From NCBI GenBank assembly GCA_019752045.1, contig JAIEMP010000007.1, forward strand, positions 1 through 64,000: a DNA stretch of 64,000 nucleotides, in the 5' to 3' direction. Positions 1-64,000 of the stretch are shown piece by piece. This DNA comes from Chitinophagaceae bacterium (GTDB lineage: Bacteria > Bacteroidota > Bacteroidia > Chitinophagales > Chitinophagaceae). A model generated the notes under the pieces. That model saw nothing but the letters and a program-made list of their open reading frames with translations. It did no database searches and was not told the DNA's origin. Made by a program: the position numbers and the translations under genes. Numbering within the stretch: the stretch's first letter is position 1; the number at the start of each line of letters is the position of its first letter.

Positions 1-70
1 TGCATGTGTTGCACAAGAAAGAAAGTACAGCATAAACTATAAATATTGTTTGGTTGAATCATAGAAATCG

Positions 71-145
71 CAGGTCTGTGACCTGTTGCCATTCGTCACT
101 AAATTAAAAACGGCATGCTGTTGCAAAACAAGTAACGGCAATGCA
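71..145. repeat. 75-bp dispersed direct repeat, copy 1
   Basis: This block recurs at 1590-1663 with about six differences, one of them a 1-nt deletion. It starts with a small palindrome, CAGGTC-TGT-GACCTG (71-85), and ends in a tract containing GCTGTTGCAAAACAAGTA. No reading frame is shared. It looks like a REP-type non-coding repeat flanking orphan genes. The family assignment is inference. Confidence 0.8.
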
Positions 146-161
146 CAGGTCGGGAGACCTG
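146..161. repeat. Palindrome CAGGTC-N4-GACCTG
   Basis: A perfect 6-nt inverted repeat directly after repeat copy 1. Its arms are the same as those that open both copies of the 75-bp repeat, and close to the CGAGGTC/GACCTCG palindrome at 931-954. These are probably members of one palindromic repeat family. Confidence 0.6.
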
Positions 162-200
162 CGCAAGCAATAGACATTGCGCAATAAGCATTTCCATCTG

Positions 201-229
201 CCCAGGGGCTGGCCTTAGGCGACCCGGGG
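201..229. repeat. GC-rich imperfect palindrome
   Basis: A strongly GC-rich stretch in an AT-rich background, with imperfectly complementary halves (CCCAGGGG...CCCGGGG around GGCCTTAGGC). It lies just upstream of the first gene. A comparable GC-rich palindrome lies just downstream at 871-903, so the gene is bracketed by them. No function is assigned. Confidence 0.4.
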
Positions 230-266
230 AGTTAGTAGAAACCGCCTATTAAACAAAAACCATAGT

Positions 267-863
267 ATGACATCAAAACTAATATTATCAATAGCAGCTT
301 TTTTTTACTTAAATGCTTTATTTGCTCAAGACCGCATTTGGATAAAGCAAACTAAAATTTCAGAAGTAGTCGCTTTTGAAAAAGAAATCAGCCCTAACCC
401 AAAATTCTTAACTAAAAATGTTTCCCTTTCGAAAGACTATTATCCGTTGATAGATAAATATGAAGTAACAAATCCAATCATAGTGCAACGGGAGCCATTA
501 GGATACCTGCCGGTTTACGCTGAATATTTCTACACCCCTAAAGATTCCATTTTAAGGTTGGTATCTTATGATTGGGAAAAAGATCGCTATGGTAACTTTT
601 TCGACAAACAAAAAATATGGCAGGAGGAAAGTACCAAGTTCAAGGTTTATGACACAGAATATGAACGAATCAGAGCGGTTATAGTGAATGAGCTTGGAGC
701 ACCTGCATCTACTGATAAAGTAGCTAAAAAGAGAAAATCAGAAAATACTAAATACTTTACCAGGGAAAGTATATGGGAAACTAAAGATTTTCATGCTCAA
801 CTAACTATGACGTTTGCATCAACAACTTACAGAATCAGGTTTACTATATATTGGAAAAAATAA
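267..863 (+). CDS. Secreted protein of unknown function
   Basis: This 198-residue protein has a clear Sec signal peptide (residues 1-20, ending LNALFAQ) and no lipobox Cys, so it is predicted to be periplasmic or secreted. The mature part is rich in Lys, Tyr and Asp with alternating hydrophobic positions. I recognise no domain. It stands alone between GC-rich palindromes (201-229, 871-903), without an operon partner or clear promoter. The ATG at 267 is the only start that keeps the signal peptide. It is probably an accessory, lineage-restricted gene. Confidence 0.6.
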   Translation: MTSKLILSIAAFFYLNALFAQDRIWIKQTKISEVVAFEKEISPNPKFLTKNVSLSKDYYPLIDKYEVTNPIIVQREPLGYLPVYAEYFYTPKDSILRLVSYDWEKDRYGNFFDKQKIWQEESTKFKVYDTEYERIRAVIVNELGAPASTDKVAKKRKSENTKYFTRESIWETKDFHAQLTMTFASTTYRIRFTIYWKK

Positions 864-870
864 AACATTC

Positions 871-903
871 CGTCGGCCCGGGGTCTGGTGCAACCGACCC
901 CTG
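871..903. repeat. GC-rich hairpin downstream of the 267 gene
   Basis: GGGGTC (880-885) and GACCCC (896-901) form a hairpin that continues inwards as GGT/ACC. It starts about 8 nt after the preceding stop codon but lacks a T-run, so it fits a palindromic repeat better than a classical terminator. The rest of 904-1223 shows only AT-rich sequence and the palindrome at 931-954. Confidence 0.45.
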
Positions 904-930
904 GATTCAGAATACATAAATTAAAAATCA

Positions 931-954
931 CGAGGTCCACTGCGTGAGACCTCG
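931..954. repeat. Palindrome CGAGGTC-N10-GACCTCG
   Basis: Perfect 7-nt arms (931-937 and 948-954) sharing the AGGTC/GACCT core with the palindromes at 71, 146 and 1590. It is intergenic and likely belongs to the same REP-like family. The region 955-1223 holds nothing else I can name. Confidence 0.5.
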
Positions 955-1223
955 GGCTGACAAAAGCAGCTGTAATCTAAATGTAACGACTGTAAGACCA
1001 AATTATTTATCAAGAAGACTTGAACTAACTCAAGCATCTGAACTTTGGAATAACAAGATATTTTTTATAATTTAAAAAAGTTTTACAATTTTAATCTAAC
1101 ATTATATATTTTGTGTAATTCTATGTATAAACAATAACATAGTCCGACAGTAAATCCGAGCTCAAAAATCTTAAGTGATTTCTATTTTGTCTTTATAATC
1201 AACCATATCACAAAAATTTAAAA

Positions 1224-1445
1224 ATGGAAAATAAACATTGGATTGAAGCCCCCACTAAAAAACAAACTATCATCTTTGTAAGCATTGGTATATTTGGTTG
1301 TATAGGACTTTTACTTTCAATGACTAATTTTTTGACTGAAAGTCCATTTCGAGGAAAATATTTTATTTTCATTTTCTTTTTTATACTGACACTCCTTACA
1401 ACAATAAGAATTTTAAAAAACTATCTGAAAAAGAAAAGTGTTTAA
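1224..1445 (+). CDS. Small membrane protein, two transmembrane segments
   Basis: This 73-residue protein has a short hydrophilic N-terminus, a transmembrane segment at about residues 14-33, a short loop, a second Phe/Ile-rich segment at about 45-62, and a basic tail ending KKKSV. Topology is probably both ends inside. No family is recognised. The leader is very AT-rich and no clear promoter is seen. With only 73 codons and no partner it could be spurious, but the two well-formed helices and positive-inside tail favour a real gene. Confidence 0.45.
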   Translation: MENKHWIEAPTKKQTIIFVSIGIFGCIGLLLSMTNFLTESPFRGKYFIFIFFFILTLLTTIRILKNYLKKKSV

Positions 1446-1545
1446 AAAACGAATAATAATTAGCTGCTAAATCAATCGCTGTTTAAAAACTTTTAAGGAT
1501 ATATTTCGTCAATATTAAAACTACCTACAACATGCGGTTTGCTTC

Positions 1546-1577
1546 AATGCCGGCTTGACGGAAGAAACTTCGGCATT
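1546..1577. repeat. Inverted repeat AATGCCG...CGGCATT
   Basis: 7-nt arms (1546-1552 and 1571-1577) about 13 nt before the second copy of the 75-bp repeat. It is another palindrome in the repeat-rich stretch 1446-1728, which holds no gene. Confidence 0.4.
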
Positions 1578-1589
1578 ATATTACTGGCG

Positions 1590-1663
1590 CAGGTCTCTGA
1601 CCTGTTGCCATTTGTCATTAAATTAAAACGGCAAGCTGTTGCAAAACAAGTAGCGGCAATGCA
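1590..1663. repeat. 75-bp dispersed direct repeat, copy 2
   Basis: About 92 percent identical by eye to 71-145 and in the same orientation. It opens with CAGGTC-TCT-GACCTG. The two copies flank the two orphan genes at 267 and 1224. Confidence 0.8.
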
Positions 1664-1728
1664 GTAAGCAAATGTGTGAGATGAGCCAATAATGAATTAG
1701 ATAGAAGAATCATAAAACCCATTCAACA

Positions 1729-2454
1729 ATGACAGGTGACTTTAACTGGGGATTAAAAACGCAGGGCAACTTAAATAGCATTGCAAAAATAAACTTTGCC
1801 TGCCAAGCCATCAGAGCAAGAAGATGTTCTAAAAATACCAACAGATTTATCTACACCGAAAGTGATTTCAAAATTCCCGATTCAACATTAATCCATCAAA
1901 CAATTGAGTTTTTAAAAGACACCCATCAGGATTTTTTAATCAATCATTGCTACCGGACCTATGTATTTGGCCATGTCATCGGCCGGAACGAAAATCTTCC
2001 TTTTGATCAGGAACTGTTTGCAATAGCATCTTTATTACACGATGTTGGTCTTACAAAAAATCATCAATTTAAACATGCCAATTGCAAATGCTTTGCCGTT
2101 GAAGGCGCCGTTGAAGCGGGCATTTTTCTTGAAACAAAGAATGTAGAAGAAGATAAAATAAAACAGATTCAGGATGCCATTGCATTGCACTTAAACATTA
2201 AGGTATCTGTTAACTTACCCGAAGCATACATGTTGAATAAAGCTGCGGCTGTGGACGTCATTGGCCGTGACTTACAAAGATTTGAACCTGCATTTATTGA
2301 AAAAACAATTACAGCATATTCCAGACTACACTTTAAATCGGCAATACATCAATTAATGAAAGAGCAAAGCAAGGCCCGGCCAAAATCAAGAATTTCATTT
2401 TTATATCAAAATGGTTTTGCTTCTCTTATAAAAAAATCCGGATTTGAAGAATAG
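1729..2454 (+). CDS. HD-domain protein, cyanamide-hydratase-like
   Basis: This 241-residue cytosolic protein of the HD metal-dependent superfamily contains the motifs N-H-C-Y-R-T-Y (His73) and L-L-H-D-V-G-L (His104-Asp105). The HxYRxY plus LLHDxG combination is typical of the cyanamide hydratase-type branch. Further His residues (around 111, 116 and 153) could complete the metal site. The substrate cannot be read from sequence; members of this branch include cyanamide hydratases and many uncharacterised hydrolases. It is monocistronic, with repeats upstream and a Crp-type regulator 170 nt downstream. No clear promoter or terminator was seen. Confidence 0.75.
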   Translation: MTGDFNWGLKTQGNLNSIAKINFACQAIRARRCSKNTNRFIYTESDFKIPDSTLIHQTIEFLKDTHQDFLINHCYRTYVFGHVIGRNENLPFDQELFAIASLLHDVGLTKNHQFKHANCKCFAVEGAVEAGIFLETKNVEEDKIKQIQDAIALHLNIKVSVNLPEAYMLNKAAAVDVIGRDLQRFEPAFIEKTITAYSRLHFKSAIHQLMKEQSKARPKSRISFLYQNGFASLIKKSGFEE

Positions 2455-2612
2455 AAAAAAAACTCAGTCGAGTCTGGAACAACTAACTCACACACATACA
2501 TACATCAAATGAATGAACCACGGAGAATCCCTATCAAGAGACTGAACTCAAACTAAAAAAAGTGGATATGCACTTGGATTTTACCTTGCTCTGCAAAGCA
2601 ACAATCATTTCT

Positions 2613-2620
2613 TAAGTTTG
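2613..2620 (+). promoter_or_regulatory. -7 box TAAGTTTG abutting the Crp-family start
   Basis: An exact match to the Bacteroidota TAnnTTTG element, ending 3 nt before the ATG at 2624. That spacing places transcription start at or next to the start codon. No well-spaced TTG -33 element is obvious. Confidence 0.55.
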
Positions 2621-2623
2621 CGT

Positions 2624-3187
2624 ATGACTGCACTGCTCCATCATTTTTCGCAATACATTACTTTGAGTGATGATTTAAGCTCAGAAATCAGCAACAGAGT
2701 AAAACATCAAACATTTAAAAAAGGCCATCTGCTCCATGATGCCAATAAAATCTGTACGCACAGTTATTTTATTCAACAGGGATTGTTACGCCTGTACTTT
2801 CTAAAAGACGGCAAAGAAGTGAGTGAATATTTCTGTTGTGAAAAAGAATGGGTGAATTCTCCCCGCAGTTTTATGCAGCAAAAGACAGACATCTATTACA
2901 TTGATGCCATTGAAGACACAACTGTTTTTTCATTGCATGTACAGGATCTTGTTTTCCTGTTTAATCATTTTCCTGAAATGGAACGCTATGCCCGTTTATC
3001 AATGGGCAGTATGGTGGGGCATTTTCTGGAGCGGATTACTTCAATGCGGTTTACAACCGCCAGAGAAAAGTATACCCATTTTTGCGAAACCTATCACGAC
3101 ATCTATCATCGCATTCCGTTAGGTATGATTGCCAGTTATCTCGGTATTACTCAGGAAACTTTAAGCCGGATAAGAGCAGATAAATGA
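2624..3187 (+). CDS. Crp/Fnr-family transcriptional regulator
   Basis: A 187-residue DNA-binding regulator. Residues about 15-115 form a cyclic-nucleotide-type beta-roll, followed by a dimerisation helix and a short C-terminal winged helix ending GITQETLSRIRADK. The recognition helix carries E-x-x-S-R, as in FNR, which reads TTGAT half-sites; a perfect TTGAT-N4-ATCAA lies 4 nt after the stop. The four N-terminal cysteines of true FNR are absent, so it should not be an iron-sulfur oxygen sensor. The ligand is unknown. The TTG at 2618 is in frame but sits inside the -7 box, so ATG 2624 is preferred. Confidence 0.85.
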   Translation: MTALLHHFSQYITLSDDLSSEISNRVKHQTFKKGHLLHDANKICTHSYFIQQGLLRLYFLKDGKEVSEYFCCEKEWVNSPRSFMQQKTDIYYIDAIEDTTVFSLHVQDLVFLFNHFPEMERYARLSMGSMVGHFLERITSMRFTTAREKYTHFCETYHDIYHRIPLGMIASYLGITQETLSRIRADK

Positions 3188-3188
3188 T

Positions 3189-3208
3189 TTTTTGATACAG
3201 ATCAAAAA
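3189..3208. promoter_or_regulatory. FNR-type operator TTGAT-N4-ATCAA
   Basis: A perfect palindrome with 8-nt arms, TTTTTGAT (3189-3196) and ATCAAAAA (3201-3208), spaced by ACAG. Its core is the FNR consensus. It lies between the Crp-family gene and the hydrolase at 3250. A weak -7 box (GAATTTTG, 3228-3235) would place the site centre about 42 nt before transcription start, the classical class II activator position. The sequence is direct; regulation is inferred. Confidence 0.6.
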
Positions 3209-3249
3209 TTATTCCACTGAACATCTTGAATTTTGTAAAAAATAAATCC

Positions 3250-4089
3250 ATGCGTTTCATAACATCATTAGCCTTTCTTCTTTTTGTAACAGCCACAGTT
3301 TCATTTGCACAAACAAAACTATCTACCCCAAATGTAGACAGCCGGCTGTACCTGGGTACAGGAATCAATCAACCACTCATTGTCGGGCTTGGCGGCTCTG
3401 AAGGTGGCAATGCATGGGACAGTGACTACTGGAAAAAAACAAGAGATGAATTTATTGCAAAGGGTTATGCCTTTTTAGCTATAGGTTATTTTGGAGGTAA
3501 AGGCACACCCGATACACTCAATAAAATTTCTATCAATCAGGTGCATGATGCTATACTTATTGCAGCAAAGAATAAACAAATCAACCGGCGCAGGATTGCC
3601 ATCATCGGAGGTTCAAGAGGAGCTGATCTGGCATTACTGATTGGTTCTTATTTTAAAGACATTACATGCGTGGTTGCTATTGTTCCAAGTCATGTTGCAT
3701 TTCCGGGACATACGAGTCATTTTACAACATCGGCCTGGACATTCAATAACAAAGAACTTCCGTTTGTACCGGTGAATGATGAAGCCGTTCCGTTTTTAAT
3801 GAAACGTGATTTACGGGGAACGTTTACAGCCATGCTGAAAGACAGTATTGCTGAGAAAAAAGCATTGATACATGTAGAAAAAATAAACGGACCTGTGTTA
3901 TTGATGTCGGCTACACAAGACGATCATATACCCGGTGTAGACATGTGTAACAAAATGATGGCACGGTTAAAAGCGCATCAATTTAAGTTTGCACATGAAC
4001 ATGTTGTTACAGAAGGTGGTCATGGGGCACCATTGCAACGCTTTGATGTTGTTTTTGCATTTTTAGAAAAACATTTTAAAGTAAAATAA
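3250..4089 (+). CDS. Secreted alpha/beta hydrolase, BAAT/acyl-CoA thioesterase C-terminal type
   Basis: A 279-residue protein with a Sec signal peptide (MRFITSLAFLL...SFAQ). The nucleophile elbow G-G-S-R-G has Ser122; an Asp in QDDHIPG (about 220) and His in EGGHGAP (about 255) complete a triad. The fold resembles the C-terminal domain of bile acid-CoA:amino acid transferase/acyl-CoA thioesterases, but with a signal peptide its substrate is probably an extracytoplasmic ester. The upstream in-frame TTG at 3226 would spoil the signal peptide, so ATG 3250 was chosen. It lies just after the FNR-type operator and is the best candidate target of the neighbouring regulator. Confidence 0.75.
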   Translation: MRFITSLAFLLFVTATVSFAQTKLSTPNVDSRLYLGTGINQPLIVGLGGSEGGNAWDSDYWKKTRDEFIAKGYAFLAIGYFGGKGTPDTLNKISINQVHDAILIAAKNKQINRRRIAIIGGSRGADLALLIGSYFKDITCVVAIVPSHVAFPGHTSHFTTSAWTFNNKELPFVPVNDEAVPFLMKRDLRGTFTAMLKDSIAEKKALIHVEKINGPVLLMSATQDDHIPGVDMCNKMMARLKAHQFKFAHEHVVTEGGHGAPLQRFDVVFAFLEKHFKVK

Positions 4090-4224
4090 CAATATTTCTA
4101 AAACAGATACTGCATTAAAGGATAGCACAGCCTGCTGCCGCTTCAGAAACTACTGAGCAACCATCGTTAATTTACTATTTTACCCCAGCCCGATAAGTCT
4201 TATTTTTGCTGCAAATCCATCCTT

Positions 4225-5835
4225 GTGAAAAGTATATTCTGCTGTTTCGTTTGTGTAGCTGTTTTTTATGTTGCCTTTGCACAGCCCTCTGCCGATACAT
4301 CTGTAAAGCTCACTGAGCAAAAAGAAAAAATCATTACCGGCAATACCATTATTAAAATAGAAAATCTCGGCTTTCGTGTAAATTCTGAACTGGCAGAATT
4401 AAGACCTACCATTTCTGCTGATGGTAATCTGCTTTTTTTTATATGTGAAGCACATCCCGATAATTCGCATGTACACGAAGTAAATAATTCGCAGGACATC
4501 TGGTACTCTGTAAGAGATACTGCAACCGGTAAATGGACCGATGCCGTTCATTTAGGTTATCCGTTTAACACAGCAAACTACAATGCGGTGTACTGGATAT
4601 CACCCGATAAAAACAGAATCTTATTACGCAATGCGTTTGTTAATGGTGATTATTATGGTAATGGAGTAAGCATGAGCAGCATGAACCCCGATGGCAGATG
4701 GAGCAAACCGGAAATGCTGAAAATAAAAAACTATCTCAAATACGATCGTGGTTTTCAATCTGGTGCTGCCATGTCGAACGACGGACAGGCACTGCTGCTC
4801 TACATGAGCGAAGAATCCAAAAGTTATGTAAACAAAATTTATGTTTGCTTTCCTGTTGGCGATGGCACATGGACCGAACCAAAAAGTATTGGTAAAAAAA
4901 TTAACCTTCCCGGCTTTAATCAAATGACGCCTTACCTCGCAGCCGATGGCGTTACACTTTATTTCAGCAGCGACCGGCCCGGTGGTTTGGGCGATCAGGA
5001 TATCTGGATGACAAAACGTTTAGACAACTCATGGATCAAATGGAGTGATCCCGTTAATCTTGGCGAACCGATTAACACAACTGATTTCGATGCGTTTTTT
5101 ACATTGGATGCAGGAGGTGAATATGCTTACTTAACCAGCAGCTTTCAATCACTGGGCAAAAGCGATATTGTAAGAGTGAAGTTACTGGAAATAGAAAAAC
5201 CCGATCCTGTGGTTGTAGTTACAGGTAATGTATACAATGCAAAAACAAAACAGCCTATCAGTGCCAGTTTAATTTATGAAACACTGCCCGATGGTGTGTT
5301 GGCAGGCAACGGCTTATCAAGTCCGGGCGATGGTGCCTTTCAGATTACTTTGCCTTACGATAAAAATTATTTAATCCGTGCAACAGCCAATCACTTTTTT
5401 GCACAATCAGAAAATTTTAATCTGGACTCACTGGTGAAAGCCGGCAATAAAACCATCCATAAAGATTTGTATCTGGTACCGATTGAAGTGGGACAGGTTG
5501 TACGGCTCAATAATGTATTTTTTGATTTTGATAAATGGGATCTCCGTCCCGAATCGTTTATTGAACTGGGTCGTGTAGTAACACTATTGAAAGAAAACCC
5601 TGCCATTGAAATTGAATTGAGTGCACATACCGATGCAAAAGGATCGGATGAATACAATATGAAGCTGAGTGATAACCGTGCCCGTTCCGCCATGAACTAT
5701 ATTATATCGCAGGGCATTGCTCCGCAGCGGATTGTACATCACGGCTATGGTGAAACAAAACCTGTTGCTACGAATGATAGTGATGAAGGAAGACAACTGA
5801 ACAGAAGAGTTGAATTTAAAATCCTGAAGAATTAA
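4225..5835 (+). CDS. OmpA-family protein with PD40 propeller repeats
   Basis: A 536-residue envelope protein. It has a signal peptide (to ...YVAFAQ), then PD40/WD40-like repeats (for example RPTISADGNLLFF and YFSSDRPGGLGDQDIW) over residues 50-315, a carboxypeptidase-regulatory-like beta domain (about 330-410), and a C-terminal OmpA peptidoglycan-binding domain (about 425-535) with FDFDKWDLRPES and the NMKLSDNRARS motif. It is expected to anchor the outer membrane to peptidoglycan; similar architectures occur among T9SS-associated proteins such as PorE, but that assignment is not made here. The start is GTG, 16 nt after a TATTTTTG box (4201-4208). It is monocistronic. Confidence 0.85.
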   Translation: MKSIFCCFVCVAVFYVAFAQPSADTSVKLTEQKEKIITGNTIIKIENLGFRVNSELAELRPTISADGNLLFFICEAHPDNSHVHEVNNSQDIWYSVRDTATGKWTDAVHLGYPFNTANYNAVYWISPDKNRILLRNAFVNGDYYGNGVSMSSMNPDGRWSKPEMLKIKNYLKYDRGFQSGAAMSNDGQALLLYMSEESKSYVNKIYVCFPVGDGTWTEPKSIGKKINLPGFNQMTPYLAADGVTLYFSSDRPGGLGDQDIWMTKRLDNSWIKWSDPVNLGEPINTTDFDAFFTLDAGGEYAYLTSSFQSLGKSDIVRVKLLEIEKPDPVVVVTGNVYNAKTKQPISASLIYETLPDGVLAGNGLSSPGDGAFQITLPYDKNYLIRATANHFFAQSENFNLDSLVKAGNKTIHKDLYLVPIEVGQVVRLNNVFFDFDKWDLRPESFIELGRVVTLLKENPAIEIELSAHTDAKGSDEYNMKLSDNRARSAMNYIISQGIAPQRIVHHGYGETKPVATNDSDEGRQLNRRVEFKILKN

Positions 5836-5936
5836 AATGCTCTGTTATTACAATTGCAAACAAACTTGTTAATGTATGAGAGTGGTTGATGTGAGCATCA
5901 ACTTTTCAAATATCTTTAAGGCATAAAATATGCTGT

Positions 5937-6950
5937 ATGAAGATGCTGTTAACCATTATTTGTTTTCTTTTCACTATTCATATTTGTGATGCACAGAATT
6001 TTGCAGCTGTGGAGCAACTGATGCTCAACAATCAAAAAGTATTGGGCGATGATCAGTCGTTACTGATTTATAAGGATGGGAAAATTGTTTATCAGAAAAC
6101 ACTGGGCGATTTCAGACCAACTGTACAGGCACCGCTGGGTGAAAGCAGTCAGTGGTTAACAACAGCGTTGCTGATGATTATGGTAGATGAAGGCAAACTT
6201 TCTTTAGATGATAACGTTGGAAAATATTTACCCGTTTTTCCTAAATGGATGAAGAGTTATGTCACCATTCGTCATTGCCTGAGCCATACCACCGGTATTG
6301 AAGCAGATAAAGCTGGTGCGGCCAAACTTTTTCAACGTAAAAGTTTTTCAACACTGGAAGAAGAAGTGAATTTCTATGCAGAGAAACGGGATATTGCTAC
6401 CAATCCCGGTTTATGGTTTCAATACAATCAAATGGGGCCGGCCATTGTGGGCCGTGTGCTGGAAGTAATTACAAAGAAAAAATTTGATCGGCTGATACAG
6501 GAAAAACTTTTCCGTCCGCTCAATATGCGCTTTACAACCTTCAGTAATTATACTTCAGCTATCAGTCCGTTTGATGGTGCCAAATCAACTGCAACAGAAT
6601 ACATGAACTTTATGAGCATGTTGCTCAACAAAGGAAAGTTTAATGGTAAACAAATCATCAGTGAAGCATCTGTTGCAGAAATGATGAAAGTACAAACAGG
6701 CACTGCGCTCAATAAATACACACCGCCGTTTATGACCGGCTTCAGTTACGGATTGGGTACCTGGCTCGAAACAACCAATGGAACAGCGGTGAATTGTGTT
6801 TCACAAAACAGTCCGTTTGTGTGGATGGATTTTTGCAGAGGCTATGCCTGTATACTCCTTTCAAAAAAAGAACAGGATTTGCAGAAAAGAGAATTGTATA
6901 ATCAGTTCAGGGCTTCAGTGGATGCGGAGTTCAGCTCAAATTGCAAATGA
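5937..6950 (+). CDS. Serine hydrolase (beta-lactamase family) lacking the SxxK motif; likely pseudoenzyme
   Basis: A 337-residue exported protein (signal peptide to ...IHICDAQ) with the class C beta-lactamase/DD-peptidase-like fold of COG1680. The surrounding pattern is well kept (WLTTALLMIMVDEGKLSLDD, IRHCLSHTTGIE, VGRVLEVITKKKFD), but where the family has S-x-x-K this protein has E-S-S-Q (69-72): the nucleophile Ser is replaced by Glu and the general-base Lys by Gln. The Tyr of the second motif is present (FQYNQ), and the third motif is also divergent (SQNSPFVWMD). It is open throughout, so it is not a decaying gene. A non-catalytic or altered role is inferred. Confidence 0.8.
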   Translation: MKMLLTIICFLFTIHICDAQNFAAVEQLMLNNQKVLGDDQSLLIYKDGKIVYQKTLGDFRPTVQAPLGESSQWLTTALLMIMVDEGKLSLDDNVGKYLPVFPKWMKSYVTIRHCLSHTTGIEADKAGAAKLFQRKSFSTLEEEVNFYAEKRDIATNPGLWFQYNQMGPAIVGRVLEVITKKKFDRLIQEKLFRPLNMRFTTFSNYTSAISPFDGAKSTATEYMNFMSMLLNKGKFNGKQIISEASVAEMMKVQTGTALNKYTPPFMTGFSYGLGTWLETTNGTAVNCVSQNSPFVWMDFCRGYACILLSKKEQDLQKRELYNQFRASVDAEFSSNCK

Positions 6951-6980
6951 TCATTGTCGTTTCTTCTTTAACTTTCAGTT

Positions 6981-7325
6981 ATGTACGAACACAAAAGACA
7001 ACCGCTTGCATCAACCAGAACTTTTTACAAACGGATTGGCCGCAGTTTACTTTTTGCCATTGCTGTTTTGCTCGTGAGTCTGCTGATTGGCATTATTGGT
7101 TATCATGCAACAACTGGTATGAGCTGGCTCGATGCATTACTCAACGCATCAATGATTTTAAGCGGCATGGGACCTGTTGATACCATTACAACTGATGAAG
7201 GAAAATGGTTTGCTTCGTTTTATGCCTTGTTCAGTGGTGTGATCTTTATTACCAATATCGGTTTGATCCTTGCCCCTGCTATACACCGCATCATGCACAG
7301 GTTGCATGTAGAAGATGAAAAATGA
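6981..7325 (+). CDS. Small two-helix membrane protein, ion-channel-like
   Basis: A 114-residue protein with a basic N-terminus, transmembrane segment 1 at about 26-46 (LLFAIAVLLVSLLIGIIGY), a re-entrant-looking stretch SWLDALLNASMILSGMGPV, and transmembrane segment 2 at about 84-102 followed by HRIMHRLHVEDE. The helix-pore-helix layout resembles two-transmembrane potassium channel (Ion_trans_2) pores, with SGMGPV where a channel has T-x-G-Y-G. I recall this as a conserved Bacteroidota/Proteobacteria protein type of unproven function. It lies 30 nt after the serine hydrolase, so it may be co-transcribed, and ends directly against the convergent gene at 7326. Confidence 0.65.
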   Translation: MYEHKRQPLASTRTFYKRIGRSLLFAIAVLLVSLLIGIIGYHATTGMSWLDALLNASMILSGMGPVDTITTDEGKWFASFYALFSGVIFITNIGLILAPAIHRIMHRLHVEDEK

Positions 7326-8426
7326 TCAGTACTTCAATAAGGTTTTCAATTTCCCCCACAACTCATTATCAAAGCTGGATAGTGCAAACACAGATAAACC
7401 GGATGCATCGCCCATCCTGATCACCACAATGTTTTGAGATGGAACTACATAAATTTTCTGATCATTCTTTCCAAGCGCTGCATACATATCTGCAGGAGCA
7501 TTAGGTGTAATGCTTCCGGTAAATATGAATTGCGTTGCAGGTAACATGTGACTCTGCTTTCCATTTAACCAGGTGAGATAACCGTAAGAGTGATTAATTG
7601 ATTGTGAACTGTTGATCATGGAATTGAAATAAGCCGGATCATTTAACACAGTCGTTCCGTTCCAGCTTCCTTTATTGAGTAATAACAAACCGAATCTTGC
7701 CATATTTCTTGGCGTGCTGTAATGAATTTTTCCGTTGCCGCCATTACCGGGCAACCAGATTCCACTCATACCGATTTTGTTATACACTTTCTCAGTAGTA
7801 TATGCATTGTATGTTTTTCCTGTTGCACGTTCAACAATATCAATCACCTTGTAATAAGCTGCATTGTTATACGACCATCTTGTATTTGGTGCAGTTCTGT
7901 ATGTGAAACAGCCGGGCGCAGTACAATCTGTTCCGCTTTGATCATCTTCCACACCTGTTGTCATGCTGAGATGATGCTTTACCGTAATGGCATTTTCCTG
8001 TGCTGCTGTTAAAGAAGACCAGCCTGTACCGAGATATTGATTGGATGGATTATTGATGTTAATCAAGCCATCCTGTTGTGCAATACCCATTAAAAAAGCA
8101 CTGAGCGTTTTACCTGCAGAAGCCCAGTACCAGGGACTGTCAACTGTAAATGTTCCAAAATATTTTTCTACAGCAACACGTCCGTTTTTAAGAATGATAA
8201 AGCCTTTTGTATTTTTTGATTCAAGGTAGGTATAAAGATCGTTGAGCGATGAGGTATTCCAGTTATATAATGCAGGATCAACAGTTTCCCAATTTGAACT
8301 TCCTGTGGGTGGATAATACATCGTCGTTGGGCCTGTAGGAACAGGATTTGCGGGAGGATTTTTTTTACAGGCTTGAAATGTAATAATCAAAAGGGCTGAA
8401 GATAAAAGAATGTGAACAGGCTTCAT
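7326..8426 (-). CDS. Serine hydrolase lipoprotein (beta-lactamase family)
   Basis: A 366-residue probable lipoprotein (hydrophobic leader ending FQAC, Cys20) followed by a Pro/Thr-rich linker and a COG1680 serine hydrolase domain. Catalytic motifs are intact: S-A-G-K (Ser103, Lys106) and Y-N-N (about 187-189). It probably acts as a periplasmic esterase, amidase or DD-peptidase; the substrate is not readable. It is convergent with, and abuts, the channel-like gene. Compare the neighbouring homologue at 5937, which has lost SxxK. Confidence 0.85.
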   Translation of the reverse strand: MKPVHILLSSALLIITFQACKKNPPANPVPTGPTTMYYPPTGSSNWETVDPALYNWNTSSLNDLYTYLESKNTKGFIILKNGRVAVEKYFGTFTVDSPWYWASAGKTLSAFLMGIAQQDGLININNPSNQYLGTGWSSLTAAQENAITVKHHLSMTTGVEDDQSGTDCTAPGCFTYRTAPNTRWSYNNAAYYKVIDIVERATGKTYNAYTTEKVYNKIGMSGIWLPGNGGNGKIHYSTPRNMARFGLLLLNKGSWNGTTVLNDPAYFNSMINSSQSINHSYGYLTWLNGKQSHMLPATQFIFTGSITPNAPADMYAALGKNDQKIYVVPSQNIVVIRMGDASGLSVFALSSFDNELWGKLKTLLKY

Positions 8427-8515
8427 AAACAGTTTTTTTCGGAAGTATGGACGACTACATTCTAAAACGGTTTAACGGCTGTAATATTATATTTTTACAG
8501 CACACAGATTTTATT

Positions 8516-9451
8516 TTGCAAAACAACAGTGCTAAACATACCGCATTCATTAAACAAACTGCAGCTGAGCTGGGGTTTAACTTTTGTGGCATTGCCAAAG
8601 CAAAACGTTTGGATGAAGATGCACGCCGCCTTGAAACATGGCTCAGTAAAGGCATGCAGGGCAGCATGCAGTACATGGAAAATCATTTTGAATTAAGAGT
8701 TGATCCTGGCAAACTCGTTCCCGGTGCAAAAAGTGTAATTACATTAATGTTGAATTACTATCCTTCAACCACACAAAAAAATAAGGATGCAAAAATTTCA
8801 AAATATGCATACGGCAGAGATTATCATGAAGTGATCCGTGAAAAACTCAATGCATTGATACAATCTATGAAAGAAAACATTGGAGATATTAATGGCCGTG
8901 GATTTGTTGACAGTGCCCCGGTGCTTGAACGTGCATGGGCAACAAAAAGCGGATTGGGCTGGATTGGAAAAAACGGAAATCTCATCAGCAAACAAAACGG
9001 CTCCTTCTTTTTTATTGCTACGTTGATCTGTGATCTTGAACTGGAATATGATACGCCTTTTGCAAAAGATTATTGCGGCAGTTGCACAAGATGTATAGAT
9101 GAATGCCCAACTGATGCCATACTCCCCGGCAAAGTGATTGACGGAAGTAAATGCATTTCTTATTTCACCATTGAATTAAAAGATGCGTTGATTGATGAAC
9201 AGATGAAAGGCAAATTTGACAACTGGATGTTTGGTTGTGATACCTGCCAGGATGTGTGCCCCTGGAACCGTTTCAGCAAATCAACTGCTGAAGCAGGCTT
9301 CGCTCCTATTCCTGAAATACTGAATCTCTCCACGAAAGAATGGAATGAAATGAGTGAGGAAATGTTTAAAGAGGTCTTTAAACATTCACCGTTAAAGCGA
9401 ACAAAGTATGCAGGTATTAAACGGAATCTGAAATTTATTCTTGATCAGTAA
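8516..9451 (+). CDS. queG: Epoxyqueuosine reductase QueG
   Basis: A cobalamin-dependent iron-sulfur enzyme for the last step of queuosine synthesis in tRNA, reducing epoxyqueuosine to queuosine. Visible are the substrate/cobalamin-site region [20 protein letters not shown] and two ferredoxin clusters, [12 protein letters not shown] and [11 protein letters not shown]. An ATG at 8447 gives 23 extra residues (334 aa in all), but these lack family likeness, and a promoter-like TATATTTT (8488-8495) lies inside that extension. TTG 8516 (then [13 protein letters not shown]) matches usual QueG N-termini better. The start is therefore uncertain; the function is firm. The gene is divergent from the serine hydrolase at 7326-8426. 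Confidence 0.93.
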
Positions 9452-9461
9452 AAGATGTCAG

Positions 9462-10049
9462 TTAAAAACGATAGCCAATTCTGAGCAGACTTCTGTTCAT
9501 GGTATATTTTAATGTTCTCTTTGTGATAACTGAATTTGTTCCGTTCCAGACAGGTTCATTATAAACTTCGGTTAAGGTTTTTGTACTGTAACCGAGCGCT
9601 GTAAAAAATCCGTTGCGCTTGTTGTTGAACAAGGTATATCCAAAACCAACATCCGTATAAACTCCATTTTTAAATACAGAAGCTTGTGGCTCACCCCATC
9701 CCCACCACACAGCACGGTTGGTTTTCTGATTATCGGTTGGCCATGCAAGATCAGACCCTGCATTTGCATAAATAAACAACTGACGGTTTCCTTTACCAAA
9801 ATATTTCTTTACGTTAGCAAATACCGGCACTGTTCTATACTTGTAATAATCAAACCCGGAGCCTGCTCCAATCATCCATCCGTTTTGTTCATACCCTGCA
9901 GTAAGCAGTAACTGACCGTTTACATGACTGTCGCCATTGAGCAAAGCAGCCTGAGATGATACGACAAAGACTCCCTTCGTTTTCGTTTGCTGCGCATTTA
10001 CAGTACACAGCGAAAAGATGCAGATGACAAACACATAGATTTTTTGCAT
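9462..10049 (-). CDS. Predicted outer-membrane beta-barrel protein
   Basis: A 195-residue protein with a signal peptide (to ...CTVNAQ), alternating hydrophobic/aromatic strands and a C-terminal phenylalanine (LRIGYRF), the usual barrel-assembly signal. It is about the size of an eight-stranded barrel. No specific family is recognised. It starts 4 nt after the stop of the LVIVD lipoprotein gene, so the two are almost certainly co-transcribed. Confidence 0.7.
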   Translation of the reverse strand: MQKIYVFVICIFSLCTVNAQQTKTKGVFVVSSQAALLNGDSHVNGQLLLTAGYEQNGWMIGAGSGFDYYKYRTVPVFANVKKYFGKGNRQLFIYANAGSDLAWPTDNQKTNRAVWWGWGEPQASVFKNGVYTDVGFGYTLFNNKRNGFFTALGYSTKTLTEVYNEPVWNGTNSVITKRTLKYTMNRSLLRIGYRF

Positions 10050-10053
10050 ACAA

Positions 10054-11310
10054 TTAATTTACAACTGAAATTTTACCAACAACACTTGCAGTTGCAGGTT
10101 GGCGATAATCAATAAAGTATAATCCATCTTTCGCTACTGTAATTGCAAGTCCGTTCATTGCAATTACATCGTAGGTTTCTATACCGCTGATTTGTTTTAT
10201 TTGTACAAGACTGTTTACATTGGTTGCATCAAAAATTTTAAGTCCGTCTTTACCATCACAGATGAGCAACAGGTTCCCGTCTTTTGAAAGTCCGGCCGGT
10301 TCCCGCAGCGGATAAGACTTTACCAGCTTTGGCAATGTTAACTGACTGATGTCAACAATATCCATTTGATTAAGAAACCCTGCACAGATACTGTTGCTGC
10401 GTAGTGTAACAAATGCAAACTGATCATCTGCAATAACAGGATCGCAAACTCTGGCATGTGCAAACTGTCCGAGTTTTGTTGGCTGATCCGGATTGGAAGC
10501 ATTGTAAATAAACATGCCTGTTTGTGAACCGATAAAAAGTTTTTCTTTATAAGGAAAAATTGTTTCAATATTTCCCTGAGGAAAATTCACCGTTTTTACA
10601 TAAGCAGGCAAAGCCGGGTTAGATGTATTAAACACTTTTAAATCATTCCAGCTAACGGTGTACAAACGCTCTCCCATTAAAGCAAACCTTGCCATAGAAC
10701 CGCCGGTACCGTTTACTACAGCTGCAGTTGTAATACCTGCAGAACGCATACTCGATAACTCCATAATGTCAAAACGGTTACGGAAAACAGACCGCTGATC
10801 CATTCTTCGTTTCACTACAGTATCAACACGAATCCAACTGGTAATAACTTTAGACGTATCTGCAATAAAACCATTGTTATATCTTCTGTGTGGAAACACG
10901 CCTTCAATAAATTGCTTTACTGTTACTTCCTGCGGATTGCTGATGTCTATTGTTACCAGATCGGTATAGCAATCGGCATACAGGTAATTTCCTCTTACAG
11001 CAAGATCAACACAACCGGGTATTGTAATAAATGATATGGTACGGGGTGCAGCAGGATTGCTGAAATCAATTACATGCACACCTCTATCCAGTTCACTTAA
11101 AAAAGCATAGTTGCCTCTGATAAAAAGTTTTCCGGGATTGCTTACAGCTATGGCAGGGCCGCTTTTAGCAGCAGCTTTTACTTCATCCCTTGTCTTGTAA
11201 ACCGGTTTAAAAAAGGTATAAGACTCTGTAACTGTATCCTTACTGCAACCCGCCACGAAGCTGATGCATGCAAAAAGGAATAAAATGCGGAAAGTGTTTT
11301 CGTATCTCAT
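10054..11310 (-). CDS. LVIVD-repeat lipoprotein
   Basis: A 418-residue lipoprotein with signal peptide and lipobox FVAGC. At least six LVIVD-type beta-propeller blades are marked by related phrases: VHVIDFSNP, LVTIDISNP, LKVFNTSNP, MFIYNASNP, MDIVDISQL and LKIFDATNV. Such propellers are surface or periplasmic scaffolds of unknown ligand. An in-frame start 24 nt further upstream (11334) adds MLTDQTLF before the signal peptide and is less likely. It sits between the sigma-factor/membrane-protein pair and a barrel gene, in a probable four-gene operon. Confidence 0.8.
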   Translation of the reverse strand: MRYENTFRILFLFACISFVAGCSKDTVTESYTFFKPVYKTRDEVKAAAKSGPAIAVSNPGKLFIRGNYAFLSELDRGVHVIDFSNPAAPRTISFITIPGCVDLAVRGNYLYADCYTDLVTIDISNPQEVTVKQFIEGVFPHRRYNNGFIADTSKVITSWIRVDTVVKRRMDQRSVFRNRFDIMELSSMRSAGITTAAVVNGTGGSMARFALMGERLYTVSWNDLKVFNTSNPALPAYVKTVNFPQGNIETIFPYKEKLFIGSQTGMFIYNASNPDQPTKLGQFAHARVCDPVIADDQFAFVTLRSNSICAGFLNQMDIVDISQLTLPKLVKSYPLREPAGLSKDGNLLLICDGKDGLKIFDATNVNSLVQIKQISGIETYDVIAMNGLAITVAKDGLYFIDYRQPATASVVGKISVVN

Positions 11311-11365
11311 AAACAGTGTTTGATCAGTTAACAACCAAACTGCTGCCGGCGTTGCATGTGTTTCA

Positions 11366-12754
11366 TTATTTTTTATTCAAACGCCATAATAACTGTATGC
11401 CCGTAAAGGAAAGATGCTGGTTTAAATCAAGTGATTTTTTCCATTGACCCGATAAGTTATACTGATATTGTATGCCAGCCTGCAAGGGATAATTTAATTT
11501 TTTCATCAGCCCCACAGAAATTCCTGTACGCAGCTGCCATTGTGAACGGTTAAACAACCTGCGATCGTAATAATAATTACCACTGGCCTGATTAAAATAA
11601 AACGCATTGGAACCAAGAAGGAAATTATAAGCAACACCTGTATTAAATTGGAAAGGGCGTTGTGCTGCTTTGTTCAGTTGTAAATGATACATAACCGGAA
11701 TCTCTATAAAATGATACCTGCTGGTATAGTTATTTGAATTACCGGATGCAGCATACCTGTTCACTGAACTTACACTCACATTATTACTGAATTGAGCTGA
11801 TGCATAGATCACACTGTCTGTTTGATGTGTAGTTGAATAGAAGCTATATGCCAGCCCGGTTGATAAAGAGGAACGTTTGCTGATTGATTTTTTCAATTGT
11901 ACTCCCGTTGAAAAACCAACTCCTGTTTTATTTGCTGATGGTTTTGCAGGAGGCGGTGCAGCAGTTCCCGGAGTTGCGTTCAATCTGTCTGCTGTAAAAG
12001 ATGACGTTTTAAATTGGCTGATATCTGAAAGTCCGCTTCTGAACACAATGGCCCATTCAGGCTTTTGCTTTTTAACAACAGGTAATTTTTTAATGGTAGC
12101 AATTGGATCTGCAGTTACTGTTGCAGTGCTATCTTTTGTACTAGGTTTTATTTCTTGCTGATGTTGTTCTTCCTTTAAAATAAGTAATGCAGTATCAGTT
12201 TTGTTTTCAATCATCTGGTTTTGCTCAATCATAACAGAAGCATCTGTTGCTTTATTTTTTACTTCAGCTACCAAAGGCTTTTCTTCTTTTTTGTTGATTG
12301 CTGTTACAGCAGTTTTGTTTGGTTGTGGTTTTGAAAGTGTGAAAAGTTTTTGCACTGGTTTTCTTGTTTTCCTTTCAACTTTAACAGGCAACGGCAGTTG
12401 CTGTTGTGCAATTGTATTCTTTGACTCATCGTTTGTTTTTACATCACCGGGCTCTGCTTTGAATGATGGTTGCCCGATGATTTCCTGCTGCTGTTCTGTT
12501 GTTACAACTGAATGTTCGTTGCTCTTTTTATCTACAATCGAAGTTTGATTCCTGTTTTGTATAAACGGATACATGAAATAAACGATCGCTCCTGTACTTA
12601 ACAGAAGCAACGGCAACCACCAGAAGATAAAACGGCGACGCCTTTTTTCTTTTCTGATCTGCAGCTCCACTTTTTGCCACACTTCAACAGATGGTTGCAG
12701 GGTAAAGCCCTCCATCTGTTTATTCATTTCAGTTTCAAAATGTTTATCCTCCAT
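11366..12754 (-). CDS. Membrane protein with barrel-like C-terminus, partner of ECF sigma factor
   Basis: A protein of about 462 residues: cytosolic N-terminus of about 43 residues, one transmembrane helix (FIFWWLPLLLLSTGAIVYFMY), a long Lys/Thr/Gln-rich periplasmic linker, and a C-terminal region of about 200 residues with beta-barrel-like strands. The gene overlaps the sigma-factor gene by 11 nt, so translation is probably coupled. That position and topology suggest an anti-sigma-like regulator, but no known anti-sigma domain is seen. An upstream ATG at 12790 would lengthen the overlap; MEDKHFETEMNKQ at 12754 is the more natural start. Confidence 0.65.
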   Translation of the reverse strand: MEDKHFETEMNKQMEGFTLQPSVEVWQKVELQIRKEKRRRRFIFWWLPLLLLSTGAIVYFMYPFIQNRNQTSIVDKKSNEHSVVTTEQQQEIIGQPSFKAEPGDVKTNDESKNTIAQQQLPLPVKVERKTRKPVQKLFTLSKPQPNKTAVTAINKKEEKPLVAEVKNKATDASVMIEQNQMIENKTDTALLILKEEQHQQEIKPSTKDSTATVTADPIATIKKLPVVKKQKPEWAIVFRSGLSDISQFKTSSFTADRLNATPGTAAPPPAKPSANKTGVGFSTGVQLKKSISKRSSLSTGLAYSFYSTTHQTDSVIYASAQFSNNVSVSSVNRYAASGNSNNYTSRYHFIEIPVMYHLQLNKAAQRPFQFNTGVAYNFLLGSNAFYFNQASGNYYYDRRLFNRSQWQLRTGISVGLMKKLNYPLQAGIQYQYNLSGQWKKSLDLNQHLSFTGIQLLWRLNKK

Positions 12755-13304
12755 ACACTTGCTTTTGGGGTTCGGTATTATACTTTTCAATCCATGAAAT
12801 CAATAAATTTCTTGCACGCATATACTGGCTGCGGCTGGTGCTCTCACTAATCCCCAGCATCTTTCCTATTTCAACATGTGAATACCCTTCAATGGCGTGC
12901 AGGTTAAACATGGTCTGGTATCCGCTTGGGAGTTGACGGATCAGTTCGGCCAGTTCTTTTGTGCGAAGTTTTATTTCAGGATTATCGTCGCTTACAGGAT
13001 GTAAGGGTTCACTTAAGAACGACATATCGTACTGATATTCTTTTTTCTTTTTGAGCCAGTTCAGTCCAGTATTCACCATAATTGTCCGTATCCATCCACC
13101 CAGCTCACCCTCAAACCGATAAGCAGGCAAACTGCGAAATACTTTTACAAAGCCTTCCTGTAAAACATCTTCTGCATCGGCCAGTGATTTTGTATAGCGA
13201 TAACAAACGCCCAACATTGATTCTGCAAAAGCATCATACAATTGTTTTTGCGCCTTTGTATTTCCACGCAGACAGTCTTTTATCAGTTGCCGTTGATCAA
13301 TCAT
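12744..13304 (-). CDS. ECF-type RNA polymerase sigma factor
   Basis: A 186-residue sigma-70-family factor. Region 2 (about 20-90) has the DAEDVLQEGFVKVFRSL motif that binds core polymerase and the -10 region. Region 4 (about 122-172) has the helix-turn-helix EGYSHVEIGKMLGISESTSR. It lacks regions 1.1 and 3, as usual for the ECF group. It is first in a probable operon with the membrane protein at 11366 and, further on, the LVIVD and barrel genes, which points to a role in envelope gene expression. Target promoters cannot be deduced here. Confidence 0.92.
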   Translation of the reverse strand: MIDQRQLIKDCLRGNTKAQKQLYDAFAESMLGVCYRYTKSLADAEDVLQEGFVKVFRSLPAYRFEGELGGWIRTIMVNTGLNWLKKKKEYQYDMSFLSEPLHPVSDDNPEIKLRTKELAELIRQLPSGYQTMFNLHAIEGYSHVEIGKMLGISESTSRSQYMRARNLLISWIEKYNTEPQKQVYGG

Positions 13305-13447
13305 TCAGTTAATTGCTAAGTTGACAACGCTGTTATTGAAAGCGTTGCTTGTAAGAAAATAATTTTCACGTCTTTTCCGGTCAGATCATTCAAAATACAG
13401 CAATAGTACCATTTCAGAAAGCAGAATTGAAGCTTATATTTACAGCA

Positions 13448-14650
13448 ATGAATAAAAATACTCAATCCCTTGTTTCCATTGCAGCAAAACCTCAACGAAG
13501 AATCATCGGGCTTATGAGTGGTACCTCGTTGGATGGACTGGATATTGCTTTGTGCAATATTTCAGGACATGGACATGATACCAATGTTGAAGTTGCTGCA
13601 TTTGAAACCATTCCTTATGATGCTGCATTTAAAGCAGCAGTAAGATCGGTGTTTTCAAAAAAGGAAGTAAACCTGGAACAGCTTTGTTTACTTAATCCAT
13701 GGATTGCCTTGCAGCATGCTGACATGATCAATTCATTTCTGAAAAACAGACATCTTACAAAAGAAGATGTAGACTTTGTTGCCAGTCATGGACAAACCAT
13801 TTATCATGCACCTAAAGCACAACATCAACAGGAACATTTTGGCAATGCTACATTGCAGATCGGCGATGGAGATCATATAGCTGTTGCAACAGGAATTATA
13901 ACTGTGAGTGATTTTCGTCAGAAACATATTGCAGCAGGCGGGGAAGGTGCACCGCTTGCCGTGTATGGCGATTACCTGATCTTTTCAAAAAAGTATGAAG
14001 ACCGCATTATGCTCAACATGGGAGGCATTGCCAACTTCACTTATTTGCCCGGGTCACTAGATACATCTGAAATCTTCAGCACCGATACCGGTCCCGGCAA
14101 TACGATGATGGATGCATTGATGCAACAGACATTCCCCGGAAAATATTATGATGAAGATGCGGCTGTTGCCCAACAGGGTACTGTAAACGAAGTTTTGTTA
14201 CGTGCATTAATGGATCATCCGTTCTTTGAACAACCATTTCCAAAAACAACAGGGCCCGAAGTGTTTAATCTGAAATATTTACAATTAGCAAAAGAAAAAA
14301 CTGGTCTTACAAATCTTTCTGTGTTTGATACAATGGCTACGCTCAATTTATTTTCAGCCTCAACCATTGCTGCGGCTATTCATAAAACAATGAAAGGTAA
14401 AACGCATGTTCATTTATATGCAAGTGGCGGTGGAATGCACAACCCATTGCTGATGCAGCACATCAAATATCTGTTGCCTGATGCATTGATTCATGAAACC
14501 GGTGAGCTGGGTATTCATCCCGATGCGAAAGAAGCGGTTTTGTTTGCTGTATTAGCCAACGAATGTATTGCTGGGGGATCAGTGCAGTTTAACAACAGGG
14601 AAAAACCTGTACCATCTGTTACAATGGGGAAGATCAGTTTTCCCTGGTAG
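13448..14650 (+). CDS. anmK: Anhydro-N-acetylmuramic acid kinase
   Basis: A 400-residue cytosolic kinase that opens and phosphorylates 1,6-anhydro-MurNAc to MurNAc-6-phosphate in peptidoglycan recycling. Signatures are GLMSGTSLDGLD near the N-terminus (ATP phosphate loop), ASHGQTIYH, DFRQKHIAAGGEGAP, MLNMGGIANFT, STDTGPGNTMMD and the C-terminal GELGIHPDAKEAVLFA. The TTG at 13427 is in frame, but a TATATTTA box (13435-13442) lies 5 nt before ATG 13448, which favours the ATG. It is convergent with the SRPBCC gene; the two stop codons are adjacent. Confidence 0.95.
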   Translation: MNKNTQSLVSIAAKPQRRIIGLMSGTSLDGLDIALCNISGHGHDTNVEVAAFETIPYDAAFKAAVRSVFSKKEVNLEQLCLLNPWIALQHADMINSFLKNRHLTKEDVDFVASHGQTIYHAPKAQHQQEHFGNATLQIGDGDHIAVATGIITVSDFRQKHIAAGGEGAPLAVYGDYLIFSKKYEDRIMLNMGGIANFTYLPGSLDTSEIFSTDTGPGNTMMDALMQQTFPGKYYDEDAAVAQQGTVNEVLLRALMDHPFFEQPFPKTTGPEVFNLKYLQLAKEKTGLTNLSVFDTMATLNLFSASTIAAAIHKTMKGKTHVHLYASGGGMHNPLLMQHIKYLLPDALIHETGELGIHPDAKEAVLFAVLANECIAGGSVQFNNREKPVPSVTMGKISFPW

Positions 14651-15205
14651 TCAGGAAGAGATGGTACTTGTTTTTGCTTCGAGGTATGTTTTCAACTGTT
14701 CAAGTCCTTCATCAAATGCAGGTCCAATGATGTGATCAACAAAAATTCCATAGAAGCGTTCCCACGGATACCATTTTAATTTGTATTCCATAAACCACTG
14801 CACTTCCGTTTCCTGTTTTACCGCACCCGATGAGCGAAGACGGAAACCACCTTCTGCATCATTCATTTCCTTTAACTGATACAGCACATAGATCACATCA
14901 GGTTCTATCTGTTGAAGTGTTAATGTACCGGAGCTTTCATATTTCAACCCTTTCCATTTAAAGAAAGAACCTGTTTGATCCGTTACAGGAGAAAGCTGAA
15001 CAATAGCACCGCTGTCGGCTGTGATCCATGGCAACCATTTGTTCCAGTTTTTTACATCGCTCAGTTCGTTGTGCACAGTTGCACTGTCTGCGGTAATAAT
15101 AATTCCTCTTGAAACTTTTACAGAAGATGGGATGAATAATCCAATGATGGTTACCACTGCAAATAATCCGATCAACACAAACAAAAACATTTTTATTAAA
15201 CGCAT
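14651..15205 (-). CDS. Membrane-anchored SRPBCC (polyketide cyclase-like) protein
   Basis: A 184-residue protein with an N-terminal transmembrane anchor (residues about 5-26) followed by a START/SRPBCC-type domain of about 150 residues, with NWNKWLPWI near its start and the usual long C-terminal helix (PAFDEGLEQLKTYLE). SRPBCC domains form a hydrophobic ligand pocket; the ligand is unknown. It is separated from the downstream ABC permease by an 85-nt low-complexity gap. Confidence 0.75.
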   Translation of the reverse strand: MRLIKMFLFVLIGLFAVVTIIGLFIPSSVKVSRGIIITADSATVHNELSDVKNWNKWLPWITADSGAIVQLSPVTDQTGSFFKWKGLKYESSGTLTLQQIEPDVIYVLYQLKEMNDAEGGFRLRSSGAVKQETEVQWFMEYKLKWYPWERFYGIFVDHIIGPAFDEGLEQLKTYLEAKTSTISS

Positions 15206-15218
15206 AATAAAATAAGCT

Positions 15219-15288
15219 TAAAGGTTATGGGTTGAAGGTTAAGGGTGCTTCCCAAATCAGACATCAGAAATCCTACATCAGAAATCGT
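15219..15288. repeat. Low-complexity intergenic tract with 14-nt tandem repeat
   Basis: A purine-rich stretch (GGTTATGGGTTGAAGGTTAA) is followed by two tandem copies of ACATCAGAAATCNT (15261-15288). The same purine-tract then CAT/TCA-rich layout appears at 17010-17090, at 62735-62772 and inside fmt. Confidence 0.5.
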
Positions 15289-15290
15289 AC

Positions 15291-16397
15291 TTATTCCCAC
15301 TTAAATACTTTTATAGCAACGGCATACACTCCTGCTCCCCACAAACCCAGTACGCCAATTTGCTTGCCGCAATCAATTAAATGACTTCCTTCAAATGCAA
15401 CAGCACGCATGGCATCGTTTAAATGTGTTAAGGGTAATACTTTGCAGATGGGTTGTAACCATTTTGGAAATGTATCAATCGAAAAAAAAGTACCTGCCAA
15501 TAAAAACTGCGGCAATGTTACAAGGTTGGCCAATGGCGGAATAGTGCTTTCGCTTTTGGCAATACCACTTACAATAAATCCAAAACCCATAAACACAATC
15601 AACCCGATTAAACTCAGCACAAGTAACTCAAGAAACGTAACAAATCCATGCACCAATGTAAAATTGAATGCAAAATGTCCAACACCAATGATCACTATTG
15701 CAGTAATGAGAGAAAACAACACACGGCTGATTCCTTCGCCAAAAACAATATAACTGCGGCGGATAGGCGTTGCAAAAAAACGTTTTAGTACAAGCGCCTG
15801 TCTCAAATTAAAAAACAGAAAAGCAACACCAAACACCGCAGCACTTAATAAAGAAAAACCCAACTGACCGGGCAAAATAAAATCAATGGTTCTGTAAATA
15901 CGGCCCGGCATCGGTGGAGGCAAATCTATACTTGCATAAGTGGGTGCGTTGGGCGCATCACTCCGGTCGAGATTTACAATTACATCTTTAATGGTTGATT
16001 GCAAAATGGCCAGCCTGTCAACACTTGCAGTTGATGTTTGAATGGATACTTTATAGAAAGGTGCCTGCCCTGTTTTGGTTGGTTGAATATCAAGAATAGC
16101 TGTTACACGACCTTTTGAGAGATCCGTTTTTAATTCAGCCTCCTCTTTCTCAATTACACGGATGGTTTTGTATTTCATCAACAGCTGATACACACGGTTT
16201 TGCTGAGATGTATCAGTTGATTTTGTAAACCCTACACGAACTGTGGGACTTCCACCACCAATAAAACCAAACACCAGAATAAAAATGAGCGGAAAACCGA
16301 AACTGAAAACAACTGCACTTGGGCTCCGGAAAATTGCACTCAAACTTGCTTTACTGATAGCCAGCATGGCTTTCCACTGGCTGTAAGATTGACTCAT
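15291..16397 (-). CDS. ABC-2-type transporter permease
   Basis: A 368-residue inner-membrane protein: one N-terminal helix (about 21-42), a large extracytoplasmic domain (about 43-175), then five helices with the ABC-2 pattern (LLPGQLGFSLLSAAVFG, RRSYIVFGEGISR, LPLTHLNDAMRAVAFEG). It would export a lipid, polymer or drug with a separate ATPase, but no ATPase gene adjoins it here. Its start is preceded at 4 nt by an exact -7 box. Confidence 0.88.
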   Translation of the reverse strand: MSQSYSQWKAMLAISKASLSAIFRSPSAVVFSFGFPLIFILVFGFIGGGSPTVRVGFTKSTDTSQQNRVYQLLMKYKTIRVIEKEEAELKTDLSKGRVTAILDIQPTKTGQAPFYKVSIQTSTASVDRLAILQSTIKDVIVNLDRSDAPNAPTYASIDLPPPMPGRIYRTIDFILPGQLGFSLLSAAVFGVAFLFFNLRQALVLKRFFATPIRRSYIVFGEGISRVLFSLITAIVIIGVGHFAFNFTLVHGFVTFLELLVLSLIGLIVFMGFGFIVSGIAKSESTIPPLANLVTLPQFLLAGTFFSIDTFPKWLQPICKVLPLTHLNDAMRAVAFEGSHLIDCGKQIGVLGLWGAGVYAVAIKVFKWE

Positions 16398-16401
16398 GCC
16401 G

Positions 16402-16409
16402 CAAAGCTA
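16402..16409 (-). promoter_or_regulatory. -7 box TAGCTTTG abutting the ABC permease start
   Basis: Read on the minus strand, TAGCTTTG ends 4 nt before the ATG (16397-16395). It is one of eight exact TAnnTTTG boxes in the window at leaderless spacing. Confidence 0.55.
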
Positions 16410-16459
16410 TTTGTTTATGTGTTTGTTTGTAAAAACTTTTTGTCCCCTACTTTTACAAC

Positions 16460-16945
16460 ATGCCGGTTCATAAAGCATTCATTTTATTGGGAAGCAATCA
16501 GGGACAACGGAAACGTTTTCTGCAAAAAGCAACGCTGCTGATTGCAGAGCAATGTGGCAGCATTGTAAAAACATCATCTGTTTATGAAACGGCTGCATGG
16601 GGTAATACAAAGCAGTCCCCATTTCTCAACCAGGCGATTATTGTACAAACAACACTTTCGCCCGATGCATTGATGCAGCAATTGTTAAAGATCGAAACTG
16701 CTTTGGGAAGAATCCGCACCATGAAATATGGCCCACGCACTATTGATCTGGATATTCTTTTTTATGATGAGTTAATTTATCATTCAACAGTTGTAACTCT
16801 TCCCCACCCTGCTATTCAGGATCGCAAATTTGTATTAATACCACTGGCGGAATTATTGTCCGGGAAAATTCATCCGGTTTATAAAAAGTCCATCGCTGTT
16901 TTGCTGCGGGAATGTGCAGATACGCTTGACGTAAAAAAAATATAA
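16460..16945 (+). CDS. folK: 2-amino-4-hydroxy-6-hydroxymethyldihydropteridine diphosphokinase
   Basis: A 161-residue enzyme transferring pyrophosphate from ATP to 6-hydroxymethyl-dihydropterin in folate synthesis. It has the N-terminal LLGSNQGQR, the family signature KYGPRTIDLDILFYDE, and LPHPAIQDRKFVLIPL. The start is supported by TACTTTTA (16448-16455), a one-mismatch -7 box 4 nt before the ATG. A deoxynucleoside kinase follows on the same strand, a pairing I know from other Bacteroidota. Confidence 0.96.
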   Translation: MPVHKAFILLGSNQGQRKRFLQKATLLIAEQCGSIVKTSSVYETAAWGNTKQSPFLNQAIIVQTTLSPDALMQQLLKIETALGRIRTMKYGPRTIDLDILFYDELIYHSTVVTLPHPAIQDRKFVLIPLAELLSGKIHPVYKKSIAVLLRECADTLDVKKI

Positions 16946-17009
16946 GAACTATTTTTCCACAAACTGTACAAATAGATTTTTGTAATTCACAGCATCACCT
17001 AATTTGCTG

Positions 17010-17090
17010 TTGGATGGTTGAAAGTTGAAGGGGTTTAAAGTCGAATCTTCAGCATTCACCACTCAGCATTCACCATTCACTACTCAGTTT
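17010..17090. repeat. Low-complexity intergenic tract
   Basis: A purine-rich TTGAAAGTTGAAGG stretch is followed by tandem 14-nt units CAGCATTCACCANT (17050-17077) and a CACTACTCAG tail, directly before the kinase start. It is the same style of repeat as the tract at 61591-61680 inside fmt. Confidence 0.5.
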
Positions 17091-17092
17091 TA

Positions 17093-17725
17093 ATGAACTA
17101 TCATTTCATTACCATAGAAGGAAATATCGGCGCAGGCAAAACCACACTGGCACATTTGCTCAGCAAACATTTCAATGCAAGATTAATTCTGGAAGAATTT
17201 GCCGACAATCCTTTTTTGCCAAAGTTTTACGAGAACCCGCAACAGTTTGCTTTTCCACTGGAATTGTTTTTTATGGCCGAACGCTATAAACAATTAAAAG
17301 ATCTGCTGCATACACAGGATCTGTTTAATTCAGTAACCATTTCGGATTACCTGTTCACCAAATGTTTATTGTTTGCAAAAGTAAATCTGCCAACAGATGA
17401 ATTCAGACTGTATCAGAGTTTGTTTGACATCATTCATCAGCAACTGGTGCAACCCGATCTGTTGATCTATCTGCATTCCCCTGTTTCAAAACTTCAGCAA
17501 AACATCAAAAAAAGAAACCGCAGTTACGAGCAGCAGATTGGTGATGATTATCTGTTCAGCATACAGGAAACATATACGCAGTACATTAAACAGCATAACA
17601 TCAAAACCTTGTTTATTGATACCAGCAATGCTGATTTCCTTGGTAACAAAAAACACCTGGAAGTGATTATTGAAGCATTGGGAAAAGATTATGAACAAGG
17701 GCAGCATTATCTTACACTTCCGTAA
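17093..17725 (+). CDS. Deoxynucleoside kinase
   Basis: A 210-residue kinase of the dNK/dGK family for deoxynucleoside salvage. The P-loop is GNIGAGKTT (residues about 9-17), followed by EEFADNPFL with the substrate-binding Glu, the SDYLF stretch with the D-Y/R-type motif, and the Arg-rich lid KKRNRSYEQQ. Whether it prefers deoxyadenosine, deoxyguanosine or another substrate is not readable. It lies 147 nt after folK, separated by a repeat tract. Confidence 0.9.
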   Translation: MNYHFITIEGNIGAGKTTLAHLLSKHFNARLILEEFADNPFLPKFYENPQQFAFPLELFFMAERYKQLKDLLHTQDLFNSVTISDYLFTKCLLFAKVNLPTDEFRLYQSLFDIIHQQLVQPDLLIYLHSPVSKLQQNIKKRNRSYEQQIGDDYLFSIQETYTQYIKQHNIKTLFIDTSNADFLGNKKHLEVIIEALGKDYEQGQHYLTLP

Positions 17726-17769
17726 AAACGTTCAACTGTCTGCCTTTTTAAAAATCATGCAATAGTTCT

Positions 17770-17777
17770 TAGATTTG
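17770..17777 (+). promoter_or_regulatory. -7 box TAGATTTG abutting the MFS GTG start
   Basis: An exact TAnnTTTG ending 4 nt before the GTG at 17782. It supports the non-ATG start and implies an extremely short or absent leader. Confidence 0.6.
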
Positions 17778-17781
17778 TTGA

Positions 17782-19026
17782 GTGACCAATCAACTAACAA
17801 CAGATCCGTTTCAAGCCTTTCGTATTACTGAGTTCAGGAATTTTGCCATTGCACGGTTTTTATTCATCATGGGTTTACGTATGATGGGTACACTTGTTGG
17901 CTGGTGGATGTATGAACTCACCAATGATCCATTGGCACTTGGTATTATTGGTTTGGCTGAAGTGATACCTGCTGTTTCAATGGCATTGTATGCAGGGCAT
18001 GTTGTTGATCAAAGCGATCGCAGAAATATTGTGATCCGTTCTGTTTTGTTTTATGGCATTTGCGTTGCGTTGCTGCTGTTTGTTTCAACTGCTTTTTTTC
18101 AACAACAGTTTGGGAAATCAACCATCATCCTGCTCATTTATATCATCATTTTTATTACAGGTATTATCCGAGCATTCAGCGGGCCTTCTTTTGGTGCTAT
18201 TATTTCGCAACTGGTACCACGCAATAGTTTGCCCAATGCTGTAACATGGAGCCAAGGCACATGGCTGTCGGCTTCGGTTACTGGTCATGCGTTAGCCGGA
18301 TTTTTAATTGCAGGTTTTGGAATTACGGGAACATTAACCGCTATCATTCTGTCTATTTCATTAGCACTGCTTATTTTCAATACCATTGCTCATAAACCTG
18401 CACCACCACAAAGTGAAAAGAAAACATGGGAAAGTGTAAAAGAAGGAATCCGTTATGTATATAAAACAAAAGAGATCCTTGGTGCATTGGTGCTGGATCT
18501 GTTTGCAGTTTTGTTTGGTGGTGCGGTTGCATTGGTTCCGGTATTTGCAAAAGATATTTTAAAAGTTGGTCCTATTGGTTTTGGCTGGCTGAATGCAGCA
18601 GCAGATTTTGGTGCTATCCTTGTTGTAATTATTTTAACCGTATTTCCTTTACGCAAACAGCAAGGTAAAGTATTACTCTTTGCAGTTGCAGGCTTTGGTG
18701 TAACAATCATCATATTTGGATTGTCGGAATTATTCTGGCTTTCCTTTGCCGCTTTGTTTGTTGGTGGCATATTAGATGGCATCAGCATTGTAGTACGAGG
18801 TACCATTGTGCAATTAAAAACACCTGATGCATTGAGAGGTAGGGTGATGAGTGTAAACAGTATGTTTATCAATTCTAGCAATGAACTGGGGCAATTTGAA
18901 AGTGGTGTAATGGCAAAGCTCATGGGCGTTGTACCTTCGGTGATCTTTGGTGGATGCATGACGGTTGCTGTTGTTATTGCCACCTGGTTTAAAGCACCCA
19001 CTCTCCGTAAACTGGAGTATGAATAA
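17782..19026 (+). CDS. MFS transporter, DHA3/EntS-like
   Basis: A 414-residue inner-membrane exporter with 12 predicted helices. It shows the MFS_3 pattern: N-terminal FRITEFRNFAIARF, the loop-2 motif GHVVDQSDRRNIVIRS between helices 2 and 3, and SMFINSSNELGQFESG in the C-terminal half as in EntS-type exporters. The substrate is unknown (siderophore or drug are typical). It starts with GTG, supported by the -7 box at 17770. Confidence 0.88.
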   Translation: MTNQLTTDPFQAFRITEFRNFAIARFLFIMGLRMMGTLVGWWMYELTNDPLALGIIGLAEVIPAVSMALYAGHVVDQSDRRNIVIRSVLFYGICVALLLFVSTAFFQQQFGKSTIILLIYIIIFITGIIRAFSGPSFGAIISQLVPRNSLPNAVTWSQGTWLSASVTGHALAGFLIAGFGITGTLTAIILSISLALLIFNTIAHKPAPPQSEKKTWESVKEGIRYVYKTKEILGALVLDLFAVLFGGAVALVPVFAKDILKVGPIGFGWLNAAADFGAILVVIILTVFPLRKQQGKVLLFAVAGFGVTIIIFGLSELFWLSFAALFVGGILDGISIVVRGTIVQLKTPDALRGRVMSVNSMFINSSNELGQFESGVMAKLMGVVPSVIFGGCMTVAVVIATWFKAPTLRKLEYE

Positions 19027-19127
19027 ATCAGCAACCAATGCAGTGATGGTTTATTCACGTAGCTTTAAACTATATCAACTGTTTGTTGTTTCAGTAACTG
19101 AATAATGATCTTTTTAAACTATTTTCT

Positions 19128-20024
19128 ATGAACCGCAAATCATTCCTTCAATCAACTGCACTTACGATTGCTGCATTGTCAATGCAAAAAACCTTGCTCG
19201 CAGAAATGTTTCAACAGCCGGCATGGAAAATTAAAATGCTTACAGATGAAATTGGCATCTTTACAGAACGTGGCGGAACCATTCTGTTTTATCTCAGCAA
19301 GGAAGGAATTGTTGTAGTTGATTCTCAGTTCCCGGATCAGAGCAATCATCTCATTGAAGAATTGAAAAAGAAAACAGAACAACCATTTAAACTCTTGATC
19401 AATACTCATCATCATGGCGATCACAGTGGCGGCAATATTGCTTACAAAGGACTGGTAGGTCATGTACTGGCACATGAAAATTCAAAAGCCAATCAGGAAC
19501 GTACAGCAAAAGCCGCTAAGACAGAAGATAAACAACTATTTCCTGATCAAACATTTTCAACTACCTGGAGTGAAAAGATCGGTAAAGAAAAAATTACACT
19601 TCATTATTTTGGTGCAGGACATACCAATGGTGATGCATTGATTCATTTTGAACATGCCAACATTGTACACATGGGCGATTTGCTGTTTAATCGCCGTCAT
19701 CCGTTTGTTGATCGTGGTTCAGGAGCCAATATAAAAAACTGGATAACTGTATTAGAATCTGCGAAAAAGAAATTCAACAAAAAAACGCAGTTTGTCTATG
19801 GTCATTCTGCCGAAGGTTTTGAAATAACCGGAACAGCAAATGACCTTGATGCATTCAGGGATTATCTCAACGGGTTATTACAGTTTGCAGAAAAAGAAAT
19901 TAAAGCAGGCAAAACAAAAGAAGAGTTGATAAAAACAAGCGTACTGCCGTTTACTACAGAATGGAAGGGCGATGGTTTGGCAAGGCCATTGGCAGCAGCT
20001 TATGATGAGTTGACTGCAAAATAA
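19128..20024 (+). CDS. MBL-fold metallohydrolase, exported
   Basis: A 298-residue metallo-beta-lactamase-fold protein. The N-terminus MNRKSFLQSTALTIAALSM resembles a Tat-like leader with a single Arg-Lys pair. The metal motif is THHHGDHSGGN (His94, His96, Asp98, His99); further ligands are GAGHTNGDALIHF (His), HMGDLLF (Asp) and YGHS (His). This pattern fits the subclass B-like or quinoprotein-relay-SoxH-like MBL group; the substrate is unknown. No operon partner is evident. Confidence 0.87.
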   Translation: MNRKSFLQSTALTIAALSMQKTLLAEMFQQPAWKIKMLTDEIGIFTERGGTILFYLSKEGIVVVDSQFPDQSNHLIEELKKKTEQPFKLLINTHHHGDHSGGNIAYKGLVGHVLAHENSKANQERTAKAAKTEDKQLFPDQTFSTTWSEKIGKEKITLHYFGAGHTNGDALIHFEHANIVHMGDLLFNRRHPFVDRGSGANIKNWITVLESAKKKFNKKTQFVYGHSAEGFEITGTANDLDAFRDYLNGLLQFAEKEIKAGKTKEELIKTSVLPFTTEWKGDGLARPLAAAYDELTAK

Positions 20025-20085
20025 TAATTTCTTCAATGCAGGAGCTTTGATCAACAACAATGAGCGGAGTTAATAATGATCTTTC

Positions 20086-20643
20086 TTATTCACCCCAACG
20101 AAAAGGCTTTACATCAATCCCTGCCAAATCAAGTACCCTATCAACAACAGTTGCAGCCACTTCATCAATTGTTTTTGGAACACTGTAAAAACTGGGTGTT
20201 GCAGGGCAAATAATACCACCTGCCAAGGTTACTGTTTCCATATTGCGGATATGAATCAGATTGTAAGGAGTGTCTCTTACAACACAGATCAGTTTTCTTC
20301 TTTCTTTCAAGATCACATCAGCCGCTCTTGAAATCAAATCATTTGAAATGCCGGTTGCAATTCGTCCTAATGTTCCCATGGAGCAGGGAATAATGATCAT
20401 GGTATTGAATTGCCCCGAGCCTGATGCAAAAGGCGCATGAAAGTCGGTGGTTGAATAAATTCTGAACGGGATGTTTTTATACTCTTCATTCCCCAGCTCG
20501 GTACGCCACACATCTTTGGCATTTTCCGTCATCACAACTGCTACTTCATCCCACTGGTCCTTAACTGCTGAAAGCTTTTCAAGCAATATACGGGCATAGA
20601 TAGAGCCACTGGCGCCGGTAATAGATACTACAATTTTCTGCAC
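20086..20643 (-). CDS. ubiX: UbiX-family flavin prenyltransferase
   Basis: A 185-residue flavoprotein of the UbiX/Pad1 family that prenylates FMN for UbiD-type decarboxylases. It has the FMN-binding ITGASGSIYA at the N-terminus, CSMGTLGRIATGISNDLISRAADV and KERRKLICVVRDTPYNLIHIRNM. A longer in-frame reading (20697) would overlap the divergent gene at 20681; GTG 20643 (then QKIVVSITGASGS) fits family N-termini. No ubiD is in this window. Confidence 0.92.
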   Translation of the reverse strand: MQKIVVSITGASGSIYARILLEKLSAVKDQWDEVAVVMTENAKDVWRTELGNEEYKNIPFRIYSTTDFHAPFASGSGQFNTMIIIPCSMGTLGRIATGISNDLISRAADVILKERRKLICVVRDTPYNLIHIRNMETVTLAGGIICPATPSFYSVPKTIDEVAATVVDRVLDLAGIDVKPFRWGE

Positions 20644-20654
20644 AAAAAAACGTT

Positions 20655-20662
20655 TAGATTTG
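20655..20662 (+). promoter_or_regulatory. -7 box TAGATTTG for the thioredoxin-like gene
   Basis: An exact TAnnTTTG 18 nt before the ATG at 20681, in the short gap between divergent genes. Confidence 0.5.
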
Positions 20663-20680
20663 TGTAAGTAACAACATTCT

Positions 20681-21208
20681 ATGCAAAAAGTTCCCATTTT
20701 TTCCGTTATCCTGTTTCTGCTGTTTTCATCTTTTCAGTTAAATACCCCAAAAGAAAAACTGCAGTGGCTCAGTTTAGAAGAAGCTGAACAAAAAATAAAA
20801 CAGGAGCCCCGTCCGCTTTTGATTGACCTGTACACCGATTGGTGTGGCTGGTGCAAAGTAATGGACCGCAAAACATACAGCAGCCAGGACCTCATCAAAT
20901 ATCTCAACGAAAAATTTTATGTTGTAAAGCTCAATGCTGAAAGTAAAAAAGATATTACCTGGAAAGGAAAAGTGTACAGCTTTAATCCGGCTTACAAAAC
21001 ACATGATATTGCCATTGCATTAACCAATGGTGAGTTAGCCTACCCTTCTACAGTAATTGTTCCGGTTGATGAAGACATCCCCCAAGCCATTTCCGGTATG
21101 CTGGAAGTAAAAGAAATGGAAATGATTACGAAATATTTTGGAGAGAAGAAATACGGCAAAGTAGCCTTTGATGATTACGCCAAAACCTTTCGCCCCAGCT
21201 GGAAATAA
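20681..21208 (+). CDS. Thioredoxin-fold protein (thioredoxin_7 type)
   Basis: A 175-residue protein with an N-terminal hydrophobic leader (about 5-19), so probably periplasmic. Its thioredoxin fold has active site DWCGWCK (Cys55, Cys58) preceded by LLIDLYT. The CGWC dipeptide and the following MDRKTYS match thioredoxin-like DUF255/thioredoxin_7 proteins rather than classical CGPC thioredoxin. It likely acts as a disulfide reductase or oxidase on envelope proteins. The first small-RNA-like unit follows 50 nt downstream. Confidence 0.85.
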   Translation: MQKVPIFSVILFLLFSSFQLNTPKEKLQWLSLEEAEQKIKQEPRPLLIDLYTDWCGWCKVMDRKTYSSQDLIKYLNEKFYVVKLNAESKKDITWKGKVYSFNPAYKTHDIAIALTNGELAYPSTVIVPVDEDIPQAISGMLEVKEMEMITKYFGEKKYGKVAFDDYAKTFRPSWK

Positions 21209-21257
21209 TAAAATTTAACGTTTCAACAATAATTCAGGAAAAAATTCTATTTTGCCA

Positions 21258-21326
21258 TTGATGATAAGGTTTAATGGTTAATGGCAACTGATTAGCGCCT
21301 CTTCCTTTACCGGAAGAGGTTTTTTT
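21258..21326 (+). ncRNA. Candidate small RNA 1 (tandem pair)
   Basis: A 39-nt block (21258-21296, starting TTGATGATAAGGTTTAATGG) is followed by a Rho-independent terminator: CCTCTTCC (21298-21305), loop TTTACC, GGAAGAGG (21312-21319) and T7. A promoter-like TATTTTG (21248-21254) ends 3 nt before the block, so the predicted transcript is about 69 nt. A 37/39-identical block with its own, different terminator lies at 21425. The flanking genes are a finished thioredoxin-like gene and a convergent lipoprotein, so it is not an obvious leader. It contains the micro-frame MIRFNG-stop. Confidence 0.5.
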
Positions 21327-21424
21327 ATGCCTGAATAATTGCATTTTGATTAAAAACATTGGTATTGCTCATTTTTTTTGACAATACTGTGCAACTTCTT
21401 TCGTAAAAGTTTACTCTCTTTGTG

Positions 21425-21497
21425 TTGATGATAAGGTTTAATGGTTAATGATAACTGATTAGCCAATCCCCGTTTTTCTAAACGGGGATTATTTTTT
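21425..21497 (+). ncRNA. Candidate small RNA 2 (tandem pair)
   Basis: The second copy of the 39-nt block (21425-21463) differs at only two positions from 21258-21296. It is followed by the unrelated terminator AATCCCCG (21465-21472), loop, CGGGGATT (21483-21490) and a T6 run. TCTCTTTG (21415-21422), a one-mismatch -7 box, ends 2 nt before the block. The promoter-block-terminator layout is the same as in copy 1, which argues for an independent transcript of about 73 nt. The family is not recognised. The rest of 21209-21678 holds nothing else nameable. Confidence 0.5.
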
Positions 21498-21633
21498 GTA
21501 ATGACTGCTCATTTCATGCAGTCACACTTTTTGAAGCTGGAGTTGAAACAACCATTTTTATGCAACTTCATTTATTTCCTCTATGTTTTTCAAATTGATT
21601 TCCTGTTGAAGGCTGATACCTGTAAAAAACAAA

Positions 21634-21659
21634 AAAGGCTTTCGGTTAAGAAAGCCTTT
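21634..21659 (-). terminator. Terminator of the 21679-22119 lipoprotein gene
   Basis: A perfect 10-nt hairpin AAAGGCTTTC/GAAAGCCTTT with a 6-nt loop, followed on the minus strand by a T-rich run. It lies 20 nt after the stop codon. Confidence 0.8.
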
Positions 21660-21678
21660 GAAGAGGATAGCAGAAGCA

Positions 21679-22119
21679 TTATTTAGTTACAACTACCGAA
21701 TTTGCAAAAATCATATACATGGGTCCTGTTGGTATAAATGCTGCAGGCATGTGTGCGTTTTTTGAAGCAGGAATGGTAACGATTGTTTTATCGCCAATAA
21801 CGCCCACTTTATAAAACTTATACTTCATCATCATGTCACGGTTGTTAATCCTTTCATCGAGCGTATTCACCGCATCGGGCCACATATTTTCTTTTGAGAA
21901 GCGTACAATCTCATCCGTCAGCGCTTTGTTTTTCAATTGCCTGCTAAGTTCTTCTTTTTCAACAGAGCTCATGTTGTAGGTTGAATACATCTCGCCCATA
22001 TCTGTAATCATGACCTGTTTTGCTTTTCCACCGTCGAAATAAAAAGCTTTGTTACAGGAAACTGAAGTGGCAGAAATGAGAACAAAAAAAAGAAACACCT
22101 TCACAGATAACTTACTCAT
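21679..22119 (-). CDS. Lipoprotein of unknown function
   Basis: A 146-residue lipoprotein with a signal peptide ending SVSC-NK. The mature part has a helical stretch (SSVEKEELSRQLKNKALTDE) and a C-terminal beta region. No domain is recognised. It begins 2 nt after the stop of the barrel gene at 22122, so the pair forms an operon, and it ends in a strong terminator. Confidence 0.7.
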   Translation of the reverse strand: MSKLSVKVFLFFVLISATSVSCNKAFYFDGGKAKQVMITDMGEMYSTYNMSSVEKEELSRQLKNKALTDEIVRFSKENMWPDAVNTLDERINNRDMMMKYKFYKVGVIGDKTIVTIPASKNAHMPAAFIPTGPMYMIFANSVVVTK

Positions 22120-22121
22120 GA

Positions 22122-22841
22122 CTATTTTTTTGTTTTAGGATCTAGAAATATCAGGAACCCAACAGATGCGGTACCTCCGTGTGTAATACCGTTATACTTG
22201 TAATTAGTTTTTAACAACTCACTTGATACAGGATTTGTGTATTGTCTGTTTTCTTCAAACGAATACTTATAAGAAACAGAAGAGAAAGAATAACCCAGAC
22301 CAATATCCAGACCGGTATGTTTGCTGATCATTTTAGTAATACCCAATCCAACACCTCCGTTAAATGAAAAAATTCCACCCTTTTTCCCATCACCTTTTGT
22401 ACTGTAGTTTGAATAATTAGCACTCAGCTTTTCTGTTCCTGACCCAAATGCAATACCCAACGAAGCCTGTGCGTAAGGCATAAAACCGGAATTACCAAAG
22501 TAGTAACGTCCAAAACCACCAACTCCGCCTGTAAACGTATTTGCATTACTTTCTAAATAATTACCCTCGGTATATTTAGCGCCGCTGAAGTTAATATTAA
22601 GACTGCCACCGATTAATACATTTTCACTCAAAAACCATCCCATTGAAGGAGTGATGGAAACATTAAAATTATTATTGCCCGAACTGCCTGTAACTCCTCC
22701 GTTTGTGGGTTCAAAGGTTGAGGTTAAATTTGAATAACCTATAGAAGATACATTAATGCCAACTGTTCTGGTACCTTTTGTAAACTGAGCAGTAGCTGCT
22801 GTTGCAGATAACAGGAGTAAAGCAAACAAAACTTTTTTCAT
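22122..22841 (-). CDS. Outer-membrane beta-barrel protein
   Basis: A 239-residue protein with a signal peptide (to ...ATAATAQ) and repeated Gly/aromatic-rich amphipathic strands (GWFLSENVLIGGSLNINF, GGVGGFGRYYFG, GLGITKMISKHTGLDIGLGY), the layout of Bacteroidota OmpW/porin-like barrels. The ligand or pore function is unknown. It is the upstream gene of a two-gene operon with the lipoprotein at 21679. Confidence 0.75.
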   Translation of the reverse strand: MKKVLFALLLLSATAATAQFTKGTRTVGINVSSIGYSNLTSTFEPTNGGVTGSSGNNNFNVSITPSMGWFLSENVLIGGSLNINFSGAKYTEGNYLESNANTFTGGVGGFGRYYFGNSGFMPYAQASLGIAFGSGTEKLSANYSNYSTKGDGKKGGIFSFNGGVGLGITKMISKHTGLDIGLGYSFSSVSYKYSFEENRQYTNPVSSELLKTNYKYNGITHGGTASVGFLIFLDPKTKK

Positions 22842-23147
22842 ACTGGTTTATTTATATTTATCTGCTGAAAGTAGAAATTAATTCACTTCTTTGAAACTTT
22901 TTTTTGATTCAGTATGATAAATCAAAAAAATCAGTTCCGTTAAAAATGCTCTCTGAACCAAACAGAAACTGAGCAACATATAATTTGAAAAATTTATTTA
23001 AGTATTTGCTTGTTATAATAAAGAATGATTTTTAATTTGCCTGCATAATAACAGCTATTTGCTGTTAACACCAAACTCCACTATCCTCTGCACGACCTTT
23101 TCAATTTTTTTTTCATCATTATCATTTTAAACCAAAAATTAAAAACA
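22842..23147. other. Divergent intergenic region, nothing recognised
   Basis: 306 nt of AT-rich sequence between the barrel gene (minus) and the first collagen-like gene (plus). It must hold both promoters, but I see no exact TAnnTTTG box, hairpin or reading frame that I can support. Confidence 0.4.
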
Positions 23148-24017
23148 ATGAAAAGGCTTATGATTTTACCGGCCGTTCTGCTTGCCGGTACGTTTTTTTT
23201 ACAAGCTTGTAAAGGCGACACCGGACCGACCGGACCTCAAGGTGCTGCCGGCGTTCAAGGTCCTGCAGGACCAACCGGACCTGCAGGTGCAAACGGCGGA
23301 ACCGGCCCAACAGGACCAACCGGATTAACAGGGCCACAGGGACCCGTTGGACCAGCCGGACCAACCGGATTAACAGGGCCACAGGGACCCGTTGGACCAC
23401 AAGGACCCGTAGGACCTATGGGACCGCAAGGACCTGCCGGACCTCAGGGACAAGTAGGGCCTGCCGGACCTACAGGACCACAAGGGCCTCAAGGACCCGT
23501 TGGACCACAGGGGCCTGCGGGAACAGCAAATGTTATTTACTCCAGCTGGGTGCCTGAAGGTGGTCTTGCAGATTCAACCATGGCTTCTCTAAGTTTACCA
23601 TCAGGAAGTCTGGCCAGACGCATGATCGTAACTTCTCCCAGTTTATCTGCTGCAGTAATTGATCAAGGAGCAATTTTATCTTATGTGAAGACAGATTTAT
23701 CACCAGGCAGTCCAATCAGTCTGCCATGGCAAATTACAATTGGCACTATCAGATTAGAAATTGGTGTTCGGCCTGTTGAAGGAAAAATGATTTTCTTTTA
23801 TCATGATATAAATGATGCTGCAGGCACATCCATTGCAGGCTCATCACTTGGCGCTAATACACAATACCGTTATGTGCTGATACCCGGTGCTGTTGCCGGT
23901 GGTCGTTTTATCAGTGGCCCTGCAGTTGGTTATTCAATGAAACAACTGAAAGCTATGAGTTATGCACAAGTAACTCAATTATTTAATATACCTTCAAATG
24001 GTACAAACCAACGTTGA
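23148..24017 (+). CDS. Collagen-like lipoprotein 1
   Basis: A 289-residue lipoprotein (lipobox LQAC, Cys21). Residues about 23-127 are an uninterrupted run of some 35 G-x-y triplets rich in GPQ, GPT and GPV, expected to form a collagen-like triple helix. The C-terminal domain of about 160 residues starts [10 protein letters not shown] and ends with [17 protein letters not shown], a block shared with the neighbour. The repeat region contains an exact 42-nt tandem duplication (23313-23354 and 23358-23399). It is probably a surface-exposed fibre or adhesin; the role is inferred. Confidence 0.85.
23313..23399 (+). repeat. Exact 42-nt duplication inside the collagen-like region
   Basis: 23313-23354 and 23358-23399 are identical and offset by 45 nt (15 residues), keeping the G-x-y frame. 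This is a sign of recent repeat expansion by slippage or unequal recombination. Confidence 0.85.
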
Positions 24018-24049
24018 TTTTACAACGTATATACTAAAAATAAACTTTT

Positions 24050-24808
24050 ATGAGAAAAATCATTATTCATTCAGCAATTGCCCTCGCTGCTGTTGTTTTC
24101 TTAAATGCATGTAAAGGTGATACCGGTCCCGTTGGTCCGCAAGGCCCAACAGGTTTGCAAGGTGTGCAAGGTAATACAGGCCCACAGGGAACTCCGGGTC
24201 TTGCAGGACCAGCTGGTCCGCAAGGTGCAACTGGCCCACAAGGTCCTGTTGGCCCGCAAGGTCCTACTGGTGCTACTGGTCCACAAGGTCCCGCCGGCCC
24301 TCAAGGTCCTGTTGGTCCGCAAGGTCCTGCCGGTACAGCAAATGTGATTTATTCAGCATGGTATACATTACCAAACTGGGCCGATACAACTGCGGTAGAT
24401 CTTGGCCCCGTTTCAAGAGCTATCCGTTCCTCTCCTGCTTTAACACAGGCAATGGTAGATAATGGAATTATTATGTCTTATCTGATATCTGATCCAGTCA
24501 ATCCAAATCCAAATGGGCCTTATGCATTGCCTTGGATTTGTACCGGTTGTTCGCCTCAATTAATCGTAAGCTATATTCCCAGAGCGGGCAAAATCATTTA
24601 CTATGTAGGTGCAGTTGGTTCGCCGGTTACAGGATTTGCTCAAACAACCTACAACTGGCGTCACGTAATTGTTCCGGGTGGAGTTGCCGGTGGCCGTTTC
24701 ATTAGTGGCCCTGCAGCAGGATACACCGTTCAGCAAATTAAAAGCATGAGCTATCAGCAAATTGCTTCTATATTTAAAATTCCTTCTACAGGAACAAACG
24801 AAAAATAA
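24050..24808 (+). CDS. Collagen-like lipoprotein 2
   Basis: A 252-residue paralogue of the preceding gene, 32 nt downstream. It has a lipobox LNAC, about 25 G-x-y triplets (residues about 23-96), then a C-terminal domain beginning [10 protein letters not shown] and containing [16 protein letters not shown]. The triplet region uses different codons from copy 1, so the duplication is not recent. The two may form mixed trimers (inference). It ends in a UUCG-loop terminator. Confidence 0.85.
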
Positions 24809-24833
24809 ACAGCTCCTGCTGTTAATAAAAAAA

Positions 24834-24858
24834 ACTCTCCTTCGGGAGAGTTTTTTTT
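24834..24858. terminator. Bidirectional UUCG-loop terminator
   Basis: ACTCTCC-TTCG-GGAGAGT with T-rich tails on both strands. It serves the collagen-like operon (plus) and the convergent YkgJ-family gene (minus), whose stop codon is 2 nt away. Confidence 0.9.
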
Positions 24859-24859
24859 A

Positions 24860-25345
24860 TTATTTCGCCTGATCCATCAATTTTTCCAGTACAAAATAAG
24901 TGATAGGGCAAAAGCTTGAATTCTTGATTGTAATGGCAGGCCGCTTCAGAATAACATCCTCATCGGTGTAAGGGAAACGTTCGCAATCAGATGGGCGAAC
25001 GTCATAAATTCTGCAATAATGATCATTGCCTAAAAAAGGACAGGGTTTTGTTTTTGATACATAGTCTCCTTCTTTATCCAGATAAAGATAGGTGGCAATA
25101 AAATCACTCTCCTTCATGCGGAGATGTTTACTGATGCGTTTTATGTCGGGTGTTTTAAACCGTGGTGAATAATTTTTGCAACAGTTGGCACATTGCAGAC
25201 AATCAATTTTTTCAAAAGCTTCTTCATGCAGTGCAGGTAATTGTTTCAGCACTTTGTTCTTATCAGCCCTTTTCAAAAACTGGCTGTATTGCTTTTGATG
25301 CTCTGCTGATTTTCTTTCCCAATGATGTAGTAAGTCTTCGGCCAT
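24860..25345 (-). CDS. YkgJ-family cysteine cluster protein
   Basis: A 161-residue cytosolic protein with the CxxCxxCC-type metal cluster motif CLQCANCC, later KPCPFLGNDHYCRIYDVRPSDCERFP and a final Cys (SSFC). This is the YkgJ/Fe-S oxidoreductase-like family, probably binding zinc or an iron-sulfur cluster; the function is unknown. A longer in-frame reading to 25405 lacks family likeness. ATG 25345 is preceded at 4 nt by an exact -7 box. Confidence 0.85.
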   Translation of the reverse strand: MAEDLLHHWERKSAEHQKQYSQFLKRADKNKVLKQLPALHEEAFEKIDCLQCANCCKNYSPRFKTPDIKRISKHLRMKESDFIATYLYLDKEGDYVSKTKPCPFLGNDHYCRIYDVRPSDCERFPYTDEDVILKRPAITIKNSSFCPITYFVLEKLMDQAK

Positions 25346-25349
25346 AATG

Positions 25350-25357
25350 CAAATGTA
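25350..25357 (-). promoter_or_regulatory. -7 box TACATTTG abutting the YkgJ-family start
   Basis: On the minus strand TACATTTG ends 4 nt before the ATG. This fixes the start at 25345 rather than 25405 and implies a leaderless message. Confidence 0.6.
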
Positions 25358-25443
25358 GGTTGATGCAGGCAGCCACTCACTGTAAGTCTCACACAAAAAA
25401 AACAAGGGTTTTTAAAGCTTTTCCAAAAAAAATTAAAAAAAAC

Positions 25444-25489
25444 TTGCGAAACCGTTTGGTTGCACATATATTTGCAACCAAACGGTTTC
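25444..25489 (+). promoter_or_regulatory. Canonical promoter covered by a 17+17-nt palindromic operator
   Basis: TTG (25444-25446), 20 nt, then TATATTTG (25467-25474) is a full Bacteroidota promoter. Overlying it is a perfect palindrome: GAAACCGTTTGGTTGCA (25448-25464), 8-nt spacer, and its reverse complement (25473-25489). Each arm itself contains an AACC-N4-GGTT dyad, so two ArsR dimers could bind. It lies 21 nt before the ArsR-family start, suggesting autorepression. Confidence 0.8.
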
Positions 25490-25509
25490 ATAAAGCCGCT
25501 GATAAGAAT

Positions 25510-25830
25510 ATGAGACGAGATGTATTTCAGGCTATAGCAGATCCAACAAGGCGTGCAATTATTGCGCTTATTGCTGTACAGTCATTAACTCCCAATGCGC
25601 TGGCAGAGCGCTTTGATACAAGCCGTCAGGCCATATCAAAACATTTACGCATCCTCACTGAATGTCAATTGGTAAAGCAGGAACAAACAGGCCGGGAGAT
25701 CTATTATCATTTCAATGCCAAAAAAATGAAAGAAGTAGCCGATTTTATTGAACCTTTTCGACAAATGTGGGATACCAGGTTCAATCAATTAGACAACGTT
25801 TTATCAACCATAAAATCGAATAAAAAATGA
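25510..25830 (+). CDS. ArsR-family transcriptional repressor
   Basis: A 106-residue winged-helix protein: [20 protein letters not shown], then the recognition helix region [23 protein letters not shown] and the wing GREIYYHF. No metal-binding Cys motif is present, as in the ArsR subgroup paired with SRPBCC (AHSA1) genes. A 50-residue upstream extension (25360) runs through the promoter/operator and is not real. It overlaps the SRPBCC gene by 4 nt (ATGA), so they are coupled. Confidence 0.9.
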
Positions 25831-26327
25831 GCAACAACAAAACACAGGTTGTAAAAGACCTCAAGGAAAAATCAATTCTTGTATCAAGAGAATTTAATGC
25901 ACCCCTTGCAAAAGTTTGGCGTGCTTATACAGAAAGTGAATTACTGGATCAGTGGTGGGGCCCGTCACCCTGGCGTGCTGAAACCAAGTTTATGAACTTT
26001 ACACCCGGTGGCTTTTGGTTGTATGCAATGGTAGGCCCAGAAGATCAGAGGCATTGGGCACGTATGAATTATATTTCAATCTCACATCATAGCAACTTTG
26101 AAATAGAAGATGCTTTTTGTGATGAAAACGGAACGATCAACACAGAGCTTCCTGTTTCAAAAGGGAAAAATGTATTTACCCAAACGGAGAATGGAACAAG
26201 GGTAGAATTTAAGATGATCTACCCAACCGAAGCTGATATACAAACTATAGTTGAAATGGGCTTTGAGCAAGGTATTACGATGTGTCTTGATCAATTGGAA
26301 GAACTGTTTAAGACCAATAAAATTTAA
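25827..26327 (+). CDS. SRPBCC domain protein (AHSA1-like)
   Basis: A 166-residue single-domain START/AHSA1 protein: [27 protein letters not shown] near the N-terminus, a central sheet, and a C-terminal helix [18 protein letters not shown]. Proteins of this kind paired with ArsR regulators bind small hydrophobic ligands and are usually of unknown function. It is second in the ArsR operon (4-nt overlap) and 4 nt before the DUF998 gene. Confidence 0.88.
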
Positions 26328-26331
26328 TACA

Positions 26332-26970
26332 ATGAATATGCTGGCAACATTCACAATCGCAAGTGGAGCACTTTCGCTCTTATCTTTATTCATTCTACAT
26401 TTCGTTAGCCCGGAGTATAAACCAAGCTGGCGTATGATCAGTGAATATGCGCTGGGCAAGCATAAATGGTTGATCACTTCCTTCTTTCTTCTGTGGGGAT
26501 TGAGTTCATTATTGCTTTCTGCATTACTCTGGAATGTTGTAACAACAACCTGGGCAACAATTGGGGTTGTGTTACTGGTTATTTCAGGATTTGGTGAAAT
26601 AATGGGAGGGCTTTTTGATGTTAAACATAAATGGCATGGTGCAGCATTTTTGCTGGGTGTGCCATCATTACCCATTGCTGCTTTACTTATTTGTTATAAT
26701 CTAATAAGTTTTGAAAATTGGGGTGATTAGCGTTCTGCAATAGTTGCAGCATCGCACAGTACTTGGATCAGTTTAATTGTAATGGCAGCTGCAATGGGAA
26801 TTATGTTTGCCGGCTTTAAAAAAGCGGGCTTGGCAATGGATAAAAATGCCGAAGCTCCTGAAGAAGTTCCTGACGGTGTAATTGCCTTAGGTGGTTATGC
26901 AAACAGGTTGCTTGTTCTCTGCTATGTACTTTGGTTAATTGTAACAGCAGCTATTTATTTATCAGTTTAA
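26332..26970 (+). pseudogene. DUF998-type membrane protein interrupted by an in-frame TAG
   Basis: The reading frame starts at ATG 26332 and encodes a multi-pass membrane protein with DUF998 features (ILHFVSPEYKPSWRMISEYALG, GFGEIMGGLFDVKHKWHG, GVPSLPIAALL). A TAG at 26728-26730 (codon 133) stops it, but the same frame continues open for 79 more codons (RSAIVAASHSTWISLIVMAAAM..., ending AIYLSV) with two further helices as expected of the family. It is a recent nonsense mutation, a sequencing error, or readthrough. It is third in the ArsR-SRPBCC operon. Confidence 0.8.
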
Positions 26971-26972
26971 AA

Positions 26973-27068
26973 AGCCGCAAGCTATTCGCCACAAGTTGCA
27001 AGCAAATACAAACCCTGCCATTTACTAACATATATAAAAATATGGGAACAAGCTTGCAGCTTGCGGCT
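26973..27068. repeat. Long-range inverted repeat AGCCGCAAGCT...AGCTTGCGGCT
   Basis: Perfect 11-nt arms (26973-26983 and 27058-27068) 74 nt apart, in the gap before gcvP. The AGCTTGCAGCTTGCGGCT-like sequence recurs in degenerate form in the parA-fmt gap (60855-60975). It is probably a dispersed palindromic repeat. No gene lies in 26971-27266. Confidence 0.55.
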
Positions 27069-27159
27069 CACAGCTAATAACTTCTCCCACTCCTGCGCAA
27101 CCGATTTCACAGACTTTCCCCACCTGCTAACAGCTGTTTATTTGAATCGTTTCTGCCCG

Positions 27160-27167
27160 TAACTTTG
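27160..27167 (+). promoter_or_regulatory. -7 box TAACTTTG for gcvP
   Basis: An exact TAnnTTTG. Transcription should start near 27171-27173, leaving a leader of about 95 nt that is folded from its first bases (see 27171-27231). Confidence 0.6.
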
Positions 27168-27170
27168 CAC

Positions 27171-27231
27171 GTCTTTATTTTCAGAAAAGCATGAGAGCGC
27201 TGAAGTAAAGACAACTGTAAAGCAGTTTTTT
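27171..27231 (+). promoter_or_regulatory. Structured gcvP leader with terminator-like hairpin
   Basis: Helix 1 pairs GTCTTTA (27171-27177) with TAAAGAC (27206-27212) and continues as TTCAG (27180-27184) with CTGAA (27200-27204), enclosing a 15-nt loop. It is followed without a gap by hairpin 2, AACTG (27213-27217)/CAGTT (27223-27227), running into a T6 tract. The first base of helix 1 is about where transcription should start. This is the layout of a riboswitch or attenuator. The known glycine-aptamer core is not evident. Confidence 0.45.
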
Positions 27232-27266
27232 CCCATTTACCGATCTGAATAAACGTACGACAACAC

Positions 27267-30257
27267 ATGAATCTTTTTGAAGCGCAACAAAACGAATTTT
27301 CCCTTCGCCACATTGGCACAGCCGGAGTTAAAGCAAGTCTGCTGAAAACAGTTGGGGTCAGCAGCATGGAAGAACTAATCAGTAAAACAGTGCCTGCGTC
27401 TATCCGTAATCATGAGCAACTGGATATTCCTGATGCAATGAGCGAAGCAGATTTACTGAAACACCTGAAAGAAGTCTCGCTCCAAAATAAACTGTTTAAA
27501 AATTATATCGGGCAGGGGTATTATGATACCCTCACTCCTTCTGTTATCCTGCGTAACGTATTTGAAAATCCGGGTTGGTATACCCAATACACACCTTACC
27601 AGGCTGAAATTTCACAAGGCCGTTTGGAAAGTTTATTAAACTTTCAAACAATGGTTGCTGATCTTACAGGATTACCCATAGCCAATGCTTCTTTATTAGA
27701 TGAGGCAACGGCAGCAGCAGAAGCCATGAACATGCTGTTTCATCATGTAAACCGCACAGAAGTTATTAATGCACCAAAGTTTTTTGTGGATGAAGAAGTG
27801 TTTCCGCAAACAAAAGATTTATTAATTACCCGTGGTACACCGCTGGGAATTGAACTGGTGTTTGGCCATTATAAAACGGCCGTTATTGACAACTCTTATT
27901 TTGGAGCGTTGGTTCAATACCCAAACAACATTGGTTCGGTTGAAGATTACCGTGAGTTTATACAGCAGGTACATACGGCGGGTGGATTTGTGGCCATGGC
28001 AACTGACTTGCTTGCACTCACGCTCTTAACTCCCCCCGGCGAACTGGGTGCAGATGTTGCTTTTGGTTCGGCTCAACGTTTTGGTGTTCCCCTTGGTTAT
28101 GGAGGACCACATGCTGCTTTCTTCACCAGCAAAGATGAATTTAAACGTTCCATACCCGGCCGTATTATTGGTGTAAGTATTGATGCAAAAAACAACCGTG
28201 CCTTACGCATGGCGCTGCAAACCAGAGAGCAGCACATTAAACGTGAAAAAGCAACCTCGAATATTTGTACGGCGCAGGCATTACTTGCAAACATGGCAGC
28301 CATGTATGCAGTGTATCACGGACCGCAGGGATTGATCAACATTGCAACACGTGTTGCACTACTGGCACAGACAGTTGCAGACAGTTTAAAAGAAAGAGGT
28401 TACGAATTAGTAAGCAATTTCTTTTTTGATACAATTGCTGTTAAGGTTAAAGACATTGCAGCAATAAAAACAAAGGCAGAAAAACAGGAAATCAATCTGC
28501 GATATATTGATGAGCAAACGATATCTGTTTCTATTGATGAAACAACAAGTCCTGAAGACCTCTACGATCTGATTAACTGTTTTGTAAATGATACAGATGC
28601 GGTGCATTTTTCAATAGAAGAAGAACCCGTATTACATCATTTGCCTGCAGCGCTGGTAAGAACAAGTAAGTTTCTTACACATCTTAATTTCAATACACAT
28701 CACAGCGAAAGCCAGATGATGCGTTACATTAAACAACTGGAGAACAAAGATCTGTCGTTAAATACTTCGATGATCTCTTTGGGCAGTTGTACCATGAAGT
28801 TGAACGCAGCAACACAAATGATGCCGTTGAGCTGGGCACACTGGAGCAAAATCCATCCGTTTGCACCCGCTGATCAAACAAAAGGTTACCAACAAATTAT
28901 TGATGAACTGGCAAAATACTTAAATGTAATTACGGGTTTTGATGCCTGCAGTATGCAACCCAACAGTGGTGCACAGGGTGAGTATGCCGGTTTGTTGGCG
29001 ATCCGTAATTTTCATTTAGCTAACGGTGATGCACACCGCAAGATTATGCTGATTCCTGTTTCTGCGCACGGAACCAACCCTGCAAGTGCAGTGATGGCAG
29101 GAATGAAAGTAGTGGTGGTAAAGGCACTGGACAGTGGTTATATTGATGTGGCTGATTTTAAAGCAAAAGCCGAACAACACAGTGCCAATCTTGCCGGCAC
29201 CATGATTACGTACCCCAGTACATTTGGCATTTTTGAAGAAACAGTAAAAGAAATTTGCGACATCGTTCACCAGCATGGCGGACAGGTATACATGGATGGT
29301 GCAAACATGAATGCACAGGTTGGGCTTACATCGCCCGGATTAATTGGTGCCGATGTTTGTCACCTCAACCTGCATAAAACATTTGCTATTCCACATGGTG
29401 GTGGTGGTCCGGGCATGGGTCCTATTTGTGTAAAAGAACATCTTGCTGCTCATTTGCCGGGGCATACAGCCCATCCCGACCTTCCCAAAGGGAAGGCCAT
29501 CAACACACAGACCTCACCAATCAAAGATGTAGATAGTAACTCAGTTTCTCGAACAAGTGAGCTAAGTGCAGTGGGCTCTTCCCCTTTGGGGAAGTTGGAT
29601 GGGGCTACCGGAGCCGTTAGTGCAGCGCCCTATGGCTCCGCTTCTATTCTTTTAATCAGCTACGCTTATATCCGTTTGCTTGGTGCTACAGGTGTTAAAA
29701 AAGCAACCGAGTTTGCCATTCTTAATGCCAACTACATGAAGGCCCGGTTAGAAAAAGATTACGACATATTATATACTGATGAGAACGGAACCTGTGCACA
29801 TGAATTTATTGTAGATCTGAGACCATTTAAAAATACAGCAGGTATTGAAGCCGAAGATGTTGCCAAGCGTTTGATTGATTATGGTTTTCATGCACCTACT
29901 ATGAGTTTTCCTGTAGCCGGTACCATTATGATTGAACCAACCGAAAGTGAAGACAAAGCAGAGCTGGATCGTTTTTGTGATGCCATGTTGAGCATCCGTG
30001 AAGAAATCAGAGAAATAGAAACCGGCAAAGCCGATAAAGCAGATAACCTGTTGAAAAATGCTCCACATACGCAATTCACTGTAATGGCAGATGAATGGCA
30101 ACATGCCTACACAAGACAACAGGCAGCTTTCCCGCTCTTTTATGTAACACTCAATAAATTCTGGCCATCCGTTTCAAGAATCAATAATACACATGGAGAC
30201 AGAAACCTTATTTGCACCTGCGAGCCGGTGAGCAGTTATGCAGAAGAAGAAGCATAA
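27267..30257 (+). CDS. gcvP: Glycine dehydrogenase (decarboxylating), P-protein, with in-frame insertion
   Basis: A 996-residue P-protein of the glycine cleavage system, a pyridoxal-phosphate enzyme that decarboxylates glycine and transfers aminomethyl to the H-protein lipoyl arm. Both homologous halves are present; the cofactor lysine is Lys704 in HLNLHKTFAIPHGGGGPG. Family members are around 950-965 residues. Here about 40 extra residues (about 735-779) sit between LPGHTAH and GATGAVSAAPYGSAS; the corresponding DNA (29470-29604) is a palindromic element. The gene is monocistronic, with its own leader and a strong terminator. Other gcv genes are elsewhere. Confidence 0.96.
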   Translation: MNLFEAQQNEFSLRHIGTAGVKASLLKTVGVSSMEELISKTVPASIRNHEQLDIPDAMSEADLLKHLKEVSLQNKLFKNYIGQGYYDTLTPSVILRNVFENPGWYTQYTPYQAEISQGRLESLLNFQTMVADLTGLPIANASLLDEATAAAEAMNMLFHHVNRTEVINAPKFFVDEEVFPQTKDLLITRGTPLGIELVFGHYKTAVIDNSYFGALVQYPNNIGSVEDYREFIQQVHTAGGFVAMATDLLALTLLTPPGELGADVAFGSAQRFGVPLGYGGPHAAFFTSKDEFKRSIPGRIIGVSIDAKNNRALRMALQTREQHIKREKATSNICTAQALLANMAAMYAVYHGPQGLINIATRVALLAQTVADSLKERGYELVSNFFFDTIAVKVKDIAAIKTKAEKQEINLRYIDEQTISVSIDETTSPEDLYDLINCFVNDTDAVHFSIEEEPVLHHLPAALVRTSKFLTHLNFNTHHSESQMMRYIKQLENKDLSLNTSMISLGSCTMKLNAATQMMPLSWAHWSKIHPFAPADQTKGYQQIIDELAKYLNVITGFDACSMQPNSGAQGEYAGLLAIRNFHLANGDAHRKIMLIPVSAHGTNPASAVMAGMKVVVVKALDSGYIDVADFKAKAEQHSANLAGTMITYPSTFGIFEETVKEICDIVHQHGGQVYMDGANMNAQVGLTSPGLIGADVCHLNLHKTFAIPHGGGGPGMGPICVKEHLAAHLPGHTAHPDLPKGKAINTQTSPIKDVDSNSVSRTSELSAVGSSPLGKLDGATGAVSAAPYGSASILLISYAYIRLLGATGVKKATEFAILNANYMKARLEKDYDILYTDENGTCAHEFIVDLRPFKNTAGIEAEDVAKRLIDYGFHAPTMSFPVAGTIMIEPTESEDKAELDRFCDAMLSIREEIREIETGKADKADNLLKNAPHTQFTVMADEWQHAYTRQQAAFPLFYVTLNKFWPSVSRINNTHGDRNLICTCEPVSSYAEEEA
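29470..29604. repeat. Palindromic element inserted in frame in gcvP
   Basis: The two ends are near-perfect reverse complements: GCCCATCCCGACCTTCCC...GGGAAG at the left (29470-29496) and CTTCCCCTTTGGGGAAG then TTGGATGGGG at the right (29578-29604). Each arm carries its own hairpin (TTCCC-AAA-GGGAA; TTCCCC-TTT-GGGGAA). The 135 nt equal 45 codons. The structure resembles Rickettsia palindromic elements or REPINs. Confidence 0.75.
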
Positions 30258-30276
30258 AAACTGATCATAAATAAAA

Positions 30277-30309
30277 AATAATCCTGCACATGTGCAGGAT
30301 TATTTTTTT
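30277..30309 (+). terminator. gcvP terminator
   Basis: A perfect 14-nt palindrome, AATAATCCTGCACA and its complement (30277-30304), merging into a T7 run, 20 nt after the stop codon. Confidence 0.9.
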
Positions 30310-30352
30310 ACCGGTTCAACATAGTTCTTTCGCTTACCACGTTTGAAATTTT

Positions 30353-30360
30353 TATATTTG
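30353..30360 (+). promoter_or_regulatory. -7 box TATATTTG abutting the T9SS type B gene
   Basis: An exact TAnnTTTG ending 2 nt before ATG 30363 and 5 nt before the second ATG at 30366. The second ATG may therefore be the true leaderless start. Confidence 0.6.
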
Positions 30361-30362
30361 GT

Positions 30363-32378
30363 ATGATGCGATGGAGTATTCTGTATATAATCGGATTCTT
30401 AATATCAGCAACCTGTTTGCAGGCACAACCTGTATGCAGTGATAACGGCCACACTCCCTCTTCTCCTGTTTCGATTTGTGGCAACGGTACTTACTCAAGA
30501 TCTCCATCTTCTGTTTGTTTCAACAAAAGTTTTTTTCTGCCCGGATGTACCAATTCATTTACCAACTATGGTGATCTGAATCCTGTTTATTTTAAGTTTA
30601 CCTGTAAAACATCAGGAACATTTGGATTCGTAATTGCAGCATGGAAACCGGAAGAAGATTTGAACTGGCAGCTGTTTGATATTACAGGAAAAAATCCGCA
30701 GGAAATTTATACCGACCGTAATCTTACAATAGCTGCTAACTGGTCGGGCACACCAGGGCCAACCGGTACTTCAAATGCAGGATCATCATTGATCCAATGC
30801 AGAACCATAGTCGGTCAGGGCTCTCCGGGAAATACTTTCTGCAGAATGCCATCGCTTGTAGAAAATCATACTTACTTACTCATGGTAGGCAATTCCACAG
30901 CCCCCGGTGCTTTTGCATTAACCATTGCTGGCGGAACGGCAGATATCAGCGGCACAACCGTTGAGGACATCAATGTTTCCGTTGCATCCTGCGACAACAA
31001 ACAACTCTTGCTGAAATTCAATAAAAAAATCCGGTGCAGCAGTATAGCAGCAGATGGTTCAGATTTCAGTTTATCTCCCGCAGCAGGAATTATTACTAGT
31101 GCGGTGAGTGTTCAATGCAGCAATGCCGTTGAAACAGATTCTATTTTAATTACGTTTGCAAATCCACTCCCCAATGGCAGTTATATCTTAACAATAAAAA
31201 AAGGGAACGACAACAATACACTTACCGATCAATGCAGTAACAATTTAACTGATCCTACACAACTGAACTTTCGTGTATATCCATTTGCTTCGTTAGATAC
31301 CATCTTTCCTGCAGGTTGTGAACCGGTAAAACTAAAAATCAAACTCACAAAACCGGTACGATGCTCGTCTGTAGCTTCAGATGGAAGCGACTTTATCATT
31401 ACCGGCCCAACAGCAGTAACAATTACCGGCGTTACAACTTTTTGCAGCAGTACATTTTTAACAGACAGTCTTGAACTGCAACTGTTGCAACCAATCAGCA
31501 TTGCCGGGAGTTATTCAATTGCAATTAAAAACGGCAGCGATGGCAATACCTTGGTGGATGATTGCAATTTTGTTACACCTGCAGGTAACAGTAAAGTAGT
31601 AACAATAAAAGGAATGGTTGATGCAAATTTTTCATTTGCAGTAAAAGAAGGTTGTATTGCAGATACAATCAACCTTCAACATCCCGGTGCTGATGGGGTT
31701 AACAGTTGGAGCTGGACGGTAGATACCATCAACAGTTCACTGCAGCAACCTGTTATTTTATTAAACAGAGGTGGTAATGTTTTAGCCCAACTGCTTGTGA
31801 GCAATGGCTTATGCAGCGCAGTGTCGCAACAGGTTTTTGCACTGAAACCAAAACTGTATGTTCACTTTACTGCACCCGACAGCAGTTGCGCCAATGAACC
31901 GGTGTTGATTGTAAATGAAAGCAGAAATGCAATTGACTGGTTCTGGGATTTTGGAAACAACACAACAAGCACCGTTCAAAATCCATCAATGCCATCTTAT
32001 CCTATTACTGATGTTGACAAACGTTATACCATTTCACTTACAGCTGTTAAAGAAAACTGCAGTATCACAAAAACGCATGAATTATTAGTTGAAGCATCCT
32101 GTAACATTGCCATGCCTAATGCTTTTACACCAAATGGAGATGGATTGAATGATGTATTTCAACCGCTTAAAACAAGCGGCGTTACTTCATTGCAGTTGTT
32201 GATCTACAATCGTTATGGTCAGTTGCTATTCAACTCATCAGGTAATAACATTCAATGGAATGGAATGGCAAATGGAGTTGCCCAACCGGCAGGACTTTAT
32301 ACCTGGCAATTATCATTTACCGATCGCAAAACAAGTAAACAGTTTTTGAGAAAAGGTACTGTTATGCTGATGCGTTGA
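30363..32378 (+). CDS. T9SS type B sorting-domain surface protein
   Basis: A 671-residue secreted protein: signal peptide (to ...CLQAQ), a Cys-rich N-terminal beta domain with CxF/Y-type spacing (about 22-190), two related Ig-like domains each opening with a KCSS/RCSS-ASDGSDF phrase (about 200-395), a PKD-like domain (about 495-570, IDWFWDFGNNTTS), and a C-terminal gliding-motility/type B sorting domain starting NAFTPNGDGLND and including IYNRYGQLLF. The cargo would be exported by the type IX system and displayed or released. Function beyond that is unknown. Confidence 0.9.
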   Translation: MMRWSILYIIGFLISATCLQAQPVCSDNGHTPSSPVSICGNGTYSRSPSSVCFNKSFFLPGCTNSFTNYGDLNPVYFKFTCKTSGTFGFVIAAWKPEEDLNWQLFDITGKNPQEIYTDRNLTIAANWSGTPGPTGTSNAGSSLIQCRTIVGQGSPGNTFCRMPSLVENHTYLLMVGNSTAPGAFALTIAGGTADISGTTVEDINVSVASCDNKQLLLKFNKKIRCSSIAADGSDFSLSPAAGIITSAVSVQCSNAVETDSILITFANPLPNGSYILTIKKGNDNNTLTDQCSNNLTDPTQLNFRVYPFASLDTIFPAGCEPVKLKIKLTKPVRCSSVASDGSDFIITGPTAVTITGVTTFCSSTFLTDSLELQLLQPISIAGSYSIAIKNGSDGNTLVDDCNFVTPAGNSKVVTIKGMVDANFSFAVKEGCIADTINLQHPGADGVNSWSWTVDTINSSLQQPVILLNRGGNVLAQLLVSNGLCSAVSQQVFALKPKLYVHFTAPDSSCANEPVLIVNESRNAIDWFWDFGNNTTSTVQNPSMPSYPITDVDKRYTISLTAVKENCSITKTHELLVEASCNIAMPNAFTPNGDGLNDVFQPLKTSGVTSLQLLIYNRYGQLLFNSSGNNIQWNGMANGVAQPAGLYTWQLSFTDRKTSKQFLRKGTVMLMR

Positions 32379-32443
32379 ATAAAATAAATATCTCAAATCA
32401 ACTCTCTTTCAATAGTGATTGATGACTTGATGAAATAATTATT

Positions 32444-33766
32444 TTATTTCACTCTCACTCCACCCTTCATCACCATATCTACTTTCTGCAACAAATTAAT
32501 ATAGCGCAGCACATCGCCTTTCACCGCAATAATATCGGCTACTTTTCCTTCGCTGATAGTGCCTACTTTATTTTCCACTCCCTGAAACACTGCCGGCCAG
32601 TAGGTTGCAGAACGAATGGCAAGCATCGGATCAACACCCATCTCCCTAACCCAGATGTCTAATTCGTTCCATGTACTCTGGCTGTGAAATTTCATGGGGA
32701 TACCTGAGTCGGTTCCAATGAGCATGATGACACCGCTTTCTTTCAGTTGTGAAAATTTTCTTTTCAACGTTGGCTTACGGTAAGGCGTAACCTGAAAATA
32801 AGAAAGCTGTGATGGATACATTAATGAATGGCGGATGTCTTTGATCACACTGTCGGGTAAACCAACCTGCCAGGATGGATCATCCAGGTGTTCGGTGTTT
32901 TTAATATTGTAATCGTTGTTAAACAATCCTTCAACAGTGGGGCACCAGAACAATTTATTGTTGGAGTTGGCAGTGCGTTCTTTAATCATCCGCATCACAT
33001 CTTCCGGATACTCCGGTGCAGTGGCTAAACCGGTATGTTCAAAACAATCTGCTCCTGCAAGTAAAGCTCTGCGAATTTCTTCGGGACGATGCGCATGCGC
33101 CACTACTTTTAATTTCCATTTATGTGCTTCATCAACAATGGCATTGATTTCTTCCTGCGTCATTTGATCCTGATCAATCAACTTAATACAATCAACCCCA
33201 CCCTTTGCCAGTTTCTGCACTTTAGCTCTTGCATCGGCCACACCATTAATACCCCAGCGAAACTGTTCTGTACCGGGGTAAGGTGCATGTTGCAAAAATG
33301 GTCCGCTCACATACAATGTAGGCCCTTGTAACTTCCCCTGATTGATCATATTTCTTACAGCAACAATATCTTCTAACGGCGCACCAAGATCTCTTGCACT
33401 GGTTACACCGGCCATTAATAATTGTTTTGCTCCTGCAGGCATAATCACTGAACGGAAGATGGGCGGATATTTTTTATCCCAATACGCATAATCTGAATGC
33501 CCGTTGATCATGAGGTGCACATGCATATCCCACAAGCCGGGCAATACACTCATGCCTTCTGTTGAAATCACTTCTGCATCTTTGGGAATTTCAGTTAAAC
33601 CGATCTGTCCTACTTTGATGATCTGATTGCCTTCAATGATGATGACAGAATTTTTTAGCGGTTCTCCGCCAAAACCATCAATTAATGTACCTCCTACTAA
33701 CGCTTTTTTCTGTGCACTTACTGAAAGAATTAATAAAAAGGTGAAACAAAAAGTAAGTAACCTCAT
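32444..33766 (-). CDS. Exported amidohydrolase-family protein
   Basis: A 440-residue metal-dependent amidohydrolase with signal peptide (to ...LSVSAQ). It has the N-terminal small beta domain, GLWDMHVHLM (metal His pair), CIKLIDQ with the Lys expected to be carboxylated, AHAHRPEEIRRALLAGADCFEHTG (metal His residues), LIGTDSGIP (metal Asp) and the C-terminal EGKVADIIAV. This fits the imidazolonepropionase/prolidase-like branch often annotated as Xaa-Pro dipeptidase; the actual substrate is unknown. It is monocistronic. Confidence 0.88.
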   Translation of the reverse strand: MRLLTFCFTFLLILSVSAQKKALVGGTLIDGFGGEPLKNSVIIIEGNQIIKVGQIGLTEIPKDAEVISTEGMSVLPGLWDMHVHLMINGHSDYAYWDKKYPPIFRSVIMPAGAKQLLMAGVTSARDLGAPLEDIVAVRNMINQGKLQGPTLYVSGPFLQHAPYPGTEQFRWGINGVADARAKVQKLAKGGVDCIKLIDQDQMTQEEINAIVDEAHKWKLKVVAHAHRPEEIRRALLAGADCFEHTGLATAPEYPEDVMRMIKERTANSNNKLFWCPTVEGLFNNDYNIKNTEHLDDPSWQVGLPDSVIKDIRHSLMYPSQLSYFQVTPYRKPTLKRKFSQLKESGVIMLIGTDSGIPMKFHSQSTWNELDIWVREMGVDPMLAIRSATYWPAVFQGVENKVGTISEGKVADIIAVKGDVLRYINLLQKVDMVMKGGVRVK

Positions 33767-33871
33767 GGCAGTTGATTTTAATGATGAGCCATGAATTTAC
33801 TTACTTTTTTATTTATCCGGAAGAACTTATAGAAAAGTCAAACGAATATAGATTTCGTTGACGATTATAAA

Positions 33872-34258
33872 CTATCCCTGTACGGCCACTTTCTTTTTCC
33901 AGAAATAATAAGAAAGCACACCGGGAATAATCCACATAAACAATGTGAGCATCATGGGATCAAACTTTCCCGCTGCAGCAACACCGGAATAAACAGCTCC
34001 GGTTAAATCGAAAAACAAACCTGCATAAGCCCACTCTTTAACCGTACGGTTCACACCGGGTATGAGAATAGCTGTTACACCAAGAATTTTTGCCCAACTG
34101 ATAAACTGAATAAAATAAACAGGGTAACCCAGAAACTTATTGAACACCTCCATGGTTTGTTCATTGGGACCAATACCACCGACAGATGAAAAAATCATAA
34201 GCGCTGCAAAGAGGATAGTGAACACCCAGTAGAGTGTGTTGATTGTTTTTGGTTTCAT
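33872..34258 (-). CDS. DoxX-like membrane protein
   Basis: A 128-residue protein with four predicted helices, starting MKPKTINTLYWVFTILFAALMIFSSVGGI. GYPVYFIQFISWAKILGVTAIL and EWAYAGLFFDLTGAVYSG match the DoxX-like/DUF4260-type four-helix pattern. The function is unknown. An in-frame extension to 34372 adds 38 residues that look like translated leader; ATG 34258 was chosen. Confidence 0.75.
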   Translation of the reverse strand: MKPKTINTLYWVFTILFAALMIFSSVGGIGPNEQTMEVFNKFLGYPVYFIQFISWAKILGVTAILIPGVNRTVKEWAYAGLFFDLTGAVYSGVAAAGKFDPMMLTLFMWIIPGVLSYYFWKKKVAVQG

Positions 34259-34481
34259 GGTAATTAATGATTGATAATTAATAAAGAAAAATAAGTAATA
34301 GAATTGATAAAGTAAAACTAAAGCAACAGGCTCATATTTTTCCTGTATCATCCCGACAATCAAAGAGGTCAATTGCGACTTTATTTTTTAAAAAGAAGGT
34401 TCCTTTGGCACAAATTCACTATTTCTATGAGTGGAAAGAAAGAAGTCCTAAAAGATTGTAACTTTTACCTCTAAACTCAAC

Positions 34482-35336
34482 ATGCATATGGATCAGCAAA
34501 TCATTAACCTTTACGATGAGTATACACATAAACCACTTTCCCGTCAGGATTTTATGAAACGCCTGGCTATCTTAACCGGCAGCACGGCAGCGGCATTGGC
34601 CTTACTCCCAATGCTTGAAAGTATTTATGCCAAAGCAGCAACCGTTTCGGCTGATGATTTGTTTACAGAATATATCACCTATCCTGCAGTGAATGGAGAA
34701 ATGAAAGCTTATGTGGCCCGTCCAAAAAAAGAAGCCAGGTATGGCACTGTTATCGTGATTCATGAAAACCGTGGATTGAATGCACATATTGAAGATGTTA
34801 CACGCCGTGCAGCCAACGCAGGATTTTTAGCCGTTGCACCAAATGCATTGGCGCCATTGGGTGGCACACCTGCCAATGAAGATGAAGCAAGAACTTTGTT
34901 TACAAAACTTAATGCAGAAGAAACATTAAAAAATTTCATCAACATCTTTCCTTATCTCAAAAACAGAAAAGACAGTAATGGAAAATTTGGTTCAGTAGGT
35001 TTTTGCTGGGGAGGTGGCATGAGTAATAATTTAGCTGTACATGTTCCTGAACTAAAAGCAGCCGTTGCATTTTATGGCAGGCAGGCTGCCGCTCCGGATG
35101 TTCCAAAAATAAAAGCTGCTGTACAATTGCACTATGCTTCACTCGATGAACGCATCAATGCAGGAATAGCAGCTTATGAAGAAGCGTTAAAAACAAATAA
35201 GGTTAATTATGAACTCCACATGTATGATGGAGTAAACCACGCTTTTCATAACGATACAGCAGGTAACCGTTACAACGAAGCTGCTGCAAAGCTGGCATGG
35301 CAACGTACCATTGATTTTTTTAAACGTTACCTGTAA
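34482..35336 (+). CDS. Dienelactone hydrolase family protein, exported
   Basis: A 284-residue alpha/beta hydrolase. A hydrophobic segment at residues about 25-46 follows SRQDFMKRLAI, resembling a Tat-like leader with only one Arg-Gln pair. The DLH signature is complete: HENRGLN (Glu), GFCWGGGMS (Cys nucleophile), LDERIN (Asp) and VNHAFHND (His). It probably hydrolyses a lactone or ester; the substrate is unknown. A TAACTTTT promoter-like box lies upstream. The gene stands alone. Confidence 0.9.
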   Translation: MHMDQQIINLYDEYTHKPLSRQDFMKRLAILTGSTAAALALLPMLESIYAKAATVSADDLFTEYITYPAVNGEMKAYVARPKKEARYGTVIVIHENRGLNAHIEDVTRRAANAGFLAVAPNALAPLGGTPANEDEARTLFTKLNAEETLKNFINIFPYLKNRKDSNGKFGSVGFCWGGGMSNNLAVHVPELKAAVAFYGRQAAAPDVPKIKAAVQLHYASLDERINAGIAAYEEALKTNKVNYELHMYDGVNHAFHNDTAGNRYNEAAAKLAWQRTIDFFKRYL

Positions 35337-35425
35337 GCGGTCATTTACTCCAAAACAAACATGCGACTTTACCAAAAGACAATTGGTTACTTTGCAACAC
35401 AAATTTTTAAACGATTGACTGCAGC

Positions 35426-37249
35426 ATGAAGAAATTTTATTTTCTGTTCTCCTTACTATCTCTGCTCATTATTAATGTGCATGCACAAACTCCTCCTAAA
35501 AGAGAACTCCGTGCTGCATGGCTTTCAACTTTTTTAAATCTCGACTGGCCAAGTACCAGTGGCCGCACGGTGCAACAGGTAAAAGACTCTGTTACAAAAT
35601 TGCTGATCATGCACCGCCAAACAGGAATTAATGCATTGTATGTTCAGGTAAGATCGGAATGTGATGCTATGTACCCCAGCAGTATTGAGCCATGGAGCAG
35701 CGCTGTTACAGGCGTTCAGGGCACGCCACCGGCCAATGGTTTTGATCCTTTGCAATTTGTAATTGATGAATGCAGAAGATTGGGAATTGAAGTGCATGCA
35801 TGGCTCAACCCCTATCGTGCAGTCAATAATTTTAATAACATCGCAAACTATGCAGCAACGCATGTTGCCAAAATTCATCCGGAATGGTTATTGGCACAAG
35901 GCACTTTACGAATATTAGATCCGGGCATACCGGAAGTAAGAGACTATGTGATAAATGTTGTTACGGATATTGTTCGACGTTATGATGTAGATGGTATTCA
36001 CTTCGATGATTATTTTTATCCCTACCCTTCTGCAGGCGGCACTCCCACTCCTCCACGCTTTAATGACAATGCAACGTTTGCTGCTTATCCAAGAGGCTTT
36101 ACCAATCAGAACGACTGGCGCAGAGATAATATCAACCTCCTTATACAACGTACATACGACAGCATTAAAGTAATTAAGCCATGGACTAAATTTGGCATAT
36201 CTCCATTTGGCATTTGGCGAAACCAAAGCAGCGATGTAAAGAGTTCTGCCACCAACGGATTACAGAGTTACAGCGATGTATTTGCAGACAGTAAGAAGTG
36301 GATTGAACAGGGTTGGGTTGATTATCTTACTCCACAAATTTACTGGAGCATTGGCTTTACTGTTGCCAATTACAGCGTACTTGTGCCATGGTGGAACAGT
36401 AATGCAAATAACCGTCATATCTACGCAGGCCATGCTGCTTATAAAGTAAATACAGATGCAGATGCCAACTGGAACAATCCTTCACAAATCAATAATCAGG
36501 TAAGATTAAACCGTAGTTATAATCAGGTATATGGCAGCTGTTTTTTTCGCACAAGAAATTTTGCATTAAACCCATTGTTCTTTCGGGATTCACTCATGCA
36601 ATACGTTTATACAAAACCTGCTTTACTCCCTGCAATGCCTTGGCGTGATAATATTGTACCTCAACCGGCATCGAATCTTTCTGTTTCAATTACAGGAAAC
36701 AGTGTGCAGTTAAACTGGAGTAAATCGCCGGCAACAACAAACGAATTAGATAAAGTAAGACAGTATGTGATCTATCGGTTTAATACATCAACTATTAACC
36801 TGAATGATGTAACAGCTGTTCAATACATTACTCCGAATGATGTAACAGCATCTTATGTTGATGCAGATCTTGCTCCGGGTACTTATTATTATGTTGTAAC
36901 AGGACTGGATCGTTTTCATAACGAGAGTGTGGCCAGTAACACTGCTGATGCAACCATCATCACCACCTCTGTTCTCTCGCCTGAGTTAACTGCACTCAAT
37001 TTGAAAAACTATCCAAATCCGTTCAGCAGTTCTACTGTCATCAGCTATGAATTAGTAAAACCAATGCAGGTAACATTAACATTGCACGATGCTAATGGAA
37101 AAGAACTGAAACGATTGGTTGCAGAAAAACAACCTGCAGGAAAACAAATCATCACACTGGATGCTGCACAATTACCGGCAGGCATTTATTACATAACGCT
37201 AAAAACAAATACATTCAGCAGAACAATAAAATTAAGTGCTGTTAAATGA
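35426..37249 (+). CDS. GHL10-type glycosidase-like protein with T9SS type A domain
   Basis: A 607-residue secreted protein: signal peptide (to ...NVHAQ), then a DUF187/GHL10 (glycosyl hydrolase-like 10) domain starting RELRAAWLSTFLNLDWPS, with VDGIHFDDYFYPYP holding likely acidic catalytic residues and VDYLTPQIYWSIG. A fibronectin type III-like domain (about 415-510) follows, and a type A sorting domain (LKNYPNPFSSSTVISYELVK to the end). Such proteins are thought to act on cell-wall or other glycans; the activity is inferred. Confidence 0.9.
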   Translation: MKKFYFLFSLLSLLIINVHAQTPPKRELRAAWLSTFLNLDWPSTSGRTVQQVKDSVTKLLIMHRQTGINALYVQVRSECDAMYPSSIEPWSSAVTGVQGTPPANGFDPLQFVIDECRRLGIEVHAWLNPYRAVNNFNNIANYAATHVAKIHPEWLLAQGTLRILDPGIPEVRDYVINVVTDIVRRYDVDGIHFDDYFYPYPSAGGTPTPPRFNDNATFAAYPRGFTNQNDWRRDNINLLIQRTYDSIKVIKPWTKFGISPFGIWRNQSSDVKSSATNGLQSYSDVFADSKKWIEQGWVDYLTPQIYWSIGFTVANYSVLVPWWNSNANNRHIYAGHAAYKVNTDADANWNNPSQINNQVRLNRSYNQVYGSCFFRTRNFALNPLFFRDSLMQYVYTKPALLPAMPWRDNIVPQPASNLSVSITGNSVQLNWSKSPATTNELDKVRQYVIYRFNTSTINLNDVTAVQYITPNDVTASYVDADLAPGTYYYVVTGLDRFHNESVASNTADATIITTSVLSPELTALNLKNYPNPFSSSTVISYELVKPMQVTLTLHDANGKELKRLVAEKQPAGKQIITLDAAQLPAGIYYITLKTNTFSRTIKLSAVK

Positions 37250-37312
37250 CAGGCAGGTGTGCAGACAGCGTGTCTTTCGTAAATCATCTTACCTTTACAA
37301 AAATGAACAATC

Positions 37313-37816
37313 ATGGCAGAAGACTTACTCATTATACAGGGAACAAAAGAGGAACAGTACCAACAATTAATTCCGCAGATTAAAGGCCTGCTTGAAGGCG
37401 AATCTGATTTAGTTGCCAATCTTGCAAATGTAAGTGCTGCTCTCAGTGAACAATTCGGCTGGCTGTGGACGGGTTTTTATCTGGTAAAGCCAAGCTCTGC
37501 AAAAGCCTTTACAGATAAAGGTGAAGAATTGGTTCTCGGTCCATTTCAGGGGCCTGTTGCCTGTACACGAATACGAAAAGGGAGAGGTGTATGCGGCGCA
37601 GCTTGGGCCGAAGCGAAAACAATTATTGTTCCTGATGTTGAATTATTCCCCGGCCATATTGCATGCAGCAGTTTAAGCCGTTCAGAAATTGTTGTGCCTG
37701 TTATCCGCAATAATAAAGTTGTTGCTGTTTTAGATGTTGACAGTGAAGCACCTGATCAGTTTGATACAACAGATCAAAGGTTTCTTGAAGAGATTATTTC
37801 ATTGCTTGAATTCTGA
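37313..37816 (+). CDS. msrC: Free methionine-(R)-sulfoxide reductase (GAF domain)
   Basis: A 167-residue single GAF-domain enzyme that reduces free Met-R-sulfoxide. The three catalytic/resolving cysteines are at 84 (VACTRI), 94 (GVCGAAW) and 118 (HIACSS), the spacing I recall for the E. coli fRMsr enzyme, with DVELFPGHIAC and DVDSEAPDQFD at the expected places. An out-of-frame ATG at 37302 was ignored. The saccharopine-dehydrogenase-like gene follows after 8 nt and is probably co-transcribed. Confidence 0.93.
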   Translation: MAEDLLIIQGTKEEQYQQLIPQIKGLLEGESDLVANLANVSAALSEQFGWLWTGFYLVKPSSAKAFTDKGEELVLGPFQGPVACTRIRKGRGVCGAAWAEAKTIIVPDVELFPGHIACSSLSRSEIVVPVIRNNKVVAVLDVDSEAPDQFDTTDQRFLEEIISLLEF

Positions 37817-37824
37817 TTTACCGC

Positions 37825-38874
37825 ATGCAAAAAAACAAGGTGCTGCTTTACGGAGCAAACGGATATACAGGTCAACTCATAGCACGCTATGCAAAAGACT
37901 ATCAATTAACACCTGTACTTGCAGGCAGAAATGAACTGGCCATTCAGCAACTTGCAACTTCACTTAATCTTCCTTACGTTGTTTTTTCTTTGGATGATGC
38001 CACAATCATTCAAGAACATTTACAGGAAGTACAATTGGTGATTCATTGTGCAGGACCATTCAGCCATACCGCCAAACAAATGGTTGAAGCGTGTATTGCA
38101 ACCAATACCCATTACATAGATATCAATGGCGATATTTCTGTTTTTGAAAAAATAAAAACCTACCATGCTGCAGCAGAAAAAGCAGGCATCATGCTTATGC
38201 CCGGCGCAGGGTTTGATGTAATTCCTACTGATTGTACCGCACTGCATTTAAAACAACAACTGCCCGATGCTACACATTTGCAACTTGCATTTATTTCTTA
38301 TGGCGGACAAACCAGTCATGGCACTGCAACAACCATGGCAGCAAGAGCCGGAGAAAAAGCAGTGATCCGTGAAAACGGAAAGCTGGTAAAAAAACCACTT
38401 GGTTTTAAAGGCATGTGGATTACAGTAAACGGAAAACAACGTTTTGTGATGAGTTTGCCATGGGGCGATATATCAACAGCATTTCATACAACCGGCATTT
38501 TGAATATTGAAGTATTTACCGGAATGAAACCGGCTGTATATCGTCTACTCAAATTTCAATTCCTGTTTAACTGGTTGTTAAGAACAACTGCAGTACGCAA
38601 ATGGATTCAACAAAAAATTGAAGCAAGACCTGCCGGACCAACAGATGAACAAAGAGCAAAATCAACAACGGTCATCTGGGGAAAAATAAAAAATGCTGCA
38701 GGTAAAGAAGTAACTCATCAATTTACCTGTGCAGATGGTTACACTGTTACTGCATGGGGTTCGCTGCTGATTGCACAAAAAATTCTGGCAGGAAATTTTA
38801 AAAAAGGATATCAAACACCCGCCGGCTGCTATGGTGCAGCTTTCATTCATGAGTTGCCCGGAACTCAACCATAA
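37825..38874 (+). CDS. Saccharopine dehydrogenase-like NAD(P)-binding protein
   Basis: A 349-residue oxidoreductase-like protein. It has the N-terminal Rossmann motif LLYGANGYTGQLIARYA, GPFSHTAKQMVEACI, GAGFDVIPTDCTALHLK and a C-terminal substrate region. It resembles the trans-acting enoyl reductase/saccharopine dehydrogenase-like group rather than lysine-pathway enzymes; the substrate is unknown. It is second in a two-gene unit with msrC, and convergent with the secreted protein at 38876, 1 nt apart. Confidence 0.85.
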   Translation: MQKNKVLLYGANGYTGQLIARYAKDYQLTPVLAGRNELAIQQLATSLNLPYVVFSLDDATIIQEHLQEVQLVIHCAGPFSHTAKQMVEACIATNTHYIDINGDISVFEKIKTYHAAAEKAGIMLMPGAGFDVIPTDCTALHLKQQLPDATHLQLAFISYGGQTSHGTATTMAARAGEKAVIRENGKLVKKPLGFKGMWITVNGKQRFVMSLPWGDISTAFHTTGILNIEVFTGMKPAVYRLLKFQFLFNWLLRTTAVRKWIQQKIEARPAGPTDEQRAKSTTVIWGKIKNAAGKEVTHQFTCADGYTVTAWGSLLIAQKILAGNFKKGYQTPAGCYGAAFIHELPGTQP

Positions 38875-38875
38875 T

Positions 38876-39436
38876 TTAAGGTTTTGCAATATACCCTTCT
38901 GCATGAAAGGTTACAAGAAAAGGCCGTGCAGTTGAAGGTGCAATCAGTTTAAATAACCTCGTGTAACACTCATTCATAAAACTCCGTTGTCCTTTCTTCG
39001 CTTTTGGAAAATCATATACATCGGCTATTGATTCAAGCTGTCCTGTTACAGGATGAAAAATGCCGCAAACAGTGCCCAATCCCCAGCCGAAATACGCATT
39101 CGCATTGAGATCAATTAACTGAATACGATATGATGCATGCGTTTCTGTGTTTACAGGTGTAATCACCTCTCCTTTTAAATAAGTACTGCAGATTTCTTTT
39201 AAATGAAGCGCATCTGTTTCTGATAACTGATAGGTAGTACCTGTACCCAGCAGATAGTGTTTTAATAAATCCCGTTCAAGACGGGAGTTGAGTTTAGGGT
39301 GCAGTGTAACAACTTTATACAACCATCTTTTATATCCTTTTAATACAGGAGGTTGTTTCATTTTGGCAGCAGTGGTATCACCTGCCAGTAAATGAATGGG
39401 TAAAAAAATCAGGAGCCAGCAAAGGATGGTCTTCAT
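38876..39436 (-). CDS. Exported protein of unknown function
   Basis: A 186-residue protein with signal peptide (to ...LLAG-DTT). The mature part is mixed alpha/beta with a central [25 protein letters not shown] stretch of short hydrophobic strands. I recognise no family. It is divergent from the J-domain gene, 57 nt apart. Confidence 0.6.
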
Positions 39437-39480
39437 GTGCCGCTAAAAATAATACTTTCTCATCATTTCCTGTCCATTCT

Positions 39481-39488
39481 TAGTTTTG
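39481..39488 (+). promoter_or_regulatory. -7 box TAGTTTTG abutting the J-protein GTG start
   Basis: An exact TAnnTTTG ending 5 nt before GTG 39494, with a TTTC at about -33. It supports the internal GTG as start over the GTG at 39437. Confidence 0.6.
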
Positions 39489-39493
39489 CTTCT

Positions 39494-40135
39494 GTGAAAG
39501 ATTATTATGCTATACTGAATGTTCCCGTAACGGCCACCCTCCCTGAAATAAAACGGGCTTACAGAAAACTGGCCATGCAGCACCATCCGGATAAAACCAA
39601 TGATGATCCGTACAGCCTTGCATCATTTAATGAAATAAAAGAAGCCTATGAAACACTTACATCACCTCAGAAAAAACAATTGTATCTTAATGAACGATGG
39701 CTGGCACATGCACATCAGCTGAAAGAAAAAACAGAAGCTGTTACACCTGTTTCCATCTTAAAAAAAAGCCTGGAGCTGAACAAACTCACAGCTGCAATGG
39801 ATGTACACCGGATGAATGAGCAACTCATTGCGGAGAAAATAAGTTCCCTTCTTTCAAACGAAACCATTCATGTACTGCAAACCTTCAACGAACCGGATAT
39901 GCTTGAAAAAACAGCATTGCTGTTGTTGGGTTGCAGCAAAAAAATTTCAGTTCGGAACACAGAAAAAATTACTGAACAGATTTGTAAGTTGAGCAGCAGC
40001 AACCTCGTTCAAAAAGAAGTTTATACATTGCTGAAGAACAGAAAAAGAAGTGAACTATATGAGCGCTATCAGCCTGCTCTCCTTCTTCTGCTTACAGCAG
40101 TTATTTGTATGATCATTTATTTTGCTGCAGCATAG
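39494..40135 (+). CDS. Membrane-anchored J-domain protein
   Basis: A 213-residue DnaJ-type cochaperone. The J domain (residues 1-65) has [15 protein letters not shown] (HPD 31-33) and [18 protein letters not shown] helical middle region of unknown function follows, then a C-terminal transmembrane helix (about 192-211). It lacks the Gly/Phe and zinc-finger regions of DnaJ itself, so it is a specialised partner recruiting Hsp70 to the membrane (inferred). A longer frame from GTG 39437 would cover the promoter and is rejected. Confidence 0.88.
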
Positions 40136-40145
40136 TTCAGTAAAA

Positions 40146-40173
40146 AAAACCGATTGAAAAATCAACCGGTTTT
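40146..40173. terminator. Bidirectional terminator between the J-protein and T9SS genes
   Basis: AAAACCG-A-TTGA...TCAA-CCGGTTTT hairpin with A/T tails on both sides, between two convergent stop codons. Confidence 0.75.
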
Positions 40174-40181
40174 ATTCCTGA

Positions 40182-43100
40182 TTACTCAAACCTTAATAAT
40201 TCTGAAAAGACATTACCTGATTTCAGGTCTGTAATTTTTATAACATACAATCCTGCTGAATAAGCAGCAGTTCGCTGCAAGGTATAAGCAGCATTACCCG
40301 GTAACATCAATTGCTGTTTCAGCAAAACCTGTCCATTGGTATTATACAACTCAAGTTTATATGCTGATGGCAATGGGTTATTAAAACGAATGACCGTTTT
40401 ATTTACAACAGGGTTGGGATAAATATTTATACGATTATTATCTGCAAACTTTATTGTAACAATATTGCTGTATGTTACGGTTCCACCTGCAGTTTTCATA
40501 CGCAACCTGTAGTAGAGCATACTGTTTACAGGATCGGTATCTGTAAACTGATATGTACCATTGGTGAAAGCAGTGGATGCATTCACCAAACCTATAAAAC
40601 TAAATACAGCATTTTTTGAAGTAGCCCTTTCAATACTGTATTCAATTACTGCAGAACTTGCTTTACGCTGCCAGTTTAAATCAACGGCATCATAATTTCG
40701 CTTACCATTTAATTCTGTCTGATCTGTTGATAACACTCCGCTGCAGGCACCATTTACCCGGCGATAGGTTACCCGTTGCAGACATCCGTTATTTACAGAA
40801 GTTGTGTTGACATACATCCCCGTATCAGAAGGTAGCAGATATGGAATGGAAAATGTATTGGATGTACTTACTAATACACTATCAGTAGCGCTGGTTTTTT
40901 TGTACCACTTATATGTTGCGTTTGGAATTGATTTTACGGACAGGTTTACATTGTTATAATAACAATTACTGCTTGATGAGATATATAAATTTTCAAGTGG
41001 TAAAACGCTCACATCATTTAATGCCGCATTACCACATGCATCAACTGCACGAAGGCGAACAAGACTGTAAGTGGTTCCGTTGCTGATTGCAAATACAGGG
41101 TTTGTCTGCGGTGCTGTATTAATTGAAGGAGAAGCGGGCACACTTCCAATTACTTCATACAAATACGGCGCTACCCCACCTGTAACATTTGCACCGGTGC
41201 TGAAACTGTTATTATCACATTGGTAAGCAGACGACTGCGAAAGGCCCGGAAATATGTATGGCTTTACAACAATAGTATCATAAACGGAGTTGTTACATAC
41301 TTCTGACCATGGGTACACATAATTGTAATTGTAACGGACAATGTATGTTGCAGGCTCAAGATTGGAAAAGGTATAATTATTCCCGGAAGAAACCGTATAA
41401 TTTATCAGCACATCCGTTGCATTCTTTTTGATGATGCTTGGTTTAATTGTGCCTTCATCAGTTGAACAGTTGGCTATGATATTTCCATAACCGTTGGGCC
41501 AGCTTGATCCCGGACATTTTAACTCAACCGATGCTGATTTGGTTACAGTTCTTGCAAAAGGATTTATTTCTACTGAGTCTTTATTACCACAGGCATCTGT
41601 TCCAACAATTTTATATTTTAATCCTCCCGGTAAATCCGGTAACTGTACTGTAAAAAATTGGGTGTATTCAGGAGCAGAAGTATAAACTAATATGCCACCC
41701 GGCTTATACACCTGAACTACATATGGCTGTATACCCCCATTGAATTCAGGATGAATTTCTGACATTCCCAGACTGCACAGGCTGTGGGTTTCTGCATCCA
41801 TATATAAACCGGGATCAAAGTTTACTGTAAAACACCTGTTGATTGTTGTGTCATAACATGCCGGATCGTTTTTTATTCTGATACAATAAGAACCATAGGG
41901 AACATTGTTAAATGTACCGGTAGTATTGCAACTTATCAATACATTGGCTGAGCTGTATAAACAATATTCCGGGCTGTTTAAATTAGATTGACCGGTAATA
42001 CGGGCTGTAATTGTTGAGCAACTCCAGTTTTCGATTGTAACATTCGATGCCACGGAAGGCTTATTCTTTGTAACCGTAAAGCATCGGTTAATCGTTGTAT
42101 CATAACAGGCGGGGTCGTTGATGATTCTGATACAATAGGTACCGTATAATAAATTTGGAAATATACCGGTACTGTTACAGATAATTAACTCATTACTGCT
42201 GTTGTATAAACAATATTGAGGATTGTTGAGATTAGACTGACCATTGACAGTTGCCCTGAATGTTGTACAGGTCCGGTTATTAATTGTTACTGAATTACCA
42301 ACTGCAGGAATTGGCCTAGCAATGGTGATGCATCGCTCAATCAAAGTATCATAACAAAGCGTATTGTTTTGCATACGGATACAGTAGGTTCCAAATGCAA
42401 GATTTGTAAATACACCTGTACTGTTACAGTTAAGAAGTACATTAGCACTGTTATACAAACAAAATTGAGGGCTTGATAAATTTGACTGAGCACTCACTGT
42501 TGCCGTAAATGAATTACATGTAAACGAACTTCCAACAATTGCACCAATTGCAGGAACCGGTTTTGCCTGAGTAAAACAGCGGGTAATAACAGTATCGTAG
42601 CATATATCCGTAATTTTTATACAATAGGATCCATAAGGCAAACTGTTAAACACTCCATTACTGTTACATACAAGCTGCACATTATTATTATCAAACAAAC
42701 AATATTGTGCATTGGTAAAATTTTGTTTTCCTGTAACAGTTGCATTAAAGGTTTGGCAAACAAGGTTTGAAACGGACACGGAAGCTGCCACTGATGGCTT
42801 AAGCGTCTCAAACCAGGTAACGGATTTTATCACGCCACAACGGTCTTTTGCAACAAGTGTGAGGTTGCGTTTATTCCCAAGATAAAAACGAAACTGTCTG
42901 TTATCAGACCAGATTGTATCACCCGGTGCTTTTACAATACCATATATAAAGCCATTAAAGGAGGCAGAAGGTGCAATGTTAGAATTGCCTTTGTTATCTC
43001 TTAACGTAAAACTCACATCAGCACTGTCACAGAGTATTCTACCGAGTGATGTACTTTCAATTACCCAGTTATAATTCTGAATAGTTACCGTTCTTGTCTG

Positions 43101-43649
43101 AATGCCACCGCAGGAATCCCTCAACTCTATTCTGTAATCGCCTGCCATTAAATTAGTAAAGAGTCCGGTACTGCTGGTAGTGCCTACACCCATTGGAGAT
43201 GGAGCAACGATCTTAAATACAAATGGATTTCTTCCATTCTGTAAACCTGTAGCTGAAATACTTCCATCTGTTCCATTAATACAGGTTACATCGGTATTGA
43301 TAAGTGAAAAAGACGGAGCCGCATAATTACCGGTAACCAATGCACCATTTACTTCCCGTATGCAACCGGATACCACATCTTCAACCACAACATTATAGGT
43401 ACCCGGAGGTAATCCGGAAATTACATTGCTCGACGTAAAAGGTGTTGAAACAGTTCCTGTTACTTTATAGTTATAATTCCCCGAACCACCGGTAACGGTG
43501 ACATTTACAATACCTGTAGAGCTGCAACGAGACTCAACCGTGGTGTATGAAACCAGCAGATTATTACAATCGTACGTTTGAGAAAACAGCACTGAGGGAA
43601 AAGTACAGCACAGCAAAGCAAGAAACCACGGATGTAAATACGTTTTCAT
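40182..43649 (-). CDS. Giant T9SS type A surface protein with four tandem repeats
   Basis: A 1155-residue secreted protein: signal peptide (to ...SVLFSQ), two SprB-like Cys-containing N-terminal modules (CSSTGIVNVTVTGGSGNYNY; CINGTDGSISATGL), then four tandem units of about 80 residues (about 285-610), each with pairs such as QYCLYNSSN...CNSTG.F..L.YGTYCIRI and CYDTTINRCF. More beta modules, an Ig-like region and a type A sorting domain (INIYPNPVVNKTVIRF to the end) follow. The even, Cys-rich repeats suggest disulfide-stapled surface rods. The ligand or role is unknown. Confidence 0.88.
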   Translation of the reverse strand: MKTYLHPWFLALLCCTFPSVLFSQTYDCNNLLVSYTTVESRCSSTGIVNVTVTGGSGNYNYKVTGTVSTPFTSSNVISGLPPGTYNVVVEDVVSGCIREVNGALVTGNYAAPSFSLINTDVTCINGTDGSISATGLQNGRNPFVFKIVAPSPMGVGTTSSTGLFTNLMAGDYRIELRDSCGGIQTRTVTIQNYNWVIESTSLGRILCDSADVSFTLRDNKGNSNIAPSASFNGFIYGIVKAPGDTIWSDNRQFRFYLGNKRNLTLVAKDRCGVIKSVTWFETLKPSVAASVSVSNLVCQTFNATVTGKQNFTNAQYCLFDNNNVQLVCNSNGVFNSLPYGSYCIKITDICYDTVITRCFTQAKPVPAIGAIVGSSFTCNSFTATVSAQSNLSSPQFCLYNSANVLLNCNSTGVFTNLAFGTYCIRMQNNTLCYDTLIERCITIARPIPAVGNSVTINNRTCTTFRATVNGQSNLNNPQYCLYNSSNELIICNSTGIFPNLLYGTYCIRIINDPACYDTTINRCFTVTKNKPSVASNVTIENWSCSTITARITGQSNLNSPEYCLYSSANVLISCNTTGTFNNVPYGSYCIRIKNDPACYDTTINRCFTVNFDPGLYMDAETHSLCSLGMSEIHPEFNGGIQPYVVQVYKPGGILVYTSAPEYTQFFTVQLPDLPGGLKYKIVGTDACGNKDSVEINPFARTVTKSASVELKCPGSSWPNGYGNIIANCSTDEGTIKPSIIKKNATDVLINYTVSSGNNYTFSNLEPATYIVRYNYNYVYPWSEVCNNSVYDTIVVKPYIFPGLSQSSAYQCDNNSFSTGANVTGGVAPYLYEVIGSVPASPSINTAPQTNPVFAISNGTTYSLVRLRAVDACGNAALNDVSVLPLENLYISSSSNCYYNNVNLSVKSIPNATYKWYKKTSATDSVLVSTSNTFSIPYLLPSDTGMYVNTTSVNNGCLQRVTYRRVNGACSGVLSTDQTELNGKRNYDAVDLNWQRKASSAVIEYSIERATSKNAVFSFIGLVNASTAFTNGTYQFTDTDPVNSMLYYRLRMKTAGGTVTYSNIVTIKFADNNRINIYPNPVVNKTVIRFNNPLPSAYKLELYNTNGQVLLKQQLMLPGNAAYTLQRTAAYSAGLYVIKITDLKSGNVFSELLRFE
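41815..42793 (-). repeat. Four tandem coding repeats of about 240 nt
   Basis: Four homologous blocks in the 1155-residue T9SS protein, each encoding about 80 residues with conserved Cys positions. The last three are much more alike than the first. Not a CRISPR: no short identical repeats with unique spacers, and the frame is open throughout. Confidence 0.8.
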
Positions 43650-44087
43650 GTACAGATTTTTTCTAAAGGATGACAGACTATTAGGGTATTAACGGAACAA
43701 AACTAAGTGCTTACACTTATTTTTTTACGTAAAATTCGATGAACAACCTGCGTAATAAACAGGTAATGATAATTAAGAGGTATAATACAGTTGTTTTCAG
43801 TACCCTACACTTAAATATATTACTAATAAAAATTTGAACACTTGTTGCTTAATCGTTGAACACAACAATAATCAAGTTGAACAAAAAAAATCATTACAAA
43901 TAATGAGAAGCAGAAAAAACAGACACTCTGCAAATCACAAATAATAAAACTGAATAATCTATTTGAGCTGACCTGTGTTTAAAATATATCTGTCTGAAAG
44001 TGGCAAAAGCTAAACACATGAATGAATGTTGATGAACGGTTAAACCAATGGATGAAACGACTGTTCTTTACACAAACAAAACATTTT
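43650..44087. other. AT-rich intergenic region, nothing recognised
   Basis: 438 nt between the divergent giant T9SS gene and the FAS1 lipoprotein gene. Both promoters must lie here, but I see no exact -7 box, palindrome or coding frame worth naming. Confidence 0.4.
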
Positions 44088-44648
44088 ATGAACAAAACAT
44101 TCTTTTCATTAATGACAACTGCTTCCTTAGCAGTATTCATGATTGCATGCGGCAGCGGTGAACAAACAACCGAAGCAACTGCAGACACAACAACTACTGA
44201 AACAAAAGCAGCTGATACGATGGCTGCAATGACCCCTGCTACTGTTGTTGACATTGCAGTAGGGTCAGCCGATCATTCAACATTGGTTGCTGCTGTAAAA
44301 GCGGCAGGTTTAGTAGAAACCTTAAGTGCTGCAGGACCTTTCACTGTATTTGCACCAACAAACGCAGCTTTTGATAAATTACCTGCAGGAACAGTAGATA
44401 ATTTACTGAAGCCCGAAAGCAAAGCAGATCTTACCGGTATTTTAACCTACCATGTAGTAGCCGGTTCGTTGAAAGCTGCTGATCTTACCGATGGCCAGAA
44501 ATTGAAAACCGTTAATGGTGCAGAGTTAACAGTGTCCATTAAAGAAGGTAAAGTAATGATTGATGGCGCAAATGTAACTGCTGCCGATCTTACAGCAGGC
44601 AATGGTGTTGTGCATGTATTGGATGCAGTGGTTATGCCAAAAAAATAA
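44088..44648 (+). CDS. Fasciclin (FAS1) domain lipoprotein
   Basis: A 186-residue lipoprotein: signal peptide with lipobox MIAC-GSG, a Thr/Ala/Glu-rich linker (about 22-50), then one FAS1 domain with HSTLVAAVKAAGLVETLS, the H1 motif GPFTVFAPTNAAFDKLP, LTYHVVAG and the C-terminal NGVVHVLDAVVMP. FAS1 domains mediate adhesion. An upstream in-frame ATG at 44022 adds 22 residues before the signal peptide, so 44088 was chosen. Confidence 0.92.
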   Translation: MNKTFFSLMTTASLAVFMIACGSGEQTTEATADTTTTETKAADTMAAMTPATVVDIAVGSADHSTLVAAVKAAGLVETLSAAGPFTVFAPTNAAFDKLPAGTVDNLLKPESKADLTGILTYHVVAGSLKAADLTDGQKLKTVNGAELTVSIKEGKVMIDGANVTAADLTAGNGVVHVLDAVVMPKK

Positions 44649-44670
44649 GGGTTCCTTTTTCATTCTTTTA

Positions 44671-44705
44671 AAAGTTGTTTCCACTCCGGAAGCAACTTTT
44701 TTTTT
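44671..44705 (+). terminator. Terminator after the FAS1 lipoprotein gene
   Basis: AAAGTTG-T-TTCC...GGAA-G-CAACTTT stem followed by a run of nine T, 22 nt after the stop codon. Confidence 0.85.
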
Positions 44706-44759
44706 GTGGTTGTCCCTACCCTACTCATTCTTCTTACTTTTTAACTTGATACATAACTT

Positions 44760-44767
44760 TATCTTTG
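44760..44767 (+). promoter_or_regulatory. -7 box TATCTTTG abutting the ABC-F start
   Basis: An exact TAnnTTTG ending 4 nt before ATG 44772; leaderless spacing. Confidence 0.6.
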
Positions 44768-44771
44768 CATC

Positions 44772-46667
44772 ATGCATTATGTTTCTGTTGAGGGTTTAAC
44801 AAAAAGCTTTGGTATACAACCCCTTTTCTCCGGTATTAGTTTTCACATTGAAGAAGGCGATAAAATTGCACTGGTAGCCCGCAACGGATCAGGTAAATCA
44901 ACATTATTAAAAATTCTTGCAGGCAAAGAAACGGCTGATGAGGGCAAATGCTGGATCAATAAAGATGTGGATATTGCTTTGTTTGAGCAGGAACCAAAGT
45001 TTGATGAACGTAAAACCATCCTGGATAATATTTTTCAGCACAATCATCCGGTGATTAATGCCATCAAAGCATATGAAGCAGCCAGTGAAGAACAGCATGA
45101 AGAAAAACTAGGAGCCGCTTTAATTAAAATGGATGAACTCGGTGCATGGGATTTTGATACAAAAGTGAAACAGATCCTCGGCAAACTGAATATTCATCAT
45201 TTACAACAATCAGTTGGCACTTTATCCGGGGGTCAGCGTAAACGGGTGGCACTTGCAAGAACACTCATTGATATTGGCTTTGATCATAAACATGTATTGT
45301 TAATCATGGATGAACCTACCAACCACCTGGATGTTGAAATGGTGGAATGGCTGGAGCATTACCTGAGCAAAGAAAATATTACGCTGTTGCTTGTAACCCA
45401 TGACCGTTATTTTCTGGATGCAGTTTGTACCGAAGTATGGGAGTTAGATGGAAATGATCTCTATGAATACAAAGGAGATTATGAAAACTATCTTGAAAAG
45501 AAAACTGCACGGATAGAAAGCACCCTCGCCAGTATTGACAAAGCAAAAAACACCTACCGCAAAGAACTGGAATGGATGCGTAAACAACCAAAAGCCAGAA
45601 CAACCAAAAGCAAATCAAGACAAGACAACTTTTACGAGGTAGAAGCGAAAGCCAAACTTCGCATCGAAGAGCAGCAGGTACAACTGAATATGAAGATGAA
45701 CAGGCTTGGCGGCAAAGTGGTTGAACTGAAAAAAGTGTACAAACGCTTTGGTGAAAAAACAATTCTGCAGGGTTTTGATTACACGTTTAAAAAAGGCGAA
45801 CGGGTTGGAGTAGTTGGAAAGAATGGAGCAGGTAAATCTACTTTTATTGATATCATACAGGGTATTCAGCAACCCGATAGCGGTAAAGTAAATATTGGAG
45901 ATACCATCATCTTTGGCAATTATTCTCAAAAAGGATTGGAAATAAAGGAAGATGTAAGGGTGATTGAATTTGTAAAAAATATTGCAGAGAATTTTCCTTT
46001 GGCTTCGGGCGGATCATTGAGTGCAGCACAATTTCTTCAACTGTTTTTGTTTGATCCTGATAAACAATACACCTACATCTCTAAACTGAGTGGTGGCGAA
46101 AAAAGGCGACTGCATTTATTATCCATTCTTTTCCGTAATCCCAACTTTCTGGTATTAGATGAACCTACAAATGATCTGGATCTTCCTACGCTTGCAGTAC
46201 TCGAAAACTTCTTAAGTGACTTTCCCGGTTGTTTGTTAATTATAAGCCACGACCGTTATTTTATGGACCGTTTGGTAGATCATTTGTTTGTGTTTGAAGG
46301 AGATGGTGCGGTGAGAGACTTTCCCGGAAACTATGCACAGCTCCGGTTATGGCAAAAAGATCAGGAAAAGTTGTTGGCCGATGACCGGTATATACTGGCC
46401 GAAAAAAAACCAGCTCTCATTGAACAGCAACCGGTAACAAACGATTCAAAAAAACGTTTCAGCTTTAAAGAAAAAAGGGAATTCGAAAACCTGCAAAAAG
46501 AAATTGAAGAACTGACGGCTGAAAAAGAACAAATCACCCAACAACTCAACAGCGGTAATCTTCCATTTGATGAATTGCAAAAACTCTCGAACCGTATTGC
46601 TGAAATAACCAACCTGCTTGATGAAAAAGAAATGCGCTGGCTGGAGTTGAGTGAGTTTACTGATTAA
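44772..46667 (+). CDS. ABC-F family ATPase, Uup-like
   Basis: A 631-residue cytosolic protein with two ABC ATPase domains and no membrane segment. Walker A: ARNGSGKSTLL and GKNGAGKSTF. Signatures: LSGGQRKRVALAR and LSGGEKRRLHLL. Walker B: LLIMDEPTNHLD and FLVLDEPTNDLD. The linker between domains (about 245-315) is charged, and a coiled coil (about 560-628, FENLQKEIEELTAEKEQI) ends the protein, as in Uup. ABC-F proteins act on the ribosome; the precise role here is inferred. It overlaps the convergent thioesterase gene by 11 nt. Confidence 0.93.
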   Translation: MHYVSVEGLTKSFGIQPLFSGISFHIEEGDKIALVARNGSGKSTLLKILAGKETADEGKCWINKDVDIALFEQEPKFDERKTILDNIFQHNHPVINAIKAYEAASEEQHEEKLGAALIKMDELGAWDFDTKVKQILGKLNIHHLQQSVGTLSGGQRKRVALARTLIDIGFDHKHVLLIMDEPTNHLDVEMVEWLEHYLSKENITLLLVTHDRYFLDAVCTEVWELDGNDLYEYKGDYENYLEKKTARIESTLASIDKAKNTYRKELEWMRKQPKARTTKSKSRQDNFYEVEAKAKLRIEEQQVQLNMKMNRLGGKVVELKKVYKRFGEKTILQGFDYTFKKGERVGVVGKNGAGKSTFIDIIQGIQQPDSGKVNIGDTIIFGNYSQKGLEIKEDVRVIEFVKNIAENFPLASGGSLSAAQFLQLFLFDPDKQYTYISKLSGGEKRRLHLLSILFRNPNFLVLDEPTNDLDLPTLAVLENFLSDFPGCLLIISHDRYFMDRLVDHLFVFEGDGAVRDFPGNYAQLRLWQKDQEKLLADDRYILAEKKPALIEQQPVTNDSKKRFSFKEKREFENLQKEIEELTAEKEQITQQLNSGNLPFDELQKLSNRIAEITNLLDEKEMRWLELSEFTD

Positions 46668-47103
46668 ATGAATCTGTAAAAGTAAAATGAGGTGACTTGG
46701 GCATTTTTTCAATCAACTCAACAGCTAATGCAGGTATGGTTAATTTTCGTTCGATCAAATCTAACCATGCAAGGTCTGCATGAATGATGGCTGCAATTGT
46801 TCCATCCACTTTCTTCAGTTCATGTTGAGTGCTCCACCTGGAGCCATCCCGTTTGCATTTAGTAAGCAACATATTCACAGTAATAATTTCACCTGCATTG
46901 ATTTCACGTTTAAAAATGCATTCTTCACGGAACAAAATAGGTCCTATGTGTAGTTCTTTCATCGCATCCAGTGTAAAGCCGTTCTCAATTAAAAAACTCA
47001 TACGGGTATGTGCCCCCAATTCGTAATACTTTGAATGCATCACATGCTGGTTGGCATCTACATCGGCCCAGCGCAGTTCAAATGTTTTCATAAATTCACT
47101 CAT
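46657..47103 (-). CDS. Acyl-CoA thioesterase, hotdog fold
   Basis: A 148-residue enzyme of the 4-hydroxybenzoyl-CoA thioesterase type: RWADVDANQHVMHSKYYEL carries the catalytic Asp and the following helix, with RDGSRWSTQHELKK later. It probably hydrolyses short or aromatic acyl-CoA esters. TACTTTTA, a near-consensus -7 box, lies 4 nt before ATG 47103 on the minus strand and supports that start over M5. Its end overlaps the ABC-F gene. Confidence 0.85.
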   Translation of the reverse strand: MSEFMKTFELRWADVDANQHVMHSKYYELGAHTRMSFLIENGFTLDAMKELHIGPILFREECIFKREINAGEIITVNMLLTKCKRDGSRWSTQHELKKVDGTIAAIIHADLAWLDLIERKLTIPALAVELIEKMPKSPHFTFTDSFNQ

Positions 47104-47118
47104 CTGCTAAAAGTAAAT

Positions 47119-47146
47119 AAAAAACCCCGGCATTTCTGACGGGGTT
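47119..47146 (-). terminator. Terminator of the glucan phosphorylase gene
   Basis: On the minus strand: AACCCC, loop, GGGGTT followed by a T-run, 19 nt after the stop at 47165. Confidence 0.8.
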
Positions 47147-47164
47147 GTGTGTATTAAAATCAAT

Positions 47165-48823
47165 TTACTTTTTATTGTACAACAACTTGTAATATTCATC
47201 TGCCATCCGGTTACTGTCGAACTGAAAACGAACATCCTTCATTCCATTGTGAGTAATCTGCCGCCATACAGGATAGTTATCATAATACAATGGCAGAATT
47301 TGCTTTTCCAGAATTTCATACATCTGATCCAAATCGTACTGATCCTGTTCCTGCACATGCACTGCACTGTAATCAATGGGTGGAACAATAAAACTATTGT
47401 TGCCGTGATTGGCAAATTCACAAATCCATCCATCAAATGTGCTGAAGTTTACGGCACCATTCATAGCAGCCGTCATACCACTGGTACCACTTGCTTCACG
47501 TGGTACACGGGGATTGTTTAACCAAACATCCGATGCCTGTTTTAAACGCTTGCTCAATGCAAGCTCATAACCGGTGCACACTGCAATATTTTTATAATTC
47601 TTGCTGAGGTGAACCAGATGATTAAAATCGCTGATGGCCGGATAATCAACCGGATAAGGCTTTCCGGCCCAGATAATCTGCACCGGATATTTTTTATTGC
47701 TGAGTAATGCATTGAAACGGTCGAGGTCTCTTGTAATTAACTCTGCTCTTTTATAACCTGCAAAGCGACGTGCCCAAACAATGGTGAGTACTTCCGGATC
47801 AAACAATTTCCCTGTTTGATCGGCAACAATATCAAAGGCCCGTTTCTTTAAATATTTTTTGCGGTCATCAAAGCGTTCTTCATTGTTTTCATCCATTGCA
47901 AAATACAATTGCTTATCGGCCCAGTAGCGCCAGTTTTGCGCATTGGTAATACTGGTGATGGGTGCTATGTTTTCGTAATGACTCCACATTTTTCTGCTCA
48001 CCTCTCCGTGCAATGCACTTACTCCATTAGAGATGCGTGCAAATCGTAATGCTGCCAATGAATGATTAAACTGATCATCATAAATACCTGTGAGCTTTCT
48101 CACTTCATCTAAAGGCACACCGCAGAAATAACTCATTTTTTCACAGAGAAAAATATCATGCTTTTCGTTACCTGCTTCTTCGGGTGTATGTGTGGTAAAC
48201 ACCAAACGCTTTCTCACCTCTTCTACACTTTCAAACTTTTTATAGAGGTAAAAAGCAGAAGAGATAGCATGTGCTTCATTTAAATGATACACATCGGGTT
48301 TAAATCCTAACTCATCAATCAGCTTTGCACCGCCCACACCCAGTAAAATAAACTGTGCCACTTTAGTAGCAACGTTTGCATCATACAAACGGTGAGAAAT
48401 GGTTTGTGATACATAATCATTCTCAGGTAAATCAGTGCTCAGTAAAAACATCGGCGCACTTTTGAATGTTTCCGGATTCAGATACCATGCCTTTACCCAA
48501 ACAGGATGTTCATGAATATTGATCTGGAATTTGATACCGGTATCTTCTAAAAAATTATAAATCTTTTCGTTCCACTGCACCTGTAATGTCTGGTCCTGAT
48601 TGCGTGCCTGATCATAGTACCCATACTTCCATAAAATACCAATGCCAATAAGATTTTGTTTGAGCTCATAAGCACTTCGCATATGAGAGCCGGCTAAAAA
48701 ACCAAGACCGCCGCTGTAAATTTTCAATGGCTGATGGATAGCAAACTCCATGGAGAAGTAAGCGACCTTTTTAGAATAATCATTCTCAGCCTGGTAAGGA
48801 ACTTTAAAATTGTTAAACGTCAT
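47165..48823 (-). CDS. glgP: Alpha-glucan phosphorylase family protein
   Basis: A 552-residue GT35-type protein of the short bacterial alpha-glucan phosphorylase group (no DUF3417 domain). It shows AYFSMEFAIHQPLKIYSGGLGFLAG at the N-terminus, DVYHLNEAHA, FTTHTPEEAGNEKHD and EASGTSGMTAAMNGAVNFST. The family's pyridoxal-phosphate lysine follows SGxM; here that position is Thr451. I recall a Thr at this place in other Bacteroidota homologues, so it may be clade-wide, but it questions classical phosphorolysis. TAACTCTG, one mismatch from the -7 consensus, lies 4 nt before the start. Confidence 0.85.
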   Translation of the reverse strand: MTFNNFKVPYQAENDYSKKVAYFSMEFAIHQPLKIYSGGLGFLAGSHMRSAYELKQNLIGIGILWKYGYYDQARNQDQTLQVQWNEKIYNFLEDTGIKFQINIHEHPVWVKAWYLNPETFKSAPMFLLSTDLPENDYVSQTISHRLYDANVATKVAQFILLGVGGAKLIDELGFKPDVYHLNEAHAISSAFYLYKKFESVEEVRKRLVFTTHTPEEAGNEKHDIFLCEKMSYFCGVPLDEVRKLTGIYDDQFNHSLAALRFARISNGVSALHGEVSRKMWSHYENIAPITSITNAQNWRYWADKQLYFAMDENNEERFDDRKKYLKKRAFDIVADQTGKLFDPEVLTIVWARRFAGYKRAELITRDLDRFNALLSNKKYPVQIIWAGKPYPVDYPAISDFNHLVHLSKNYKNIAVCTGYELALSKRLKQASDVWLNNPRVPREASGTSGMTAAMNGAVNFSTFDGWICEFANHGNNSFIVPPIDYSAVHVQEQDQYDLDQMYEILEKQILPLYYDNYPVWRQITHNGMKDVRFQFDSNRMADEYYKLLYNKK

Positions 48824-48907
48824 AATACAGAGTTAGTTTGCTAAAGGGGTCGCAATATAACGGGAAAAATTTAAACAGGATTTTTTTACAGCAGTGGATT
48901 ATACACA

Positions 48908-49300
48908 TCAACCGTTTGGAACCACTGCGGTTACTTCAATTTCAATGAGGAGACGGGGATCAATGAGTGCAGAAACTTCTACCAAAGTAGAGGCGGGTTT
49001 AATGTCTTTGAAAATTTCGCCGTGTGCTTTTCCTGCCTCTTCCCACTTTGAAATATCGGTGATATACATTCTTGTTCGTACTACATCATCCAGTGAGGAG
49101 CCGGCTTGCAGCAACGCTTTGTTTATTTTTTGAAAGATAAAACGGGTTTGTTCATAAACACTTCCTTCTCCAATCAGCTCATCTCCATTAACTGCCGTTG
49201 TACCGGCTACTTCTACCACATTACCAATTCGCACTGCTCTTGAATAGCCCACAATCTCCTCCCATGGAGAGCCGGAACTGATATTTTGACGGTTGCTCAT
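48908..49300 (-). CDS. RidA-family protein
   Basis: A 130-residue trimeric YjgF/YER057c/UK114 (Rid) protein. It has RTRMYITDISKWEEAG with the conserved Arg that binds the carboxylate of enamine/imine intermediates, ASTLVEVSALIDPRLLIEIE, and GNVVEVAGTTAV. It is expected to hydrolyse reactive imines, although Rid subfamilies vary. It overlaps the upstream lipoprotein gene by 4 nt and is probably translated with it. Confidence 0.9.
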   Translation of the reverse strand: MSNRQNISSGSPWEEIVGYSRAVRIGNVVEVAGTTAVNGDELIGEGSVYEQTRFIFQKINKALLQAGSSLDDVVRTRMYITDISKWEEAGKAHGEIFKDIKPASTLVEVSALIDPRLLIEIEVTAVVPNG

Positions 49301-50265
49301 CGTTTCTTTTTTGTTGTTTGTTTTGCAGGTGCAGGCTCTCTCTTTCGTGGATAAGTTCCCTCAAAAAAACAGGTAATACCCCGGTAAGATCCGCAGCCAT
49401 TCTGTTCCTTTATTGTTACAGCTGCATTGGAAAACATAAACTCTATTACACAGTCGCTGTTGCCATCTCTGAAAACAGCCTTTGTTTTGCTCACCCATTC
49501 TGCATCACCTTTTACTTCGCCAACACACTCGCCGTTTTGTTTACTGAAGTGTATAAAAAATTTCACAGCTTTTGGTGTTGCAGCATCCCTCACAGAAACC
49601 AGATTCTTTTTATCGCTGCTGTAATCGGCCGAGTATTTATTTTTCCGTGGAAGGGTATCAATGGGGTTGCCCATAATTTCATCACTCAAATCTTCGGTAC
49701 TGTTGGTCATAGCCATGATGAACTTTCCCGACTCATCAATATAATAAATAGACTCGTTGGTCCACATTTCCCCGGTTGCTGTTTTACGTTCCTGTATAAA
49801 CGAGATGTTGAATTTATTATCTATTCTGCAGTATTTCGACCCGGTTCCTTTTGGCAAATAATTGTTTACATCAACAGCACTTAAAAAAACTGCTTTCTCA
49901 TTAAAATAAAACAACTGTGCATTGTTCAGTTTCCCTTGTCTGGATTTAATTAAAATATAATGACCATCTTTCTCATCTGTTATCTTTCCTATGAGGTATA
50001 GTTTAAGCAGTTTGGTTTTTGGATACAGTTGCTGAAAAACCGAATCGGGGATGAACGATTGAAATGATTTGAGATTAATGAGTGCAGAATCAGACTCTTT
50101 TTTATTCAGCAGCTCATCATTAATCAGCACCGGAAAAGAAAGCGGTGCTGCAAGATTGATAAAATCAGCCGCACTGAGATCTTCATCCGTAATTGCCTTT
50201 GGTTTATTACCGGTACACCCGGCTATAAAAACAAACAGCAGCAAAGCCATCCATTTTACATGCAT
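49297..50265 (-). CDS. Lipoprotein of unknown function
   Basis: A 322-residue lipoprotein with signal peptide and lipobox IAGC-TGN. Mixed alpha/beta mature part; a C-terminal lysine-rich tail (KREPAPAKQTTKKKR) after CSYRG-like Cys-containing strands (ITCFFEGTY). No family recognised. It is the first gene of an overlapping pair with the RidA-family gene (ATGA), an unusual pairing of an envelope lipoprotein with a cytosolic enzyme. Confidence 0.65.
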   Translation of the reverse strand: MHVKWMALLLFVFIAGCTGNKPKAITDEDLSAADFINLAAPLSFPVLINDELLNKKESDSALINLKSFQSFIPDSVFQQLYPKTKLLKLYLIGKITDEKDGHYILIKSRQGKLNNAQLFYFNEKAVFLSAVDVNNYLPKGTGSKYCRIDNKFNISFIQERKTATGEMWTNESIYYIDESGKFIMAMTNSTEDLSDEIMGNPIDTLPRKNKYSADYSSDKKNLVSVRDAATPKAVKFFIHFSKQNGECVGEVKGDAEWVSKTKAVFRDGNSDCVIEFMFSNAAVTIKEQNGCGSYRGITCFFEGTYPRKREPAPAKQTTKKKR

Positions 50266-50352
50266 ACAGTGGTTTTAAGAATTCCCTTAAAAGTAAAGTT
50301 TTTGTGCGGAACAGAGAGAAGCATAAAAATTGTACCGTATTGGGATTATTTT

Positions 50353-50368
50353 TTTAGATTTGTCTAAA
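50353..50368. promoter_or_regulatory. DtxR/MntR-type operator over the mntR -7 box
   Basis: A perfect palindrome TTTAGA-TTTG-TCTAAA, similar in form to DtxR/IdeR-type boxes. It contains the promoter element TAGATTTG (50355-50362), so a bound regulator would block the promoter. It lies 17 nt before the mntR start; autoregulation is inferred. Confidence 0.7.
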
Positions 50369-50385
50369 TTATAATTTCATATCAA

Positions 50386-51045
50386 ATGAATTTTTCAATT
50401 GCAGAAGAAAACTACATTAAAGCCATCTGGCGGTTACAGCAATCCGACAGCAATGTGACCACTAATGAATTATCGGCTGAGCTGCAAACTAAGCCGGCAT
50501 CTGTAACTGATATGCTCAAGCGGCTGAAAGAAAAAAAAATTCTGAACTACGAGCCCTACTATGGCGTAAAACTAAACACAGATGGTAAAAAAATTGCATT
50601 AGGCATTATCCGTCGCCATCGTTTATGGGAATATTTTTTAGTTGAAAAGCTGAAGTTTGAATGGGATGCCGTGCATGTTATTGCAGAAGAACTGGAGCAT
50701 GTAAGCAGTCCTGAATTGATTGAGCGTCTGGATCATTTTCTTGGTTTTCCAAAAGCCGATCCGCATGGCGACCCCATCCCCGACAGCAGCGGAAGAATGG
50801 AAACAACCAGACACATCAGCCTCCATCAACTTAAAGAACAACAGCCTGCCGTCGTTAGTGGCGTAAACGATCAGAGCAGTGGATTGCCGGAAATTTTACG
50901 TCAAAAAAAAATCAGTATTGGTACAAAGGTTGAAATTAAACAACGTTTTTTATTTGACGGGTCGCTTGAAATTAAAATCCGAAATCAACCACTGATTACA
51001 CTCAGCGAACAATTGGCAAAAAATATTTTTGTAACGCCGTTATAA
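50386..51045 (+). CDS. mntR: Metal-dependent DtxR/MntR-family regulator
   Basis: A 219-residue regulator: N-terminal winged helix (about 1-60, EENYIKAIWRLQQ and ATSVTDMLKRL-type recognition helix), a metal-binding/dimerisation domain with RHRLWEYFLVEKL, EELEHVSSPELIERLDHFLGFP and DPHGDPIP, and a C-terminal FeoA/SH3-like domain (about 145-217). It is expected to sense Mn(II) or Fe(II) and repress metal uptake; the choice of Mn follows from the Nramp transporter gene directly downstream. Confidence 0.92.
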   Translation: MNFSIAEENYIKAIWRLQQSDSNVTTNELSAELQTKPASVTDMLKRLKEKKILNYEPYYGVKLNTDGKKIALGIIRRHRLWEYFLVEKLKFEWDAVHVIAEELEHVSSPELIERLDHFLGFPKADPHGDPIPDSSGRMETTRHISLHQLKEQQPAVVSGVNDQSSGLPEILRQKKISIGTKVEIKQRFLFDGSLEIKIRNQPLITLSEQLAKNIFVTPL

Positions 51046-51047
51046 AG

Positions 51048-51114
51048 CAGAAATAAATGAGAGAATGAATTTATTCTGCAACGTGTAACAGTGATTGAAC
51101 AGCAACACTGTTAC
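51048..51114 (+). promoter_or_regulatory. Two hairpins in the mntR-mntH gap
   Basis: CAGAAATAAAT (51048-51058) pairs with ATTTATTCTG (51069-51078) with one bulge; GTAACAGTG (51085-51093) pairs perfectly with CACTGTTAC (51106-51114). Neither has a T-run, so they are not simple terminators. They could modulate mntH expression or protect the message. Confidence 0.45.
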
Positions 51115-51133
51115 AAAGCGCAAAAACAAACAA

Positions 51134-53014
51134 ATGAAAATACAACATACAGATACCTCACTGAGCGAAGTACATGGCTCCGTAGATACCACCAAACCGC
51201 AAAAGGGTTGGCGCAGAATATTAGCTTATGCAGGCCCGGCTTATCTGGTAAGTGTTGGTTATATGGATCCCGGTAACTGGGCCACCGATTTACAGGGTGG
51301 TGCAAAATTTGGATATCAGTTAATATGGGTATTGCTCATGAGTAACCTGATGGCATTGTTACTGCAGAGTTTAAGTGCAAGATTAGGTATTGTACGCCGC
51401 AGAGATTTAGCACAGGCTAACCGTGAAGTATATCCTCCGTTGGTAAATTTTTGTTTGTACATACTTGCCGAAATTGCCATTGCAGCCTGTGATCTTGCTG
51501 AAGTAATAGGTATGGCACTGGGTATTTATCTGCTCACCGGTTTACCATTAATATGGGGAGTAGGTATTACTGTCTTTGATACCTTATTGTTGTTATGGCT
51601 GCAGAATTATGGCATCCGCAAGCTGGAAGCGTTTATTATTGCACTGGTGGTGATTATCGGTTGTTCGTTTTTAATTGAAATCATTATTGCCAAACCATCA
51701 TTACCTGAAGTAGCGAAAGGATTTATTCCAACTGCATTAACAAACGAGGCACTATACATAGCTGTTGGTATCATTGGCGCTACGGTGATGCCGCATAATT
51801 TATATCTGCACTCTGCATTGGTACAAACCAGAAAAATAGGAGAAGATAAACAGAGCATAAGGCGGGCATTGAAATTTAATTTTATAGACAGCACCATTGC
51901 ATTAAATGCAGCCTTCTTTGTTAATGCAGCGATTCTGGTACTGGCCGCCACTGTATTTTTTAAAACAGGAAATACGCAGGTGGCAAGAATTGAAGATGCA
52001 CATCAACTGCTGTCGCCATTGCTGGGCACACAACTAGCCCCCATACTTTTTGCCATTGCATTAATTGCTGCGGGACAAAGCAGTACCATTACCGGTACAC
52101 TTGCCGGACAAATTGTAATGGAAGGCTATTTACGTTTACGCATCAACCCCTTACTCAGGCGATTGCTCACAAGATTGATTGCAATAGTACCTGCAGTGAT
52201 TGTTATACTTGTTTATGGCGAGGAGAAGGTAGATGATCTGCTGGTGTTTAGTCAGGTAATTTTAAGTTTACAACTGGGCTTTGCCGTTATACCTCTTATT
52301 CATTTTGTAAGTGATAAAAATACCATGGGAGAATTTGCAATAAAAACATGGGTTAAAATTGCAGCATGGCTCATTGCAGCCATTCTGGTGTTTTTAAATG
52401 TTCGATTGGTGCTGCAGGAAGTTGCAGTTGTATACAATGCCGAAGGGATGCTGTTCTGGAAAATAATGATCCCGGTTATTGCACTTGGTTTTTTATGGTT
52501 GTTTTTAATGATGACACTGCTGCCGCTTATACGTAAACAATTACGGAAAGACAGTCATAAAATGCACAGCGATATCCCCGCACTCAGCAATCTTACTGTA
52601 CCGCAAATGAAGCATATTGCAGTAGCACTTGATTTTTCTGAGAACGATGAAAAGCTTATTGCGTATGCTTTAAATCAGGGCAGAACAGATGCAGTTTATA
52701 CATTTCTTCATATTGTAGAAACAGCTCCTGCAAGACTGTTGGGCGATAACAGTGATGATGATGAAACCCGTAAAGACAGGGAACGCTTAGCATACTATGC
52801 AGCTACGTTACTGCAAAAAGGTTATCAGGTATCAACAGCATTGGGTTATAACAATCGCATAAAAGAAATTGTACGCATTGTAAAAGAAACCAACTGTGAT
52901 CTGTTGGTGATGGGTGCACACCGCCACAAAGGTTTAAAAGATTATGTATTTGGCGAAACCATTGAAGCAGTGCGGCACGAACTGGACATACCTGTTCTGA
53001 TTGTTAATGTTTAA
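51134..53014 (+). CDS. mntH: Nramp divalent metal transporter with C-terminal UspA domain
   Basis: A 626-residue protein. Residues about 25-475 form an Nramp-family proton-coupled Mn/Fe importer, with the metal-site motifs DPGNWATDL (45-53) in helix 1 and MPHNLYLHS in helix 6. A universal stress protein domain fused at the C-terminus (about 490-626) starts MKHIAVALDFSEND and contains the ATP-loop motif GAHRHKGLKDYVFG. A TTG start at 51095 would add 13 residues; ATG 51134 is preferred. It follows mntR by 88 nt with two hairpins between. Confidence 0.93.
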   Translation: MKIQHTDTSLSEVHGSVDTTKPQKGWRRILAYAGPAYLVSVGYMDPGNWATDLQGGAKFGYQLIWVLLMSNLMALLLQSLSARLGIVRRRDLAQANREVYPPLVNFCLYILAEIAIAACDLAEVIGMALGIYLLTGLPLIWGVGITVFDTLLLLWLQNYGIRKLEAFIIALVVIIGCSFLIEIIIAKPSLPEVAKGFIPTALTNEALYIAVGIIGATVMPHNLYLHSALVQTRKIGEDKQSIRRALKFNFIDSTIALNAAFFVNAAILVLAATVFFKTGNTQVARIEDAHQLLSPLLGTQLAPILFAIALIAAGQSSTITGTLAGQIVMEGYLRLRINPLLRRLLTRLIAIVPAVIVILVYGEEKVDDLLVFSQVILSLQLGFAVIPLIHFVSDKNTMGEFAIKTWVKIAAWLIAAILVFLNVRLVLQEVAVVYNAEGMLFWKIMIPVIALGFLWLFLMMTLLPLIRKQLRKDSHKMHSDIPALSNLTVPQMKHIAVALDFSENDEKLIAYALNQGRTDAVYTFLHIVETAPARLLGDNSDDDETRKDRERLAYYAATLLQKGYQVSTALGYNNRIKEIVRIVKETNCDLLVMGAHRHKGLKDYVFGETIEAVRHELDIPVLIVNV

Positions 53015-53030
53015 ATGATCGTTAAGCAAA

Positions 53031-53056
53031 CAACCCCATTCTGCAGAACGGGGTTG
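53031..53056. terminator. Hairpin after mntH
   Basis: CAACCCC...GGGGTTG enclosing the palindrome TTCTGCAGAA. A copy of this hairpin lies behind the mntH-like remnant at 53772-53797. It lacks a strong T-run on the plus strand. Confidence 0.65.
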
Positions 53057-53079
53057 TGATTGATCGCAGAGGGCATTGA

Positions 53080-53550
53080 TTATAAATGTTTGTTACGACC
53101 TTTTACTTTTACGTTTGTTTTTACAGGCGCTCCTTTTTTCCCTGAGTAATAGTTGGGCTTTGGCCCTTTCCCGTTTTTAATGACTGCCTGGCGACCGTTA
53201 TATCCTTTATACTTCGCATACTGCACTTTATGTTTTGAATAACGCAGATAGGGTCTTGGTTCATTGATCACCACTTTATAACCACTGTATAAATTATACG
53301 TTCGGTAGCGGTAAGGCAATGCATTTGCATAAATCCAGTTTCCGTTGTTTAAATAAATAAACTGTCTGCGTGGTACATAATAATACGCACCTACATCGGG
53401 CAGATAATAATATTCTGCATAATCATAACCGGCAGGGCCCCATGCAGGTTGCAGTCCGATGTTGACATTAATTTGAGCTTTTGTTTCATTTATATATGCA
53501 GTGCCCGATAAAAGCAACAGCAATAACAATACTTTTTTCATACGTTTCAT
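53080..53550 (-). CDS. Small secreted Tyr-rich basic protein
   Basis: A 156-residue protein with signal peptide (KKVLLLLLLLSG...TKAQ). The mature part is very rich in Tyr, Lys and Gly (YDYAEYYYLPDVGAYYYVP; RYRTYNLYSGY), basic at the C-terminus. I know such short Tyr-rich secreted proteins from Bacteroidota but no function. Starts at 53592, 53550 and 53541 are possible; 53550 gives a typical signal peptide. Confidence 0.65.
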   Translation of the reverse strand: MKRMKKVLLLLLLLSGTAYINETKAQINVNIGLQPAWGPAGYDYAEYYYLPDVGAYYYVPRRQFIYLNNGNWIYANALPYRYRTYNLYSGYKVVINEPRPYLRYSKHKVQYAKYKGYNGRQAVIKNGKGPKPNYYSGKKGAPVKTNVKVKGRNKHL

Positions 53551-53707
53551 TTTTGGTTGAATAATCAGATGCTTTTTATGCAGGATAGTCATATACGATC
53601 CTTTGTACTAAAGCGGTTTACTGCCTGTCATTTTTCAAAGTCAGTGCCAAGTTTTGCTACTCCTTCAATTTTACGCTTTAACAACCTGATTTTCAGGGAA
53701 TAAAAAA

Positions 53708-53797
53708 GCAGTTCGGCACGAACTGGAAATACCGGTACTGATTGTAAACGTTTAAGATATTACTAAACAAACAACCCCGTTCTGTGGAACGGGGTTG
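53708..53797 (+). pseudogene. Remnant of an mntH/UspA 3' end with its hairpin
   Basis: 53708-53755 encodes AVRHELEIPVLIVNV-stop, the same tail as mntH (52967-53014). 42 of 48 nt match and five of the six differences are synonymous. The downstream hairpin CAACCCC...GGGGTTG is also kept at 53772-53797. Nothing upstream of 53708 continues the protein. This is the end of a lost paralogue that was long under protein-level selection. Confidence 0.75.
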
Positions 53798-53932
53798 TTA
53801 CTGAGTAGTAATTTTCAGTTGCTGCTTTATCTACTTAAAGAACAATTCAATCTTCCACCAATATTTATAAAGTACTGCAATTTCTATTGCTTTCAACTGT
53901 AAATTGCTGGTTAGAAAAACAAATGACCGCTT

Positions 53933-54022
53933 TTATTCTTTGTCATAAAATTTGATACGCCGGATCTTTTCAGGATAACCTTTGTGGGAATAATATCCTT
54001 TAAGTGTTCCGGTGCGTGGGTA
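53933..54022 (-). pseudogene. Tail fragment of an IS4-type transposase
   Basis: The minus-strand frame reads YPRTGTLKGYYSHKG and then YPEKIRRIKFYDKE-stop. The phrase YPExxRRIKxYDxE after a T-L-x-G-Y-x-S stretch is typical of IS4-family DDE transposases. It is bounded by stops on both sides and no inverted repeats were found, so this is a decayed fragment. The family is recalled by pattern only. Confidence 0.5.
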
Positions 54023-54080
54023 TCACGGATTGGGGCGTCTTATTTTGTTACCGACATGTACAAGGGCTGATCAATCCTTT

Positions 54081-55494
54081 TTAAAGTTTTACAAACTTTC
54101 CTGCCAAAGCCTCACTGCCATTACTGCATTTTAGTGTGACTATATAAATGCCGGTATGCAATCCGCTTATATCAAGTTGAACTGTATTGCTACCTGTGCC
54201 TGTACTAACTGATTTTTGCATTATTAGTCGACCTGAAATATCAATAACTGAAAATAAAACATTATCTGGCTCCGGCATATCAATGTTCAGGTTAACCCAA
54301 TTGGAGGATGGGTTGGGGAAGATACCGCTAATGGCAGGCATTGAAGGTCTTTCTCCCCTTATCTGGATAATATTGCTGTACCGGAGATGGTTATCTATAT
54401 CGATCTGGCTGAGTCTGTAATGCTGTTTGGTACCAGCGGGGTTAGCATCAAAATAATTGTAATGGATAATTTCATTGCTGTTGCCCTGGTTGGCCCTTGT
54501 ATTTACAAAACCAATTGCTGTGTAATTAAGTCCATCAGTTGAACGCTGTACTTCAAAACCAAGATTGTTTTGTTCTGAAACTGTAACCCACTGCAGCCTG
54601 TTAGCAGTACCGCTTCGGTAACCCGAAAAACCTCCCCAAGAGACTGGTAAGACAGTTGAAATGCTACCTGTTATAGTAAAATCTAAAAGACTTGAAGTAA
54701 AATTAGTGCTTGCATTGCCAGTTCCTCTTACATCCTCAAAGTAGGTAGTCCATCGGATGCCACCTATTATTGTTCCTGCAGCAAGCCCCACCGTGGTATA
54801 ATTAAAAGCTCCCATTGCATCATTAGCTCCCGACGTACCGCTTGTTGTAGCAGCAGTACCTACATTCAAAACCGTACCCTTTGAAGCAGCAATATAATTT
54901 CCAATTCCTGCCTGTCCTGAAAAATCCTGCTGAAGGACCAATTCCATATTGTGAGGCAGCGCCAAGTGTCCAACCCGGTGAAGTGATGGGGTTGAAAGGG
55001 TTGCCGTTTACATCAAGCAACTGAATGACAGAATATTCCCATGCTATGCCTCCTGTATTAAGGCTGCTAAAATTAAAACTTGCATTTGTAACCGTAACAT
55101 TACTGTTGAAACGGAGTGTAAAAGTATTACCACTAATAGTGCCTGGATTGTTTACAGGTGGAGCGCCAGTATAGCCATGGTCTTCTCGCACACGGGCAAT
55201 TGCGCCTGCAGGGTTTAGTGTTACTGTTGCAGATCCCAGCGCTCCCGTAAAACTGGTACCGGAAAATGTAAAGTCTTTTATGTCGCCATTGTCAGTACCT
55301 AATTTTGCAGCGGTTAGATCGTGAATAGTGTTATACAAGAAAGGCGTACCCCCACTCATTACCTGGGTGGGCACAAGGTTCAGTACTTCGCCGCTGGCAG
55401 CTGAACCGGTGAGAAGCTGCAGGTTTGTAAAAGTTTGCCCGGAACTTAATTTAACAGCAATAACTAATGAAAATAATAAGCAAGTCCTTTTCAT
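54081..55494 (-). pseudogene. T9SS type A secreted protein, frameshifted
   Basis: Two overlapping frames together form one secreted protein of about 470 residues: signal peptide (to ...LSSGQ) and N-terminal beta domain from 55494, then a fibronectin-like region and a type A sorting domain (ISGIFPNPSSNWVNLNIDM to the end) finishing at 54081. Continuity is restored by removing one T from the T5 run at 54920-54924: the reading becomes GPSAGFSGQAGIGNYIAASKG. It is a real frameshift, a homopolymer sequencing error, or slippage. Confidence 0.8.
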
Positions 55495-56082
55495 ATTATA
55501 TTAGTTTAAAGGTCAAAATCTTGTATTATAACATCCAGGTATACAATATTTATTAGTTACTCTGTTTTGCTTTAAGCGGTAATTGTCTTTATTCTTCTTT
55601 GTTGCCGAGAAAGAAGAATTTTTTCAAAACAGGTATGTAAAAATAAAATAAAAGAGCTAAATGAAATAAGTGTTTATACTTAATCTGACTAAGCAAAAAT
55701 ATATTTCCTGCGAAAAAGTAACTGAATCACTGCCAGGTTTTTCAGTAGAAAAACGGATAAGATCAAGTTATAAGTTTAATGGGATGCGGAATATGTTGCA
55801 GACTACGCTGATTATCCTATAGCTGGCGAGATTGTTTCCTTGCGAGAAATATATCCACCAACCTGCGAAATTGTTGATTTTGATTTTGTGGAAGAAAACA
55901 ACTTACCCTTTGTATTAAAGCAGATTTCTGATAAGCATTTTTCAAATTCAGTGCAAAATTTTAGACTGCAGTACAAAATGAAAGTTCAGAAAAAATAAAT
56001 ATTGATTTCTTTTAATAGACATGTACTAAAAATAAAAAGGCCTCCGTTGAGAGACCTTTACATGTATAGATAACTGTAAGTT
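55495..56082. other. 588-nt region with an orphan open frame
   Basis: AT-rich DNA with no intact gene. A plus-strand open frame without a start codon, 55780-55998 (about 72 codons, containing YPIAGEIVSLREIYPPTCEI), may be the tail of a lost gene. The family is not recognised. Confidence 0.4.
56036..56059 (-). terminator. Terminator of the 56083-56670 barrel gene
   Basis: On the minus strand AAAGGTCTCT...GGAGGCCTTT followed by a T-run, 24 nt after the stop codon. Confidence 0.7.
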
Positions 56083-56670
56083 TTAAAAAGCAAATCCAAC
56101 ACCCAGCTGAAAACCGGTGGTTGTCCATTTTTCCTGATCGTTGATGTCATTTATATTGCTGAGGCCAATGGCATAACGTCCATAAGCTCTTACACGCAAT
56201 ATGTTTACTTGTGCACCTATGAGCATAGATAAGTCTCCTTTTTTAAATGCATCCTGTCCGTTCTGCAGCATATTTCTGTTTTTATCAATCAATATTCCAA
56301 ACTGCGGACCAGCCTGCAGCGTTAATATTTTTACGGGTTTGTATGAAAGCAGAAGCGGAATACTGAGATAATTTAACTGCGGATCAGAAAAATTCTGCTG
56401 ATCAATATTCTGATAGATGGCTTTGAAACCTGAAACCGTATCGGCATTGATCTGGTTGTACAGTACCTCAGCCTGTATACCAAATTTTTTACCCAATCCG
56501 ATTTCTGTAAACACACCTGCATGATAGCCTAATGTGTAAGAATCGCTGTAACCTTTACCTTCAATCTTTCCTACATTGGCGCCGAGTTTGGGACCAAACT
56601 TAAAACTCTGTGCAAATGAAGCAGATGTTATAACCAGTGTAACAAGAAGAAGAATGCTGTACTTTTTCAT
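56083..56670 (-). CDS. Porin-family outer-membrane beta-barrel protein
   Basis: A 195-residue protein with signal peptide (to ...SASFAQ), opening strand FKFGPKLGANVGKIEG and ending QLGVGFAF with terminal Phe. These are features of the PorT/OmpW-like outer_membrane_beta-barrel domain common in Bacteroidota. An in-frame start at 56703 adds 11 residues before the signal peptide and is less likely. Confidence 0.8.
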   Translation of the reverse strand: MKKYSILLLVTLVITSASFAQSFKFGPKLGANVGKIEGKGYSDSYTLGYHAGVFTEIGLGKKFGIQAEVLYNQINADTVSGFKAIYQNIDQQNFSDPQLNYLSIPLLLSYKPVKILTLQAGPQFGILIDKNRNMLQNGQDAFKKGDLSMLIGAQVNILRVRAYGRYAIGLSNINDINDQEKWTTTGFQLGVGFAF

Positions 56671-56764
56671 ACATATGATTTTAGTTGTTTCATTAACGGC
56701 CAATTAAGTGCCAATGATTTTTTACCGCTGGTAAAAATATGTTAAGACGATAAACAACACAAAA

Positions 56765-57769
56765 TTAAAACATGAATCCCGTTTGCAGTGTAAAGAGGGT
56801 GCTGAACTTATAATCGCTGCTCAGTAAATAATAATCAAAATAAATTTGAGGGTTGATATAAAATTTGCGGATATACCAGGCTACATCCAGTTGCATGCCC
56901 AGCGATTGAAAGTTGAATTTTCCGTTTTGAGAATCCGTCTCAGAGTAAGCTGTACTGCGGCCGGGTACATAACGTTGGCGGATAGTTCCTTTTGAATTAA
57001 CCATCACCGAATTTTTAGTACCAATCAACATCACCGTTGCCTGTGCAGAAAAATAATCTTTCTTACCAAATCCCCCCCAGTCTAACTCATACTTGAGATA
57101 GGGAATAAATGAAAAGGAACGAACCCTCACCGAAGATGTATCATTCACAAAAAAATAAAACGTCACTGAATCCGGTCGTACAGGTAATTTAATCCGTTGC
57201 GAATCGAGGTAAGAAAGTGTTTCTCTGTAACGCCCGCCGGAGTAGCCCGTCAGTGCTCCGCCTCTCCAACGTTTATTACCCCCTTCGGCATAAAACAAAA
57301 AATCATTATCGTAAGGTGAGCTGCTGTTTACAAATTCTTTTTTGTCTGCAAATCGTGTATAAGATAATCCGTAAGCATAGTTTTCTTTTCTGATCTGATC
57401 ATAAGAAAAACTAAGTGCATGTTGAAGCAACTGTGTTTTTTTTTCTTCCAGTAAAATAAAACTGCTGTAAGAAAAACTCAATCCGCTTTTATGATAGTAA
57501 GCAACATTTGGAGTAAGGCTGATATTGCTTGCATATTGCTGTGCATTTAACGCCACATTTTTTACACTGAACTGAGTATTGCCCACTCCTGCCCCGATTA
57601 AGAAATACGTCTTTGGCTGCACAAGTGAATCATACAACTTTAAAAAATCATCTAACTCTTTTTCAATAGAGTCTTTATTAATGGGGATGGAATCAGCAAC
57701 CGTTTCCTGTGCAAACGAGGAACCGGCAAGCAACAAGGCCAGAAAGAGTTGAATAAGTGGTTTAGGCAT
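56765..57769 (-). CDS. Outer-membrane barrel-like protein (DUF family not identified)
   Basis: A 334-residue protein with signal peptide (to ...GSSFAQ), a short acidic helix (KDSIEKELDDFLKLYDSL), then many aromatic beta strands (YYHKSGLSFSYSSFILL, RRYRETLSYL-like, FFVNDTSSVRVRSFSFIPYL) and a terminal Phe (TLQTGFMF). Probably a 12- to 14-stranded barrel. The start at 57799 is in frame but gives a poor signal peptide. Confidence 0.7.
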   Translation of the reverse strand: MPKPLIQLFLALLLAGSSFAQETVADSIPINKDSIEKELDDFLKLYDSLVQPKTYFLIGAGVGNTQFSVKNVALNAQQYASNISLTPNVAYYHKSGLSFSYSSFILLEEKKTQLLQHALSFSYDQIRKENYAYGLSYTRFADKKEFVNSSSPYDNDFLFYAEGGNKRWRGGALTGYSGGRYRETLSYLDSQRIKLPVRPDSVTFYFFVNDTSSVRVRSFSFIPYLKYELDWGGFGKKDYFSAQATVMLIGTKNSVMVNSKGTIRQRYVPGRSTAYSETDSQNGKFNFQSLGMQLDVAWYIRKFYINPQIYFDYYLLSSDYKFSTLFTLQTGFMF

Positions 57770-57863
57770 AAAATCAGGACGGCAAAACAAATAGACCAAC
57801 CAATTGCAAGTTAGTTTAATCGCAGGAAAAGAAATTTCACCAAAACTAAAAACAGAGTTGCTG

Positions 57864-59120
57864 TTAACTGAGTTCGATCAATGTAATCTCAGGTAATATG
57901 CCCACACGCCCGGGGTAACCAATAAAACCAAACCCACGGTTTACGTACAATTTTTGATTGGCCTGCTCATACAAACCTGCCCATTGTTTGTACACATACT
58001 TTACGGGACTCCATTTAAAGCCTGGAATTTCTACACCAAACTGCATACCGTGCGTATGACCTGCTAGTGTAAGATCAATATCGGTGAATGTTGATGTTAT
58101 TTCTGCATTCCAGTGAGAAGGATCATGACTCATCAATATTTTAAAGGGGGCTTCTTTTGCAGGCGCATGCGTTTCGGTTAATTTACCAAAAGAAGGAAAG
58201 TTTGCTTTTGCACTGGTATTATCAACACCCATTAATGCAATCTGCTCACCGTTTTTTTCAATCAACACATGCTCATTGCGTAATAATTTCCAGCCCAGAT
58301 CGGCGTGTACTTTTTGTACCGCTTCTGCATTGGAAATTTGTTTTTGCCTCACTTCTTCTTTTGTTGCTCCGGTAGGAAAACCAAAATCATGATTGCCAAG
58401 TGTTGAATACACTCCATGTTTTGCTTTAAGACTGCTGAACACATCCATGTACTCTTTCATTTCCTCCGCAGCATTATTTACCAGATCACCGGTAAATAAA
58501 ATGATATCGGCATTTTGCTGATTGATTTTTTCAATACCACGCATCACTGCCTGCTTATCGGTAAAACTTCCGCTGTGAATATCGCTGATATGAATAATCT
58601 TAAATCCCTTAAACGCCGCCGGCAGATTGGAAAAACTCAACGCAATTTTTTGCAGATTGTATTTGTATTTATTTCCAAAACCATACAACAGAGAAGTAAA
58701 CAATCCACCACCTACAGCAAGACCGGCCCAGCTTAAAAAAACAGATCTGGTAATACCTGTTGCATCACCCGTATTTTTTGGATTCCAGGAAGGGATAAAT
58801 AAACTGCCGATCCATTGAACAATTCTTCGTGTATCATCTACCAGAAAAAAAGCACTGGCCAGCAGTTTGGCAAGGAATAATCCGATAACAACTGCAAACG
58901 CATAGGTACGCAAAAGTTTATGCCAGTTTTCATAATTGGTGAACACAATGCTGAGCATTAAGGCTATTGAAAGAATGCTGATACCCCAGTAAGTCCCGAG
59001 CACAATCCACCTTGTTTTGGGTTGCCAGTTTACTGCCACTGATTTTAACGCCTGGTATACGTAAATATCCACCAGAATCAATATCAATAAAAATATCCAG
59101 GAGCCTGCTAATCTTCTCAT
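57864..59120 (-). CDS. Membrane-anchored metallophosphoesterase
   Basis: A 418-residue protein. The first 150 residues contain four predicted transmembrane helices; residues about 165-410 are a calcineurin-like phosphoesterase with IIHISDIHSGSF (Asp, His), ILFTGDLVNN (Asp), LGNHDFG (Asn-His), MSHDP (His) and LAGHTHG (His, His), a complete dimetal site. The layout matches YkuE/YaeI-type enzymes acting on lipids or nucleotides at the membrane. The substrate is unknown. Confidence 0.9.
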   Translation of the reverse strand: MRRLAGSWIFLLILILVDIYVYQALKSVAVNWQPKTRWIVLGTYWGISILSIALMLSIVFTNYENWHKLLRTYAFAVVIGLFLAKLLASAFFLVDDTRRIVQWIGSLFIPSWNPKNTGDATGITRSVFLSWAGLAVGGGLFTSLLYGFGNKYKYNLQKIALSFSNLPAAFKGFKIIHISDIHSGSFTDKQAVMRGIEKINQQNADIILFTGDLVNNAAEEMKEYMDVFSSLKAKHGVYSTLGNHDFGFPTGATKEEVRQKQISNAEAVQKVHADLGWKLLRNEHVLIEKNGEQIALMGVDNTSAKANFPSFGKLTETHAPAKEAPFKILMSHDPSHWNAEITSTFTDIDLTLAGHTHGMQFGVEIPGFKWSPVKYVYKQWAGLYEQANQKLYVNRGFGFIGYPGRVGILPEITLIELS

Positions 59121-59312
59121 AAATGATGAACGTTATAAAATAAAAAAAGCTGCTTTTGATACACTACCGGCGGCTTCTATTCCCTGTAACATACGGGGGA
59201 TAACTATTGTTCCCGAATATTATGCCGAACCCTTATTTTTGTCAGTATGGCATTGCGTACTTAAGAATCCTTCGTAATTGCTGTCGTTGAGTCGTTTGAA
59301 ACTACTTCCTTC

Positions 59313-59990
59313 ATGAAATTTACATACTACGGCCATTCTTGTTTTGGTATTGAGATCAAAGGTAAAAAACTGTTGTTTGATCCGTTTATTACACCGAATA
59401 AACTGGCTGCTGCAGTAAATGCAGATGAAGTGGAAGCTGATTATATTTTTGTAAGTCATGGTCATGAAGATCATATAGCCGATTGTGTATCCATTGCCAA
59501 ACGAACCGGTGCGCTGGTCATCTGCAACTGGGAAATTTATCAATGGCTGCTGAAGCAGGGAGTAGAAAATGTTCACCCCATGAATACGGGTGGCAGAAAG
59601 AGTTTTGATTTTGGAACGGTTAAGTGTGTACATGCACAACACTCTTCTTCCTTACCCGATGGAAGTTATGGCGGCAACCCCATGGGTTTTGTTGTTGCCT
59701 GCGAAAAAAACTTTTATTACAGCGGAGATACGGCATTAACACTGGATATGCAGTTGATTCCGCAGGGATCACCCATTGCGTTTTCTATTATGCCCATTGG
59801 CGATAACTTTACCATGGGAATTGAAGATGCAGTAAGAGCAGCTCACATGATCAGTTGCCATTCCGTAATTGGTGTGCATTACAATACGTTTCCTTATATT
59901 GTTATTGATGCTGAAAAAGCAAAAGCACATTTTGAACGCAACGGACTGGAGTTGAAATTGCCGGGTATTGGAGAAACCATCGAGTTATAA
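59313..59990 (+). CDS. MBL-fold metal-dependent hydrolase (UPF0173 type)
   Basis: A 225-residue cytosolic protein: FTYYGHSCFGIEIKGKKLLFDPF at the N-terminus, the metal motif SHGHEDHIAD, then YSGDTAL and GVHYNTFPYI near the C-terminus. This is the conserved YtkL/UPF0173 pattern of metallo-beta-lactamase-fold hydrolases. The substrate is unknown. It lies directly before parA on the same strand (38 nt). Confidence 0.9.
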   Translation: MKFTYYGHSCFGIEIKGKKLLFDPFITPNKLAAAVNADEVEADYIFVSHGHEDHIADCVSIAKRTGALVICNWEIYQWLLKQGVENVHPMNTGGRKSFDFGTVKCVHAQHSSSLPDGSYGGNPMGFVVACEKNFYYSGDTALTLDMQLIPQGSPIAFSIMPIGDNFTMGIEDAVRAAHMISCHSVIGVHYNTFPYIVIDAEKAKAHFERNGLELKLPGIGETIEL

Positions 59991-60028
59991 AAAAGACAGA
60001 TTGTAAATACAGCAGATAAGAAAAAATT

Positions 60029-60853
60029 ATGGGCCGAATTATTGGAATAGCAAATCAGAAAGGAGGAGTTGGTAAAACCACCACAGCAATTAATCTCGCT
60101 GCAAGTTTTGCTGTGCTTGAGTATAAAACATTATTGGTTGATGCTGATCCGCAAGCCAACAGCACTACCGGTGTTGGGTTTGATTTGCACAATGTGCAGC
60201 AGAGCCTGTACGATTGTTTTGTAAATGGTGCCAATGCTAAAGATGTAGTATTGAAAAGTGAAATCCCTCATTTAGACCTCATTCCATCGCATATAGATTT
60301 GGTTGGTGCCGAAATTGAAATGATTAATCAACCCAACAGAGAAGGGGTATTAAAACATTTATTGCAACCTTTAAAAGATGATTATGATTTTATTGTAATT
60401 GACTGCTCTCCTTCGCTGGGCTTAATTACAGTAAATGCATTAACAGCAGCCGATTCTGTATTGGTTCCTGTACAAACTGAATTTTTTGCATTAGAAGGTT
60501 TGGGTAAATTACTCAACACCATCAAAATTGTACAAAGCCGTTTAAATCCGCAATTGGTGATTGAAGGAATATTAATGACCATGTATGATGGCCGTTTGCG
60601 TTTATGCAATCAGGTGGTGAGTGAAGTGCGCCGTCATTTTGAAGGTATTGTATTCGACTCCATCATTCATCGTAATACACGTTTAAGCGAAGCTCCCAGT
60701 TTTGGTAAACCTGTTATTTTGTATGATGCAGATAGTAAAGGGTCCATAAACTATCTCAACCTTGCCAAAGAAATCTTACAACGCAACAACCTCACCAAAA
60801 TGAACCAGGAAGACAAGATCATTGAAATGGAAGATGAGGAAGAAAGCGTTTAG
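60029..60853 (+). CDS. parA: ParA-family chromosome-partitioning ATPase
   Basis: A 274-residue Soj/ParA protein: deviant Walker [13 protein letters not shown] (residues about 10-21), [14 protein letters not shown], Walker [15 protein letters not shown] and the switch region. It is the motor of ParABS chromosome segregation. The C-terminus has an acidic tail ([14 protein letters not shown]). parB normally follows in this phylum; here the next plus-strand gene is fmt after a 144-nt repeat-like gap. Confidence 0.93.
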
Positions 60854-60854
60854 C

Positions 60855-60975
60855 TGTTAGCTTCCAGCTATGAGCAAGTACCCTTTGCTCATCATTAAAA
60901 TTAATCTTCTCATTTAGATTATTACAATTTACAACTCTGCTGCTTTTGCTTGCAGCTTGTAGTTCATAGCTAGCT
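60855..60975. repeat. Imperfect long inverted repeat between parA and fmt
   Basis: AGCTGTTAGCTTCCAGCTATGAGC at the left finds an imperfect complement in the TTGCAGCTTGTAGTTCATAGCTAGC stretch at the right. The sequence style (AGCTTGCAGCT) matches the inverted repeat before gcvP. Probably a degenerate dispersed palindrome. Confidence 0.4.
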
Positions 60976-60985
60976 GCTTTCTCTT

Positions 60986-60993
60986 TACTTTTG
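60986..60993 (+). promoter_or_regulatory. -7 box TACTTTTG abutting the fmt start
   Basis: An exact TAnnTTTG ending 4 nt before ATG 60998; leaderless spacing. It indicates that fmt is transcribed independently of parA. Confidence 0.6.
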
Positions 60994-60997
60994 CCCC

Positions 60998-62038
60998 ATG
61001 GTAACGAACAAATCTCCACGCATTATTTTTATGGGTACACCTGAATTTGCTGTTGCATCGTTAGATGCTTTGGTGAAACAAGGCTACAATGTTGTGGCAG
61101 TTGTTACGGCTCCCGACAAACCTTCAGGTCGTGGTATGAAGATGAATGAAAGTGCCGTAAAGAAATATGCAGTTGAACAAAACATCCCTGTTCTTCAACC
61201 CGAAAAATTAAAGAACCCTGCTTTTATTGAAGAATTAAAATCATACAACGCAGACTTGCAGATTGTAGTGGCCTTCCGAATGTTGCCTGAACTGGTTTGG
61301 AATATGCCGCCAATGGGCACCATTAACGTACACGGAAGTTTATTGCCACAATACCGTGGTGCCGCACCTATTAACTGGGCCGTTATCAATGGCGAACCCG
61401 AAACAGGTGTTACCACATTCAAACTGAAACACGAAATTGATACCGGTGATATTTTGTTACAGGATTCTTTTCCGATAGCTGAAAATGATACAGCAGGTGA
61501 AGTGCATGATCACATGAAAGAAGTTGGGGCGAAGCTGCTGATAAAAACTGTTGAAGGATTGGTGAACGGAACGTTGGAAGAGAAACCGCAAAGTGAAATC
61601 GAAAGTGGGAAGTGGAAAGTTGAAAGTGAAAATAGAGCTGACTCCAACTCATCACTCATCACTCATCATTCATCACTCAAACATGCACCAAAGATTTTTA
61701 CAGAGACCTGCAAAATAGATTTCAGCAAAACAACAGAAGAAGTGCATAATCTCATTCGTGGGCTATCTCCATTTCCCGGGGCCTTTACAAGTTTTCATGG
61801 AAAGATGATGAAGATCTACCGGTCGAAAAAGGAAGCGGATCGGGACGCTAAAGGCGGCCTGAACCCTGATGAACAAAACATTCAGGCCGGTGAAACCGTC
61901 CCGACCGAATTCATCACCGATGGAAAAAGCTTTTTAAAATTTGTCTGCAACGATGGCTATGTGCATGTACTGGAACTGCAACTCGAAGGCAAAAAGAAAA
62001 TGATGATTGAAGATTTTTTGAGGGGATACAGAAGTTAA
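60998..62038 (+). CDS. fmt: Methionyl-tRNA formyltransferase with two in-frame insertions
   Basis: A 346-residue enzyme that formylates initiator Met-tRNA using 10-formyl-THF. The catalytic domain has FMGTPEFAVASL, NVHGSLLPQYRGAAPINWAVINGE (Asn-His-Asp chemistry, HGSLLP) and EIDTGDILLQ. The C-terminal tRNA-binding domain ends LEGKKKMMIEDFLRG. Typical length is around 310. Extra residues lie at about 198-228 (repeat tract 61591-61680) and about 280-303 (palindrome 61836-61907), both between conserved blocks. The frame is intact. Confidence 0.95.
   Translation: MVTNKSPRIIFMGTPEFAVASLDALVKQGYNVVAVVTAPDKPSGRGMKMNESAVKKYAVEQNIPVLQPEKLKNPAFIEELKSYNADLQIVVAFRMLPELVWNMPPMGTINVHGSLLPQYRGAAPINWAVINGEPETGVTTFKLKHEIDTGDILLQDSFPIAENDTAGEVHDHMKEVGAKLLIKTVEGLVNGTLEEKPQSEIESGKWKVESENRADSNSSLITHHSSLKHAPKIFTETCKIDFSKTTEEVHNLIRGLSPFPGAFTSFHGKMMKIYRSKKEADRDAKGGLNPDEQNIQAGETVPTEFITDGKSFLKFVCNDGYVHVLELQLEGKKKMMIEDFLRGYRS
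61591..61680. repeat. Low-complexity repeat tract inside fmt
   Basis: A purine-rich AGTGGGAAGTGGAAAGTTGA stretch is followed by tandem ACTCATC units (about 61641-61680). 90 nt, 30 codons. It is the same style as the intergenic tracts at 15219, 17010 and 62735, here translated as SEIESGKWKVESE...LITHHSSL. Confidence 0.7.
61836..61907. repeat. Palindromic element inside fmt
   Basis: Outer arms CGG(A)TCGGGACG (61836-61847) and CGTCCCGACCG (61897-61907); inner arms CGGCCTGAA (61855-61863) and TTCAGGCCG (61881-61889) are perfect. 72 nt, 24 codons, more GC-rich than its surroundings. Confidence 0.7.
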
Positions 62039-62061
62039 AATAGAAGTTATGTTTATTATCC

Positions 62062-62607
62062 TTACTGATCAAAAGAAGATCCTTTTTTTATTTGATGTGA
62101 AAATTGATTCTTCTGTAGTAATGTGTTGATAAATTGCCTGAACGTTTTGCTAAGTCCATCTGCGAGATAATATACTTCATCCCCTTTTCCAACCTTCCCT
62201 TGCTTTTGAGCGGGGATACTAATACTAGACCTTAACCGATTACAATCTAAGCAAATTGAAACTTGAGCAACAACCTTGCCTTTTAGATAATACACAAACC
62301 CAACATGTGGATCAAAACAAGAAGCGGTTACACCCCCAAACGATTTTTTATCTCCAAATTTAGCATTCAGATTTTTTATAGTTGAGCTATCAAGTTGCTG
62401 TTGTTTTTTTATTGACTTTGTTAATTGATCCTTTTCATTGACAATGAAAATATCAGCGTCTTTTCCTCCTTCAAAATCATACATGATAACTTTATCAAAT
62501 TTCAACTCAAGAAATGGACTCTTTGAGGTCTGACTGATTGAAATAAAAGGTATAGCTAACAATAAGAGAAGTATTCTGCACATACTTAAATAATTTCTTG
62601 GCTTCAT
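62062..62607 (-). CDS. Exported protein of unknown function
   Basis: A 181-residue protein. The hydrophobic leader (CRILLLLLAIPFISISQ) marks it as secreted or periplasmic. The mature domain has ASCFDPHVGFVYYLKGKVVAQVSICLDCNRL, with a CxxC pair, and a basic C-terminus. No family is recognised. The start may be 62607 or ATG 62583 (MCRIL). Confidence 0.6.
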   Translation of the reverse strand: MKPRNYLSMCRILLLLLAIPFISISQTSKSPFLELKFDKVIMYDFEGGKDADIFIVNEKDQLTKSIKKQQQLDSSTIKNLNAKFGDKKSFGGVTASCFDPHVGFVYYLKGKVVAQVSICLDCNRLRSSISIPAQKQGKVGKGDEVYYLADGLSKTFRQFINTLLQKNQFSHQIKKGSSFDQ

Positions 62608-62629
62608 AAAACAAGATTGCGATAATAAA

Positions 62630-62668
62630 AAATAAAGGAGATGATTAAAGCAACCATCTCCTTTATTT
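62630..62668 (-). terminator. Strong hairpin terminator
   Basis: Perfect 14-nt arms AAATAAAGGAGATG and CATCTCCTTTATTT. On the minus strand it ends in a T-rich run, so it probably terminates the LysM gene transcript about 105 nt after its stop. Confidence 0.8.
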
Positions 62669-62699
62669 GAGCTCTTTATCTTTTATGTTCGTATTATTA

Positions 62700-62735
62700 A
62701 CCGCCGTCAGGGTTTACAACCGCTGACGGGGTTGC
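62700..62735. repeat. REP-like palindrome CCGTCAG...CTGACGG
   Basis: 7-nt arms (62704-62710 and 62723-62729) within AACC...GGTT-like flanks, in the gap behind the LysM gene. The style matches other GC-rich palindromes of the window. It is followed by a TACTTCGTACTTTCAACTTC tract (about 62735-62772). Confidence 0.55.
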
Positions 62736-62772
62736 TTACTTCGTACTTTCAACTTCTAACTTCGTACTTATT

Positions 62773-63765
62773 TTATTTCCCCCACACCAATTCCGCATTA
62801 AACTTTTCCGCACTGATCCCCAATTGCGATGCTGCTGCATTACTTAAACGGAACATCAAACCACTGCCCGGACTTGTTTCTTCTACCCCGCCCAATACTT
62901 TGGCATAAACTGCTTTTCCGTTTGCCGGGTTTTTAATCAACACAATCGTTCCTTTTTCTACACGATCAATGAGCACATAATATTTCCCATCGCTCCAGCC
63001 GCTGGTGCTTTTAAATACAGAACCTGCTCCTGCATTCCCATTTACTTGCTTGCCGTTATTAGTCTGTCGGTTAAATTCATCTTTAAAAAAACCATTACCC
63101 GAATAGCTGGCTGCTGACACGTCTATCTTTGGTTCATCTTTTTTTACTTCAACTTTTGGAGGATCCTGTTTTACAGGCTCTTCTTTTTTTGCAATAACAG
63201 GCTCCTGCTTTTTAGGCTCTTCTTTTTTTACTTCAGCTTTCGGTTCCTGTTTTACCAATGTTGGTTCACTCCGCACATTCATCCCCTGCGCTGCAAGGGG
63301 TGATAATGTTTTATCAATTTTTAAAAAACCAATGATCACTTTACTGCCAACACTTACCGCATCGCTGTTTAAATTATTCCATGATTTGATGGAAGCATTA
63401 TCTGTTTTAAACAACTGACTGATTTTTGTAACCGACTCCCCCTGTTTTACCACATGATAAACGGGTACCACTGTTTCATTTTCTTTTCTTGTTCCTGTTT
63501 GCCAGAAGTTGACTTCATTCAACGGAATTTTTAAAGCCTGACCAATACTTAATGGTGAGGTAAGCTCCAGTCCGTTGTAAGGAGCAAATATTCTCGGGCT
63601 GAGATTATAAATCCGCCCGATGCTGTAAAAATTTTCTTTGGGGCCAATACTATGGTTCAGGTATGGTTGATTGCTGTTATCCAACTGCACCAGCAAAGGA
63701 GTAGTTTGTGCAAAAGCAGCAATACTGATCAATAAAACAAAAACAAACGAAAAGGCTCTCTTCAT
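62773..63765 (-). CDS. LysM-domain cell-wall protein
   Basis: A 330-residue exported protein (signal peptide to ...IAAFAQ). Two LysM-like modules: residues about 40-85 (FYSIGRIYNLSPRIFAPYNG) and about 108-155 (YHVVKQGESVTKISQLFKTD). A long Lys/Glu/Pro-rich linker (EPKAEVKKEEPKKQEPVIAKK-type repeats) leads to a C-terminal domain (about 225-330, SGNGFFKDEFNRQTNNG) resembling RlpA/DPBB-like folds. It probably binds peptidoglycan; the C-terminal role is unknown. Confidence 0.85.
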   Translation of the reverse strand: MKRAFSFVFVLLISIAAFAQTTPLLVQLDNSNQPYLNHSIGPKENFYSIGRIYNLSPRIFAPYNGLELTSPLSIGQALKIPLNEVNFWQTGTRKENETVVPVYHVVKQGESVTKISQLFKTDNASIKSWNNLNSDAVSVGSKVIIGFLKIDKTLSPLAAQGMNVRSEPTLVKQEPKAEVKKEEPKKQEPVIAKKEEPVKQDPPKVEVKKDEPKIDVSAASYSGNGFFKDEFNRQTNNGKQVNGNAGAGSVFKSTSGWSDGKYYVLIDRVEKGTIVLIKNPANGKAVYAKVLGGVEETSPGSGLMFRLSNAAASQLGISAEKFNAELVWGK

Positions 63766-63859
63766 GGTGAATGTAATTTACTCAGCAAAGATGCAGAATT
63801 CTCAGAAAGAATCGTACCAAAGAAAAGCTTAACGATTCTTTTGCTAACATTGCAGCCAG

Positions 63860-64000
63860 ATGAGTACGGCCAAACCGAAATACTATGTTGTATGGAAAGG
63901 GAAAGAACCCGGTATTTATACCAATTGGAACGATTGCAAACAACAGGTAGAAGGCTTTGCAGGTGCGGCATACAAGTCATTCACAACCCGTATGGAAGCA
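63860..64000 (+). CDS. rnhA: Ribonuclease HI with viroplasmin domain, N-terminal part
   Basis: The first 47 codons of a gene cut by the window end. MSTAKPKYYVVWKGKEPGIY then WNDCKQQVEGFAGAAYKSF is the caulimovirus-viroplasmin/RNase H1 N-terminal hybrid-binding domain; the catalytic domain lies beyond. A TAACATTG box (63845-63852) lies 7 nt before the ATG. Confidence 0.85.
   Translation, partial: MSTAKPKYYVVWKGKEPGIYTNWNDCKQQVEGFAGAAYKSFTTRMEA

Follow-up and report, generated by a model that had tools for sequence, protein, structure and literature searches.

The locus considered here raises a simple question: how did a palindromic piece of DNA come to lie in frame inside gcvP, and to what kind of element does it belong? 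The window (the whole 64,000-nt stretch of Chitinophagaceae DNA that was analysed) carries gcvP, the gene for aminomethyl-transferring glycine dehydrogenase, at positions 27267-30257 of the forward strand (NCBIfam TIGR00461, 1402 bits in two stretches). Its product of 996 aa is the single GcvP match in the genome. Codons 735-779 (29469-29603, 135 nt) are inserted in frame, so that 45 extra codons sit between the conserved stretches LPGHT and ATGAVSAAP. The insert begins 30 codons after the Lys codon (29376-29378, forward strand) of the NLHKTF motif, whose lysine we take to be the PLP lysine of GcvP.

The whole palindromic element (AG...CT) spans 139 nt on the forward strand, from 29468 to 29606. 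It consists of a left end on the reverse strand (29468-29517) and a right end on the forward strand (29557-29606), each containing a perfect hairpin on the forward strand: CCTTCCC-AAA-GGGAAGG at 29480-29496 and CTTCCCC-TTT-GGGGAAG at 29578-29594. One bulge interrupts the pairing of the terminal arms; further in, CTCAC (29513-29517) and GTGAG (29557-29561), both on the forward strand, form an inner stem. The inverted ends with their own hairpins and the in-frame position, which had been proposed in the initial annotation, were thus confirmed by the sequence and by pattern scans. When up to three mismatches were allowed, the right hairpin pattern had no second match in the window (mean of 0.11 in shuffled sequences), while the left pattern was less distinctive, with four matches in the window, of which two fall outside the element, and a shuffle mean of 1.42. 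Folded as RNA, the element is more stable than 200 of 200 shuffled sequences (z -3.2); folded as DNA, it surpasses the shuffles only weakly (z -1.8), 12 of 200 being equally good.

Comparison with relatives revealed that the insert is a derived insertion. In 11 of the 13 other genomes of the same genus, the GcvP match breaks at this site and 6-30 nt replace about 44 codons. Of the remaining two genomes, G006 holds only a GcvP fragment and is uninformative, and G009 carries a diverged insert of about equal length in the same GcvP loop. GcvP measures 954 aa in six same-genus relatives, so the protein is indeed longer than usual between the two conserved stretches, as the annotation had stated. 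The best match in the named collection is the GcvP of a Chitinophagaceae MAG (74%); no insert of comparable size was found in the 57 alignable GcvPs of 80 named-collection loci, and the PDB homologue 9uz6 has 10 residues where the query has 46.

The insert of G009 aligns with that of our genome over 139 nt without a gap, both hairpins being intact in each. It would be natural to regard the two as one insertion inherited by sister lineages. This is ruled out by a GcvP tree built without the insert columns, in which sisterhood of the two lineages (G000 and G009) was rejected (AU p 0.00019). The shared insert therefore reflects two gains, or transfer, or one gain followed by several losses.

Next, we looked for further copies. 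A DNA search with the gcvP element gave 15 further partial matches at E <=10. A covariance model of the 50-nt end, R1, was trained on 22 ends, 20 from this genome and two from G009; the training set took in both ends of the gcvP element itself, which R1 scores at 59.7 and 57.3 bits. In the genome, R1 finds at least 88 ends, distributed over 82 places (E <=0.1), the number of ends being a lower bound because 150 of 541 candidates were scored. Neither of the two outcomes that would have spoken against a repeat, the same residues in all relatives or the lack of a second copy, was encountered. In the 22 ends, 98.7% of stem cells are paired, five of seven pairs show changes on both sides, and 23 cells are changed on both sides as opposed to 7.6 in shuffles; these figures are to be read with the fact that training ends were partly picked by a hairpin-shaped pattern. 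An alignment of 13 whole elements, with stem columns chosen by hand, contains 35 such cells compared with 15.3 in shuffles, and these both-sided changes back the two hairpins as well as the inner stem. In the RNAalifold prediction, both hairpins and an outer stem are present and the inner stem is absent.

Six end pairs lie within 500 nt of each other in this genome, measuring 139, 141, 146, 171, 220 and 259 nt, and five pairs from G017, which belongs to another genus, measure 135, 140, 140, 140 and 242 nt. The distribution among genomes is very uneven. Matches to R1 (E <=0.01) occur in 13 of 59 genomes, with at least 72 ends here, at least 75, 62, 37, 32 and 12 in five others, and 0-7 elsewhere, counts that rest on at most 101 scored candidates per genome.

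Many of these ends lie within genes. Of the 88, 33 sit in open frames of 150 aa or more that leave 12 aa to either side of the end, the other 55 lying outside such frames, and 26 in-frame ends are left after removal of seven antisense or gene-start cases. Family searches assign them to 22 conserved genes: gcvP (two ends), acs, leuS, metH, icmF, ade, a C39-peptidase ABC transporter, alpha-2-macroglobulin (two), ispG (two), purH, hemF, rarA, phzF, a fadB-like gene, two E1 dehydrogenase genes (one of them with two ends), rlmD, an LL-DAP-type aminotransferase, a DEXH helicase, gamma-glutamyltransferase, trpF and argH. A single codon phase is used by 20 of the 26 (binomial 3e-4 against 0.42, the value assumed from stop-free phases). 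The encoded peptides recur accordingly, the left end reading AHPDLPxGK or APSNSPxGG and the right end SSPxGGGxEGA. A 140-nt copy in G017, with the peptide PAHPDLPGGKAT, is in frame in two different ORFs of 645 and 973 aa. The palindromic family is evidently tolerated in coding sequence, in frame across many genes. Being multi-copy and in frame in 22 genes, with the gcvP site found empty in relatives, it bears out the earlier proposal that a mobile repeat family tolerated in coding genes exists in this lineage.

The leuS end in this list proved to be part of a larger copy that bears a DUF559 domain. Five DUF559 (PF04480) loci are present in the genome (94.7-122.6 bits, cut-off 20.6), and in acs and leuS the domain is in frame between two hairpin ends. 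By eye, a GC-rich hairpin stands on each side of all five, the right one in leuS being imperfect. Across this genome and its relatives, perfect GC-rich hairpins flank 32 of 57 DUF559 domains on both sides, compared with 17 of 1595 control places. Of 20 DUF559 loci drawn at the level of the phylum and selected for long frames, 12 are flanked on both sides under a laxer GC rule, compared with 8 of 530 controls. The two ends around a DUF559 domain also resemble each other: own pairs score 16.7 and mixed pairs 9.3, the permutation maximum being 11.8.

Some of these ends are shared with the short elements. R1 matches both ends of the acs copy (E 2e-8 and 0.065), the left end of the leuS copy (6.6e-6) and, weakly, its right end (E 0.7), as well as DUF559 flanks in relatives, namely in their leuS, acs, ade and icmF genes. 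One DUF559-flanking end (L002:2285-2332) was among the training ends of R1; the leuS end was outside the training set. Inverted ends are thus common to the short elements and to some DUF559 elements. The two also occur together in genomes. Every genome with 10 or more R1 ends, six in all, is among the nine found to possess the in-frame DUF559 clade described below (Fisher 1.9e-6, a value that overstates independence because the compared genomes are related), and the Spearman coefficient of the counts is 0.55.

DUF559 also resides within host genes elsewhere. Of 60 DUF559 domains, 22 have their open frame continuing for 100 aa or more on both sides; NCBIfam names the hosts leuS, acs, metH, metG, ade, icmF and aroC. 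Cases such as cinA and hsd genes are partial or weaker. Among 296 genomes sampled from the phylum, DUF559 was found in 126, and of the 20 phylum-level loci the eight that were scanned lie in leuS (three), metH (three) or recG (two). The same insertion sites in leuS and aroC are shared across genera. Site A of leuS (profile positions 237-239) is broken in five genomes of the family, our own included (G000, G012, G004, G025 and G026), is also occupied in L347 and L349, from another family of the same class, and is empty in G003, G001, G010 and G013. A second leuS site carries DUF559 in G020, G026 and L362; in our genome, 19 extra residues at this site look like a remnant. The aroC site is occupied in four genomes, and the empty LM-T-GVSIHAEV of relatives becomes LMK-[insert]-GVSIHAEV in G012, no residue being lost. 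Read by eye, the empty gcvP, leuS and aroC sites have loops that vary, and no target-site duplication was established at them. G012 does not count as an independent case, because its assembly has 5% contamination and carries leuS and acs nucleases nearly identical to those of our genome.

Most in-frame copies belong to one clade of 21 DUF559 sequences (support 97/91), within which five of six leuS site A copies and three of four aroC copies cluster. In four pairs of domains with dS of 0.4-1.7, dN/dS is low: 0.10 in leuS, 0.13 and 0.15 in aroC and 0.27 in ade; a fifth in-frame pair was saturated and stands outside this set.

As to the identity of the domain, the DUF559 profile has its best match in 3hrl and its second in 3r3p, the catalytic domain of I-Bth0305I (E 1.8e-5). 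The structure predicted for the nuclease (mean pLDDT 85) gives the same order, its fold matching 3hrl and then 3r3p, with E. coli Vsr lower (E 0.02). Residues T16, E19, D47, E58, D60 and H64 (numbering of the first sequence) are among those invariant in ten aligned copies. By profile and predicted fold, the DUF559 nuclease is akin to the homing endonuclease I-Bth0305I, an intron protein listed in the PDB as "Mobile intron protein"; Vsr-like homing endonucleases of this type are known as the EDxHD family. A phage search with the leuS nuclease yielded three distant matches, and PADLOC returned weak matches only.

Taken together, ends like those of the gcvP palindrome, flanking a nuclease within essential genes, suggest selfish DNA that persists through its translation within the host protein. 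We consider it fairly probable that the insert in gcvP derives, as a short and non-autonomous form, from a homing-like nuclease element that lies in frame, does not splice and resembles RPEs (the palindromic elements of Rickettsia) in its working. The parent element, of about 500 nt, would consist of a hairpin end, a DUF559 nuclease of the Vsr-like PD-(D/E)XK type and an inverted hairpin end, and would often sit unspliced in the reading frame of conserved host genes. When read in the preferred frame, its GC-rich ends would encode linkers rich in Pro, Gly and Ser, which may place the insert on a surface loop and leave the host enzyme functional; it is as flexible linkers that the ends are proposed to let the host protein survive insertion. 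The nuclease, produced as a domain of the host protein, would cut target DNA, whereupon repair would copy the element in, and short copies devoid of nuclease could be mobilised in trans.

Several observations count against this nuclease-element explanation. The peptide of the gcvP insert changes almost freely (dN 0.36, dS 0.43), no co-conversion was seen in the flanks of the insert, and no gcvP allele with DUF559 was seen, there being no gcvP frame longer than 1050 aa among the matches listed for 244 genomes of the family. At the DUF559 loci, a perfect hairpin is missing on at least one side of 25 of 57 domains under the strict rule, in only 13 of 32 end pairs does the own partner match best, and the hairpin ends of three of the five loci in our genome are beyond the reach of R1. 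Three of the 22 in-frame copies (metH of G012, icmF of G046 and an hsdS-like gene) fall outside the clade of 21.

The same facts may be read in other ways. If the palindrome were an ordinary MITE or an RPE-like repeat, moved by an as yet unrecognised transposase, DUF559 would be just a frequent passenger between such ends. That element places far exceed DUF559 copies (82 as opposed to five), that ends of other types occur at three of the five DUF559 loci, and that the account of RPEs, in the portions of PMC10969869 consulted, does without a mover, all fit this picture. We nevertheless regard it as unlikely, since a passenger accounts poorly for two-sided flanking so far above that of control places, for own end pairs matched above chance and for a dN/dS of the nuclease that is low even within leuS and aroC. 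Mobilisation by a RAYT (Y1) transposase, as in a REP/BIME-type repeat, seems very improbable. The arrangement of hairpins in inverted pairs and the many copies outside long open frames would agree with it, and the genome does contain nine PF01797 matches, eight of them above cut-off. However, the link to a RAYT that the initial annotation had suggested seeking did not materialise: neither a hairpin scan nor R1 (E <=1) detected an element end at any of the nine PF01797 loci (2-3.4 kb each), so that a RAYT as the mover is unsupported, and the GTAG tag (PMC3733652, as far as its text was available) is not seen in the end alignment.

Slightly less probable still is post-transcriptional removal or skipping of the insert, as an intron, as an intein or by translational bypass, which would leave a normal host protein. 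Essential enzymes are among the hosts, and a strong RNA fold is possible for the element. Yet in gcvP, acs, leuS, aroC and many other genes the reading frame continues uninterrupted across the insert, and one codon phase is preferred; moreover, a Pfam scan of five host proteins detected DUF559, a model of a related nuclease and the domains of the hosts, and no intein domain (E <=0.01), and seven loci gave no match to a known intron or any other Rfam family at gathering score. Finally, growth of a normally variable GcvP loop by local duplication, with no mobility involved, can practically be dismissed. Loop length does differ in relatives (about 20 extra residues in L042, a longer and repetitive loop in L113), but the same ends recur at 82 places of the genome and in other genera, which refutes such an origin. 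The in-frame nuclease element remains our preferred explanation.

A wider claim can be put forward only tentatively, and we hold it with somewhat less than even confidence: a selfish class spread across Bacteroidota may persist by being translated, combining a Vsr-like nuclease with coding palindromes at recurrent sites of essential enzymes, unspliced, and accompanied by stand-alone in-frame palindromes like that of gcvP. The dependence of the host on its enzyme would then shield the nuclease too. If true, this would be an "inteinless" homing system and a mechanism for coding palindromes of the RPE kind, and some leuS, metH, aroC and recG genes of Bacteroidota would bear a nuclease domain overlooked by annotation. 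How palindromic selfish DNA gets in frame into protein genes is a long-standing question, for which we know of no mover. With a linked nuclease, sites both empty and occupied, and host enzymes that can be assayed, insertion, translation and tolerance become testable.

How do these elements compare with known systems? I-Bth0305I, the characterised relative of the DUF559 nuclease by profile and fold, likewise stands for insertion at the same site of conserved genes, and the pattern expected of a homing element is seen here in leuS site A and the aroC site, occupied or empty among relatives. In contrast to I-Bth0305I, the nuclease described here lies in frame, and a search of five proteins and seven loci revealed no splicing element. 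DUF559 has been grouped with Vsr-like PD-(D/E)XK nucleases, and a Vsr-like protein of Caulobacter has been tied to cytosine methylation and the SOS response (PMC12907096). That protein shares the domain family, whereas homing, palindromes and insertions are absent from the available text of that paper by term search. REPs and BIMEs are small, form hairpins and reach high copy number, with some copies inside genes (PMC3733652). Hairpins, small size and high copy number are alike in our elements and in REP/BIME with RAYT or TIRYT; what sets ours apart is that no linkage to a RAYT was found. In the literature searched, to which subscription journals mostly did not belong, we found no link of DUF559 to palindromes or in-frame insertion.

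The closest parallel is offered by the RPEs. The Rickettsia elements were reportedly described in 2000, and we know of neither a mover nor a long form for them. These repeats are palindromes of some 150 bp that have integrated into metabolic genes unrelated to one another; close to half are in frame, and their peptide is conserved (PMC10969869, in the parts consulted). Both hallmarks, a multi-copy palindrome of about 150 nt and in-frame insertion in unrelated genes, are found here, and the palindromic family appears to work like RPEs, a likeness of organisation drawn from the descriptions in PMC10969869 and PMC3733652. What distinguishes the present family is a lineage far from Rickettsia, an architecture of two hairpins with an inner stem and, above all, a linked long form that bears a nuclease.

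Ends of the palindromic element are grouped within a few kilobases at 116-128 kb of contig C8, 473-486 kb of contig C2 and 3-26 kb of contig C9 (loci L171, L172, L173 and L174), and start codons lie just after the end of some copies (loci L010 and L011). In the element copies at loci L002 and L004 the right part encloses a second, nested palindrome, CCCGCCCGG...TCGGACGGGGG. Another hairpin, CCCCGACTTTTAAGTCGGGG, occurs twice with a spacing of 148 bp close to the start of contig C14 (L018:21-188).

In some relatives, DUF559 domains of one and the same separate clade are located in frame upstream of argB (loci L252 and L228) and of hisA (loci L275 and L248). LeuRS of the source genome (locus L280) carries, close to its N-terminal start, the stretch STGSGQAPLKPKF, which looks like a further in-frame insertion of repeat origin.

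The gcvP gene of the relative G026 (locus L113) contains HDSRFTI repeats, an unrelated repetitive stretch, in the same loop as the insert of the source-genome gcvP; this loop therefore tolerates insertions.
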